Origin: Phoenix dactylifera
Lineage: Eukaryota > Streptophyta > Magnoliopsida > Arecales > Arecaceae
Reading direction: 5' to 3'
DNA: 64,000 bases
NCBI RefSeq assembly: GCF_009389715.1
Contig: NC_052395.1
Span: forward strand, 3,534,001-3,598,000
Shown: positions 1 through 64,000 of the stretch, in pieces
Numbering within the stretch: position 1 is the first letter of the stretch
How the letters are laid out: each line of letters opens with the position of its first letter
The notes under the pieces: generated by a model
Told to the model about the DNA's origin: nothing
Database searches by the model: none
What the model saw: only the letters and a program-made list of their open reading frames with translations
Program-made: the position numbers and the translations under genes

Positions 1-745
1 TCCTACCAAATCTGGTTAGCTAGGAATGCGCGAACCTTTGGCGAGCGCAGTGCGTTGCCGAAATTTATGGTGGAGAGTGCCCATGTGCAGGCGGCGGAGC
101 TCAGTCACATTATACCGGACATAGGAACCTTAACATCTCGGAACATTTGGGGTTTCCATTTTGCTTCGGCGGTATCCCATATAGTGTTTTTCACCTAAGA
201 GCCCCCACCCCCGAGTTTTCTCAAGGTCAACTTCGATGGGTCTGTATTGGACGAAGGTTGGAGGGGTGGCGCGGGTTTGTTATTTGGGACCCATCTGCCA
301 GGGTCGTGGCTGCAGGAGGCAGTCAACTTTTCGATGTATCGGTTCCAGATGCGGAGCTAAGGGCTGCGTGAGCGGGCATTTGTCACGCCAGTGTGTGTTA
401 TAGGCCAGTTCCGTTGTCCTAGAAGGAGACTCGGCCACCGTCATCAATTGAATCCGGGGGAGCCTTAGGAGTAATGATTGCGTCCACCCCTTGCTCCGAG
501 ATATCTGGGTAATGATGAGGGATGGAGGGGCCTTTCAGGCCAAGCATGTTTTTCATGAAACTAACCGGGCTGTGGACTGAGTGGCTGCTTATATAGCCAG
601 TCACTCCGATAGTACCCTATAGGCTGGAGATGGAGAGTTGCCCGCTCAGAAGTATTTTATTTTTTGATTTTATTGGGTGCATCCGTACTCGTCAGGTATG
701 ATCCACCCGCTTTTAGAAAAGAAAAAAAAAGGAAAAAAAAAAGGT
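1..745 (+). pseudogene. 3' end of a degraded LINE (RNase H-like domain) with A-rich tail
   Basis: Conceptual translation of the plus strand, with frame changes, gives the RNase H-like (RVT_3) C-terminus of a plant non-LTR retrotransposon. A KVNFDGS motif lies near 230, followed by GFVIWDPSARVVAAGG near 270-315 and the AELRAA motif near 350-368. Damage visible: an in-frame stop upstream of the KVNFDGS segment, a frameshift around 270, and a TGA where the family normally has Trp just after AELRAA. An A-rich stretch at 717-745 looks like the 3' tail. The element is truncated by the left edge of the window and cannot be functional. A second copy of the same domain lies on the minus strand near 41.2-41.9 kb. 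Confidence 0.7.
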
Positions 746-3700
746 TTTCCAAGACAACAATTACTACTCAATGATCCAGCTATTCTTGTCTTGTAATGCT
801 TGTTTCCTTGCATTGCTCCAATAAATAACTTTATTCTCCGATTCCAATTAAATGCAACAGAATGTCTAACATCTTATCGTTTTTCCCGTAAATATATGCG
901 TGATTGGAGGTAATAACTGTTATTTAATCTCATTAAAAACTAGATTATAGCAGTATTTTTCATTTTATGAGTGGAGTCTGATGAGCTGGGAGAGCATGTT
1001 TGCCGGGTTGTGCACGACCTTTGCCCTTAAAATAACAGCAGACAGTGACAAACAAATGAATGTAAAATATTGCTGGTTGTTGATATATAATAGTAGGGGA
1101 ACAAGCATCCATTGGGAACATGAAAGCTCCAAAAAGCTGCAGCCCCACGAGATTTCTAGTTCTTTGCCGCAAACAATTCTGTGGTGTTTTCCTTTGCTTG
1201 TTGGGTATGGTTCGGCTCTTTAAATTTTCTTCCTCTTTTTATATTTTCGAAGCTCGATCGACGACCATCAGAAGGACTGTCAAGGCTTCAGGAACTTCGC
1301 TCGCTGTCGAGCCGCCTCCAGTTAGTGGCCTCTTGGTGGGAAAAAGTAGGCATAATTCTTCCAAGGGACTAATGGTGAAGCCGTGCATGTATTCCTTTGC
1401 TAAAGGTTATATTCTGATAAATTCCGGCTTAAACAAAGCAGTCAATGACCTCATTTCAAGAATTCAATCTCTTGTCTGGCCTTCAAACCAGACGTGTCCA
1501 AGATGTACAACACTAAGGTATATAGCTTTAGTGAATAGCAGGTTGGAGCAACCTGGTATGTGAGTGGAATTTATTTCGAGCAAAATGAAGGATCCTTTCT
1601 TTCTTTCTTTCTTTCTTTCTTTTGGGCGTCCGGAGGGGGGAGAGGACAATCGACAAACTTATTTTGCTTCTAGACATTTTGGTCATGATGAACCATGTCA
1701 CAAAGGGCATGAATCTAGTTGAGTTGAAGCTAAAACAAAGATTTGGTTGTTTAAAAATAAAGGAAAAAATGAACAAAATAACGTACTAATTTAAAATCAC
1801 AAGTCATGCTAGAGCACTGCATGGGTTTAATTTCAAGTGTTTGAATTACAAAATGGTATACCTTGGAACGGCGAGCGCAATAACCCAGTTGTGAACACTC
1901 AATTGTAAGGAAAAGTATAAGTTGGAGGAATTCTAGGGCAGGAAATTAATAAGATGGAGGCAAAACATATGCTTTGGTTTTATTATGCTTGTGTCCCTAA
2001 CACAATTTGAACAATTGCATGGTCAATCAAGTAGTTGATTCACAAACGTAAGCAACTATTTTTGACCATGGGAAGTTTTGTTCTTTCTTTTTAGTAATTT
2101 TGCTTTTTCGACACAACATGAAGTCATGCCTTCTAACCAACCATATAACTTAGAGATTCAGATGTCCCAATCCAAGGACAACCGTCATGAATCACTAAAT
2201 TAGGTTATTTGCCGACAAGTTTAGAATAAGATATTATCCATGTGCTTAAGCCAACACCACGCAAGCTTAAGCTTGAGGGTTAAAAAATCTTCTTGGTAAT
2301 TTTGAATGAGTACCTCAATAAACAAAGATCTACTTGCAACTTCCTTGTTTCTTGTAACTAGTGTTTGAAAACATTATTATAATCGAAGGCTTGCATGCAT
2401 TGGGTGAGTGTTTTGCCGTCTGGGTTGTTAGAGCAATGGGGGAGAAAAAAATGGAAAGCCTGAAAAGGGTATGGCTTCAAGGCATGTAGCACTGCCACTC
2501 ACCTTAAGGCTTTTATTCGCTCCCACCAATCAAGTATACGAGGGCTATATGTGATAAGCCTTTAGGATACAATAAAGCCCAATATTTGATTACAGTTTGC
2601 ACTAACAGGTCAAATCAAGGGGAAGGAAAAAAAATAAAAACTTGAAAAGACGATGGCGTCGAGGCGTGCAGTAGTGTCACATTCTTTAAAGCTTTATTTG
2701 GCCGCACCAATTAAGTATGCAAGAGGAATATGCGATAAACCTCTAGGACACAATGAAGCCCAATATTTGATCACGTTTTGCACTAATGGGTCCAAGCAAT
2801 GAGCATTCATTGGTGTCTACATAATGAAGTTGATCTGATAGAGTTGTGCTGTAGTGTGTTAAATATGTTAGATTACATTTGCTTTTTATAGACTACTCCG
2901 TTTCTTTTTCAGGATAGACATTTTCTTTTCTAAAGAAATATAGGAATATGTCTTTTTTCTAGAAGTGCGCCTCTCCATCACACACATGCTAACCAGACAC
3001 TTTTCTTCTCAAATACGACAGATAAATACTTCTTTTCACAAAAAAATAAGCCAGCCAACCGACCACGACAGCGGTTGGCTGGTTGAGTTTTAAAATAAAC
3101 ATTAATCTTTATTATTTTGAAAATATCCAACAATGATTTTCCGACATTGATCACTATCTCATACACATCAGAGAAAGTGATTAACACGAGGAAAAGGCAG
3201 ATGCAAGTGATGCAGCAATCCAATACGGTCGTTTACATAAAATAATTACTCTGTATTTGGAGATTTGTTTGTCCCCTTGTTTGCTCCAAAAGTATCAACC
3301 TTGCCTTGGACGTTGTAGTTAGCAATTTGTTTTTCATAAATATGGTGAAAGCATTACTATTAGGTTAGGTAAAAACTCTACCAACTTCATAAAATTAACC
3401 TCGTTCAAAATGATATGGTTTTGAAAAGAAAAAAAAAAATCAGCTTTGCCTAAACAGCAATTATATACTCTTTGTTATTGGAAACTCCATAGTAATCTAG
3501 ATTGCCTACACCAGCACACAGAAGAGGCGGTAGGTGTTCCCGTTCCAGGGCATTAAAGAACAGGCGAAAAGGAAGACTAAGAAAATTAGGCATAGTTCGG
3601 GCTTATCAATGTTATGAAAAAGAATAAGAAGAGTGGATGCCTTTTTCTTTTTTTTATATACATATATTTAAAAAACTTGACTGCATTTAGTTCAATCAAT

Positions 3701-4385
3701 GAGCCAATCATGTTAGTGTAAGTGCGAAAAGCAGTGACAGAGGTGGTTTCTTTTACTATTAACCCCATGCCTTCCCCCAATGTGAAATAATCAGGAGCCC
3801 ATCATTCTCCATAAGATCAGACCCTCCTTTTGAAATCTTTACTTTACCCCGTGAAAGAAAAGGTACTAAGAATAGTATAAAAGCTACACTTGAAAGATAA
3901 GTTCATTTTTATACTATGCCCAGCTTCCCAACCTCAGAGAACAAAGACGTACCCCTCGAAATGGTGGCCACCTTTGTATGATGCACCCCTTTACTCCAAC
4001 CAAAGATGAAAAAGCCTGCATTCGCTTGTGGGTGCAGCTCCTCTTTGTGATGCACTGAACCGAGTGCAGAAATATCGGACAAAATCTTATCAATGAAAGT
4101 GACTCATTACTCTTAATTTCCATAGACTAATGAACCAGTCCAGGCTTTTACACTTTAACTTCAGCTGGAGTAAATACTGTTAAAAATAAGAAGAAACCAA
4201 AATCCAAAACGCTGATAAGGGAAAAGAATAAAAGAAGATGGAAGAGGGGAGGAAGAATTTATTTCTAGATATGCGAAGGGGACAAAGGAAAAGACAGAAA
4301 GCGCAACGTCAAAGCATGGTTGTAGGGTGTGGGTATCGAATGGGTGGACAATTGCGCACTTGGTTTCTTCCCTCATCCACAGGCT
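746..4385. other. Intergenic DNA with simple repeats and a 182-bp tandem duplication
   Basis: I see no convincing gene here. Features are a (CTTT)n microsatellite at about 1594-1623, a diverged direct tandem duplication at about 2455-2800, and AT-rich sequence. Several open frames of 60-147 codons exist (for example 1120-1563 plus), but none resembles a family I know. Confidence 0.5.
2455..2800. repeat. Two-copy direct tandem repeat, period about 182 bp
   Basis: The block starting near 2461 (tgaaaagg, then the landmarks caccaat.aagtat and aagcccaatatttgat, ending in a gtttgcactaa-like motif) recurs from about 2643 with roughly 75-80 percent identity by eye. No terminal repeats or coding potential were seen. 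It may be a local duplication of an unknown element. Confidence 0.55.
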
Positions 4386-5063
4386 TACACCTCTCTCTCT
4401 CTCTCTCTACTTTGGTCCTCCATCCCTTTCCTTTTCCTTTCCTTTCCTTTCCTCCCTTCTAATTTTCCCCTAAATTCCTTAGGCTTTCTGCAAGTACTTG
4501 CTATCTGAATTATCGAGATTTCTTGCCTTTGTTAAAAATATCGACTCCTTGGGTTATTGAGTTTCTGTGGTTTTCCTTGTTTTCGATTGTTTTACACCTT
4601 GGTATAGCCTGCTAAGGTCTCTTCTTTGAGGTATCAAAGCATATACAGCTATTGAAGCATGAGAGATTCTTCCTATTTTCTCTTTTAAGGAGGGTTTGGT
4701 GCAGTTCCATTTAGCAGCGTCACGAAGGCCTTTTCCTGTTGCTCTATTTCTTCATCTTTTTTCTGGGAAAAAAATTATTGGAATCTTAACTTGAACTGTT
4801 GCTCTTTTCCCTTGCCTATTGAGAGTTGAGATCTCTTGCAAAGTCTTGTGGAGATACTATTATTACCCTACTGCATTTCTTCATCTTTTTTGTACGTATT
4901 TTATATAGAATCGTGGTATGTCAATCATAGATGCATGTTAGTCTTGTGATTGGTTATGCTTCAATTATTAGCTCTTGATGCTGTACATGATTCCCTTCTA
5001 CTAGTTTAAAGTAAGACATAGATCTCCTTTGAGAGGTTGAGCCCTACAAATTAAAGCAATTTG
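4386..5063 (+). promoter_or_regulatory. Pyrimidine-rich leader/promoter-proximal region of the IDD gene
   Basis: A (CT)n run at about 4390-4408 and C/T-rich sequence to about 4460 lie roughly 600 bp before the IDD start codon, which is common for plant 5' leaders. Several short upstream ATGs occur between 4620 and 5063. The transcription start and any leader intron cannot be fixed from sequence alone. Confidence 0.35.
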
Positions 5064-7122
5064 ATGATGAAAGGGTTGGGAATTCAGCAGCACCAAGTGT
5101 TGGAGGAGATTATGTCCAACCTCACTTCTGCCTCTGGTGAAGCCAGTGTCTCTTCAAACCAGCAGTCTTCTTTTGCCTCTACTACCCCAAATCCAGTCAA
5201 GAAAAAGAGGAGCCTTCCAGGAAACCCAGGTCTCATATAAGCCAAATGAACTGAATGAGATTTATTTCTCTTTTATGTTATTTCTCTCAATTATTCATTG
5301 GTATTATGCTTCTTTTTAAGTAATATTATTGGGCTTTGGTGTTTAGACCCGGATGCTGAAGTGATAGCACTGTCCCCCAAGACACTGATGACAACAAATA
5401 GGTTTGTGTGTGAGATCTGCAACAAAGGCTTCCAGAGGGACCAGAACCTCCAGCTCCACAGAAGGGGTCATAACCTTCCATGGAAGCTGAAGCAAAGAAC
5501 CAACAAGGAGGTGAGGAAGAAGGTGTACATCTGCCCAGAGGTCACATGTGTGCACCATGATGCCTCCAGGGCTCTTGGGGACCTCACTGGGATCAAGAAG
5601 CACTTCTGCAGGAAGCATGGGGAGAAGAGGTGGAAATGTGACAAGTGCTCCAAGAAATATGCTGTTCAATCTGATTGGAAAGCCCACAACAAGATCTGTG
5701 GCACAAGGGAATATAGATGTAACTGTGGAACCCTCTTCTCAAGGTAACACCACCAACCCTAAAGCCTAACTAAAATAAGAAGCTGAAAGCAATTAAATAA
5801 GGTCACAAGCAGTTCGGTTTTCTTTATTAAGAGTGCCTCAAGACCATTAAGCATTAAATTTTAGCCACCACCGAGGAGGATCCATCCAAACCTTTCAATC
5901 TTCTTCTTTTTTTTTTTTTTTTTGAGGGAACTGGGAGGAGAGTACCTTCTCTACCTATTGAGTTATAATCATGGAGCTAGCTATAAGAAAAAGGAAGATG
6001 GAATAAGGGTGAGTGAGAAGGGAACACAGTTGGAGAACAGCTAAATATACTTATGGACAAAGAAAGAAATCATGAGAATGAAGCCTACTTTATTCATTTC
6101 TGGCCCCTTTTTCCTTTGCTTCTGTCTGGAGTTTAGCAAACTTTTTAGAATTGTATCTCCATCTTTGTGATGTTTTTTCTCTCTCTCTTTAGCTTTTTAT
6201 TTTGGTTGCTTATGCTGCTTGCGGTCGCAGAAGGGACAGCTTTATCACCCACAGAGCCTTTTGTGATGCATTGGCTGAAGAAAGTGCAAGAGCCATCACA
6301 GCGAAACCTATGGCTAATCACCATCCACTGCCATGCTCTCAGCCCACAGCACCCCATGACCTCTCTACTCCATATACCAGCATACACCAAGCCCAGTTCC
6401 CTCACCTGATGAGAACTGCAGAGGCCAGCACCAGCACTGCAAGCAGCCAGGGTCTCCAAGAGCTCTCACTAAAAGGAGAGCACCAGCAGCAGGACTTCGG
6501 GATCAGGCGCGAAATCCCACCGTGGGTAGCCTGTCAAGGCCCTGGCCCACCTCCTGACCTCCCTCCCTCTATTTACTCACCAAGGTTGGGACCTGAGTTC
6601 AGAAATGAGAACCAACCCCCTCACCCACAGCTATACCAATCCTCGGCAGCCACCCCTCACCTGTCAGCCACTGCACTGCTTCAGAAGGCAGCTCAGATGG
6701 GCGCAACCATGAGTAGAACCCCTCACACTGGTCAGATCAGTGCCCCTCGTTTTGGCCTCGGCTTGCCATCGCACAAAGAGATGTGTGGGGGTGGAGGTGG
6801 TGCTCTTGTGCTCGAAGATATGATGATGGCTTCTATGCCATCAGCTCCTGGTCTTGGTGGATGGTCTTTTGAAGGAGCTTTGGGTGGAATGCTGGAATCG
6901 AAGAGAGAGGGGAACGGTGTTGAGGGCCTCTTAAGAAGCCATGGAAGGAATGAAGGAGGGGGAGGTGGCGGTGGTGGTGCAAGTGATGGAATGACAAGAG
7001 ACTTCCTGGGTCTTCGGGCCTTCTCCCATGGGGAGATTCTCAGCATGGCTGGGCTGGACCCCTGCATGGCCTCCTCTTCATACGAGCAGCCCCCGCAGAA
7101 CAAGGAACCATGGCATGGGTAG
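5064..7122 (+). CDS. INDETERMINATE-DOMAIN (IDD/BIRD) C2H2 zinc-finger transcription factor
   Basis: Three exons, 5064-5229, 5347-5743 and 6231-7122, join in frame with GT-AG introns to 484 aa. The first of two adjacent ATGs is used; it is followed by a basic KKKR stretch (residues 46-49), a likely nuclear localisation signal, and then the family's DPDAEVIALSPKTL lead-in. The ID domain has four fingers. ZF1 has C77/C80/H93/H97, ZF2 C118/C123/H141/H146, ZF3 C153/C156/H169/C173 and ZF4 C180/C182/H195/C199, giving the family's C2H2, C2H2, C2HC, C2HC pattern. The last intron splits ZF4, as is typical. C-terminal IDD motifs are present: a SATALLQKAAQMGAT segment, a glycine run and TRDFLGLR near the end. 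Known IDDs act in the nucleus in development, gibberellin response, shoot gravitropism or sugar metabolism. The subgroup cannot be assigned here; the C-terminal motifs resemble IDD4/5/7-type proteins. The gene appears intact. Confidence 0.95.
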
Positions 7123-9027
7123 TTCCTCAGAAGAAACTGGTATGAATGGCTTTTTCTTTCCTTTTAATCCTTTCATAAGAAAAAACAGTGGCTTAGTATT
7201 CTTTTACTACTTCTCTCCTTCTCTCTTCTTCCCAAAGGGAGGAATCTTTGTTTCCACATCTTTATTTTTAGTAGTAGGATTAGTCATAAGTTTTACATAC
7301 TGCAGCAGTGCATTCTTGTTGGTTCATAAACGTGCCTAGTAATCTTCCTCCTGTGCTTCTATGTTGAAGGTGAATCCTTAATATGCCATGCAAGTTTAGT
7401 GCTGGTGGAATTATTATTTTGGGGCAGTTTGGCTTTACTCTATTTGCTTTGACTGTTTTTCTTGCTGATCTTTTTTTGTTGGGTTTACAATGGTGGATGG
7501 CTTTGGGGAGAATTTGAATGGAATGGGATACTAATAAATAAGTTCTTTCTTGTTCTTTTCTATTGCAAAGAGCCATGCTAGCTTACCCAAGTAGCTAGCT
7601 TAACTTCCCCATGTCCAGATTTTTTATAAAAAAAAGGATGAGAAATCGAAACTTGAACTAAGAAAATAAGTTGAAAAATACCTATTAACAGTGAGCTATG
7701 TAGCCATTAATAGAAATAGATGTTGAATATTGATCCATTAACAGTGGCTTTTCGGTAGTCAATGTGCAAACATGCTTCAACTTTCTTTAAATATCTTTAT
7801 GGAAGCATAACACATACATACATATCTATCTATCTATCTATCTATATATATATAATTTATTACCGTAGCAAGCATCCCACTTCCATATTGGTTATAAACT
7901 GCACATTTTCCTAATGTTGTTGTATAGAGATTAAACTCTCTTAAATTATATCAATATGTTTAGGATGAGCATGCCTTGCCTCGTGCTAAACATAACATTT
8001 TTGGGGGAAAAAATACTGCAGGGCATTTTAGAAATTAAATATCTAATTTAGGATTACGAACATATTTTCTTCTTTATTTTTTAAGGCCATTTTCCCCACT
8101 TCTTTTAATCTTCAATCAATGAGAAAATACTGTAGAAAAGGGCCATTTGCATTGAAGTCCTCCCATCTTCATCTATCTTTCGTGCAACAAAACCATCTAA
8201 TTATCTTAGAGAAGGATTCAGTCCACAGATGGTGCACAGATGTGACGAACATTAATTTTAAGACATGAAAGTAGTAGCTTTTAGTAGGGAGGATGAAGAG
8301 GTAAGCAGATACTGTAAGGGCGAAAAGAAAAGGAGTTCCTGTTAGGTGCTGAATTAGCTTGTCTGTATCACTGTATGGAATGTTAGCATAAAGATCGATG
8401 CGATTATGTTTTTATATATGTAACTAAGGAGATAATCAAATCCAAAATTTTCCTCAACTACTGCTTACCAATCGAGGTGCTTGAAATGAATGATTAGATA
8501 CATGGCATGGCAGTCCGAACCATAAAAACTTCCAAGTTTTTGGTGTAATTAATTAGGGTTTGGACTTGTTTAAACTATGTATTGAGCTTATCCGAGAGAA
8601 GATAACCCGGTGGACATCAATAATAAATGATAGATACTGAAGTACTATTGGCGAGGGGAGCAGATGATGACATGGGCAAGAAGACAAGAAAGAATCAACA
8701 CGCATGATCGGATGATGGACCATTATGGCCGGTTCCAGCACAAAACCCTAAAATGGCAGAGAGATGTTTGTTGTACAAATTGTTGATAGGGGGTTTAGCC
8801 AAAAAGATACTAAATTGAGGGGCTTATGATGCATTAATAAAAGGGCACAAAAGCCTCTAAAAATAGGAAAGAAAATGCTTCACAGAAGAAAGTAATTGAG
8901 TACCTCCATGTATATATTTGTCAATCATGATTAGCCGTGGCTCAGGATGCCTTCTCTCAGTGTTTTAGGAGCCCTTGTACTTTCTAACTTCAGCTTGTTA
9001 CCCAACCGACACAAAAGAAAAAAAAAA
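7123..9027. other. IDD 3' flank and intergenic DNA
   Basis: The T-rich sequence after 7122 is probably 3' UTR. A (TATC)n/(TA)n microsatellite lies at about 7821-7855. Nothing else recognisable was found. Confidence 0.4.
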
Positions 9028-9345
9028 TTTTTATGTATATACCCTTCTAAATATTAAAATTTACGTGAATATCCTTCTAAAATTAATATTTACATATGTA
9101 TCCTTATAAAATATTTGTTTTGCATGTATGCCCTTTATTTTTCTTATTTCTTGCATATATGCTTCATCATCTAACGCTGTCAAAAAAATTAGTGGTTTAC
9201 AATTAAAAATGACTGAAATATCCTTAATAGGTAAATATGCAAAAAAATATATTTATAAGAATATATATGCAATTAATACTTTGCGAGGGTATTCATACAA
9301 TTTTATATATTTAGGAGGATTTACATGCAAAAAAAAATCTAATTT
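9028..9345. mobile_element. Foldback MITE-like element, copy 1
   Basis: About 315 bp of AT-rich DNA. The left end (tatatacccttctaaatatt) is the imperfect inverted complement of the right end (atatttaggaggatttacat). The interior carries a recognisable core (catctaacgctgtcaaaaa ... aatgactgaaatatcctta) that recurs inverted in copy 2. There is no coding capacity. It would be classed as a non-autonomous DNA transposon; the superfamily is uncertain and I could not define a target duplication. Confidence 0.6.
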
Positions 9346-9837
9346 TATTTTTTTCTATTTCAGCCTATTTTAATACTCGAATTTGTCTAGGATGGCCTTC
9401 TACTATATGGCTATGAAAGTTGTTAATAAGTCCGAAGAATTCGAAGTCCAATGATTTTGCGTAGGGATGATTGATGTTGTTCTTCTACTTATAAGTATAG
9501 CAGTAGCAAGGAAGCCTAATCATTACAATCTATTGTGTGTCTTTAAAAGATTCTAATTCTTTTCTATAATCTAATGTATGCCCTCATATATGCATTTATA
9601 ACAATAAATATTATAAGCTATGTTTCGATGAAATAAGTATAGAGGTTGTTATAAATGAAGAGGAATAAAATAGAATAATTTCATAATTAGTGAAAGAGCT
9701 TTCATAACACATTTTTTATCTAATTGTCGAATCAATAATTTTTTTAAACAATATTTTTATAGAAAATATTCAGAAGCAGGCATTAGACAAATCTGAGCAT
9801 TAAAACAGGTTGAAATAGAAAAAGATTAAAATTAAAT

Positions 9838-10150
9838 TTTTTTACATGTAAACCCTCCTAAATATATGAAATTGTATGAATACCTTTGTACAGTATTATT
9901 TGCATATATATCCTTATAAATGTTTTCTTTTGCATATCTACCCATTAAGGATATTTCAGTCATTTTTAATTTTAAACTGCTAATTTTTTGACGGCGTTAG
10001 ATGGTGTGGGCACATATGCAAGAAAGAAGGAAAATAAAGGATATACGAGCAAAACAAGTATTTTATAAGGGTATACATGCAAATATCAATTTTAGGAGGG
10101 TATTCATGCAAATTTCAATATTTAGGAGGATATATATGCAAAAAATCCAA
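9838..10150. mobile_element. Foldback MITE-like element, copy 2 (inverted relative to copy 1)
   Basis: This copy has the same terminal motif (aaaccctcctaaatat at the left, atatttaggaggatatatat at the right). The core is reverse-complemented relative to copy 1: taaggatatttcagtcattttt, then tttttgacggcgttagatg. The two copies lie about 490 bp apart in opposite orientation, so they also form a larger inverted repeat. Confidence 0.6.
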
Positions 10151-10632
10151 AAAAAAAACATGCAAAGTTATATAAGATATTGCACATCACTCGGTAAATG
10201 GCTCTATAATTTTCTAGTGGAACATAGATTACCTCAGAAGCAGAAGTTGTTAACTATTTTTGAAAGCACAGATGTTATAGAAGATATTTCTTCTGAGGAA
10301 ATAATCCGGCATTCAGCAGATTAAAAGCATCGGTTGATATATACCATCCATATTTGAATTGAGTCAAGCTGTTTCCTTCTCCAAGCACTCCAGAACGCTG
10401 ATAGAGTTGGGGGTTCAGTGTCTAAATAAGCACACTGTGCAAACCAAATGCTCTTAGAGAAAGAGCAATTGATGCATAGACAAATGATTGGCTGCTTCAT
10501 CAGATGATTGACAAAGAGAGCAACCTGAGTTACTGGCCAACCTGATGAAGAGTAATGAGAAAGATCTGATTTATCTTCTTTCTTATTTAATCGATCAATC
10601 TCCTCTAAAATTTTGGCCTTCTATTTTTTGGT
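10151..10632. other. Unassigned intergenic DNA
   Basis: This stretch lies between the foldback element and the TRIM block. I recognise no gene or repeat in it. Confidence 0.4.
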
Positions 10633-10637
10633 ACAAA

Positions 10638-11680
10638 TGTAACAACCCAAGACCTCACCCAAAATGGCTAGCCATAAGGTATTATATAGGTTCCTTAGTT
10701 CTGTATAAGTACTCAAGATCTTCTTGGCGAATAAACCAATATGTGACTAAATACATGCCCGCAAGGATCCTCACATACTCCTCCTGTTTAAACCCTGACG
10801 TCCTCGTCAGGCTAAGAGTTTATATCCATTCAAATCTAATCACATACACCATGATAAGCTCATGGTCAACGTTCATTAATCTGTGCTGCAATGTCCCCTA
10901 GTCCATATAGACTATGGACCGAGTTTACTCTAATACCATTTATGACAATCTAGGATCTCACCCAAAATGGCTAGCCGAAAGGTATTATTTGAATTTCTTG
11001 ATCATGTATAAGTACTCAAGATCTATCCAGCGAATAACCAATGTGAGACTAAATACACGCTCGCACGGGTCCTCACATACTCCCCCCGTTCAAATCTTGA
11101 CGTCCTCGTCAGGCTAAGGATTCAAATCCATTCAAATCTAATCACAAACACCACGATTGGCTCGTGGTCAGCTCCAATGGATCCGTGCTGCAGTGTCCCC
11201 TATTCCACATATGTTATGGGCTGGGTCCGTTCTAATACCATTTGTAACAAACCAGGACCTCACCCAAAATGGCTAGCTGGAAAGTATTCTTTGGATTTCT
11301 TAGTCATGCATAAATACCCAAGATCTCGTCGACGAATAACCGATATGAGACTAAATATACGCCCGCACGGATCTTCACATACTCCCCCCATTTAAGCTCT
11401 GACGTCCTCATCATGCTAAGGGTTCATATCCATTCAAATCTAATCACATGCACCATGATATGCCCGTGGTCAACATTCATTAACCCGTGCTGCAGTGTTC
11501 CCTAGTCCATATAGGCTATGGCTGAGTTCGTTCTGATACTATTTATAACAATCCAGTATCTCACCTAAAATAGCTAGTCGCAAGGTATTATTTGGGTTTC
11601 TTGATCCTGTATAAGTACCCAAGATCAATCCAACGAATAACCGATGTGGGACTAAACACATGCCCGCACAGGTCCTCACA
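10638..11680 (-). mobile_element. TRIM concatemer, left arm: four LTRs and three internal domains
   Basis: Read on the minus strand, a roughly 300-303-bp unit repeats. Each unit is a 137-138-bp terminal repeat beginning TGTGAGG and ending TTACA, then a PBS-like motif matching the initiator tRNA-Met complement (TGGTATCAGAGC with changes), then about 160 bp of non-coding DNA, then a purine-rich tract (AACGGGGGGAG-like) just before the next LTR. LTRs are at 10638-10775, 10941-11077, 11243-11379 and 11544-11680. This is the anatomy of a terminal-repeat retrotransposon in miniature, expanded as LTR-internal-LTR-internal, presumably by unequal recombination. It encodes no protein and would depend on other elements for mobility. 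Confidence 0.8.
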
Positions 11681-11692
11681 TATAAAATAAAA

Positions 11693-11810
11693 AGGGTGCA
11701 ACACGAGAACTTCCCAAGGGGTCACCCATTCTAGTACACTCTCGCTCAAGTACGCTTAACTGCAGAGTTTTATGGAATCTGGTACATTAGTGCTGGTATG
11801 ATCGCACTCC
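11693..11810 (-). pseudogene. 5S rRNA-like sequence
   Basis: On the minus strand this 118-bp stretch follows the plant 5S rRNA along its whole length: it starts like GGGTGCGATCATACC, passes the AGCACTAATG and GTTAAGCG segments, has the GGGTGACC region near the 3' end, and finishes GTGTTGCACCC. It carries several substitutions and a small deletion in the GAGTAGTACTAGG region, so it is not a normal genomic 5S gene. A run of five T follows the 3' end on that strand, which could terminate RNA polymerase III. Sequences related to the A-box and C-box are still visible. It may come from a 5S gene, or from a 5S-containing retroelement such as Cassandra. Confidence 0.8.
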
Positions 11811-11821
11811 TATGACCCCTA

Positions 11822-12914
11822 TGTAAGAATCCGTGCGGGCGTGTGTTTAGTCCCATATCGGTTATTGGCCGAGGAGATCTTGGGTACTTATACAAGACTA
11901 AGTAACCCCAAAAAAATACCTTCTAGCTAGCCTTTTTGGGTGAGATCCTGCGTTGTTATAAATGGTATTAGAGCAGACCTGGCCCATAATCTATGTGGAC
12001 TAGGGGACACTGCAACACGATCCATTGAGGTGGACCACGGGCCGATCGTGGTGTTTGTGCTTAGATTTGAATGGATTTGAACACTTAGCCTGACAATGAC
12101 ATCAGGGCTTGAACAGGAAGAGTATGTGAGGACATATGCGGGCGTGTGTTTAGTTCTGTATCGGTTATTCGCTAGGTAGATCTTAGGTACTTATACAGAA
12201 TCGATCAAAGAACCCAAATAATACTTTCCAGCTAGCTAAGGTCCTGGGTTGTTATAAATCAAAGTAAGGTTCTAAATGAATTCGAACCCGAGCCTGAGCT
12301 AGGTCGAGCGGGCGGCGACGGCGCGCACGTGTGTGGTATAACCGATTTTGTGTAAGTCCTCTCCCTTCCACAAAAGTGGGTAACCACAAGGGGACACTAT
12401 AAGCACGGGTTTATAGAGGCTGAGCACGGGCCTACAATAGTACTTGTGATTAGATATGAATGGATTTAAATCCTTAGCCTAACGAGGATGTCAGGGCTTG
12501 AACGGAGAGAATATGTGAGAATTCGTGCGGGCGTGTGTTTAGTCCCACATTGGTTATTGGCCGACGAGATCTTGGGTACGTATACAGGACTAAGGAACCC
12601 AAAAAATACCTTCTGGCTAGTCATTTTGGGTGAAGTTTTGAATTGTTACAAATGGTATCAGAGCAAACTCGACCCATAGCTCATGTAGACTAGAGGACAA
12701 TGCAGCACGAGTTCATGGAGGCTGATCACGGGCCTATCGTGGTCACAAGAAAGTCAGAGTTTGAACGGAGAGAGTATGTGAGAATTCGTGCAGGCGTGTA
12801 TTTAGTCACACATCGGTTATTGGCCGAGGAGATCTTAAGTACTTATATAGGATTAAGGAACCCAAAAAAATACCTTGTGGCTGGCTATTTTGGGTGAAGT
12901 CCTGAGTTATTGCA
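11822..12914 (+). mobile_element. TRIM concatemer, right arm (inverted relative to left arm)
   Basis: The same element family as at 10638-11680, in the opposite orientation. LTR-like units are at 11822-11960, 12125-12256, 12514-12650 and 12777-12914. A PBS-like motif follows the first LTR, and an intact TGGTATCAGAGC lies at 12653-12664. Between the second and third LTR (12257-12420) the internal part is replaced by unrelated GC-rich sequence. The last LTR ends TGCA and is followed by ACAAA, identical to the five bases just left of the left arm at 10633-10637. Confidence 0.8.
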
Positions 12915-12919
12915 ACAAA

Positions 12920-15900
12920 GCATACTTCTTAGTAGACCAACATTTAGGTGATACAAAAGGAGTCCTTTATCTTACTTCAATTTTCAAAGATGATGTTATC
13001 ATTGTCATGCTCTAAAGTCCACCAACCATTGCTCAAATCTAAATACCTTATGGTGCTGTAGGATTTTGGCCCTACATCCTTGAGCTAGGAATAACAGCAT
13101 TATGCATCTCTCGGCATTAAGAATACTCTGCAAATTCCATTATAGAAAATTCCTAAGGTAAATAGCATGTCTTTATCAGTCTTCCGTAATGAGCCTTGGA
13201 TCAATCTTCTCTGTTGTGTCTTGTCAAATTCATTCTATGCAAATTCTATACTTGGGTGCATGTGTGGCAAATTTTTATTGGATGCGCGACTCTGGCTAAC
13301 ATTTGATTCACTATTAAGCTTGGTTGAAAACAGGTATCCCTAGCTACTCTCCACCGAAGAAAAATGAAAAAAAATTCTCACAGTAATTCTTTGTACGTAA
13401 TAATTTTTTTAATTTCTTTAGATAATTTATCAAGATAATAGATTTAAAGTTCTGCAAGTGAGAATCTAACCCAGTTTATTAGTATCCAAATCCCAGTGTC
13501 ATTATGGTAGAACCAGTTTATACCCACTCTGAGCAACAAAGAAATCTTTATGCATAAAGTTACACATCAAATGATTAAAGCTTCCACTCTGATCATCACG
13601 GAGAGTGATAGCAGGAACACTCATTATATGGGAAATACCTATCTATTGGAATGTGAAGGATTCATTGCTCCAACACATTTTTTTTTTTTTAAAAAAAAAT
13701 ACAAGCTGATTTGTCTTAATTGGCTTCAAACCCACTAGAACATGAGTTTCCGTGAGCAACATATGTTGTTAAATCCATGATAAGTACAAGAAACACTCAA
13801 ACTCTATGATTATTCGACCCTAGACCCTCCTACAATAAGTTTCATGACCAAAGACCTCAAAGGATAGGTTAATATGGGCAAACATCATCAAAATTGAAGA
13901 GAGAGAAGCTATAGATGATAGAAAACTGTGCTAAAATAAGTTCGAGGATCAAGCTGCACCTTTCACTACCATACGTCTCTTAGGTGGCTCCAGACCTCTC
14001 AATGACTTCATAAAAGAAAGAGACAAGGTGACACTCGACTCAGAAGTATCCAATAAGCTTAAATTTTACAAATAAATAAATATTAGGTCAAATTGTTGTC
14101 TAGCGTATATTAATCCCAAAGATACCATCATCATAGCTAGTATAAGTTTAATTTCAATATCAAACTACTTCTAAAATATCTGGCGCCAAGTAGCTTTCTA
14201 TCGCATTCTGAATTATTTAAATTAGAGTTCGAATTAAGAAGTTATGATTATTTTATCAAAACCTATCATACCTGTGCGTTGCTGATGATGTTCAACTTAA
14301 TTATGAAAATGTCATTACACAGCCTTGTCGAGTTAAGGATGATTTTTCTAAAGTTTTGGTCAATTTTTTTTGTTTTTCTCTTCTAGAAACACTTGTTGCT
14401 TGGTTTAGAAATCCGATGGAGCCACAAAAACTATTTTCTATTATTATCTCTTTCTAGAAAGTTGTATCAGTATGGAAGTAAGAAAACTATGAAATATATC
14501 AGCTAACCCCTCTATGTACTCAATTTTGATCATTGAAAATTAATTAATAGAAATATGTCAAATAACCCCCCAATGTACTAAATTTTGATCATTGAAAAAT
14601 TAATGGCTCGCTTCCTTTGTACCGAGTACACTCTGGTATTCTCTTTCTACATGATGGATAATGAGGGACCCTTTTGGATTTTAGGAACTCTTAATCATAG
14701 AGCATCTTAAAGGTATCAAGTGGTGAAATCCTTAATGACAACAAGGCCCACTTGGACACGGGGCAAGAAAATACTAGTTACCTCTCTTCCAGTTTCTTTC
14801 TTAGCATCTTTATCTTTTATTTTCAGATTTAAAATCCAATAATTGCTTTCAAAATTCTAAGCTCAAAACCATGAGGTAAGACAGGTAAATTCCTCCACAG
14901 GTCCCTCCAAACGATAACTAGGGTCCTACCATGCACTTAAGACCAACCTTGGCGGCGAGGCCTGGAACCTTGGCCTCCTTGTTTGACCTGAAGGACTATA
15001 TTTAGGAAAACAGACCATCAACTATGATGCATCTCTTGACTAAATACGACTTCACTAATACAAGCGTCCAACGAATAGAGGCTCGATCGCATTGCATGCT
15101 TTGAAGGAACTATTTTTGGTACAATACAAAACAATATGCTTTGAAAGAACAATCATTGAGGAGGAAAGAGCAAAAAAAAAAAAGGAGAGAGCTAATTCTG
15201 AGGTTCTCTCCTGTTGTTGTTTTGTGTCGTTGTCCTTACATCATGAACAGTCCATTCAACCAAGATAAATAGGATTCGTAACAGTCTGAGTGAGAGAAAC
15301 CGAACCAGTTTGAGGTTGGTGGACTGCACTCAGATAGCTTGTCGAGATAGAAAAAAGAAAATAAGCAGTTCGTAAACTTTTTTCTTAGAGATGCCAAGCT
15401 TTAACTCCGAGGTAGCCCGTTTCCAGCAATGTATATCCAAAGCACCCAACAACCATAACTATTAGCTCTCTAAACTGAAAGAAGAGTACCACATCTATCA
15501 AGAGAGGAGTATTTTTATCAAATGCATAGACTTTTGTCGTGTAAGTTAGGTCTAGTGTCATTATTTGGCCGCCTCAAGAGAGATCATACCAATTAATCGA
15601 AGACCTTGGACCATCCGACCACCTAAAACACCTTTTTTTTTTTTTTTCTTTTGTCCTCGAAAGCTACCTACTTGAATAGAAATTCAGCAATTGTCAATCA
15701 CCATTCAGATTGCCTTTATGTTATCTGTCAAATTAACCTACTTATAAATAAATCAGCGTAACAGTTGGGACGACAGTGACATTGATATCTTGTGGTGAGA
15801 TTGAACATTTATTGGTTTTATATTTGAACATCTGGATCAGCAAAAAATAAGCTTCTCTAAAAGCATTTACCTGATCATGTGGTGAGACATAGTCAAACAT

Positions 15901-18413
15901 ACTTGTAAATAGACAAGTCTTTTTTACTGAGATTGTTCTCCTACTTCTAAAATGAAGAGCCAATAAAGTAAATGGGTTGCGTAAATTACTTCCACACATT
16001 ATATTTAATATGTTTGATAGTGAAACCATTCCCAAACTCGGCAAGAATGTTATATATTCTGTTGTTTTCTTGTGTATGCCTGCGCTTTGATTATTACTTG
16101 TGAAAACTACTGTGATCATATTTGTCCAAACTTTGCCCAAGAGCTGATCGGAGATTCCCGGACTGATCAATTGGACTTACCTGGCTCTTGGCTTTCATCC
16201 GAGTCCATTCTTCTTCTGTCATTTTGGGTCCTCCCACCCTCTAAGCTATGAGATGCAGCATTGATGGAGTACTGCTTTCAGTCTAATCCACAGAAAAACC
16301 GCATGGCCAGCCCGCATGCTTGTGTTTAGGTCAAAAGTCTAGCCCGTAGCATTACCTAGCTCCTACTTAATTTCTAAAGCATGCACCGTCTGTTTCCCAC
16401 CTTTCGCGGCCTCACGGGGCCAACTTCATTCACGTGTGGGCCTTCCGACAATTGCTCGCACGTTGGGACACAACTGCCCACGAGACCGGACCACTTGTTT
16501 TAAGGGTGAGACCCACACAATACGACATGCAAACATTCTCGATATATTACACCACCTTAGGTTTACCAACTACAACTAATATGATTCTCTTATCTCTTTT
16601 TTAAAGTTAATGTCCTTCTCCACTGCAGCTCTGTTGTTAAGGAGGACGAAATTATTAATTTCAAAGCATTTGTTATGGTTTGGTGTTTGGTGGTAGAGTA
16701 GAGGGTTTAGTTCTTACTTCCCTGCAGCATTCGGCTCTTTAAAAAGAGGTGTAACATGAGCCTAGGATGCCCTCTGGCTTGAGGCCCCATCTTTGTCTCC
16801 TGCTACCTGCCAGCCACTGGTACATGGAAGGCTGTAAACCACCCATGCATCGCTTATGCTCTTCACGTGTGGTAGCCGCGCGCAGGCCTCTTTCTTTTCC
16901 TTTTTTTTATTTTGGGACTTACAATACGATGGGTATTAATTTAGGCTGACCCAATCATTGTTTCGTTGTTTGATTCCAATAACTCCTCTCTTACTCAGCT
17001 GTCGGTACTAAGACCTTAAAGTAGCAAGCCCTCAACCAGGGAAAGATAGGTTTGCCTCTGTGTGGTATTTATCTCTCCGTTACAAGGGAAAAAGAGAAGG
17101 TATTATTTTGTACAAATTAACCTGAAACAGTCAGTCTGACTTGTTATTATCGGAGATAGCTCGATCATGTGGGCAGTAGAAATGGTATGTCTTTTTTTTT
17201 TTTTTCAGGTTGGCAAGGTAGCGTGTGGGTGAAACGGACCAAGGAGTCCATTTGTTCCCCATGGGATTGGAATAGACTCCATTTTCCTGCGTTTGATTTA
17301 AACCATATACTAAATAATTTCTGAAAATTCCCTTTGTTTTATCTTCTTTTTTTGCGGAAAAAACAAGGACACAAATTTCACTTGCCTAATCATGTTGGAA
17401 GATAGCAATGTATGTCGATTACAGATCAGCCTTGTAAAGTTGATGAAACAGGTCATGACCGTTGGAGCTTTCCTCCTAATTATCTTCCCATTTCACCTCC
17501 ATTCCTCAACTAATCCCTGATCAAGATGGATCCTGTGTTTTACTTTTAGCATTCGCAGCGTGCTTCATTTTTGTTCTTTACATCTTGAAGAGCCACTTCC
17601 CAGTTAATGTTTGCTTTCAGTTGTCTCCCACTTCCATCAAGGTAGTTCAATTACATGAGTTCATCCTTAGTTCCGCTCGCCGGTCCCTTGGTTTTCAAAA
17701 CTCGATTAAGATGAATGTAGCTCTCATCTCATTTTGGCCATGAAGGTGAGCTAGAGATGTATAAGATGGCGTCAATGGCCAGTGTTATCGGTATTATAAT
17801 ACTGCACCATAATGGACCTCAGGAGATTTTAATCAAGTACATAGCAACCCGATAATACCCCAATTTTTCAGGCCATATAAGCAGCCGAAAACCCAAAATT
17901 ATTTTGGACAATTAGGTAGGAAACAGAATCCCCAACTAGAGATACGAACTGGGGTCTCGTCTGAGATGAGATCTCGCCTGGAGGAACCAAACATTACAGC
18001 ACTAACCTTTATAATACCAGTCCTTAACATCCATGATAAATCATGGGTTCAAGCACGGCAGTATACATATATCCAATTACAAAATTCTACTCCATGGCAC
18101 CATCCAACAGGGTCAAATGTCTGCACCAAGATCATATAATAAGGCCACAGTATCAAAAATACATCTTCACAACACGAGAGGAGGTTCGAGCTAATATGCG
18201 GATTTTGTCTCTCAAAATATATTTTAAGATGGTTGTACTAATTTATCTGACTTCAGCTTCCCTAGGATGATTTCATCCACAAGGTGCATACGCCATTCTA
18301 TTCAGGTGGATGCGGAAGATGCTTTGACTCTTAGAATGTTGACAATTTGGAGCCAGAGATGATATCCCAGAGCTGGACATGCAATCGCGCACTGTGTATG
18401 AACACCTAAAAAA
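12920..18413. other. Large intergenic region without a recognised gene
   Basis: No known domain was found on either strand. Small features are a diverged tandem duplication of about 60 bp near 14500-14610, several poly-A or poly-T tracts (13680, 15175, 15632, 17190) and an unassigned 142-codon minus-strand open frame at 15742-16170. The end next to 18414 probably includes the 3' UTR of the DRG gene. Confidence 0.45.
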
Positions 18414-21400
18414 TCATGTTTTCAAAGGAGCCTTCTTCTCTCTGTCAGATATACGAGCTGGGGCCGTGGAATGTGACTTGAACCGACCTCTAGCCCCTTC
18501 TTCGATTTCCTGAAAGTAAATTAAAAGTGCAGTAAGTTTCATAGTCAGGTATGGATGGAGACAGCAAAGAACAAGCATTGATTTTGCAAGTAGGTTCCGA
18601 TACCATACAGGATTCTCATTGTGATAGGTTAGATGGTTTCAAGTAGCCAAAAACAGAGGGAGTAGGTTACAAAGACCTTTTAACAGGTAAAAGACGGGTC
18701 ATTCAAAGAATTATGACTATTTGGAACTATAAAGAGTGGCAACTAGAGCAGGATATAACCTTCTTCTTTACAATCTGGACAACGTCTTCATCATGAAGAA
18801 CGTGTGAATGCCCACAGTGCTGTGGATAATGTCTTGCACTAGTTCCCCAAACAAGCGCATATTTCACCTGATTGATTAAATTCTTGTGTATATGGTTACA
18901 GAAGTCTTCTACCGTGCAGCCAGCTCTATCCTGATTGAATGTCACAAAAGTAGATCATGAACTACTGGAACTTTAATAGCAAGAGCCCCGTTGCAGATTC
19001 CAAAGCATCAGCATTGTGTGTAAGAAAATGCACTGACCTTGGAAAGGACAAAAGGATCTGTAAAATCAGGTTGTTGGCCCTGTGGCTTTGAATAAACTCT
19101 CACAAGCCCCATCTCGTCCCACATTTTTGCTAGTAATCTGTCTAAATTCAGCTGTAATATATCATGGAGATAAGTAGTCACAGAGGTGTTCTGATAAAAG
19201 TATGCAAAAAAGTCTCCAATGAACTAGAGTTGGTTGGTAGTCTTGCATTGTCAGATATATAAAAATGTGTATGAAGTTTGTGTTGTCAGTACTAATGACA
19301 GTTTAAAGATGCAAGCTTTTGCAGAAAGAAACAGGCCAAAATTAAAAAAAACAAAGCAACTTGCCTTCAAATTGCAGCTAATGACAATTGAATTTGGCTG
19401 ACGGGCTAGTTTGTCCACATCATCAATACCAATGACATCAATCTTGTTATAGACATAAATACACTTCATGTACTTCCGATTCCCCTCAATGACATCAATG
19501 AGATCATCCACTGTAGCATCCTCACGAAACAAGACCTACAAGTAAGGAAATCAGACAGGAAATCAATCCATGATAACAATGAAATCCAGCAGCAACAAAC
19601 TATAGAACATTCTTACAAGCATATAGCAGAAGCATAGTACTAATTAAATTATTATTAATGAATTGAGGTGAGAAAAATGGCATTTAAATGATTTGATAAA
19701 ATGTGTTTTTTTTTTTTGGCATTGACGTTAATATAAAGATGAGATTGTGTCAATTCTTCTGCAGTATAGTGTATTATAACATCTGCTTATTTACATATAA
19801 CAATTATTAAAAGGTGGGATAGTTGATTCAAGCTTAACCAATATGAAATTTGCAAGTGGTTTAAATGACCGAGTAATTGAACAAAACTTCGAAAATCACA
19901 AAGCACCAGAAGCTTGGACAGTAGCAGAAAAATTTTCAGAGATCATTCCACAGAAGTGTTTCTTCTGTAGGCTTGCTGTGGCAAATGTTTCATGTCACTG
20001 AATTATGCATCTGAAAGAAGAGATTGAACATTGCTGCTAGCTTCTAAACAGAAATTCCTCTTTCTGGAAATAGAATGATCGTTTAGATCATCTGAGTTTA
20101 TTAATCTCCATGAGAACTTCACATCAATGACCACTGATAGGGCATTATCCAAGTAGCTGGAAATTGGAAGGCTACTCTTAAATGGAGAGTCAGCCGCAGG
20201 TGCTTGGCTTGCCAACTGTGGGTGGACTCGACAAGGCTAAAATTCTGTTTATTTGAGACCTTTGCACAATAAATAATTACTGCTATGGTGAAGATAAAAT
20301 ATGGATCATGCACAGGGAGAGTTGAATTTCTTCTTGGTGCTTTATGACATCTAACCAGATTACTTTCCCAAAAGAACAGTACTATCAAAATGTATGCTGT
20401 AGAGATTCACCGTCTCTGTACCCATTTGGTCTCATCATGGTGCTTGCATGCCAATGGTGGCCTTGGTACCGGACACATCATATTTCCCATGAACCTTTCC
20501 AGGCCACAATAGGAGCAGAATTCAATGAACTGCTAAGATTTTAGTGTGTACCAAGGACAAATAAAGAACACAATATTCCAGAATGAAGAGGGTAAAGGGG
20601 GACATTTCTACTTTTTATCATGAGCAATAATTGGAAATTTTCTCAGGCAGAGATGAATGGTAGGTGAACCATTCATTCAGGTTTCTGATCAACCTGCTCT
20701 AGAATAAGCTAACAATGGCAAAGGCTGCTAAAAGGACATTGAGGTGAGTCAGGATGGTAAAATTCTATTTCAAATTATCAATTGTTATTTATGAAAAACC
20801 TTCTAAAAATGCTAAGGAAATATTAGAAAAGTGTATTATTCCACTGGAGACATGGCTGACACTAGGACACACTGGTCTAGAATTTACTTGATTGTGTTGT
20901 TAGAATCACAACCTATCAAAACCTAATCATACATTCTCCTCAGAGCAAGCACACTATTGTAATTATGCAATTTACTACACCTCAAGCGATACATTTGCAA
21001 TATCCTAACCAAGGATCGCCGAACCGGTACCGGTAGGCATACCGGTCAGAAACTGGACCAGTTCGGTACCAGTCTACAATATCCTAACTAAGGATCGCCG
21101 AACCGGTATCGATAGGTGTACCAGTCAGCCACCGGACCGGTTCGGACTGGTACCGAACTGGTCACCTTAACAGCGCGCTACTGTGGCATTTAATGCCACA
21201 ACGCACCGCTGTGGCACCGGAGTCTGTGCGAACCAGTTCGGTTCGCACCGGTTCCTAGCCATACCGGACGGAACCGTACGGCACGCATCTATACCGGCTG
21301 GTTCCAGCCAGTTCTGGCCGGTTCCGGCCCCCATTTTTAACGTCGAATCGGACCAGTCAAAGACCGGACTGGTTCGGTATGGGCTGAACCGGCCGGTACA

Positions 21401-24400
21401 AGCCGGTTCAGCATTCCTTCATCCTAACCAAGCTTTTCATTGATTTTATTGTCTACATCATCAAGTCTTCAAACATTTCTGAATGAACTAGGATAGAATG
21501 CATATACAGGGTTTTAATCATGCCAATTAACAAAGAAGAAAAATATATGCTTAATCTTATGCATCAAGGGATTCAAAAATTATGAAGCATTTCAACAGAA
21601 GTTATAAAGAAATACGTAAACGTTGATGCCGAATCATGGATAGAAAAAAAAAACAAGGAAATATGTTTCAAGTTTCCTATTTCTCAAAGATAAACATAGA
21701 GTATATTATGCAGTACCTGATGCAGATTGAAAATAGATAAACATAATTCCAGCAAGGATTCTATGGATTAGTTAAGAATTTGCTTAGCTATATATTACAC
21801 GCACAAAAGAATATCAAGCAAAGACAAAGGTACCTCTGCGTTGTGTATTTTGTATTCATGTAGAATTTGATAGCAAAGCTTCTCGTCTACATGTGTCAAA
21901 GGAGCAGTGCTATTGAAGGAAATGCCTCCAGTCTTTTTCCTTTTGAAATATATCTGAAAATGAGCAAACAGGTCTTCATAATTAGCAGAAGGTTTATGAT
22001 ACATGTATAAATTTCTAAGTCTTTCTAACTATGCAAGCCACAATCCTAGTCATACTCATCAAGCCTTTTCTCAACTTGTTGGGATCAGATTTATGGATCC
22101 TTATTCGCTAAGTATTCCTATTTAGGGCCAGATCTGAAGTTATTTTAAGTTTCCCCATATCTTTCTACATATGCTAATATTGCTAGGAATACAACACTGC
22201 AACTTTAAAATTAAAAATAATTTCTTATATGCCTTAACAAAATTAAAAAAAAAAGGCTCATCTTAATACAGCAACCAGTGGAGATAGTCCTCTCGGATTA
22301 GGGAAATTAATCATACCTTGACCAATAGGCCTTCTTCCATTAAATGGGTGGCCAAAGGATCGAAGTATGATTCATCAAGGTATAAGAATATTACTGATGG
22401 TAAGAGAGAAGCCTACCATAAAACTAAGAAAGGCTAGGTGGCAAGTAGGAAACCTACCCTGAAAGTTGTTTATGCTTGTGAGATCAGCTTGATAGTCAAC
22501 CTGAGAAAATTGCCAGTAAGGAAGACCATTTTGGAAGTATAATTTAGAAGAGGAGGTGAGACAACAGTCACTGAATTCAAGTTCCTCCAATTATGGCAGG
22601 CAGTCTTCCTCTATTAGTGGAAACGATGTTTGCATAATATATTGTGTGATTCAAACAAACCATGGGGACTATAAAACAATCTACGTGGTGGTTTAGATCT
22701 GATCTGATAAAACCCATTGCATATACACCACAGATATAATGCATTGCCAAGTTAAGATTCACAAATTACAAAGGATACAGAGTGTTCAAATTATATGCAA
22801 TTGATCATGTTAAATCTATAACAGATACATGTTAATTGTAGGTGCTATACTCTAAATCATCGCACCATAACAGAGAAAAAACAATACATAGCATAGAAGA
22901 GAGGTTGGATTTATTTTTTTTTATAAAAAAAAAAATCTTTGTAACAAAGTGGCAGTGTAAACATTCTTAACATACATTTACCTACAGTAGTGCAACCTTA
23001 AAAAGGAATTAGCATAAATTTCAATCATCAAACGGAAAGCAGACTAGAACAGCAGAACTTTTAAGCACTTAAGTAACATAGTTCTTTACAAGCATGGAGC
23101 AGTTAAAAGCTCCTTGTTCCAACAAGTAGAAAAATGATCTTATATGTAATCACTCAACCAAAATGTCATTCACTGCACAATGCATATATTCATTAAACAG
23201 AAAATAAAAATGAAATTAAGAACACTGAATTTTTATAGGGATCTTGGAATATACTAAGCAGATAAAGCTTACTTGAGGAGGCTTCTTGTTCAGACGCAAT
23301 CCAACAGCTTCCAGTTCTCTTGTTAATATTTGGCGATGTCCCTCACTCTGAAAACATATTAGGATAATGCACAATTTTATAATATAGGGCAAGATGGGGA
23401 TGATGACAAACACAGAAAGAAGCATGTCAAATGTAACCAAAGCTTAGATCAAATTCTTGGCATTAGCCGATATGTCAGCATATAAGACTGCATGGAAATA
23501 TAATATATACACATCATTTTAGAGATTTTAAAGTGGTTCATTCATCTACTTGATCAATGCTAAACAAGCCAAATTGGTGAATTATAATACTAGTATCTTA
23601 CTAGAGAATCGCATTCCATCATTTCCAAAACAAAGGTTCTTCATTTTTTATGTCATAAAATCTTAGTTATTGGGACATCCATTTCTCACTCATGTAGGAG
23701 TTTCCATGGACACCAATGCAATTCTTTTGAGAAACTCACCTGTAGACCCAAACTAAGAAAGGAAAGAAACTTGTGGACCCTCCCAATATTGCCTGCTGAG
23801 GAGAAGGATGTGACAAAGAGAGGAAGACACATTGCTTACCTTGTTGCAGGCCATCATCTTTTCCAAACCATCGATTAAAGGTCAAAATCCTACATGGTTT
23901 GAAACAACGGGAGAAGGGGGAAAAGATCTGAGTTAGAAGATTCTTCTAGATGGTTTTGAGAAAACTGTCCCTTTCTGTGATCTATTATACCATTTCACTA
24001 GCAAAAGATGAGAGCTTCTTTATAGATATTCTTAAATTAAAACAGTAGCTACTCACCAAATTGGTCCCAGTTTGAGCAAACAGTGGGAATCCACTTAAAT
24101 TTATCAGGTAGGAAACTTTTTTGCTATTTTGGTAGCTCTTAGACAAAAGCGAAAAGGTTTTCAGTCAAGAGGAAAACCTCAGAAAAAGTAGGTCGGCATA
24201 CAGTTTTCTATTTCCTTTCTTTCTCTTATCTAGTCCGTATTGACAACACCTGCAATTGGATGCTTAATACATCCAACCAATGTTTGAGCCGGAAAGGATG
24301 TGGGTAGAGGAAGTCCAGCATGATGGTAAACAAAATTCGCCGAACCATGCTGAATTGTCTGGTTGGAGGCATACCAGGCAAGATCAATATAGTACAAGGA

Positions 24401-27400
24401 CAGTTCTTAGATTCAATTCAAGATAGAAGTAGAACCAGTCAAAATGAATCCGAATCAAGCAGAACCGCCTGGTTTTGGATGATACTAAACCAGTTTGACT
24501 GGGTTGTACTAATCCCATCTATAAAACTCCCCCCTCCCCCATGGATCCCGATCTCGACCCCTTTCTCTCCTTTTCTCCCTCCCTCTCTCTCTCTCTCTCC
24601 AACGGCCATGTCGAATGATCTCACGAGCTCCTTCCACCACCTCCACTAGCTCCAACTCCCACTCTATTGATGACCCTTGCCTCAAGGCCCTTAACGCCAT
24701 CCTGCAGCTCAAATCCACCACCATGCAGCCACGAGACCCTCTACCACATTCACCACCACCATCTATGACAACAGCCACCGGTAGAACCGGGACTCTTGTG
24801 CCTCCCTCCATCCCCTGCCCCTCTTTCTAGATTTAGGGTTTCACTATGAAACCCTAGATTGGGTGAACCCGATACTTGGCACTAGGATACATACCGTGTG
24901 TTGGTATGGTATAATATAGTATCATACCAACTCAATAGTGACCAATATGGGCCACGATACCAGTTCGGCCAACCTTGATGGCAAGTTTGGCATGTTGAGT
25001 ACAACCTTTAGTCACTAATAGTGATGGTTGACTTGAACAAATTAATTGCTACTCTAGACAAATTGAGGAAAAGAAATAACATAAATATCCTTTAATTCAC
25101 ACTCATTCATAAGCTTTCTTCCTCATTTAGGGGAAAAAAAGAATATGGAGAGCTTTGAAAGCATTCACAAATAAGACTAAGCAAAATTACAGAATGAATT
25201 GCCTTGGTCTACATAACAAAAGAGAATTGTATGTATGACAAAAAGAATACTGTCACAAATATTAACTTAATAAATGACTTACTTTTGAGGCATCAAGAAC
25301 CATCAACACAATGTCCGATGACTTCGCAACAGCAATAACCTGAAAAGGTAAACTACTAATTACATCCCATTTTCCTAAGCTTAGAAAAATCAACAGAAAA
25401 ATAGCATCTTATTTAATTGAAAGAAAAAAAACTAGTTAACTGTCCAAATGAAATTTGCAAAACATCACTCATTTACTCCTTTTCAAACTATTGATGGCTA
25501 TTTATTTCATTGATCCAAAAGATGATCGAGTTGTCAGCAGCATGGCTTTCATGACATGCACTCTGTAAGTGGAGTTTAGAATTGTTGCTAAAAATCAAAG
25601 GAAAAAGACATATTGAAAAGCACACAGAGAACTCACACAAAGAAATAGGTGCAGGGAATTTTTGTAGTATCAATAGGTAAATTCAAAGGCTGAACTTTCA
25701 GTTTATTACTGTTGCACAAATTTAAGTATGATTCAGGTGCAGTATACAACCACATCCTGCATAAGTGGAGCAGATGAACAGTAGGCCTTTTACCTTATCA
25801 ACTTGCAGCAAGAGTTAATGGGGTCATCTAAGTTTTGCAAAAAAGTTCTTAGGATATACTTTGACATATTAGTATTTTTCTTTGGCAGACGGAAATCTTG
25901 GAGGGACAGTAAACACAATGATCAAGTTGTTCATTAATGTGCACTGCAAAATTAACTTCTCTAAGCCACTGATAAGGGACAGATGGTCTTTTTCATAGTC
26001 ATATAGGCAAATAGGTTCTATACCCAAAGAAAAAGTGAAGAACAACAGGTATGATGTAATTAGGAGTAATCAATACAGAAGTGAAAAAAGGTAAACAGGT
26101 CTTTTAACAATTTTAATATAGTTGGGATCGTATAGTAAGTTGCAGGTATAAAAACTTACAAGCATTGTACTCCATCAAACCTCTACTGTAGTTTTCTTGG
26201 CAAACTGTTAGGGATATTAACGCTTCCTCCAATTTAACTTATCGAAGATGAAAAAATATGAATGGAAAAACAGCCTGTATTGCTAGGTTATGGAAAATAA
26301 AATAAAGCAATTTAGGCAATATACATAAGTAGCAATACCTGCCTACCACGACCCTTGCCTTCTGAAGCCCCTTCAATGATTCCAGGAAGGTCAAGAAGCT
26401 GAATTTTGGCATCATTGTAGTGAATAATCCCAGGGATACAAGTAAGTGTCGTGAACTCATATGATGCAGCTTCAGAGTGTGTTCCTGTTAGTAGAGTTAA
26501 AAGTGTTGACTTGCCCACGCTGTCAACAAGAAAGACATATAAATGAATAGTTTACACTTAGAAGTCATAATACATTAAAAATAACATTATTTTGGCATTT
26601 AAGGTTTTTATATCTAACCTTTTATAAAGAAATGGATGACAAGCCAAGAGAAAGAAAAGCATAACCAAGTAAAGATGAAATACAAGATAATATAGTTAAA
26701 TTATTGCAATGTCACTCTCTTTAGGGTGGATTGTTTTGATAGTTAGTCACTGATATTCTCATCAGAAATCTTGTATCTCAGGTGTTGATGATGCTTGTAC
26801 AGTCTCTACTTGTTTTCAAGGGGACAATGGAAAGATCGGCAGCAGCACAAAACCTTAAGGCAATGCAATTGGAACCATATACTCATGGTCATAACCAACA
26901 AGAGTTACTCAACTATTTGATGCCACTTTGACAAAATAAATATTTCATACTTGTTCCTATCCTGGACTAGATCAGCTATCAACAAAAAGTTTCTTATACT
27001 GTTCTTACAACTTCCAAGCAGATTTGCTTAAATATTCCCCTCCTCTAGCTGACTCTTGCATTTAAAGAAAACCCCTTCTTTGAGAGTGCCCATTTGTCTC
27101 AAGAATTTAAATCACTTTCAGAGGATGTTCCAATCCATCTGTGGGACACAATATTTCAGCCCTTTTATTTTGTTCTTCACTGGATAGAAACCAAAATCAA
27201 ATACTACCAATTATTAAGTGTTTGCATTTTGAGTCATGGGTACAAGTATGTCTAAAACACTTGCACATCTCGCACATGTCCTACCATAACGACATATCAA
27301 CTATAAGTACATTGTATGTCAAATTAACAATATTGAAATGATGAATTATGTTTGATTGAAATAATTTGGTCAATCTAATATGAATATCTAATAACTAATA

Positions 27401-30366
27401 ATATCTCCTTTCCGACCTGACCATTAGTGATTTAAGTCACAAGCACTTTGCACATCAATGGTGTAAGCATATATTTTAAATTTATAATTTCATGGGTCCA
27501 GGAGAGCAGGGATAGAAATAGAGTTTCTACAGACCACATATTCATGCATATATACATTATGAATTGTATTGCAGTGCATGTTGTATTTATAGCTAGAGAT
27601 ACATGCAGCTTATATTACAAACACCATTTATTACAAACTCCAATGCATGCACCTCATCAATCATCCACCTACGTGTTAAATGATCTTACAGCACCAAAAG
27701 TCTCAGTTTAAACTCAGCATGCAGTGGTTCTGAAAATGAAGTCTTGTGCCAACTTAATCAAGTGCATAGCAGGTATTCAAGACACAAGGTCAAAATAACA
27801 AACAAGAAAGACTATGAGCATTTCAAAAAAGTTAAAGTTTCCCAATTGATTCAGTAGTGAACTTACTTTTAATTGTTCTCAGAAAAAGCATAGAAGTCAA
27901 TGGACACAGGAATTGACAAACCTTGGAAATCCAATCAATGCAACACGACCATGGCCATACTTTGTCACTTCAAAACCCTCTCCAGATCCACTAGAACCCT
28001 GATTGACATACATTTAAGGTTTAAGGTGATACCCGATATGAACTCAACAAACATAAACAGGAGAAGAAGCATGTAAAACAATATAAGTAATATGTTTGCA
28101 AACATAAGTAGTATACACAAATAAATCTAAACCATAGCCCAAAAAGGCCATCAATCCCCTATAATGATACCAAAGCCAAAAAAATAACCACCTTAATTAC
28201 ATTACTAGGAAAAACATCAAATCCCAAGAAGAGGCACCATGAAGTACGTACTAGTTATTACCAGTTTGGTTAACTAAAGCACATAAATGTAGTTAGGTCA
28301 AACCTATCCAGCTGAGCAGCCCCAAGGGGGTCAGAGAAAACAGTCCGATAATAACTAAGCATACACCATGGAGCACTTCTTCTTGGTGGAGGTGATGGAT
28401 CAGAAAACTTTAAAAGGGTCCATCATCATCCTGTGGAACCCACCACCACACCCTCCATTGTATCACCCACAAGCACGATCTCTAAAACTACCCCATTGAT
28501 ATATTTGTCCCCTATCAAAACTAAATCTTACTCCTACCACCTCATCTATAAAAGCCACTAACAAGCCGACCAAGAAGATTTTTATATCAAAGAGTTCTGC
28601 AGAACAAGTGGACACCCATAGTTTATTTTTACCTACTGTAAACACATTTTTTTATCTTCTGTCATTCAACATAATAACTAAGTCCCTCGTGCATATGAGG
28701 GTTATGAAGAAAAAGGGAAAAGAGCTTAGAAAAATCAATTACCATACACAGGGTAGCAGTTTAAAAGAATAATATAGATGTACAAAAAGAAACAAAAATC
28801 AATTGTTCAGCCACTTAACAAAATGTTCATGACTGTAAGTTCAAAGAGTTTAAAAAACACTAGCGATGGCCAAGCACAAAAGCAATTACAAAAGGTCACT
28901 ATAATGAATGCAAGTCATAAATACCTTATGGTTATGAAATAGAGTATTACATATCGTACAGCAATTCTTGCACAGAAACAACCAGCAAACATTTTGTCTA
29001 TGGATATGTACCTTAGCTAGGAAAGGGAAAGATATATACCTTTGGAGGCTCCAACAACTGTGTTCTTAATTTTGCTATCTTTGCCTTCAGTTGCCCAAGA
29101 TGATACTCTATATAGAAGGGGAGAAAAAGAAAGAAAGTTAGTTGATCAGTTGCCATATAAAATTTTTGCAAGAGATAAAGTTTGAAAATAATAAAAAAAA
29201 AAATCTTAAACCATAACAAACATTATACATGTATGCGTAATAGTACTTTATCTAGGATAAATCAATAGTACAAGATAAAAATGTTATATAAGCCTACATT
29301 AAATCACTAGAAGAATGAAAAGTCGGTAAGATAATTTGCATAAACTCAATCAAGGCAAGGACATAATTCTTTTAAATGTTGAAGACAAGGTAACTACTGA
29401 ATCAGGGGAGATTAGTATCGGAATCCAAAGAATGCATATGAATGCTTCCCCACAGGAAACAAGGAAGATGGTTTGACAACCATTACTTCAAAGGGTTAGC
29501 CCAGCTCATTTGCATTCATGTCGTATTTATGAAATTGATCAAGGAACCAAAATCTAATGAACTCAATCAACGCCTCATTTTTGCCATGGCTGAAATGACC
29601 CATTGGTTTGAGATGCAACTGTACTGTGCTAGTGCCTGGCCAACATGCCACCAGCCCACAAACCTAATCCTTGATCCAGATACATGATTTGTTTACTTTT
29701 AGTATTTCTTGCAGCTTTTATCTAATAGTCCTAGAAAGAGAATACTAATATTTAGAAGAAAAATAAAGCAAGCATGAATACAAACTCTCATGCACAATAA
29801 TCAAGCTGATCTCTAAACACATCTTCATCTGTTGACTACCAAAAATTTTTGAATATATCAAACCAGACATCTTGTTTACCAGGGCTATCCAGTCGAGTCC
29901 TTGCATAATGTTTAATTACAACATCATATATGCATTTATGCAGTGCCAAAGCTTAGGGTCATAATAATCCTCAAATTTTGTTTTTGTATCCATATATGTA
30001 TTTTCCTAGAACAATTTGAATTTATTCACCACAAATTGATAATTCCAACATTGCAAAGACAATATATAACTAAGGGGAAATCAAATGCAGTAATGAACAA
30101 CATTATTCATATACAATAAGTGATGGAAGAACTGAATGATATCATTGTATAATATGGACACGGCCACTTACCAGAAACCTAAGGCGTATTAGCTATGCAT
30201 CTATAACTGATCATAAACTTAATAAATATTCTTTATATCATGAAACTGTGATATGAATGCGTTAGAATTAAAAATCATAACAGATGTGAAGAGAACCTGT
30301 AGCTTTATTTTTTTGTGTCCGTGCCATCTCAGCCTCAATCTCCTTAATCTTCTCAATAATACCCAT
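18414..30366 (-). CDS. Developmentally regulated GTP-binding protein, DRG2 subfamily
   Basis: Eleven coding exons join in frame to 399 aa, the usual length for the plant family: 30297-30366, 29040-29107, 27922-27998, 26339-26519, 25283-25339, 23273-23347, 21834-21953, 19365-19535, 19038-19151, 18760-18930 and 18414-18509. The N-terminal helical part starts [19 protein letters not shown]1 is GFPSVGKST (about 69-77), split by an intron after the Ser; the switch region [16 protein letters not shown] follows; G3 is DLPG (115-118) and G4 NKID (246-249). A C-terminal TGS domain (about 291-367) and a basic tail end the protein. [15 protein letters not shown] and [12 protein letters not shown] place it with DRG2 rather than DRG1. 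DRGs are cytosolic TRAFAC GTPases linked to translating ribosomes and partnered by DFRP proteins. Nine of ten coding introns are GT-AG; the one after exon 8 starts GC. Introns contain several transposon fragments. Confidence 0.95.
19152..19364 (-). other. GC-AG intron of the DRG gene
   Basis: Exon 8 ends with codons for CNLK and is followed on the minus strand by AAG|GCAAGT, the strong consensus for U2-type GC-AG introns. The acceptor is ATATTACAG before the [11 protein letters not shown] exon. The only nearby GT would add four bases and break the frame, so the GC donor is needed to give the conserved protein. Confidence 0.85.
21003..21430. repeat. CCGGT-rich repeat in DRG intron 7
   Basis: About 430 bp dominated by permutations of ACCGGT, GGTACC and CCGGTTCGG, including two tandem copies of a block beginning aaggatcgccgaaccggta about 76 bp apart. 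The ends are inverted-complement-like (aaggatcgccgaacc at the left, ggttcagcattcctt at the right). It is far more GC-rich than the surrounding intron and has no convincing reading frame. It looks like a foldback or MITE-type element of a family also present at 24.3-25.0, 58.4 and 59.8 kb. Confidence 0.6.
24310..24985. mobile_element. Composite insertion in DRG intron 5 carrying a gene-like segment
   Basis: The left part (cgccgaaccatgctgaa...ggttgg) and right part (gataccagttcggccaacc) belong to the CCGGT/GGTAC family. Between them, at about 24530-24840, is a GC-rich, CT-repeat-preceded segment that reads like coding sequence, with [20 protein letters not shown] in one plus frame at about 24650-24710 and an ATG at 24609 in another frame. 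I do not recognise the source protein. The arrangement resembles capture of a gene fragment by a transposon; it could also be chance low-complexity sequence. Confidence 0.4.
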
Positions 30367-30773
30367 CTTTTTTTGACTGAATATAGCACCTGCGCTGCAA
30401 TTTTTTTCTTAAAAAAAAGTCTCAGTTTTGCCTCCCAATTGCAAAAACAAAAAGCACTAGCATGACAATTTTGCATGGAAAAACATTATGAGGATAATTT
30501 CAACCACAAAAGTGATCCCAATGGTCTAATTCTAGAAAAGCCTAACAAAATGACCAAAATAACAAGAAAGAATAAATTCTCTCACATACATACACATTTA
30601 AACATGCATAAAGCAAAAGCCACCAGCTCAGAGCTCAGAAAACTTTGCATGAGCAAGTAAATGGAATCATACCAAGGCTGATGTAAACAATTCTACTCTC
30701 AGTACCAATGTTTTGCTTCATTACCAACAAACCACTTAAATATGGAAATAAATCAAAATAAATAATCAAAAGA

Positions 30774-31086
30774 CTAAGATGCCATTTGGCATCAGTTTTA
30801 TTTTTTCTATTTTCAAAATAGAAAAAAAGCAATCCTATTTCTATTTTTTATTTTTAAAAAATATAAACATATTCGGTATTATTAGTTAGTTTTCAAAAAC
30901 AAGCATGGTAATCATTGTGGAGACTATAGTAGTTGCAGCAAAGGCAATTGGCAGTGATGGAGTTGATGGCAGGTCTGGTGGCAATACAACAAAGATGACA
31001 ATGATGGCAAATTCAGCCAAAATGAACTAGCTTTGATTTTTAAAAATAAAAAACAAGAAATAAAAATGATACCAACTAGGTCCTAA
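30774..31086. mobile_element. Possible MITE in the 5' UTR intron of the DRG gene
   Basis: A non-coding block of about 310 bp. Its ends are roughly inverted complements (actaagatgccatttggcatcagttttatt versus aaaaatgataccaactaggtcctaag). No target duplication was identified, so the boundaries are approximate. Confidence 0.35.
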
Positions 31087-31818
31087 GAAAATCAAATATT
31101 GTAGGAATTGCTCGCCATTTTTTCCAACAAAAATAAAAAAATTCTAGGCTTAATGATCCAAATACCACCAGCAAGCACTCTGCCCACCAATCGTACCTCA
31201 GGACCCAATCATCTAACCCATTCAGCTCTTTTCTCACCTGCCTCGGTTATTTCAACTCACAAAGATACCATCTTGCCTTTCCAACCTCTTAGGTTACAGC
31301 ATTGTTTAGTCCTCTCCAACCATTACTGCTCCTAATTACTGTAAGTTCCCAAGAACTTCCTTTCTAAGCCCACTCATTTCTCGTCCTTTCGTCCTTTCCT
31401 TTCCCTTCCTTCCCCCGCCCAACAACCAAGCAAGATGGCATGAAGACTCTCTATGGACAGTACCCATGTTCTTGATAGATCTAGATACCAATTCTACTAT
31501 CAGCGACAAAAGAACAATCGATTACAGATCATCGAGGTTTTTTCTTTGGCATAATTAAAACTAGCAACCAGTGATATGAGAAAAATTAAGACGCGAATCG
31601 AATCAAATTTTGTGTTTTTCTACAACACAACAATCTGAATTCAAGAAAATAAATCAAGAAAACCAAGAAACTTATGGTATACGAATATCAACAGGATCTG
31701 AATTCAAGAAACAATTAAAGAAAGAAATGATCGTCGCGTTGCTGATTTCTTGATTCCAAGGAGAAAGATTGCGGAAGAAAGAGATAGGAACGCGGATAAA
31801 CCCTAGGATTTGGCTTAC

Positions 31819-31890
31819 CAGGAGGAGAGAAAGAAGAGATCACTGGTCCGAGGGCGCGAGGAGGTATCGAGAGTGAGGATCGGAGACGCT
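31819..31890 (-). promoter_or_regulatory. Non-coding first exon and promoter-proximal region of the DRG gene
   Basis: On the minus strand a purine/pyrimidine-rich leader ends with CTCCTG|GTAAGCC, a good donor at 31819/31818. The acceptor for this leader intron is one of the CAG sites just before the start codon near 30375-30400. The upstream boundary (transcription start) is not determined; the GC-rich stretch to about 31930 is the probable core promoter area. Confidence 0.5.
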
Positions 31891-31943
31891 GCCGCTCGAC
31901 GAGTCCGCGCGATAACTCTCCGGAGAGGCGGAGATAGTTAATG

Positions 31944-32440
31944 TTACAAAAGCAGCGAACCTAATCCGAACATCCACGAATCTCGAGGCCTTGAGGTTTT
32001 GGTAATCGGCGAAGCTGGAGCAAATGGGCCGGCGTGGGAACGACCCTTTTTTTCATCAGACCCGACCCAACTCAATAAGCTAGATGGATCCCGGCTTACC
32101 CACCAAACGTCCCAAAACTGGTCAGAAATAGCCTTATTCAGAAAAGTCCAAAAAGTAAATTTATTTGAAAATTCTATTTTATTAATTTTTTTGATGGAAT
32201 GCAGAGAAAGTAAGATACTTTCCTCACTCAATTTAATTAATTTGAAGTAAGTACATGTACAAAAGAAAAGAATATTTGAAGAGATACAAGGGAAGAGAAA
32301 AAAAATAAAAGTGAAGCTAAAGAAGAGATGCAAGTCTAAATTTGATGTTGTTCCCAAAGATGAAAAGAGTGGAGGATCCTTTGAAGAAGAAAGGAATTTT
32401 TTTTTGTTTCGTTCGAGCCAAATATGTCAAAACATAGACA
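31944..32440. other. DRG upstream intergenic DNA
   Basis: No gene was recognised. The 137-codon minus-strand open frame at 31944-32357 has no family resemblance and lies in the promoter region of the DRG gene. Confidence 0.35.
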
Positions 32441-32860
32441 TCAGCAACTGATTCCATGCTCTTCTTAAGGTTGATTTAATATACCTCTTCTTCCAAGATG
32501 TCCATAAAGAGTGAAGATTAGGTAGTCATCCTCTAACATTTAGTCAAAATTTTAAAGTAGTCATCCAGATACTCCTAGTGAATGGGTATCTAAAGAAAAA
32601 ATGAGAATTAGGTTCCATATTACAACCACAAAGAGGACAACCTGTACTCACAACCCATCCATTTTGGCAAGGACCTCGCCTGTATGAAGTTTGTGCTTCA
32701 AAGCAAGCCAAAGAAATACCTTTACCTTCTCTGGCATTGCTGCCTTCTAGATGACTTTATAATAAGGGCAAACAAGTCCACCGCTATTTAGAAATCTATA
32801 GTAAGAGTCAATTGTGAAATTGTCCTTATAATGAATTTCAAATCGTCATGAAAATTAATG
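32440..32860 (-). pseudogene. LINE fragment (reverse-transcriptase zinc-binding region)
   Basis: Minus-strand translation around 32600-32760 gives PEKVKVFLWLALKHKLHTG followed by VLAKMDG, the zf-RVT pattern found C-terminal to plant LINE reverse transcriptases, interrupted by stop codons. It is a decayed fragment. Confidence 0.5.
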
Positions 32861-34063
32861 CACTCATTTATTCTTCCTACTTATTCCTTTAATCGAAGCC
32901 CAACAGAGAACTTCTCCCATGAACTTGACTATCCCTTCTATAATGGAGAGGATAATTATCCAAAAGTTATCCCATCTACAAAATACGGTTCGTTGGGTTT
33001 GAATGGTCATGATCCATTTGTTTCTCTATTTAAATTGGAATTGAGTTATTTGATGCTTCGTTGGGCAATTCATAACTATTGCATGGTCAAGTTTCAAGTG
33101 GTTAAGTCGATTTTTGTTGAAGGGTTATGTTTTTATATTTTGGAAGAGCCAAGTAGACTCACCTTTGGAAGCTACTCCAAGTTTTTGTTTAGCGAGCGCA
33201 TGATACAATTCGGAGGCACACCAAGCACCCAAGGCAACAACTTCTAACCCTTAGGGTGAACCCTAGACCAAGGCATGGACGAACCATGGCAACCCATATA
33301 AGATGAGATACATGCAGGAATTGCATCGGTACCCTCATGGTCACAAGATCCCTGTCAATCTTTTTTCATATTATTGTCCAAAAAAAAGAAAAAATCATTT
33401 TCAAATTAGACAAGATCAGCAACCATATCCCACCATTGACATATAGATTATTCCGAAGTTCCTCATCATGATCCTAAGTATGTTGCTTCCAACTCCAGCA
33501 AACTAGCCAAAGCAGCCTTGCTTTCGCAGAAGACTTCACAACAAATACCTATTTTTTCTTTGGTACATCGGCTGCTCGCACCGATCTCACATGAGCACAA
33601 TCAATTACATCACTATCAAAACAACAAACACTCCGTAAGGTGAGAGTAGTTAAAATAGCCACCATACTGAGCCCAAAAACACCTTTAAGCATGAACTTTT
33701 GATCGTCAAGAGAATTTCAACTTCTTAAGAGTTTGTACATGATGCAGCAATCTAGATCCTAATAAAACAGGATATCATTGACTGTTCACAGTACAACCAA
33801 TTGTTTTCCAGAGAAACCTAGAAAGGCCAAGACAGATGAATTTACCATTTCTTTTCTCCCCCTCTCTCTCTTTTTTTATTTTTCACTTGATTGCCTCGAG
33901 ATGAAACCTGGCAAGAATTAGTACTATGTTATGCATTTTTTTTTTCCATCAGTCACAGCTGCACTCCTGCTCTCCCTAACCTTTCCCTCAGCATCTTCAC
34001 TCCCATGTATCTGGACATCAGAAATAATAGAATCAATCAGTAGGGGAACAACTATGGAGAGAA
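32861..34063. other. Intergenic DNA downstream of the HOTHEAD-like gene
   Basis: A 129-codon plus-strand open frame at 32858-33247 is not recognisable. The part nearest 34063 is probably the 3' UTR of the HOTHEAD-like gene. Nothing else was seen. Confidence 0.35.
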
Positions 34064-37000
34064 TTAAGTGTACTTGTTCATCATTTGTGATGCTAATATA
34101 TACCTTCCCAGCATCATGACAGTTGCCTGAGGGTTAGTCCCAGGCGAGTTCACAAATGTCGAGCCGTCGATCACTCGCAGGCCGGCGATGCCAAGAACTC
34201 GGTAGTCACGGTCGACTACCTTCCCCACATGGCATCCGCCATGGTAGTGCCAGATTGTGATCACTGTATCCCTGCAGAACTGCTCGAGCGATGCAGTATC
34301 ATTGGTGTGTTTGGGAATCAAGTTCACATTTGCCTTCACGCTTATATTCAGCAACCTTTCCATGGAGTAGAAGTGGTCGTCGGAAAGGTTAGCAAATTGC
34401 CTCGTCTGCACAATTTTCCCGATCATCCTGATCCCGTAGACGCAGCGTTGGAGGTCGTACGGGTGGCTGAAGTAGTTGAAGGTGACGGATGGGTTGTTGT
34501 CGGCGTTCGTGTCGGCGAGGTTGAGTTCGCCGGTGGAGAGCGGGCCGTCAATTTTCTCGAGTATGAAGCCCCCTTGGAAGGCCTCCCGGGGCAGGCTCCC
34601 TTTGCTCCTAGAATACTCCCTGGCCGCCTCCAGGCTTCGTTTCTTCGGAGGGATGGTGGAGAGTTGCCCAATCTGCTGCGGTTTTAAGGTTAAACTGCTG
34701 GTTAGTTTGCAGGAAAGTTGGAAGGAAAAGGATAGCAAGAGATGGATGAAGCAACTTGTGGATGACGTCGGACCTCAGCAGACATGATTCCATGGTGGCA
34801 GCGAATGCTGTCTGATGACTGGCCGAAGCCGCTGCTGGCCTCAATGAACGAACCAATCTTCGTGATCCCTACGGTCTGTATCAGGGACTGCTCCACAGGC
34901 TTCTTGGTGGGTATGAAGATTGAGTTCATGGGGTTGTCCGACATGCCTTTTCCGACATGCCGATTGTCAAACACCGCTGAAATGTTTAGCTTCATGAGAT
35001 CTTCCTTGGGTCCAATTCCACTAAGAAGCAGCAGTTGAGGGCTGCCAAGTGCACCAGAAGACAATAGAATTTCACTGCGCTCCTCGCCATTAAGGACTGC
35101 TTGGTGCTGCAAGCCGTTCTCATCCTTGAAGAGGACTCCCACTGCCTTGGGCTGCTGCCCTGTTCGTTAATTTCATGTTAGAGGATATCCTACGTTTAAT
35201 TTAAAGTAACTGCTGCTTCAGAGAAGATATATAGTTGGGAGACGGCCCTCAGGCCTCTCTCTATACCTTGCGTATCGAAGATAATCTTCTGAGCAGTGGC
35301 ATGAAGCAAGACTTTGAGATTCCGTCGGTTTCCGGCGGCGAGCAGATCGGCAGCGGTGCGTCGGAAGCCATTCTTGTTGAAGATGGTGCCGCCAACCTTG
35401 GTCCCATACAAATGGTCGAAGGTGTATCCATTGAATGGTGACACACCAGCTTCTAGCAGCCCGTTCCTCAGTGCGGTTTGCCATGGTGCGATCTTGGGCC
35501 AGTGGACGATCCTCTTTTCGATCCATGGATATGACTCGTTCACCAGCTCACCATCCCAACCTGCTGCCCTCACATAGCTGTAGAGCCGTATAAAAGCTCA
35601 CCTACTTAGTTTCTTTCTCTAGCTTTCTGAACAAGTGGAAGTTACTAACCTCTCGGAGCATTGAAAGCTAAGGGAAGCAAAGCAACAGAACCAGCTGGAT
35701 TCATTGAGACGTAAAAAGATTCAACTTTCAAAGAAGTAGCGCAAAGGCATGATGCTAGGTCGAGAAGTGAAAAAAGAGAACTCGAGGTTGGTGGGAAGGG
35801 GAGAGGACAATTTGGATCTTGCCGTTCTGGTTCTGCAGCTCAGAAAGGGATTTGTGAGGCCAGCGTCAGCTAGTTTAATTTGTTGCTGAAAATGCTGTGG
35901 ACTCCGTAAAAATAGAATCGAGTGCATGGGCGTAGAAGTACCAGAAGTTTAAAGCTAGGTTGGAAGGAAGAAGCCAGGACATCAAGCCCAACCACCAACA
36001 CTACAACAGTAATGGTATCAGTTTCATTACTTTCATTAGGGGACTGGAAAAAGATGACAGAAAGAGATAACGTGGTCGTTCTCTAAACGGAACGGGCTGG
36101 CCATTTTCCCCATTTAGTGGGATCCTAATAGTCATCAGATGACAAATTTAATAAAAATCAATAACTAGAGAAACAATATCATGCATTCAACATCGATGTG
36201 CATCTCTTTTTCACAATAAATAAAAAGCTAAACATCACTTTCCACTACTACATATACTGCTATATCTTATTGAAGGAAAAACATTCTACGATGTTGTGAA
36301 TATCTATTCCACATCAATTGATTTGTAGAGGTTATTCTTTTTTTGAAACTAGGCTTTAATTATTATCCGTTTCTTATCAAAACCATGAAAGGCCGACAAA
36401 GGAGCTCGAGTTGTTCCAAACCAAAACTATGAGGTTTTCAATGACACGGATTAAAGAAGCTTATCTGAACCTTCGAGGCTTATCGTTTTTGAATTCTTTT
36501 TTTTACAATGAGATGGTTTTTTTTTGCTTCAACTCAGATTTTAACCTAAAACATCTTACCTGAAGAGAGAGATGCCAACTAATTAAACTACCAACTTGGT
36601 TGAATGAAACTTTGTTTGTAATTAGAGATGGCAACAAATCAGGTATCTAAACCCATACTGGGTATAGATCGGTCAAATAAAGCTGCAGTTTTTTTTTAAC
36701 ATACAAATTTTATTTTTTTTTGTCTTAGGAAGAAGATTCATGAAAAGTTATATATATCCAGATCCGATTCAAGATGGATTTTACTCTTACCATATCCGCT
36801 CTAGATTCATTGTAGGTTGGGGCGGGCTGAATAAATCGCGCCCCAAGGTGGTGATGGTCATATTGGAGTCGTTATGTTTGCTTTGTTTTCATTCTCTTTA
36901 CGAATTATGAAGGGAAGCCATCTTTCACTTCAAAAAAAGCTGAGTTACCATCTATTGGCATATTATTCTTGCATTCAAACATGGTGAAGAGATTAAGGAG

Positions 37001-38209
37001 CAAAGTGTCTGCAAGTAAAAGTAAGCTGCTAACAGAGAAGACATGAAGAAAAGATTAGAGATGAGTTAAATGCATACCTCGGGCTGGCTCTGGTGTAGAA
37101 ACCGGCATTAATGCAAGTCCCCCCACCTAAGACTCTAGCTCTGGCATTGATGACCCCGTCGGTGGAAATGAACGGTTGAGAAGGGGAACTCCGAGAGGTG
37201 TCAGCCAGAGAGATGTGGAAGTTCTCCATCAAGGAGATGTTGCGATTCCCATAGGGGGAGCCACCTCTCTCTAGCAGCAGAACTTTGTATCTCAGGGAAA
37301 GGGTGGCAGCTAAGGGGCACCCTGCTGTGCCCCCACCCACTATGATGTAGTCATAACTTTGTGGTGGTGTTGAAAAGAAGCTGCTTGCTCTCTCGAGATG
37401 TGGCCGCCTCGGCTTGTGGAACCTCCTACCTGAAGATTACAAGGAGTTGGTGACAAATATGATGACAAAAAGAAACTTCTTGGCAGAGGTGAAGGGCAGA
37501 TGTATATGTGATTTTAGTTGGGAACAGAAGCAGGTGATGTGTTGAACTTGAAATGCGGAAGAACATTTGTGCTCATATTTTAGAACATCTCTCAACTTTT
37601 CCTATCTAACAAAATGCCAATCAGGAAAACAACAACAACAGCTAATTCATCTTTCTCTCTCAAAAGAGAAAAAAATTCATCACATACATAAGGAGGAAAA
37701 AAAAAACAGCACTCTCCTTGTTTGAATGCAAACTTGCGTTTGGTTTTTTTCTTAAATAAGATCTAAGAACATTTCTATATATACCTTGCAAACCGAAGCC
37801 TTATCTTGCATAAGAATGAAACAAAACAAAAATGTGAGCCAGTAAGGAAAAACTCCTAAACTTCTGAAATTGAAATTTGAAGGCTGAGAGTTTGCAAGGT
37901 GGTTGGATTTTAAGAATTCATTTTGGATGCCAGATGGGAAGTAGTTCTCTTCTCAGAGAATTGGAACTATACCACACATTCTTGCTCAAGAAAAACCACC
38001 TAATCATCTAACCAGTGGAGGTAAATTCCTGCAGCTATAACTTTGAGTTGCAGTAATTTTCTAGTAAACTTTGAGACATAACAAACGCATTAGAAGTTAA
38101 AAAAAGGGGAAGTTTAAATATTCGAAAGAAAAGTCAGACCTTGGGTTGATCCAAGTATGGTGAGGAAAAGCAAGATTTTAAGAAAAAGCTCTTCCTTCTT
38201 GCAAGCCAT
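34064..38209 (-). CDS. HOTHEAD-like GMC (glucose-methanol-choline) oxidoreductase
   Basis: Five exons, 38140-38209, 37078-37429, 35267-35577, 34774-35159 and 34064-34672, join in frame with GT-AG introns to 575 aa, close to the family length of about 590. Residues 1-23 form a signal peptide with a hydrophobic core (LKILLFLTILG). The FAD-binding Rossmann motif GGGTAG is at 55-60, followed by the ERGG acidic turn. A GMC signature-1-like segment (RVLGGGTCINAGFYTRA) is followed by signature 2 (GALGSPQLLLLSGIGP, 280-295). The C-terminal catalytic region has WHYHGG (His515/His517) and GTNPQ (Asn553). In Arabidopsis HOTHEAD is needed for long-chain alpha,omega-dicarboxylic fatty acid and cutin formation, and its loss fuses floral organs. 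The family also includes mandelonitrile lyases, so the substrate is inferred from similarity. A TATA-like TTATAT occurs about 95 bp upstream of the ATG. The 1.5-kb second intron holds no recognised element. Confidence 0.94.
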
Positions 38210-39865
38210 GACATAAAAGAAAAGCACAAGGCTGGATCTTCCTGCTCCTACCTACTCCTTACTCCTCCCTTATTTCTCTCATTATCTCTCCCTCTCCATT
38301 GGATATAAGTAAGCAGAGGCAGCGCAGGTTTTGATCAATACGGCTTGGTGCATTTAAGAGGGGCGCGTACCCCATAGGCCTACCCAGGATGAATGCCAAA
38401 CCCGGTTTTTGTGAGCCACGCACGGGGTAGGTGGTCCATCAATGGGTTTGTTGCTGCCCATCTTATAGCCAGCGGTTTGCAAAAGTACACAAAACATTTT
38501 GCAACTCCAGCTAACTTTAAAAAAATCATTTAATGAAGATACCACAACTTCACTTCTTCTTCTTCAAAATGATCTGATCGGAAAAAAAAAAGTTTTTCTT
38601 AATCCGTTCAATTTAAATCTCTCTCAAAAAAAAAGAAAAAAATTAAAAAATAGGCTTAAGTCTCCTTTTCTTTTATTAATGATTAAAAAAAATGAGATAC
38701 ATAAATTCTATTTATAAATTATAATGGTAAGGTTTGTCCTTGTATAATTTGGGTCGGATTTTTTCTCCTAATTTTAATAAGACTCTCTTTCCTAAAATAG
38801 ATATCACTAGTAGAAATATTTTAGGAGGTAGATTTCGACTTTTACTTCAACTCTATCTTCAATCGTTTTATTTGATTTTTCTTGGATGAAGAGTTACCCC
38901 CAATCAAAATCTTATCTGAACAAAAAACTTTTAGTTTGACCGTCCCGTTTCAGATTTTAAATGATAAAATTTAGACTTGATTACTTTGAGCCTCGTCCTT
39001 TAGAGAATATAGCATCATATCATAGAACTCAAAAAGCCGTCGTCTGATTTTCTTCATAAAAAAATCATCTCCATCAGATATAGTATAATTAAATTATGGC
39101 CTCGAAAAATTTGGCCTGCAATTTGGCTTCCCAATATAGTTTATCTCACTTTTGGATCCTATCTAATCCTATTTGTGGCCAAAATAGTCTATATCAAGTA
39201 TAGAGTTCCCCTTACGGCAAAAACGTACCTGCATTTCCAAGCCCTTTGGAGCTGACTGAGGCAAAGACAAAAATATTACTCTCTTAACTTGTTGGAATGT
39301 TGTCTATATGATGTACCTATCTTTTAGCAAGGTGTCATCTTCTCTGAATCCAAATATGTTTTCATTCTCTAAGTTACCCTTATTTATTACCTTTAATCTG
39401 AGGAAAGAACCTGTTTGGCATTTTCTGTCCACCATCAGCTGGAAGAAGCATACTGCATGTTAAAACAAGTTAAAAAGTCTAAATAAATCCACCTTGCGAT
39501 CTTTGTATTCTTCTAAACTTGGTGATTGTTTAGTTCCTTTCATGGATAGCAAGTTAATATTGCAGACAAAATGTTAGCTAATATTGCTTACTGTTGGCCT
39601 TATTACTAAGTAATTACATAACTAATAATTTTTGGAATAAAATATCTTTTCAATGTTTTGTCCCATCAAATCATTCACACCTCTCCGGCCTAATCATCAG
39701 TTTCCTTCATTAATTACTCTTGTTCTTGTCACCGGATTAGTAGATGTGGTTTATACAAGAAAAGCATGTGCAACGGTTTTGAGATTGTAGATAACATCAA
39801 ACGTATATATTGTGAGTAAATCATATGATAAACCATAGGATGTTTAAAACCACGGGAATTTTATT
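38210..39865. other. HOTHEAD upstream intergenic DNA, AT-rich
   Basis: The first few hundred bases are the likely promoter of the HOTHEAD-like gene. The remainder (38.5-39.8 kb) is AT-rich sequence without a recognised gene or element. Confidence 0.4.
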
Positions 39866-39868
39866 ACC

Positions 39869-40757
39869 TTAGGGCTCTGTTTGGGAGAGCGGTTGACAGT
39901 AAAGCTTTTGGAAGTAAAGCTGTTGGAAGTAGAGCTTTCTAAAGTAAGACTTTTACAAACAACTGTTTGCTGTTTGATAACTACATTTTCAAAGTGCTGT
40001 GGTACTTTAACGTGTGTTTGGTAAACACACTGAGAAAGTATTTTATATGACAAAATTATCATAAAGGACATTGCATAGTATTATACAATAGAGCATAATA
40101 AAATATAAAATATATTAATACATAAATATATGATATAGTATAATATTATTGTAATGTAATATAATATTATTATAATATAGTAATATAATATTATATATTA
40201 TAGCATAATAATTTAATATAATATTAAATTATTTAACATAACATATCAATGTATTATGATATAATATAATATTATATTATATTTATAGTATAATACAATA
40301 ATAACGGTACAAAATATTATAATTATTAGCGAACATTAATTTTTCATAATATAACATAATATTAAATTATTTAACATAACATATTAATGTATTATGACAT
40401 AATGTAATATAATATTATATTTATAGTATAATACAATAATAGGAAACAAGAATACCATTTCTTGCACGGAAGGGAGTCCGATCCACGGCTAGGGTTCTTT
40501 GTTAGAGCTCCAGCAGATTTTTAGATTTATAAAAGAACAAAGTATGTAATTGTTATATTTTATTACATATATTTTGGTAAAAAAAAAAAAAGCTTTCCGA
40601 CAAAGCTCAAAATAATTTTTTCGGAAAGCTGCAAAATAGAGCTTCTCCCAAAAAAAACTGTTTTTAGCTTTCTAAAAAAGTTAAAACAGCTTTCCGAAAT
40701 TTTTTCTAAACATCATTTTTTTATCTACCTAAAAACTTTCCCAAATGGGGCCTAAGA
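39869..40757. mobile_element. hAT-like MITE with an AT-rich core
   Basis: The left end (tagggctctgtttgggaga) and right end (ctttcccaaatggggccta) are imperfect inverted complements of the TAGGGCC-TGTTTGG type common to plant hAT-derived MITEs. Subterminal AAGCTTT/GGAAAGCT motifs also occur in inverse orientation. The core, 40080-40440, is almost pure A/T (taatataatatta repeats). No convincing 8-bp target duplication is visible. Confidence 0.5.
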
Positions 40758-41191
40758 GATTCTTTTCGTAGCCATGAATGCGGCAGTGGATGCAGTTTTC
40801 CGACACAGTAATTGCGTTAGCATTTATTTTGCTGCAAGGAAAAACACTAGTCTGGCAGCTTCCAACTCAGACCTGAAGAGAGGTGCAGGAGGCCTGCAGT
40901 TCGTCCACCTTTTTTTTTATTTCACAAACAAGTTCCCAGCTTTCCGATACGCTGCTTTGCTTCCCCCCTCCATGGACGCAAGCACCACCAAACTACGTAC
41001 CCATGGCCATACGTTGCTGAAAAAGGCCTCTGTACCTGGCACTCAGAACCAGAAGATTTCAGCAAACTTGGCAATCCCTCAGTGCGACTTCAGAGCATCC
41101 TTGGTAGCATTGTTAGAGCTTCGGTTACTGTGCACAGGAGTCTTGTGATGGCTTTGGGTAATTGGATGGTATAGGAGGAATAATTGCACAA

Positions 41192-41210
41192 CCCCCCCCC
41201 CCCCCCCCCC
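41192..41210. repeat. Homopolymer of 19 C followed by GGG
   Basis: The run is read directly. Such runs are unstable in cloning and sequencing, so the exact length is uncertain. Confidence 0.8.
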
Positions 41211-41228
41211 GGGAAGGGAACAGGCTTA

Positions 41229-41880
41229 GTTTTTTCTTTTTTTTTGGTGGTAAAAACGACCTTTCATATTACTCTTAAATGAGTACAGCTAGCTACATCA
41301 GTAGAAAAAAATAAAACAGAGCATCAGGGACATCAGTATCCCTAGTCCAAATAATCTCTCCAGAATGCCGAGCAACAAAGGAGGCAACGCAATCGGCCGC
41401 TCTGCTTGCCTCCCGATACACATGTGCTGCATGAAAGGAATCTATCTCCCTAATCAATTTGTGGGCTCCCGAATCAGTGGGTGGCTATCCCCAAATCTAT
41501 CCACTCCTCGTATCCAGTCAACCACCGTAGAGGAGTCGCCCTCCAGGTAAACCGCATCTGCACCAGGTACCCTCCTCGCATAGGAGACGCCCTCCCAGGC
41601 TGCCCGCAACTCCGCCTCAATAGCGGTCGAACCAGGGGTGCATCGGCCTCCTGCCACAATCAGCCTACCCTGGTGATCTCTGATCACAAAGCCTGATCCT
41701 CCCTAAACTCCATCCACCGACCTGCCGCCATCGAAATTAACTTTGAGATGACCAAGGAGTGGAGACACCAAGAAAAATAGGGCAAATCTGGCGCTGTGAC
41801 AGTGAAACGGATACCCCAGATGTCCCTAGCTATCTCATAGGATCTCGATGCGGTTGCTGTGGTGATCTCCGCAGCATGCG
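41229..41880 (-). pseudogene. LINE 3' fragment with RNase H-like domain
   Basis: On the minus strand, 41454-41687 reads RDHQGRLIVAGGR, then an AIEAELRAAWEGV motif and a LEGDSSTVVDWI segment, matching the RVT_3 RNase H domain. Upstream near 41720-41760 a VNFDGG segment carries a disruption. Poly-T on the plus strand at 41229-41246 marks the element's poly-A tail. It is the same domain as in the fragment at 1-745, but better preserved. The unassigned 124-codon plus-strand frame at 40774-41148 lies just beyond the tail. Confidence 0.65.
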
Positions 41881-42443
41881 GAAACAGGCTTAGTTCCCTG
41901 CCTTGTGGAAACTTAGCTACTTCAGAAACCTCCTTCTACACATCATGAATTTTAAAATTCGTGACCATTGGAAACTAAAAATTTGCACTTTGCACCAAGC
42001 TTAAACTATACTCAATTTGATCAAGATGTTTGTTGGAAAATAGTTGGTCCAAGATGATCGGTGCATTTCAAATGAACATGCTTTTTTATATGTGTATACG
42101 TATCTTGATGTATGAGCGAGGACCAGCATTATATGGGATCATCGAATGGTTCCATGAGTGTCTCAAGGTCCCAACCTGCTTCCCACTTGAATGAGGGATA
42201 AGGGACGTAACAGCGAGAGTAAACAATCCCGTGATGGATGGTACCAGTAGGTGAAAATCTTTTTAACTTCTCTCTTTTCGTCGACTGTAATGCCTTACGA
42301 GGGGTGGGTTCTTAATGTAGGGCACATGGTGCAGGAGAGCAAGGGACTCGAAGTTAATGAGGCAATGGAGTAGGTGGGCATGTGGAAGGTAGACTTGCAC
42401 CATCATCAACCGGAAGAATCCAGAGAATGGAATTGAGGAGGAG
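41881..42443. other. Unassigned DNA before the copia element
   Basis: No gene or repeat was recognised in this stretch. Confidence 0.35.
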
Positions 42444-43722
42444 TGATCTTTCTTACCTTAAATTCTCTCCATTCAAATTTCATTTTTGAATTTAAATTAT
42501 TGTTATGATCTTCTCATTATTTTTTTCGTATTTTCTCTCTATTCAAATTTTGAATTTAAATTGCTGCTGTAATTCTCTCCTAATTTTTTTTCTATAATTA
42601 CTCTTGTATATCCTATGTATATATATTTAATACAAACTGAAAGAAATCCTAACAAATCAAGTGGGATTTTAGCCATCACATTGTGTTTCTTTCATGGTAT
42701 CATGAGAGCCCATTTTGCATCACTGTCTTCCTTCTGCAAACCCAGCTCTTCTTCTCATATTACAACTTTCAATTCCAACAATGTCAGCAACTATCTCCTT
42801 TGGAAGTCTCTCTTTGAACCAATTTTGTGGGGACACAAACTTATGCCCTTCATTGATGGCTCATTTTCACCTCCTTCTCCGATGCATCCAACCTATACTT
42901 CATGCTATGAACGTGATCAAATAGATGATGCTCTCTTGCATTAGCGCTACATTATCTGAATCAGCACTTTCTTATATACACTACAACAAAAATCCTAATT
43001 GCCGATGCTAGATAGAAGCATCGATAACTTTTTTTTCTATGATAAAGAATGCCAACGCTTTTAAAAAGCATCAGAAAAAATAGGTTCCGCTGACGTTTTA
43101 TGTAGCATCGCCGTAAGCCACCCATTACCGACGCTTATAAGCGTCGGTGTAAGCCAAAAATCCGACGATGTTTATTAGCATCATCAAACTCCATTCCTCC
43201 CCAAACAAAACCCAACCCCCTCCATCAGCCCCAAATCCCTAACCCACGCCGACCGACCCCCTCCTTGGCCCTTTCCCCGATCTCGGCCCTTCTCCTCCGC
43301 CGACCGACACCAAATCGCTCTCTTCCGCCGCATCTCCTTGAATTCTCCTCCTCCTCCTCTCCGTTGGCCTCCTCTCCGTGACCAACTTCCTCCTCCTATT
43401 CTCCTCCTCCTCCTCCTAAACTTCTTACTCTGCACTCACACGACGTTTGAATTTTGGAGCCAGCAAGGACAAGGACAAGGCTAGGTTCGGGATCTTCTTC
43501 TCTTGCTTCAATCTTTAAATTCTGAATTTTTTGAATTTTCTTTTGTTTTTATAATCAAATTGTTTAGAAATTTTGTTCTAGTTTCTTTTGTTTTATGATT
43601 TTATAATCGGATCTTTAAATTCATTTTTATCAGTAATTTTTATCTGATTATGCAATCAAATGTTGTTTGTTTTCTCGCATATGCAATCGGAACTCTGCCC
43701 TTTATAAAGCACTGATATGATT

Positions 43723-44358
43723 TGTTAAGATCAAGCGCTACCATTACACCAAAATCCGCAGATGTTAGTAAAGGCGCAACTTTATTTTCTTAAACTAGCG
43801 CAGGGGCCCATTGCACTACGAGTCGACTCCGACAAAGTCTCGCCCGACTCTGAACTCCGACAGGGCATCGCCAGTGGGTTCAGGAATTCCCTAGTGGTAT
43901 AACCCAGCCTACTCCTTCAGCGCATCCACGTTGGCAGGCGGCAAGACTGACTCGGCCCTTCATGCCTCCGCCAACGTTGACTCGGCCCTTCATGCCTCCG
44001 CCAACAATCCCCCCCCCCCAACGTGATGCCTGGGTTTCGAACTCGAGACCTATGGCTTTGATACTAATTATTAGGATCAAGTGCTACCATTACACCAAAA
44101 CCCGCAGATGTTAGTGAAGGCGCAACTTTATTTCCTTAAACTAGCGCGGGGCCCATAGCGCCACGAGTCAACTCCGACCAAATCTCGCCCGACTCCGGAC
44201 TCCGGACTCCGACAGGACCTCGCTAGTGGGTTCAGGGAACCCCTAGTGGTATAACCCACCCTACTCCTCCAGCACATGTACGTTGGCAGGCGGCAGGACT
44301 GACTCGGCCCTTCAGGCTTCCACCAACATTGACTCGGCCCCTCAGGCCTCCGCCAACA
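43723..44358 (-). mobile_element. Miniature LTR retroelement (TRIM/SMART-like) with perfect target duplication
   Basis: Two direct repeats, 43723-44006 (284 bp) and 44069-44358 (290 bp), start TGTTGGCGG on the minus strand and end TTAACA or TAATA. They enclose only 62 bp. On the minus strand a PBS-like ATTAGTATCAAAGCC directly follows the 5' LTR and a G-run precedes the 3' LTR. TGATT occurs at both flanks (43718-43722 and 44359-44363). Within each LTR a roughly 35-bp block containing GGGCCGAGTCA is itself duplicated. No protein is encoded. Confidence 0.85.
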
Positions 44359-44390
44359 TGATTATTGTTCTAGTAATACGAAATATGAGT

Positions 44391-44760
44391 TTTATCAATG
44401 AAATCGTGAGTATTGTTAACTGGCATTGTTTGTTGAGAAAGATCCATGCATTTCTCTCTTTCCAACAAGCCCAAATCATGGCCAAAAACAGCATATATAG
44501 GAATAATAAGCTGGAAAGCTTTAGGGAAGTTTCTGAATCTCCAATCCATATAGGATAATTAATCCTTTTCCAAAGAGTAGAGAAAAAAGGGGAAGTAGAA
44601 AATAAATGATCTACTGATTCCTAAGCATGCTGGAGGCCAACAGTCTTCTGAATCTTCTTTTCAAGAATGTTTCTGGTTTTAAATTTCTTCTTCCAACATA
44701 ATCGGAGAAAACATTTGAATTTTAGAAGTACATTTAGGCTCCAGACGGACAAAGCAAATT
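44391..44760 (-). pseudogene. LINE fragment inside the CACTA element
   Basis: Minus-strand translation gives FLRLCWKKKFKTRN, then a VDHLFSTSPFFSTLWKRI segment and WKERNAWIF, the zf-RVT/C-terminal pattern of plant LINEs. Stop codons interrupt it. Confidence 0.5.
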
Positions 44761-45043
44761 GGCATGCATCTCAGGAATTTTTTTTTTTTTTTGGTCAAAC
44801 AGGAGATCAAAGATCACCCAAGATTTATTAAAAAATGAAGATCTCACGAATTTCACTTACGGAAAGATGCAAGTCTAGAACGAAAACATATTTATGAGAG
44901 GTCTAAATAATCTTATTTTTGAAGTAAAATCATTAGTACTACCATGTGCTCACATTATCAGAACTCCTTTCTTCATGAACACCCCTAATCATAAATGTAG
45001 AGGGCCTCATACGGTCTACTGTGACAGGTCTATACCATGCACA

Positions 45044-45313
45044 TGTCCAATTTAAGAAGCTTAAGCTGATAGAATAAGGTAGATTTATTTATATATTTTA
45101 TATTTTCTTATACTCCCCCTCACATGTTGGCCAGATTTTTTTTTAATGGATGAGCCCAATATGTGAAATTTTTAATAATGGGGTTAAAGAATGCGGAGAC
45201 AGGGTTCAAACTCAGGACCTCTACTCTGATATCATATTAAATTACCACTTTTTCTAAAAACTTAAGCTTATAGGATAAGATAGATTTATTTATATAGTTT
45301 ATATTTTCTTACA
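45044..45313 (-). mobile_element. TRIM relic inside the CACTA element
   Basis: Imperfect direct repeats of about 69-79 bp (45044-45112 and 45235-45313, sharing aagcttaagct.ata and agatttatttatata) enclose about 120 bp. On the minus strand, TGATATCAGAGTAGAGG (PBS-like) follows the upstream repeat and GTGAGGGGGAG (polypurine-like) precedes the downstream one. The flanking five bases do not match, so it is old or rearranged. Confidence 0.55.
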
Positions 45314-46192
45314 TGAAGGAAATCTGGTGTGTTAGATTTCTTTTTTCCCCATGTTAATCTAGTTTTCGTTAGGCTTTGAATGTTGTTTGGGTTGGAATTG
45401 CTTTTAGCTTGTCGACAGTTTGTAACTTTTTCATGTTATGCACATTTATGTTGTCATTTTTCTCTTTATTTAAACATTAGAGCCAGCATTTTCACTGTTG
45501 TTCAATTGGTCATGCTGGATTACCATTTTTGCATTTTTGATTGAAGTACCTGAAATCGTAGAGTGTGTTCTGGCAGCCATTTTGTTTGTCAATGGTCAAG
45601 GCCATTTTCTCCCTTCTTTGAACAGATGCTAACTAATAAGTTTAATGTAATCTTCAAGTACATTTCGCTTATACATCATGTAGATCTCCTTCTCATGAAT
45701 ATATGTCTTCGTATAATATGAACAGTTGTGGAACAAAATAAAAAAAAAATGAACGTTGTCTCCTGCATGATGGCTTGAGGATCAATATACAAAATAGCCA
45801 ATTTCTTGCATGTAAAATATTCCAAGTACTATTGGTTTCTTTTGGGTCAATCTCACGCATTGTGAGATGCAGGTGCCATTCGATAAGGAATAAGAAAAAT
45901 AATTCGGACTTGCGTAAGGAACTTAGTAGTTTAAGATGACCGCCAACCTTGGATTTAAAATATTAATATTGCGATTGGATATTTAGTTGGCTGTTCTTCA
46001 GACAAGCATAACTTCAAAAACACCTTCTTGGACCATATGTAGTTGACACTTTAATATTTAGATAGTAATAATATATTCTAATGTTTAAGCCCTAAGATAC
46101 CCTGTGTAATCCCTTTTATGCCATCCATCTTCATATCCTAACTTTGTTTATCTTTTTTAGATAAGTTGCAGTTCAAGCAGTATTGTAATAGA

Positions 46193-47890
46193 ATGGACAA
46201 AAGTTGGATAAATAAGCTAAGATCCAGTGCCGAATATTTGAATGTAATTCAGAATTTCATTAAATTTGCTTTTGAAAAATCTAATATGAATGGGAAGATT
46301 TTATGTCCATGTCGAATATGTGTAAATTCTTCTTCTTGTGCTCCAAAAACTGTTGAAGAACATTTGGCGTGGAATAGTTTTACAAGAGGTTATACTGAAT
46401 AGGTATTTCATGAGAGTTCATATTGTCATCTCCATATAACCAACCCTTATATATAGAAGACACCATTAGGTAACAAAATGCTCCGAGGAAAACGATTCAG
46501 AAATGTGGAGTTCCACCAGTCTCAGGTGGGATTTTCTTCTACTCAGTCCCTGCGGTCCCAATAGCCCCAGCAGCACGAGTCCGAGTCTTAGAGCCTTCTG
46601 CTGATTACCCAGATGAGGAGATTATGGATGACTTGCAGATCTAGGATAATTTGATTTAAAGTTCATATATTAAGTTCTGTTACAATCTAATTATTTTAAT
46701 TAATTTGTCTCTAATGCTTTAATGGATATTTTATCATATTTTTATCAAATGGACAGGGGAGAGTGAGGACAACACGGGAATCCTCTCGAGCAAGGGATGT
46801 GTGGCAGCTTCGTGAGGATGAGAAGATCGTCATCCGATGCAATGAACTAGGGCATCCCATCAAGAAAGCTAGAAGCATTTTATCAAGTTTTCTAGAATCA
46901 GTTACGCGTAGGAGTCAGTTGTGTCCGCTCAACTATTCGAAGTGGAATGATATGCTTCCTTCATATAAAGTTGAGTTTCTTAATGTTGTACAAGTAAAGA
47001 ATTGAATTTAATATTGCTAATTTGATACCTACTGTATGTTAATTTGCTTAACATTCTTTACTTTGGTGTAGAAAAAGTTTGTGCTCCCTTCAGAGAGCCA
47101 TAATTGGGTGCTAAAGTTCCTCAACCGCAAATGAAAAGAATATAAGTCGAAGTTGAAGGCCGACTGGAAGCATGATGGTATGATAGAGGAGGAGGTTGCT
47201 CGTGTTTGTCCTCCTGATATATACCCTCATCAGTGGAGGGAGCTTGTTTACTACTGATTTTTCGAGAGAGGATAGATTGTTTATACTCTCTCAATACCTT
47301 ATATAATATTTAATATATTTAATATATTACATTATTTACTTTTTTTATAGACATATTCCGACATTGGTCGAGCTGCACGAGCATCTCAAACAGTTCCTCA
47401 TACTTCAGGCTCGAAGAGTTATGCGAGGCGTAGAGCTGAATTCGTAAGTTTCTTTGAAACTCTTTCAAACTCTTGTATCATATAGTATGTATCATGATAT
47501 ATAGCTTGTCACTATACTTTTTGTTGTAGATAGAAGAGCATGGGAAGGAACCTGATGAGGTGAAGTTCTATAAGATGACTCACACGCACCAAGATGGCAA
47601 CTTTGTCCGGAAGAAGTTGAGAGATATAGTTGTATGTATTCATTAATGATTTGTGGAATGATTTTTTATTGGTTTCAATTTTTCAAAAATTAATGTGACT
47701 TTTTTGAGAGATATAGGACAGGGCTACATCTCTTATTTTAGAGCGTATCGGAGAATTATCTTCAATCGGCAACACCAGTCGTATCAAAGCTCAGGTGTTT
47801 ATTGAATTGATGGGCTCGGAGCATTATGGTCGAGTGAGGGGTTATGGCGTTAGAGTTACCCCCACTCAATTGTCTGCAGCTAATAGATAT
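46193..47890 (+). pseudogene. CACTA transposase-associated plus Ptta/En/Spm (PF03004-like) pseudogene
   Basis: The ORF from 46193 begins MDKSWINKLRSSAEY and has the CPCRIC cysteine pattern of the transposase-associated domain normally found at the N-terminus of TNP2-type transposases. Separate segments downstream follow the Plant_transposase (Ptta/En/Spm) family: RDVWQLREDEKIVIRCNELG (46780-46850), a KKFVLPSESHNWVLKFL block (47071-47130), a PHTSGSKSYARRRAEF block (47398-47442), an EEHGKEPDEVKFYKMTHTHQ block (47530-47600) and a final block to about 47890. An internal TGA (about 47132) and lost junctions make it non-functional. No Transposase_21 (catalytic TNP2) core was seen between the two parts. 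Confidence 0.65.
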
Positions 47891-50800
47891 ACTTAAGATG
47901 CCAAACAGAGTAGTAGCACTGCATAAATTAATATTTTGAAGGCAGAGATACAAGAAAAAAGCAGAGCCATCAGATAGAGATACAATCTTTGATAGCTCAG
48001 CTTGATCAAATTATATCTTTGTTGCATCAGTTTGTCCCTTCTCAGGTAAATAACTACATCTACTTAAACATTTTACATAAGTATCATGTTTTTTTTAATG
48101 AGCTTAATGATTTTCATATTCTTAATTTCTAAAATTTTTTTTTATAGGTTCCTGATACTTCATCTGTGTGTAGAGATGATGATGCCATCGACCCCTGATA
48201 GCTTTTATTTAGGAGTTTTATATGTATATTTTTTATATTTTTTGAAGTACATTACAAACGTAAATTGACAATATGAATGTAATTTGATAATATGAATATT
48301 TTAAAAATATGTTTGATTGTGACATGTGTATATCGCTTTTGTTATGTATGTGTTTGGATTTGTATACAAAGTTTTTAAAAAAATTTAAAATTTTTTTAAA
48401 AAAAATTACCCTAACAATGCTTTAAAGCATTGTTAAAATCACGATTACGATCCAATTAGCGACATTTTAAAGCGTCGCTACATTGTAATTAACGACGCTT
48501 TAAGCTGTTGCTAAATCGCCACAATTAGTGAGGCTTTAAGGCATCGCTACGTTGTCGCTAATTGGCGACGCAATAAAGCATTGCTAATTGCCGACGCTAA
48601 TGTTCGTCGCTAATTTTCGATGCTTAAAGGCGTCACTAATTTCTGATGCTTAAAAATGTCGCTAATTTTCGATGCTTAAAAGCGTTGCTAATTTTCGATG
48701 CTTTTTAAAAGCGTCGGAAATTATTTTTTCACTCTTACATAGCGACGCTTTGCCGATGCTTTAGAAAGCGTAGGAAAGCTTTTTACCAATGCTTATAAGC
48801 GTCAGTAAAGATCTTAAAAAGCATTGTTAATGCCCCTTTTTCTTGTAGTAATAGTTGGCGTCACCTCAGCTAAGCAAGCTTGGGATGCTTTCTCTTGTCG
48901 CTTTGCCTCCTTTGGTCCTTCTCATATCATGACTATGAAACAACAGCTTCATCACATTAAAAAGGGATCATTCTCTATGCAAGATTATCTCCAGCAATTC
49001 AAAGTTCTTTCCGATAAGTTAGCTGCATGTGGATCACCAGTAAGTGATGATGATTTGCTCATGATCTACATCCTAGATGGACTTCCTCCTTCTTATCGCA
49101 CATTCTCTTCTTCAATTCGAGTTTGTGCTCGCATCTATCCTCTTTCTCTTGAAGAATTCCAAACCTTATTAATTTGTGAGGAAATTAATCTTGTAGAAGA
49201 GGTCTCCATGCTACTGTATTTATTTCCTCAAGACCTACCAAAACATTCAATCTAGGTCATGGTTCTACTCACCATGGGAATAATCGGCATCATAACATTG
49301 GCCAATGTCCTAATCATTCTTCAAGTGATGGCATCCTCCCCTCTCCTAATGAGCCTTCTCATTTCTTTTGCTCACATAGTTGTTCTTCACAATCTACTCT
49401 CCCAACCTATCAAATCTGCAATAAGGTTGGGCATATTGTCATCAATTGCTATCATCATATAAACTATGCATATCAAGATCGCCATCCTTCAAAGAAACTT
49501 GCAGCTATGGTGATCGCTCGCTCGTTCACTAACGATAATACTTGGTATTCTGACACTAGTGCTACTCTCCATATCACTGCCGACCTCGACAAGTTATATG
49601 TCTCATCAAAATATAGTAGTTCTGACAGTGTCCAAGTTGGCAACGGACAAGTTTTGTCTATCTCTCATATTGGTTCATCTTCTATCACTAGCTATAAAAC
49701 TAAATTTTACTTATCTAATGTTCTTCATTGTCTAAAAGCCTCAACAAATCTCTTACTGTAAACCATTTATCTCAGGACAATGACTGTTATTTCTTATTTG
49801 ATGAATCTGGCTTTGTTGTCAAGAACAAGGATACAGGAGTGATATTGTACTGCAGGATGACTGAGAATGGACTTTATCCTTTCCATTTCCTAGCAAAAGA
49901 TGCACATGATCACTCACCAACAGCCTATGTGAGTCGTCACATCTCCACAGATCTCTGCCATCGTCATCTCGGCTATCCATCTCATGATATTCATCCTATG
50001 TTTTATCCTCTCTTTCAATTTCAAATAAACTTGCCGTTACAAATCAGTTTTTTCTGATATTTTTGTCTCATTTAAATCACAAGCTGAAAACTTGTTTAAT
50101 ACTAAAATTAAAAATTTTCATTTCGATGGGGGTGGTGAATTCAAAAGCAATACTCTTAAATATTTTTTGTCTTTACATGGCATAATGCACCAATTTTTTT
50201 GCCCCCATACTCCAGAACAAAATTGTGTTATCAAAAGAAAACATCGTCACATTGTTAAAACCGGACTTATACTTGCTCATGCATCTCTTCCTCCAAAAGT
50301 TTGGTTAGAAGGATTTTCTACTACAATATATTTAATAAATTGAATGCCTATTGTTTCTCATCACAAAATTTCACCATATGAAAAACTTTTTCAAACATAT
50401 CCAGACTATTCCCATTTACGAGCTTTCAATTGCTTATATTTTTCTTGTCTTCGACCATACAAGTCCAATAAACTAAAATATCGATCCACTAAGTGTTGTT
50501 TCTTAGAATATAGCATTGTTCACAAAGGGTATAGAAAAATATATATATCACGTTTTGTCACCTTTGATGAACATATCTTTCTCTATTTCAACCATATCAC
50601 ATCTCAATCAGCCTCTCATAATCCTACTTCTGCTCTTGACTCGCTTTCAATGTGGTTACCTCAGCTTCCTACTCCTACCGACACTACTACTCATAACTAT
50701 ACATTCTCAAATTATTTTACAGGTACAGTATGTCAATCTTAGGATTCTTTCATGGCAACAACATTCAATTCAACCACTACACCACATGACAACACAAGCA

Positions 50801-51890
50801 TCCCAATTGAACCCTTTCTACCACCTCAACATAAGATCACCTCTCACCTTCCCTCCTCCGAATCTCCACCACTACCACTACCACCAGCCCCCATCACCAA
50901 ACTTTTCTCCCATACCAACCAACCACCCAGCCCACTACAACGCACCCATCCCATGACCACTTAATCTTAATCGGGTATATCCAAGTGCAAAATACTATAC
51001 TATACTCGCCACCCTCTCCTAACTGCTCTTACTATATTCTATTCTATTCTATTCTATTGAACCAACATGTTATATACAAGCCTCAAAAAGTCCAAAGTAG
51101 AGACATGATATGGATCTCAAATTTACATCTCTTTAGAATCAACAAACTTGGACTCTTCTTCCTTTTCGGCTTAACATGAACGTTGTTGGTTGCAAGTAGG
51201 TGATTCAAATTAAACGCAACCCAAATAGATCCATCAACAAATACAAAGCTCACTTGGTTGCCAAGGGCTTTCACCAACAACCTAGAGTTGATTTTTTTGA
51301 GACATTTAGTCCCATTGTTAAGCATGCTATAATTAGAATTATTCTCACAATAGCTTTGACTCATAATTGGCCACTCCATCAACTGGACATAGAATGTGCC
51401 TTTTTACATGGTAACTTTCAAGATATGGTATTTATGTCTCAACCTCCTGGTTATATTGATCCATCAAAATCCACTCATGTTTGTCATATATGCAAATCAA
51501 TTTATGGACTCCGGCAAGCTCCTCATGCTTGGTATGAAAATTTTGGCTCAAAATTTTTGGAGTTGGAATTTGTTATTTCGCAATCAAATCCTTCAATATT
51601 TATATATCATCATGGTAGCATTACATTATATCTTCTCCTTTATATTGATGATATCATTCTCACTGACAATAATAACATTTCTCTTCGCAAGCTCATTATT
51701 GAACTTACTAATTCATTTAAGATGAAGGATATGGGCTCCTTGTCATATTCTTAGCATTCAAGTGGATCGGTCAACTGATGGAATTTTTCTACATCAATCC
51801 AAATACATCTTAGACTTGTTACAACACACCAACATGCTTGAATGCAAACCATGTTCAAGTCCTTGCTCTATTGAAAAGCTGGGCTACATG

Positions 51891-52317
51891 TGTGAGGACC
51901 CGTGCAGGCGTGTATTTAGTCCCATATCAGTTATTCGCTGGATGGATCTTGAGTACATATACAGGATCAAGGAACCTAAATAATACTTTCCGACTAACCT
52001 TTTTGGGTGAGGTACTAGGTTATTACAAATGGTATTAGAGCGAACCTATGTGGACTAGGAGACACTGCAGCACGGATCCATTGGGGCTGACCACGGACCG
52101 ATCGTAGTGTTTATGATTAGATTTGAATAGATTTGAACCCTTAGCCAGACGAGGACGTCAGGACTTGAATGAGGGGAGTATGTGAGGATCTGTGCGGGCA
52201 TGTGTTTAGTCCCACATCGGTTATTCGCTGGGTAGATCTTGGACACTTATACATGATCAAGAAATCCAAATAATATCTTCTGGTTAGTCATTTTTGGTGA
52301 GATCCTAAGTTGTTACA
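51891..52317 (+). mobile_element. Single-unit TRIM inserted in the copia pol region
   Basis: Two 137-bp LTRs (51891-52027 and 52181-52317, starting TGTGAGGA and ending TTACA) enclose 153 bp. A PBS-like TGGTATTAGAGC is at 52030-52041 and GAGGGGAGTA at 52171-52180 is the polypurine tract. The flanks ACATG (51886-51890) and ATATG (52318-52322) are a one-mismatch 5-bp target duplication. It is the same family as the concatemers at 10.6-12.9 kb and defines the family's basic unit. It separates the copia reverse transcriptase from its RNase H. Confidence 0.88.
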
Positions 52318-53259
52318 ATATGGATAGCCCTCCTCTTGATGGTTCTTCATTTTATCGGAGTATTGTTAAAGCCCTCCAATATGTAACCTTAACATGACCA
52401 GATATTACTTTCTCAATCAATCAGGTTTGTCAGTTTTTACAACATCCAACAGAGGCTCATATGGTAGCAGTCAAACGCATTCTTCGATTTCTCAAAGGCA
52501 CCATCACTTTGGGGATTTAACTATGACCAGGCTTATTAAATTTCGTTGCTTACTTGGATGCAGATTGGGCTAGCAGCCATATTGATAGACACTCTACAAG
52601 TAGTTTTTGTATTTTTCTCGGACCTAACCCTATTTCTTGGATTACTAAAAAGCAAACAACAGTTACTCGATCATCTACTAAAGCGAAGTATCGACACCTT
52701 GCCCAAACTGTTGCTGAACTACAATGGTTATACTCTCTCATTGTGAATTGCATATTCCTCTCCACTCTGTTCCTTTAATATGGTGTGACAACATTTCTGC
52801 CACCTCTCTCACCTTCAATCCAGTTTTCCATGCAAGAACTAAACACATCAAGATCGACTATCATTGTGTTCGAGAATTGGTGGTTGTAAGCTTTTGAATG
52901 TCAAATTCATCTCTTTTGTAGACCAAGTTGCCAACATCTTCACTAAAAGTCTTCATTCCAACCGTGTTCGGTTTTTACAGTCCAAGCTTCACATTCAACT
53001 GAATGCTCAGCTTGAGGGAGGATAATAACATACCTTAAATTTTCTCCATTCAAATTTAATTTTTGAATTCAAATTATTGTTGCAATCTTCTTATTATTTC
53101 TCTTTTATTTTCTCTCTATTCAATTTTGAATTTGAATTGCTGCGGTAATTTTTTTCCTAATTTTTTTTCTATAATCATTCTTGTATATCCTATATATATT
53201 CAATACAAACTCAAAGAAATTCCAACAAATCAAGTGGGATTTTAGCCATGTTTCTTTCA

Positions 53260-56200
53260 TCCATGGCTGAATTCATTTTATTAACATAACATCTTTTAGC
53301 GAGTCCAGCTGCACTTTAGTCTCCTGTTTGACTTGTTGCTTATGGGGAAAAAAAATAAAAAACGTTGGAGTGTGGTTTCTCATACAAAATAGAGTGGTGG
53401 TTGTGTGGCCTCAATCTTTGGACCAGTGACGTAGCCAGTTACTATCAGGAAAGACTCTATGTTCCTCCACCATCACGCTCTTCCCTTGAATTCGAAAGCG
53501 AACGGAAATTGAATAGGATCATCAATTCGTCAGCTCTCATGGGAAACCTCTCTCTCTCTTTTAAGACTCTTCTGCCTCTTTTCTGTCGCAACGTACAATG
53601 CGTTAATAATATTGCACAGCCTCTGTTTGGCGAGGCAGGTGGCTGGCAGAAACATAACGAGCAATGACTGGCTGGGATTGAATAAGAATTTACAGTCCAG
53701 GTAAGGTCAGTAAGTTCAGATTGAACCATCCAATACGGGTGTAACATTATATACTCTATCCATCAAGTATATAATCTCAGGATTCCTCCAATATTGAGCA
53801 TCGATACTGAGGTATCAGCATAGAGTCCGATACCATGATTACAAACTTATACAAACTTTAATCCAGATGTTTGTCATAGAAATAAATATATTCTAGATGA
53901 TAGTTAAAACTTCCGTTAGAACTACTGCTTTTACTAGTGTTTTGAGGGAACTTTGTAGCTACTAGTATTAATGCGTGAAGTCGTTAGTGCCGATGTAGAC
54001 TTCCAGCTGGGTAATAGAAGGCACCTCTTTGATTGCATTCCACCAAACTGTTAACTGCACCATGAACGAGTCCTCCCTCTGAAAGAAACCCTCGGGTGCA
54101 TCTTTTCATATCCAACTCTTTATGAATGAAATATAAGGACACTATGAAGTTTAGAATGTTGTGAACGGCTACATTTTACACCACCCTATGCCGAAGTTTT
54201 TTTTCGTATAAAGCCATTTATCTTGAGTTGAGACAGCCTCTTGTGCATCATTTCATTGGCCTAATAATATTTCAGAATTTGGATTTCTTTATGCTTGTGC
54301 AGACTCCATTTCAAAAGAACATAGTTTAAATATCACTTTTTACTGCGCTCAGACAATTTTCTTCTGTTTGCTCATCTTTTATCTGTTTTCTTCAATCTCT
54401 ATAAGAATTTATTGCATATTTACCCCTTTTTTGTAAGGATAGTTTAGAATTCAATTGCAATAAAGAATGCAATCAAGGTCCTACGTACTGCTTCCAAGTG
54501 TAGCATGCTCCCTTGAAGTAGCTGTCCCTACCATTAACAAGGTAAAAATAGGTTGGTCTTGCCTAATTGCAGACTGTGTACCTAACGAGTTGGGACAACA
54601 TACAAGTATCCCCGTAGATATTTGTATCAGTAAGTGTGTATTAAAATCACACCAATGGAAGTCATTTGCCTGGCCCCGTGTATCACGATTGCACACTGGG
54701 TTGGGGTAAACCCATGCCCATGCGAACTGGGGCTTGCCATAGGAGCAAGTGGAGGTCCTGGTTAGGGTCTTGGATAACATCTCCAAATATTTGTATTTGG
54801 TAATTATATCATGGGTAGATTTATCTGCCTTGGTCTTTCAAAATAAATAAATAACTAGGTGCAACAAAAACATGAACAAAAGAAAGGAATACTGTCCTAA
54901 AACTTGATTTAGGGTGCAAATACAAGACATCATTTATGAGAGAAGATATCATTTCATAAAAACATTTGTTCAGAAAGAATACATATTCGAGTGCAGTATT
55001 TTTCGAAGACATTAAGGATCCTTCAAAAGGAATCAATTTGCTCTCAAAAAACAGCACAGCAATTTTTCTTTCTCCCTCATCACATTGTTTCCTTTGATTT
55101 TAAACAACATCTAGCGACACCTGAGTCTTAATGTTCCACGATGCTACAGAAAAACACTAATATATGTTTTTATCATTTTAAAATTAAAATCTGCCAAACA
55201 CTTCATAAAAGATTAAAATGAAAACAAAAAAACACAAGAAGTTTGTTGTTCAAGTCAAAATCATGAGGCAATACCCACAAATCAAGAAACAAAAGCACAA
55301 GAGAAAATGATGCAGGTTTGCATGAAGTATGAACCATGACTTGATACAAAAACCCTTCAAATGTTTTAGACAACTTAACGCTAGCTTTGCCTAATGGACC
55401 CAGAGGTGCAGCCAGCCAAATCCAACGACTCGCATTAATATAATTCATTATTATCTCTTTGGTTTTTATTAGTTAGTTAAACATCTTATTCCACGTACGC
55501 AGCCTCTTGCAAATTGCTCTCTGCAGCAAATCTGTGCTTAATGTTGAACCAATCATCAAGCAATCAATGACCTATGGGCAAGCAGTTGAGCAAACGCATG
55601 ACATCCATGTGGGAGCGTTTTAATCATTTAAAACAGTTATAAGTATTCTACAAAAATTGTGGTTGTGTCCCTCCAAGCTTTTGCACAACAAGAAGACCAA
55701 TATAAGCATCGGAGATAATGGAGTTTTGGTCAGGCAGAGAGCCAAAAAGCTTGTCTAGAGCAACCCCAGCCAGAAGACTCAGGTCTGATCATGGAGGACA
55801 GGCTTACATGATAGCAGTCTTACACTCTGCAGAAACAAAAAAGGGGTAGAAAAAGAAAAGGTTTCTTGTGGGGATCATGGTTTAATACAAGCAGCCTCCA
55901 TGTTGGCGAGTCTAATAATCAAATACTTTGTAGCCAATCAGTCTCTGCAACTAAAGAAAAAGATGAGAACGATTCACAGGAGCAGCAGCAGAGAGCATGG
56001 CATTAAGATTATTGGAAATCTGAACAGCATTATCGAGCAGAAATCCAAGGTTACAAGGATTGTATAGCAAGAATAAGAAATTACACATGGCAATAATGAC
56101 AATTGAATGGATTAATCTGAAGAGAGCTAAACTTACAGAAGAGTCAAAAACAGTTCTTTGATTGGAGTAGCGGTTTCATTTCAATTCCAACTATGGAAGG

Positions 56201-56607
56201 ATTCTCGTTAACCAAAAATTCAGAACTCCTATCAGGAGAAGCAAAACTGCAAAAATAATGTCATAGGCATTGGACAATCATTGGAATAACCAATGAAGCT
56301 TCTTTGAGAATAGCAACTTCATTAGTCAGAATTTCATTTATGCCCAAAAGAACAACCCTTCTTGCTTCAATCATGTTTTATTTCAAGAGGATGAGCTGCA
56401 AAATATCCCAATCTTCCATCCCCACTAAGAACTTTTTCAATTTCTTAGGGATTCCTGCTTCACTTTTGCTGTATAAGAGCCTTCTGAACCTTCTTGGACT
56501 CCTTGAACCTCACTTGCCTTACAGCATGGTGAGCTGCCATGCTGATTATGTTGATTGACAACGGATCTCTTCAGCAGATGAAAGGGGACCAAGTATTCCT
56601 GCAGCCA
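53260..56607. other. Intergenic DNA between the copia element and the ALE2-like gene
   Basis: No gene was recognised. Short open frames at 53365-53667 and 54467-54786 resemble nothing I know. The part closest to 56607 probably contains the 3' UTR of the kinase gene. Confidence 0.4.
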
Positions 56608-59600
56608 CTAATCACCATTCTCCAAACCTGTGCCAACTTTCCTACGCTCGCTTGCACTTCCTGATGACAAGCCTCTCGCTCTATGCCAAGATTGCCAGCT
56701 TCTACTTGTTCTAAGAGGGCCCGACCTTGAATACCTCCGGAAAGATCCAGAAACATCCCTTGTAAACCTCGCTGAAGTACTGAATATATCGGATGCTGAT
56801 ATCACCCTCTCCAGCTCCAGATCCAACACTGTACTGATCCTTTCTTCTGTATCCTGTGTAGATATCTCCTCCTGGCTGAAGCTTCCTGATCCTCTATATT
56901 CATTGCCCTCATTGCAGACCAATTTTAAGGCTTGAACTACCTCGCCCATAAATGGACGCTGATCTACTTCAGGCTGAACGCACATTGAAGCAATGGCTGC
57001 TACCTTTGCGACTCTATCAAATGGAATGGTGCCAAGAGATGGATCTACGATAGTCTCCAATCCATCCTTACTAGTAAGAAGTGGACGAGCCCATGTCACT
57101 AAATTTTCTTGCCCTGGAGGTCGCAGCATGTCCACTGGCTTCCTTCCTGTTAGGAGCTCGAGGAGGACAACACCATAGCTGTAAACATCGCTCTTGACAA
57201 GGAGATGCCCCGTCATTGCATATTCTGGAGCTACATAACTTTAAAAAAAAAAAAAAGAGCACATTTTTTTATCATTTACAGCATCACATTGAGTTATAAG
57301 CAAAAAGATAATAATTATAGTTTAGAGTTATATACCCGAAAGTTCCCATGACGCGTGTTGAAATGTGCCCATTTCCCTCATCTAGAGCTGTTCTGGCCAG
57401 GCCAAAATCAGACACTTTGGGAGTGAGGTCGTCTTCCAACAAGATGTTGCTGGCTTTGAAATCACGATGTATGACACGAGGGCTTGAATCTTCATGCAGA
57501 TATGCTAGACCTCGAGCAGCACCAAGCGCAATCTTCAGCCTGGCATTCCAATCAAGTGGAGCACTTTGCTTGTCTGCTCCTGTGTAGAAAACACAGTTCA
57601 AATCATTTCTTAAAAGCAGCTTGAAATTAATACAAGGAACATAATTAAAACAGCATGATGCAACTAATGTATAAATTTTCATCAACCTAAGCCTGAACTA
57701 GTAAACTCTGTACCGGCAAAAAGGCCGAAGATTAAGCCACAAAGCAAACTTTATGATGTTTAAACAACTCAAGAGACTGAGTAACTGGAAGCATTTAGAC
57801 AGTGACGTAGTCAACAATGGAGTTGCTGGTCGAAATAAATGTGCATTATGGATGGTATTTCATGAATTGACTGAATTGTTAAGCAAAAATATGCAGAGCC
57901 AAGTAACGTTCAGGGACTAGTACCAGTACTTACCATAAAGATGAGATTCCACGCTACCATTTGGAACAAGTTCATAGACCAGACAGCGGATATGCTCCTC
58001 TGTGCATATACCAATCAACTTTACCAAGTTTCTGTGATGCAAGCGGCTCAGCATCTCAACCTCGGCCAAGAATTCTCGGCTACCCTGCTGATCATCTCTC
58101 TTGAGCACCTTGATGGCCACTCTTCTTGTATCTTCAAGAGTACCTTCATACACGCGTCCGAAACCACCTTCACCAATAATTCTTGAATCATTAAATTTGC
58201 TTGTAGCTCTTTCCATCTCAGCTAGGCTGAATGTTTTTGCTGATCCTGCACATGTTGCAATGCTAGAGTTGAAGGATGCTGAGGCAGAACCGGGCCTACT
58301 TCCAGGTCTTGTAGGTACACCCCCTGCAACTTTTTTGACACATCAAAAAGGAGATATTACACTATAAAAATTACACATTGGGGGGAAAAATCTTCTAATT
58401 CCTCAAAAAGGAGTTCTTAAAGGATCAAACCAAGGTTCACAATATCAGTTTCAGTACCCGTACTGGCACCATATTGGTATAGTGTTGGATGGGTTGGTTT
58501 GGTGGTCCTCTAGGTACACCACCCATATAGAGTACCATTTTGGTACAGGTATGGTACAGTTTGCCCCATACGGGATGGTAGACACTGGTATGGTGAACCT
58601 TAAAACAAGCAAAACAAGAGTTCCTCCCCCTACTTCAAATGTGAGCTATGCAAACTTCTCTCATATTATCAAACAACACATGAAAGGCTAAGTTTTATTG
58701 TTTGAAAGAAGAAAAAAAAGTGCACCTACAGATTTGTCCTTTCCAACGGCAACCATGGTCTATACTAGATGCTAAAAATGAATTTATGCTTTTCACATTA
58801 ATCAAAGGTGCTTTTAGAAACTCCTTTTATTAACATGAGCGAGACCATTTTTCTGAATCTGGGGATACACCAGGAGCCGTATAAATATTCCATGTTGAAC
58901 TTTTTATTCTATTATTACCAGTTATCAAGTTGCTAAAGTTTGTACATACAAAATAAACTGGATTAGTAAGTGGAACATAATAATGACTAGAACAATGTTA
59001 TTTAGATTTGAAGATGTGTCAGTTTATTATGGTCCTTCCTAATAAATTCTGAAAAAATCACAATCAGACAAATATAATAGGAATACCTGATGCCTTTGAA
59101 AATGGAGGTAGTGACATCTGTGGGGTTATTATTGGCAAATGAGAAAGTTCTCTATGTTTCAACAAGAAAACCCATGCCGCTCCAGCACATAATACCAATG
59201 CTATAACAGCTGAAAGAACTATGATAGCTATCACAGTGCCATTTTGTTTTTGCTTTTGCTTTCTGACATCAGCTGCAAGAGGATGTATCGTCCTATTATT
59301 GTCATTACCATAAGCCCCATTATCACTTCCAGGTGCCATAGGTGGTGATGGAGGAAGCCCTGCATATATAATATTTTTAAAAAAAATCAAGACAAATCGA
59401 GCAAGACAGGAGTCAAAGTGTGCACTACCAGAAACAAACTTTCAACAGAATATCAATATGATTTCTCTCCATGCATCATGTAAGTAATGGATGCTTTGAA
59501 CTCTTAAACTTCCATTTAACTGGCCATGTCCATGACATTTCATTAGCCAAAACATCATATCAATGAGAGATCCTAAACCTCCATGCTTTTCCAATTCATC

Positions 59601-62600
59601 AACAAAACAGCATGTTACCTTTTCTGTATTCTAAATAAAAGGGTACCATAGCAAGGGATCCACACCTAATCACAGTACGGATCAGCAATATATCTGTTCA
59701 AGACTTCTTCTATCAAATGCAAACTCCGAAATGCCTCAGTTTGTGAGGCTCTAGGTCAAGGTTTGCCATCTCAATACTGGACCATGCCGGTACAATGTTG
59801 GTATACTTGGTATATAGGGGTTGGTTCAGCGTACTAGACTAGTTGGTTCAGCGTACTAGACTAGTTGGTTCAGCGTACACGCCGGTATGAGGCCATACGT
59901 GCCGGTATGAGGACATATGGCGTATCAATAAAACAAACCTTGCTCCAGGTCATTCTTCTTAACATCTCTCACTCTCAATACTGTAACTGATCCCATCATA
60001 AATAAAAAAAACTCCACCTAGTTTAGTTCATGTTTTGAGAGAGAGAAGCAAACCTTTTCAATGGTGGGAGTTTATTTTTCAAAATAACATTAATAAATTC
60101 GGGAATCATAACCATCCATACTACCTCTGACATCCATCACACATGCCACACTCCAAAGTGCCTCATTGTCTGAAAGACACCAATTCATGAGGCTCCACCA
60201 CCCCATAGCTATTACTATATCAGACATATAAACCTTGTGTAGTTCGATTCTTGCCCTTACAAGAGAAGCGTGCCTTGCAAAACTAGGAGTTTATATATCG
60301 AAATATATGATAATAACATATGCTTAATCATGCCTCTTACATGCATCACACATGCCAAGGATGTTATAAGAATAACACATTCTTAGATCCTATCTTTTTT
60401 TAAGATGCTAACAGTCAGTATTTTGGGCCAGTTAGTGGATGGTTCAAATCACCCATCAAAAACAATAATGGAAGAAATAAGGGGCTACTCCATCTTACAC
60501 TATGCACTTTGCATGGGCAACATAAAAAATGCATTGACTAACATGAGGAATATCACTGAAACAATTATTCTAACCTGGATAGATAACATATAATACATCA
60601 TAATCCCCAAAAAATGAGGGGTTTATGAAAACCTGCTTGTCCCAGAACTTCTCATAGACTGAAAATGCTGTAGTGCTATCGAATTTGCCTCCGAGAGGCA
60701 CCAGGTCAATGAGCACAATAGTTTTGTCATATTCCTCAGTCGTAGCATTTGCTCCCATGATGCGGACCTGACTTTGTTTCATGAAAACCCCAGATGCAAT
60801 TTCTTGGGCAAGCTCAGAGACTAAAGGGAAGAATGTGAATAGTGCAATGCTTAGACGAAGTCCAACTCTTATCGGCATCACACAAGCACATGATGATCCT
60901 GGAGGGCTACTTGTAAAAGGCTCTGGGCAAGATAACGGGGTTGTACAGTCTGCAGACAAACCAAATAAATAGTGATTGTAATTGTATATTCAGCTAGACT
61001 TGGAGAATCTTAGAACAATGCAATGGGAATATCACAGAATTTGACAACAACATATTGATAAAATAATGATACTCCATACCTACCTTGATTAGGTGGTGGA
61101 GGTGGTAATGAATGGAAAGGTTGAAGTTGTGATGCCCTTGGCTTTCCAGAGGCAGACGCAGAAGGAGAAAGTACAGGAGATTGAATAGGCCCTGTAGGAA
61201 TGAGCACAATCAAAAACCAATGACGACTAGTATTATGAAAAAGGAGAAACATGTGTCAGAACAAGAGTGACAATTAAAAGCACTTAAATACACGTTTATT
61301 TTGGGTAGATGGGAACATTAGTGATGGGGAAGGCGTAGGGTTCCTTCATTACCTGCTGAATGAAAAGGAACTTGGGAAACTGAAGGGCCTGAAGAAAAAG
61401 AAAGCGGGTCAAGAGTTAAAGAAATAATATACCTGTATAATCTATATGTTATTTAATAAGGTTCCAACCTTGAAGATAAGGTGGTGGAGCATGATGCTCT
61501 CGACTATGCTTTGGGAGTACTGTTGGAGAATGTGAAGGAGCTGGAGAAAACACCTGCCTCTTATTAAAACTCAATGAGGGGTCAATGTAACATTTTCAGG
61601 TATATTATTCCAACCTGGATTACGGGATTGTGGAGAAGGAGCAGATGCAGGGCTTCCAGTTCTTTGCCTAGCCGTTGGCTGGTGAAATGAAACTACAGGT
61701 GCTGGTGCAGGGCTGTGAAATATTCTTTGTACTGGAGGTTGGGGATGTGAAGCGAAAGGAGAATGTACTGGATATGAGGGTCTACCAGACTCATGTGGAG
61801 CAGGGCTTATAACAGGAAAAGAGCCTGTAGAATAGATTAGACATTGGATTAGTATTTCTAATTTCTCATTCAAGCATTCGAACATTTTTCATGGAGGATA
61901 TAAGTACCTTTTGTGTGCGAATAATTTTTGGGGGATAAAGGACTGGATATATCTTTTGGTGGTGCAGGAACTGGCATGCTATATCTCCCATAGTTGGCAG
62001 GAGGTGTGGCGGGTGCTGGAGAAACTGCACATCATATGTTGCCATAAATGCACGATAAGCACATAAAGATCAGTCACGGAATTAGTATGTTTATCATTTC
62101 AACATTCTTCACTAAGAAGAGTACTTTTTGGATGTGCATGCTTTATAGGGGATGAATGTCTAGGCGGTGGAGGTGGTAATGAATGGAAAGGTTGAAGCTG
62201 TGGTGCTCGTGGCTTTCCTGAGGCAGATGTCGAAGGAGAAAGTACAGGAGATTGAACAGGCCCTGTAGGAATGAGCATGATCAAAAACCAATAACAAGTA
62301 GTATTATAAGGAAGGAGAAACATGTATTAGAATAAGAGTAGCAATTAGATGCACTTTAGTGGAAATTTATTTTGAGTAGATGGTAACATTATTGATGGGG
62401 AAGGTGTAAGTCTATATGTTATTTAGTAAGGTTACAACCTTGAATATAGGGTAGTGGAGCATGATGCTCTCGATTATGCTTTGGGAGTACTGCTGGAGGA
62501 TTTGAAGAAGCTGGAAAAAACACCTGCCTGTTATTAAAACTCAATGAGGGGTCAATATAATATTTTCAAGTATATTATTCCTACCTGGATTACGGGATTG

Positions 62601-63962
62601 TGGAGGAGCAGATGAAGGGCTTCCGGTTCTTTGCCTACCTATCGGCTGGCGAAATGAAACTACAGGTGCTGGTGCAGGGCTGCGAAATATTCTTTGTATT
62701 GGAGGTTGGGGATGTGAAGCGAAAGGAGAATGTACTGAATATGAGGGTCTACCAGCCTCATGTGGAGCAGGGCTTATAACAGGAAAAGAGCCTGTAGAAA
62801 AGAATAGACATTGGATTAGTGTTTATAATTTCCCATTCAAACATTTTTCATGGAGAATATAAGTACCTTTTGTGTGCGAATAATTTTTGGGGATTAAAGG
62901 ACTGGATATATCTTTTGGTGGTGCAGGAACTGGCATGCCATATCTCCCATAGTTGGCAGGAGGTGTCGCGGGTGCTGGAGAAACAGCAGGCTCTGCACAT
63001 CATATGTTGCCATAAATGCACTATAAGCACATAAAGATCAGTCACGGAATTGGTATGTTTATCATTTCAACATTTGTCACTAAGAAGAATACTTTTTGGA
63101 TGTGCATGGTTTTTAGGGGATGAATGTCTAGGCGGTGGAGGTGGTAATGAATGGAAAGGTTGAAGTTGTGGTGCCCGTGGCTTTCCTGAGGTAGATGCCA
63201 AAGGAGAAAGTACAGGAGATTGGACAGGCCCTGTAGGAATGAGCATGATCAAAAACCAATAACAAGTAGTATTATAAGAAAGGAGAAACATGTATTAGAA
63301 TAAGAGTAGCAATCAGATGCACTTAAGTATAAATTTATTTTGAGTAGATGGGTACATTATTGACAGGAAAGGTGTTAGTCTATATGTTATTTAATAAGGT
63401 TACAACCTTGGATATAGGGTAGTGGAGCATGATGCTCTCTATTATGCTTTGGGAGTACTGCTGGAGGATTTGAAGAAGCTGGAAAAAACACCTGTCTCTT
63501 ATTAAAACTCAATGAGGGATCAATATAACATTTTCAGGTATATTATTCCAACCTGGATTACGGGATTGTGGAGAAGGAGCAGATGCAGGGCTTCCGGTTC
63601 TTTGCCTAGTTGTCAGCTGGCGAAATGAAACTACAGGTGCTGGTGCAGTGCTGTGAAATATTCTTTGCACTGGAGGTTGGGGATGTGAAGCGAAAGGAGA
63701 ATCTATTGAATATGAGGGTCTACCAGCCTCATGTGGAGCAGGGCTTATAACAGGAAAAGAGCCTGTAGAAAAGATTAGACATTGGATTAGTATTTATAAC
63801 TTCTCATTCAAACATTTTCATGGAGGATATAAGTACCATTTTTGTGCGAATAATTTTGGGGGGATAAAGGGCTGGATATATCTTTTGGCGGTACAGGAAC
63901 TGGCATGCCATATCTCCCATAGTTAGCAGGAGGTGTGGTGGGTGCTGGAGAAACAGCAGGCC
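56608..63962 (-). CDS. ALE2-like receptor-like kinase (5' end beyond window), amplified proline-rich ectodomain
   Basis: Eighteen in-frame exons are visible: 63837-63962, 63553-63762, 63407-63478, 63093-63230, 62867-62992, 62585-62791, 62439-62510, 62125-62262, 61908-62024, 61615-61824, 61469-61540, 61353-61388, 61084-61191, 60575-60949, 59087-59359, 57934-58323, 57336-57579 and 56608-57238. They encode about 1181 residues plus stop; the start codon is outside. The order is Pro/Ser-rich repeats, a Cys-containing juxtamembrane ectodomain ([11 protein letters not shown]), a transmembrane helix ([21 protein letters not shown]), then a kinase with [34 protein letters not shown] and APEY, all catalytic residues present. 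The C-tail ends ENGD. Arabidopsis ALE2 (about 740 aa) acts at the epidermal plasma membrane with ACR4 in protoderm and cuticle formation. Odd: the ectodomain cassette is repeated (separate entry). Exons upstream of the Cys ectodomain are phase 1-1. Two donors in the repeat are weak (AAAAA|GTA). Confidence 0.9.
58431..58605. mobile_element. Foldback GGTAC-rich element in an ALE2 intron
   Basis: AAGGTTCAC at 58432 and GTGAACCTT near 58600 form inverted termini around about 170 bp rich in GGTAC/GGTATGG motifs. It is small and non-coding, and of the same general type as the elements at 21.0, 24.3 and 59.8 kb. No target duplication is evident. Confidence 0.5.
59757..59941. mobile_element. Foldback GCCGGTA-rich element in an ALE2 intron with internal 22-bp tandem repeats
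   Basis: The ends CAAGGTTTG and CAAACCTTG are perfect inverted complements. The interior contains ccggtacaatgttggta motifs and three tandem copies of a roughly 22-bp block (ttggttcagcgtactagac) at about 59820-59880. Non-coding. Confidence 0.55.
61084..63962 (-). repeat. Tandem multi-exon cassette (about 970 bp, three copies) in the ALE2-like gene
   Basis: Exons and introns repeat together. In gene order each unit has an exon of 117-126 bp ([14 protein letters not shown] type), one of 207-210 bp ([10 protein letters not shown] type), one of 72 bp ([11 protein letters not shown] type) and one of 108-138 bp (QSPVLSPS...SLPPPPP type). The 72-bp exons start at 63478, 62510 and 61540, and the 207-210-bp exons at 63762, 62791 and 61824, giving spacings of 968-971 bp. 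All exons are symmetric phase 1, so unit number can change without shifting the frame. The two upstream units are most alike; the downstream one lacks nine bases in its first exon, has a shorter last exon and carries an extra 36-bp exon. The array continues to the window edge. Confidence 0.9.
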
Positions 63963-64000
63963 CTGCACATCATATGTTGCCATAAATGCACTATCAGCGT

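Follow-up and report, generated by a model that had tools for sequence, protein, structure and literature searches.

Nested tandem duplication of phase-1 exons as the probable origin of an enlarged ectodomain in a date palm ALE2-type receptor-like kinase gene

On the minus strand of the window, i.e. the whole stretch of 64,000 nucleotides of Phoenix dactylifera DNA that was analysed, positions 61084-63962 contain an exon cassette, D-C-B-A, three times in tandem inside a gene that is, as its predicted domains indicate, an ALE2-type receptor-like kinase. In our reading, to which we give a probability of roughly three in four, nested tandem duplications of symmetric exons in phase 1 have enlarged the ectodomain-coding part of this gene, the units being constitutively spliced into a proline-rich arm.

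The gene, its cassettes and its paralogues

The gene contains two recognisable domains: ALE2_N (PF23180), which is matched by its exon alone (60575..60949, minus strand; ends from the gene model) at E = 1.3e-46 and by the spliced model at E = 4.9e-56 (188.5 bits against a curated cut-off of 27; residues 1005-1123, profile positions 2-120 of 120), and a kinase domain, which is matched on the spliced model by PF07714 (E = 2.6e-49) and PF00069 (E = 6e-44). By profile match and gene model, the kinase is encoded on the same strand by kinase exon 1 (57934..58323), kinase exon 2 (57336..57579) and the last exon (56608..57238), which carries the C-lobe, the tail and the stop codon; the VAIK, HRD and DFG motifs are all present, as expected of a putatively active kinase. 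In the hydropathy profile, residues 8-34 and 1158-1190 stand out as peaks that correspond to a predicted signal peptide and one transmembrane segment, the latter located in the minus-strand exon 59087..59359 of the gene model; an extra window within ALE2_N (residues 1018-1036) is barely over the threshold. The 28-exon model, which excludes the frameshifted exon d5 and the weak candidate exon e7, joins into one stop-free frame of 1632 codons. All 27 modelled introns are GT-AG; 26 of them are in phase 1 and one in phase 2, and therefore whole-exon events leave the downstream frame intact. An earlier note on this DNA had proposed an ALE2-like receptor whose kinase is untouched by the repeats; both domains are indeed found, and the kinase exons lie outside the array.

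When unit 1 is compared with the window, its larger pieces find their copies at E = 0.0 and its smaller ones at 1.7e-70 or better, well past any chance similarity. Unit 1 consists of exon D (61908..62024, 117 nt, in-frame 9 bp shorter than in units 2 and 3), exon C (61615..61824, 210 nt), exon B (61469..61540, 72 nt), a mini exon m (61353..61388, 36 nt) and exon A (61084..61191, 108 nt), all on the minus strand; this exon A, whose 3' end resembles those of the paralogues C11 and C8, closes the array on the side of the ALE2_N exon and is the unfused ancestral form. Unit 2 comprises, on the same strand, exons D (62867..62992, 126 nt), C (62585..62791, 207 nt), B (62439..62510, 72 nt) and A (62125..62262, 138 nt), and unit 3 exons D (63837..63962, 126 nt), C (63553..63762, 210 nt), B (63407..63478, 72 nt) and A (63093..63230, 138 nt). 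The 13 array exons that were modelled are all of phase 1-1, with an AG acceptor and a GT donor, and are separated by introns of 74-176 nt; as adjacent homologous exons that share one phase, they constitute a tandem exon duplication. An earlier CAG was rejected as the start of exon B, since it gives the wrong phase, while the CTCCAG/TTCCAG acceptor gives phase 1. The array had been described as a cassette of four phase-1 exons, repeated three times at about 968-971 bp and adding about 182 residues per unit. Its outer coordinates are exact, exon A of unit 1 ending at 61084 and exon D of unit 3 starting at 63962, and the summed exons (543, 543 and 546 nt for units 1 to 3) give 181, 181 and 182 codons; the three direct copies and the phase of D, C, B and A also stand, but unit 1 carries m as a fifth exon, and seven of the eight spacings, measured over four repeat families, fall between 959 and 971 bp, the eighth being 1071 bp. 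This last spacing is due to a 101-column stretch, missing from units 2 and 3, in which m is located. Tandem Repeats Finder, with a longest period of 500, could not pick up the cassettes.

The array had further been described as running off the window edge. The last 38 bp of the window do agree with the intron that precedes D, at 34 and 35 of 38 sites, but a fourth cassette was found neither in the 19 kb of contig past the edge nor genome-wide among the matches listed; instead, upstream of exon D of unit 3, C4:3598066-3603911 holds the 5' exons and six further D-type exons, d1-d6, which form a single-exon repeat at intervals of about 240 bp. One of the six, d5, is frameshifted, and d2 holds an internal repeat of 39 bp (2.0 copies, 100% identical). 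The D-type exons also account for the form of exon A in units 2 and 3, which is a fusion exon, its 5' part being exon A and its 3' part the end of d1: both copies track the exon A of unit 1 up to CCTA and then follow d1 from CTAGACAT, with the junction at about 62160 in unit 2 and CTA microhomology, and the intron that comes next matches the intron of d1.

Two paralogues, C11 and C8, carry one cassette each. The more diverged of the two, C8, has a single D, C, B and A, all with open phase 1-1 forms and together encoding about 146-169 residues, depending on the C donor chosen; its signal-peptide exon and e11 were looked for and not found. C11 has its one cassette but two D-type exons, several of its 5' exons are damaged, and the working mini exon that we expected there was rejected: m is decayed yet recognisable, having lost its GT donor and showing no open phase 1-1 form. 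At E 0.01, 10-kb stretches next to two other ALE2_N genes (C191 and C17) gave none of the exons D, C and B and only weak A-like matches, and a DNA search of the palm's own genome returned, among the matches listed (lower bounds), this array and one paralogue only.

Divergence of the units and order of events

The introns of units 2 and 3 had been described as near-identical and the amplification as recent; neither description is supported. Between the two units, 28 of 424 intron sites (6.6%) and 33 of 543 exon sites (6.1%) are different, i.e. their introns are 93.4% identical; over all units, the exons differ by 6-9% and the introns by 7-13% overall, the B-A intron reaching 17.6%, and K between units amounts to about one seventh to four fifths of K for the paralogue pair C4 and C11. 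With the palm genome duplication (PMC10787024) as the scale, the ages of the events come to roughly 54-63 and 10-23 million years.

The part of the claim that concerns unequal crossing over fared better, as unit 2 combines features of both outer units. When sites are polarised by C11, units 1 and 2 have four derived sites in common within the D region and the other pairs none, and exon D of unit 2 is sister to that of unit 1; from B to A there are 19 derived sites for units 2 and 3, two for units 1 and 3 and one for units 1 and 2 (Fisher p = 0.0005 for the counts of units 1+2 against units 2+3 in the two regions); in the cassette middle, from the D-C intron to the C-B intron, the derived sites number 3, 2 and 1 and carry no signal. 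An outgroup-free maximum chi-square test on the three units places the best-supported switch in relatedness at 61546..61557, downstream of which unit 1 is the outlier (maximum chi-square 18.5, 20,000 permutations, p = 0.0002). Judging by these sites, unit 2 is a recombinant, with D from unit 1 and B-A from unit 3. Units 1 and 3 are closer to each other in the D-C half (K 0.065) than in B-A (0.157), so that one or more additional exchanges or conversions must have taken place.

Read directly from the sequence, the course of events was as follows. The ancestral order was D-C-B-(m)-A-ALE2_N, of which C8 keeps a single D, C, B and A. Single D-type exons multiplied into d1-d6, and a multi-exon tandem duplication joined the middle of an exon A to the middle of d1, in frame and at the CTA microhomology, creating both the fusion exon and a repeatable cassette. 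Later, the two cassettes recombined unequally within or beside exon C, which produced the hybrid middle unit, and an in-frame repeat of 39 bp, with both copies identical, arose within d2.

Two other accounts of the array bear on the same data. It is extremely improbable that a single unit was duplicated during contig building: tandem arrays are error-prone in assemblies, and this one may come from the PacBio date palm assembly of PMC6794320, but the units differ by the percentages given above and by private indels, they show a consistent history when polarised by the paralogue, and the array ends differ in structure, with the fusion exon A in two units and the unfused form only at the end. A young, polymorphic array, with a unit number that differs between individuals, as the earlier note envisaged, is also improbable, though less so. 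Direct repeats of about 970 bp with exactly identical stretches of 44-70 bp can still misalign, and the identity of the two 39-bp copies in d2 would suit recent change; against it, the divergence of the units fits old events on the scale taken from PMC10787024, and no second allelic version occurs among the listed contig matches, which are lower bounds and may leave haplotigs outside the set.

The encoded arm and its possible role

The cassettes correspond to residues 452-996 of the model and are thus distal, i.e. N-terminal, to ALE2_N; for this reason they are not a stalk between the domain and the membrane, as the earlier note had it. The 776 residues from d6 to A1 contain 22.6% proline and no cysteine. 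Arabinogalactan-like proline-rich sequences are recognised by a proline, alanine, serine and threonine content of at least 50% together with many SP, AP and TP pairs; in this region the content is 51.3% and there are 75 [SAT]P pairs. A profile search of the spliced model found no Pfam domain in the protein from the repeated exons.

With every unit constitutively spliced in, the product would be a 776-residue, cysteine-free N-terminal arm rich in proline, serine and alanine; beyond ALE2_N, this arm may be O-glycosylated and flexible, reaching into the cell wall or binding it, and selection would act on its length and composition and not on its exact sequence. A reading that shares this anatomy and differs in function only is that the units are spliced in but their extra length is functionless, a disordered arm being tolerant of insertions; we regard it as a real possibility, somewhat short of even odds. 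It agrees with the Ka/Ks among units of 0.63-0.87, which is indistinguishable from 1 (bootstrap ranges 0.34-2.08), with the nearly equal divergence of exons and introns between units 2 and 3, and with the damage to the 5' exons of C11. The ALE2_N and kinase exons, compared between C4 and C11, give a Ka/Ks of 0.28, against which the units are weakly constrained; the transmembrane exon, which lies beyond the array, shows similarly little constraint (0.83). The points against it are that both small exon indels among the units (9 and 3 bp) are multiples of three (n=2), that the N-glycosylation sequon NYS occurs in all three units and that an open phase 1-1 form is kept in 18 of the 19 repeated exons, i.e. 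the 13 of the array and d1-d6. An open frame in a unit is weak evidence alone, because 28-37% of neutral simulations at the observed 33-44 substitutions also stay stop-free.

The shared phase admits yet another reading, namely that the symmetric exons serve as a menu for alternative splicing, the ectodomain varying in length by tissue or transcript and the units not all being used together. All 13 array exons being of phase 1-1, any subset could be skipped without a change of frame; d2 offers two possible acceptors, in frame with each other and separated by 39 bp, the frameshift in d5 would be harmless if that exon were skipped, and tandem exon duplications have been linked to alternative splicing (PMC9013439). 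The array introns look ordinary, however, and we hold this reading to be unlikely. More speculatively, and with considerable doubt, the gene could be a receptor of adjustable length, in which a "ratchet" of phase-1 exons acts on three nested levels (39-bp repeat within an exon, single D exon and four-exon cassette). It would keep extending one of the palm's ALE2 paralogues by wall-reaching, proline-rich and probably glycosylated segments as the sister copy sheds exons; the two copies might then sense the wall at different distances, and splicing or copy number might tune the reach.

Comparison with known systems

Exon duplication within genes is well described in animals, and this palm receptor shows much of its course in one genome, which keeps the single exons of C8, the one cassette of C11, the breakpoint of the fusion exon and the recombinant unit of an unequal exchange; with these stages preserved, it allows the amplification of exons within a gene to be put in order and roughly dated. 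The predicted ectodomain is far longer in this gene than in its sister genes, and if the added length is functional, the genes would form a natural series on whether the reach of a proline-rich N-terminal arm, and not a folded binding domain, tunes epidermal signalling. Our literature searches on intragenic exon duplication in receptor-like kinases and on plant tandem exon duplication by unequal crossing returned no earlier account of the array.

The palm gene resembles ALE2 (ABNORMAL LEAF SHAPE 2, AT2G20300) in PF23180, in one strong hydrophobic segment before the kinase and in the HRD, DFG and VAIK motifs, and it differs from ALE2-type kinases, a contrast that we draw against the C8 paralogue, in the 776 repeated residues that precede ALE2_N. 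Arabidopsis ALE2 is reported to have a role in epidermis specification with ACR4 (PMC7313013, PMC10868138), and a table of the latter review puts it in the Extensin class. Extensin-type and PERK receptor kinases likewise combine a proline-rich ectodomain with a kinase; unlike them, the palm ectodomain of 1160 residues has neither Ser-Pro-Pro-Pro (0 SPPP) nor Tyr-X-Tyr, and repeated Ser-Pro(3-5) is absent from the array and the 5' exons.

Nebulin contains multi-exon super-repeats that encode filament-binding modules. Like nebulin, obscurin and Dumpy, for which PMC9013439 names tandem exon duplication (NEB, OBSCN, dpy), the palm gene has adjacent homologous exons copied within one gene; unlike these large animal genes, it encodes a plant receptor, its repeats are proline-rich and match no Pfam domain, and a breakpoint inside exons made a fusion exon. 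Tandem exon duplication itself is of a known kind, and the palm gene is a plant case of it with readable steps.

The cassette array and its gene

The array consists of an exon cassette in three tandem copies on the minus strand, at window positions 61084-63962, both ends having been placed correctly by the earlier note; we refer to the copies as units 1, 2 and 3, with unit 1 next to the exon of the ALE2_N domain and unit 3 next to the window edge, i.e. on the 5' side of the gene. The direct-repeat search has returned four families, spaced at 970/968, 1071/968, 967/971 and 959/970 bp, and unit 1 matches units 2 and 3 piecewise, at 86-91% identity. The threefold repetition that had been claimed is confirmed, and the dissection of the splice sites gives the exon order in transcription as D3 C3 B3 A3 - D2 C2 B2 A2 - D1 C1 B1 m1 A1. 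All 13 array exons have a length that is a multiple of 3, are in phase 1 at both ends and are flanked by AG and GT; the description of each block as four phase-1 exons is accurate as to phase, but unit 1 also has a mini exon (m) of 36 nt. The cassettes contribute 182 (unit 3), 181 (unit 2) and 181 (unit 1) codons, matching the estimate of about 182 residues per unit, while the similarity of the introns of the two upstream units, described as near-identical, had been overstated: units 2 and 3 differ at 28/424 intron sites and at 33/543 exon sites.

Directly downstream of the array lies the exon of the ALE2_N domain (PF23180, E = 1.3e-46); a transmembrane exon and then three kinase exons come after it. 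A 22-bp perfect tandem repeat of 2.7 copies (window 59820-59878) is located in the intron that separates the ALE2_N exon from the transmembrane exon. By reading past the window edge on the same contig (C4, on which the window spans 3534001-3598000; stretches L007 and L008), we have built a complete gene model, in which 28 exons join into a single frame of 1632 codons: the signal-peptide exon (C4:3603833-3603911) is followed, 5' to 3', by e11, e10, e9, e8, d6, d4, d3, d2, d1 and the array, where d denotes single D-type exons and e exons located further 5'. The introns are GT-AG in 27/27 cases, 26 of them in phase 1 and one in phase 2. The model omits the weak candidate e7 and exon d5 (L007 about 2053-2180, C4:3599053-3599180), where a 1-nt deletion creates an in-frame stop and leaves no open phase 1-1 form; the deletion may be real decay or a long-read error.

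In the Pfam search of the model, ALE2_N covers residues 1005-1123, two overlapping kinase models cover 1256-1527, and the array is free of domain matches. Residues 452-996 come from the three cassettes, and residues 221-996 from the stretch d6 to A1, both N-terminal to ALE2_N; therefore, added units would extend a distal arm and not the extracellular stalk that they had been said to change, other exons encoding what lies between ALE2_N and the membrane. Under simulated neutral change at the observed 33-44 differences, a unit stays stop-free in 28-37% of runs, so that an open frame in a single unit is little proof by itself; the weight of the gene reading lies on the joint model, the paralogues on contigs C8 and C11 and the conserved splice sites.

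Beyond the window edge, where the array had been thought to continue, a fourth cassette has been found neither in the DNA read nor among the genome matches listed; another repeat, of about 240 bp, occurs there, with one D-type exon per copy. The frame is intact in eight of the nine D-type exons (D1-D3 and d1-d6). Exon d2 contains a 39-bp in-frame tandem repeat in two identical copies (L007 1390-1467, C4:3598390-3598467), each with an AG of its own, a possible alternative 3' splice site.

Elsewhere in the window are located an exon of a BIRD/IDD zinc-finger transcription factor (5298-5744, plus; PF22996 E = 4e-22), a full-length 5S rRNA (11693-11809, minus; 83.7 bits), the sole gathering-level Rfam match in the window, and pieces of a Copia-type retrotransposon (48824-51751, plus; Retrotran_gag_2 E = 1.1e-16, RVT_2 E = 8.8e-48). 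Pieces of a GMC oxidoreductase gene (34067-35142, minus; PF05199 E = 3.1e-29, PF00732 E = 1.6e-6) belong to what we take to be a HOTHEAD-like gene; this family influences the epidermis.

Exchange among the units and origin of the cassette

The relatedness of the units switches along their length (maximum chi-square 18.5 at 61546-61557, p = 0.0002, 20,000 permutations). With derived sites polarised against C11 as outgroup, units 1 and 2 have four in common in the D region and the other pairs none; from the D-C intron to the C-B intron the counts are three (1+2), two (2+3) and one (1+3), and in the B-A region 19 (2+3), two (1+3) and one (1+2). When the 1+2 and 2+3 counts are compared between the D region and the B-A region, Fisher's test yields p = 0.0005; the D end of unit 2 therefore comes from unit 1, and its B-A end from unit 3. 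Such a hybrid would be expected if two cassettes had paired out of register and crossed over unequally once, and the proposal of unequal crossing over is supported. Between units 1 and 3, K is 0.065 over the D-C half, smaller than the 0.157 of the B-A half, thus at least one further exchange or conversion is needed.

Exon A of units 2 and 3 matches that of unit 1 through CCTA and continues with the 3' end of d1 (from CTAGACAT) and the d1 intron, thus the first cassette duplication joined two exons internally. The junction has three shared bases, CTA, and the frame is kept; the interior of exon A was joined to that of d1 at this common CTA. Unit 1 has the mini exon and C11 a recognisable form of it, so that it was lost in the lineage of units 2 and 3.

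Paralogues and age of the events

The exon-wise search of the genome has located ALE2_N at 11 places, each over the cut-off, some being evidently fragments of one gene; the search of 14 control genomes has returned none. The third strong place, on C8, has one D, C, B and A exon each, open in phase 1-1 and in the same order ahead of ALE2_N, a layout that we take as the ancestral plan. The C11 copy is collinear with the C4 gene, with BLAST matches across about 16 kb (C4) and 12 kb (C11) that include introns and upstream sequence, and has one cassette and two D-type exons. Its mini exon lacks a donor, the GT donor of C4 is missing from e8 and e11 (a different donor is possible in e11), e10 lacks its AG acceptor, and the gaps of e9 and e10 in the alignment with C4 are not multiples of 3; the 5' exons of C11 thus look damaged. 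In this duplicate pair the trends are opposite, e8-e11 and the mini exon (C11:2568400-2571000; L009, L010) being damaged while C4 grew.

In the D-type exon trees, d6 pairs with the upstream exon of C11 (support 100/100 and 100/99), and the D exon of C11 groups with D1-D3 (100/99 and 98/94), d1-d5 lying outside; the deep branches of the exon-only tree are weak (74/86). The multiplication of single exons therefore started before the separation of C4 and C11, after which C11 either lost D-type copies or never had the full set.

Between C4 and C11, Ks is 0.265 when the exons of ALE2_N and the kinase are taken together (545 codons), single exons ranging from 0.18 to 0.38. PMC10787024 dates the palm genome duplication, with its Ks peak of about 0.32, to about 75 million years, and puts the separation of date palm and oil palm at a Ks of about 0.22 and about 65 million years; from collinearity and Ks, the pair is assumed to go back to this duplication. 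Within the B-A half, K is 0.157 between units 1 and 3, 0.186-0.218 between the C4 units and C11, and 0.058 between units 2 and 3; in the D exons it is 0.035 between units 1 and 2, against 0.22-0.27. Scaled linearly to the genome duplication, on few sites, the first cassette duplication would be roughly 54-63 and the hybrid unit roughly 10-23 million years old, and the true ages would be older if conversion acted; the word "recent" of the earlier note can fit only the 39-bp repeat of d2.

Composition and possible role of the arm

The 776 residues from d6 to A1 comprise 22.6% Pro, a PAST content of 51.3%, no Cys and 75 Ser/Ala/Thr-Pro pairs, and contain no Ser-Pro(3-5) motif; an NYS sequon occurs in 3/3 units, and the net charge of each unit is positive (+9 to +16). 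Ka/Ks between units is 0.63-0.87, with ranges that include 1; between C4 and C11 it is 0.28 for the ALE2_N and kinase exons and 0.43 for ALE2_N alone, and the transmembrane exon, located outside the array, is loose as well (0.83). The Ka/Ks values fit a flexible arm, in which composition would weigh more than sequence; in our reading, the arm may be glycosylated and wall-reaching or wall-binding. As to function, a serious rival to this reading is that a tolerant region simply grew neutrally. In Arabidopsis, ALE2 works with ACR4 in the specification of the epidermis (PMC7313013, PMC10868138).
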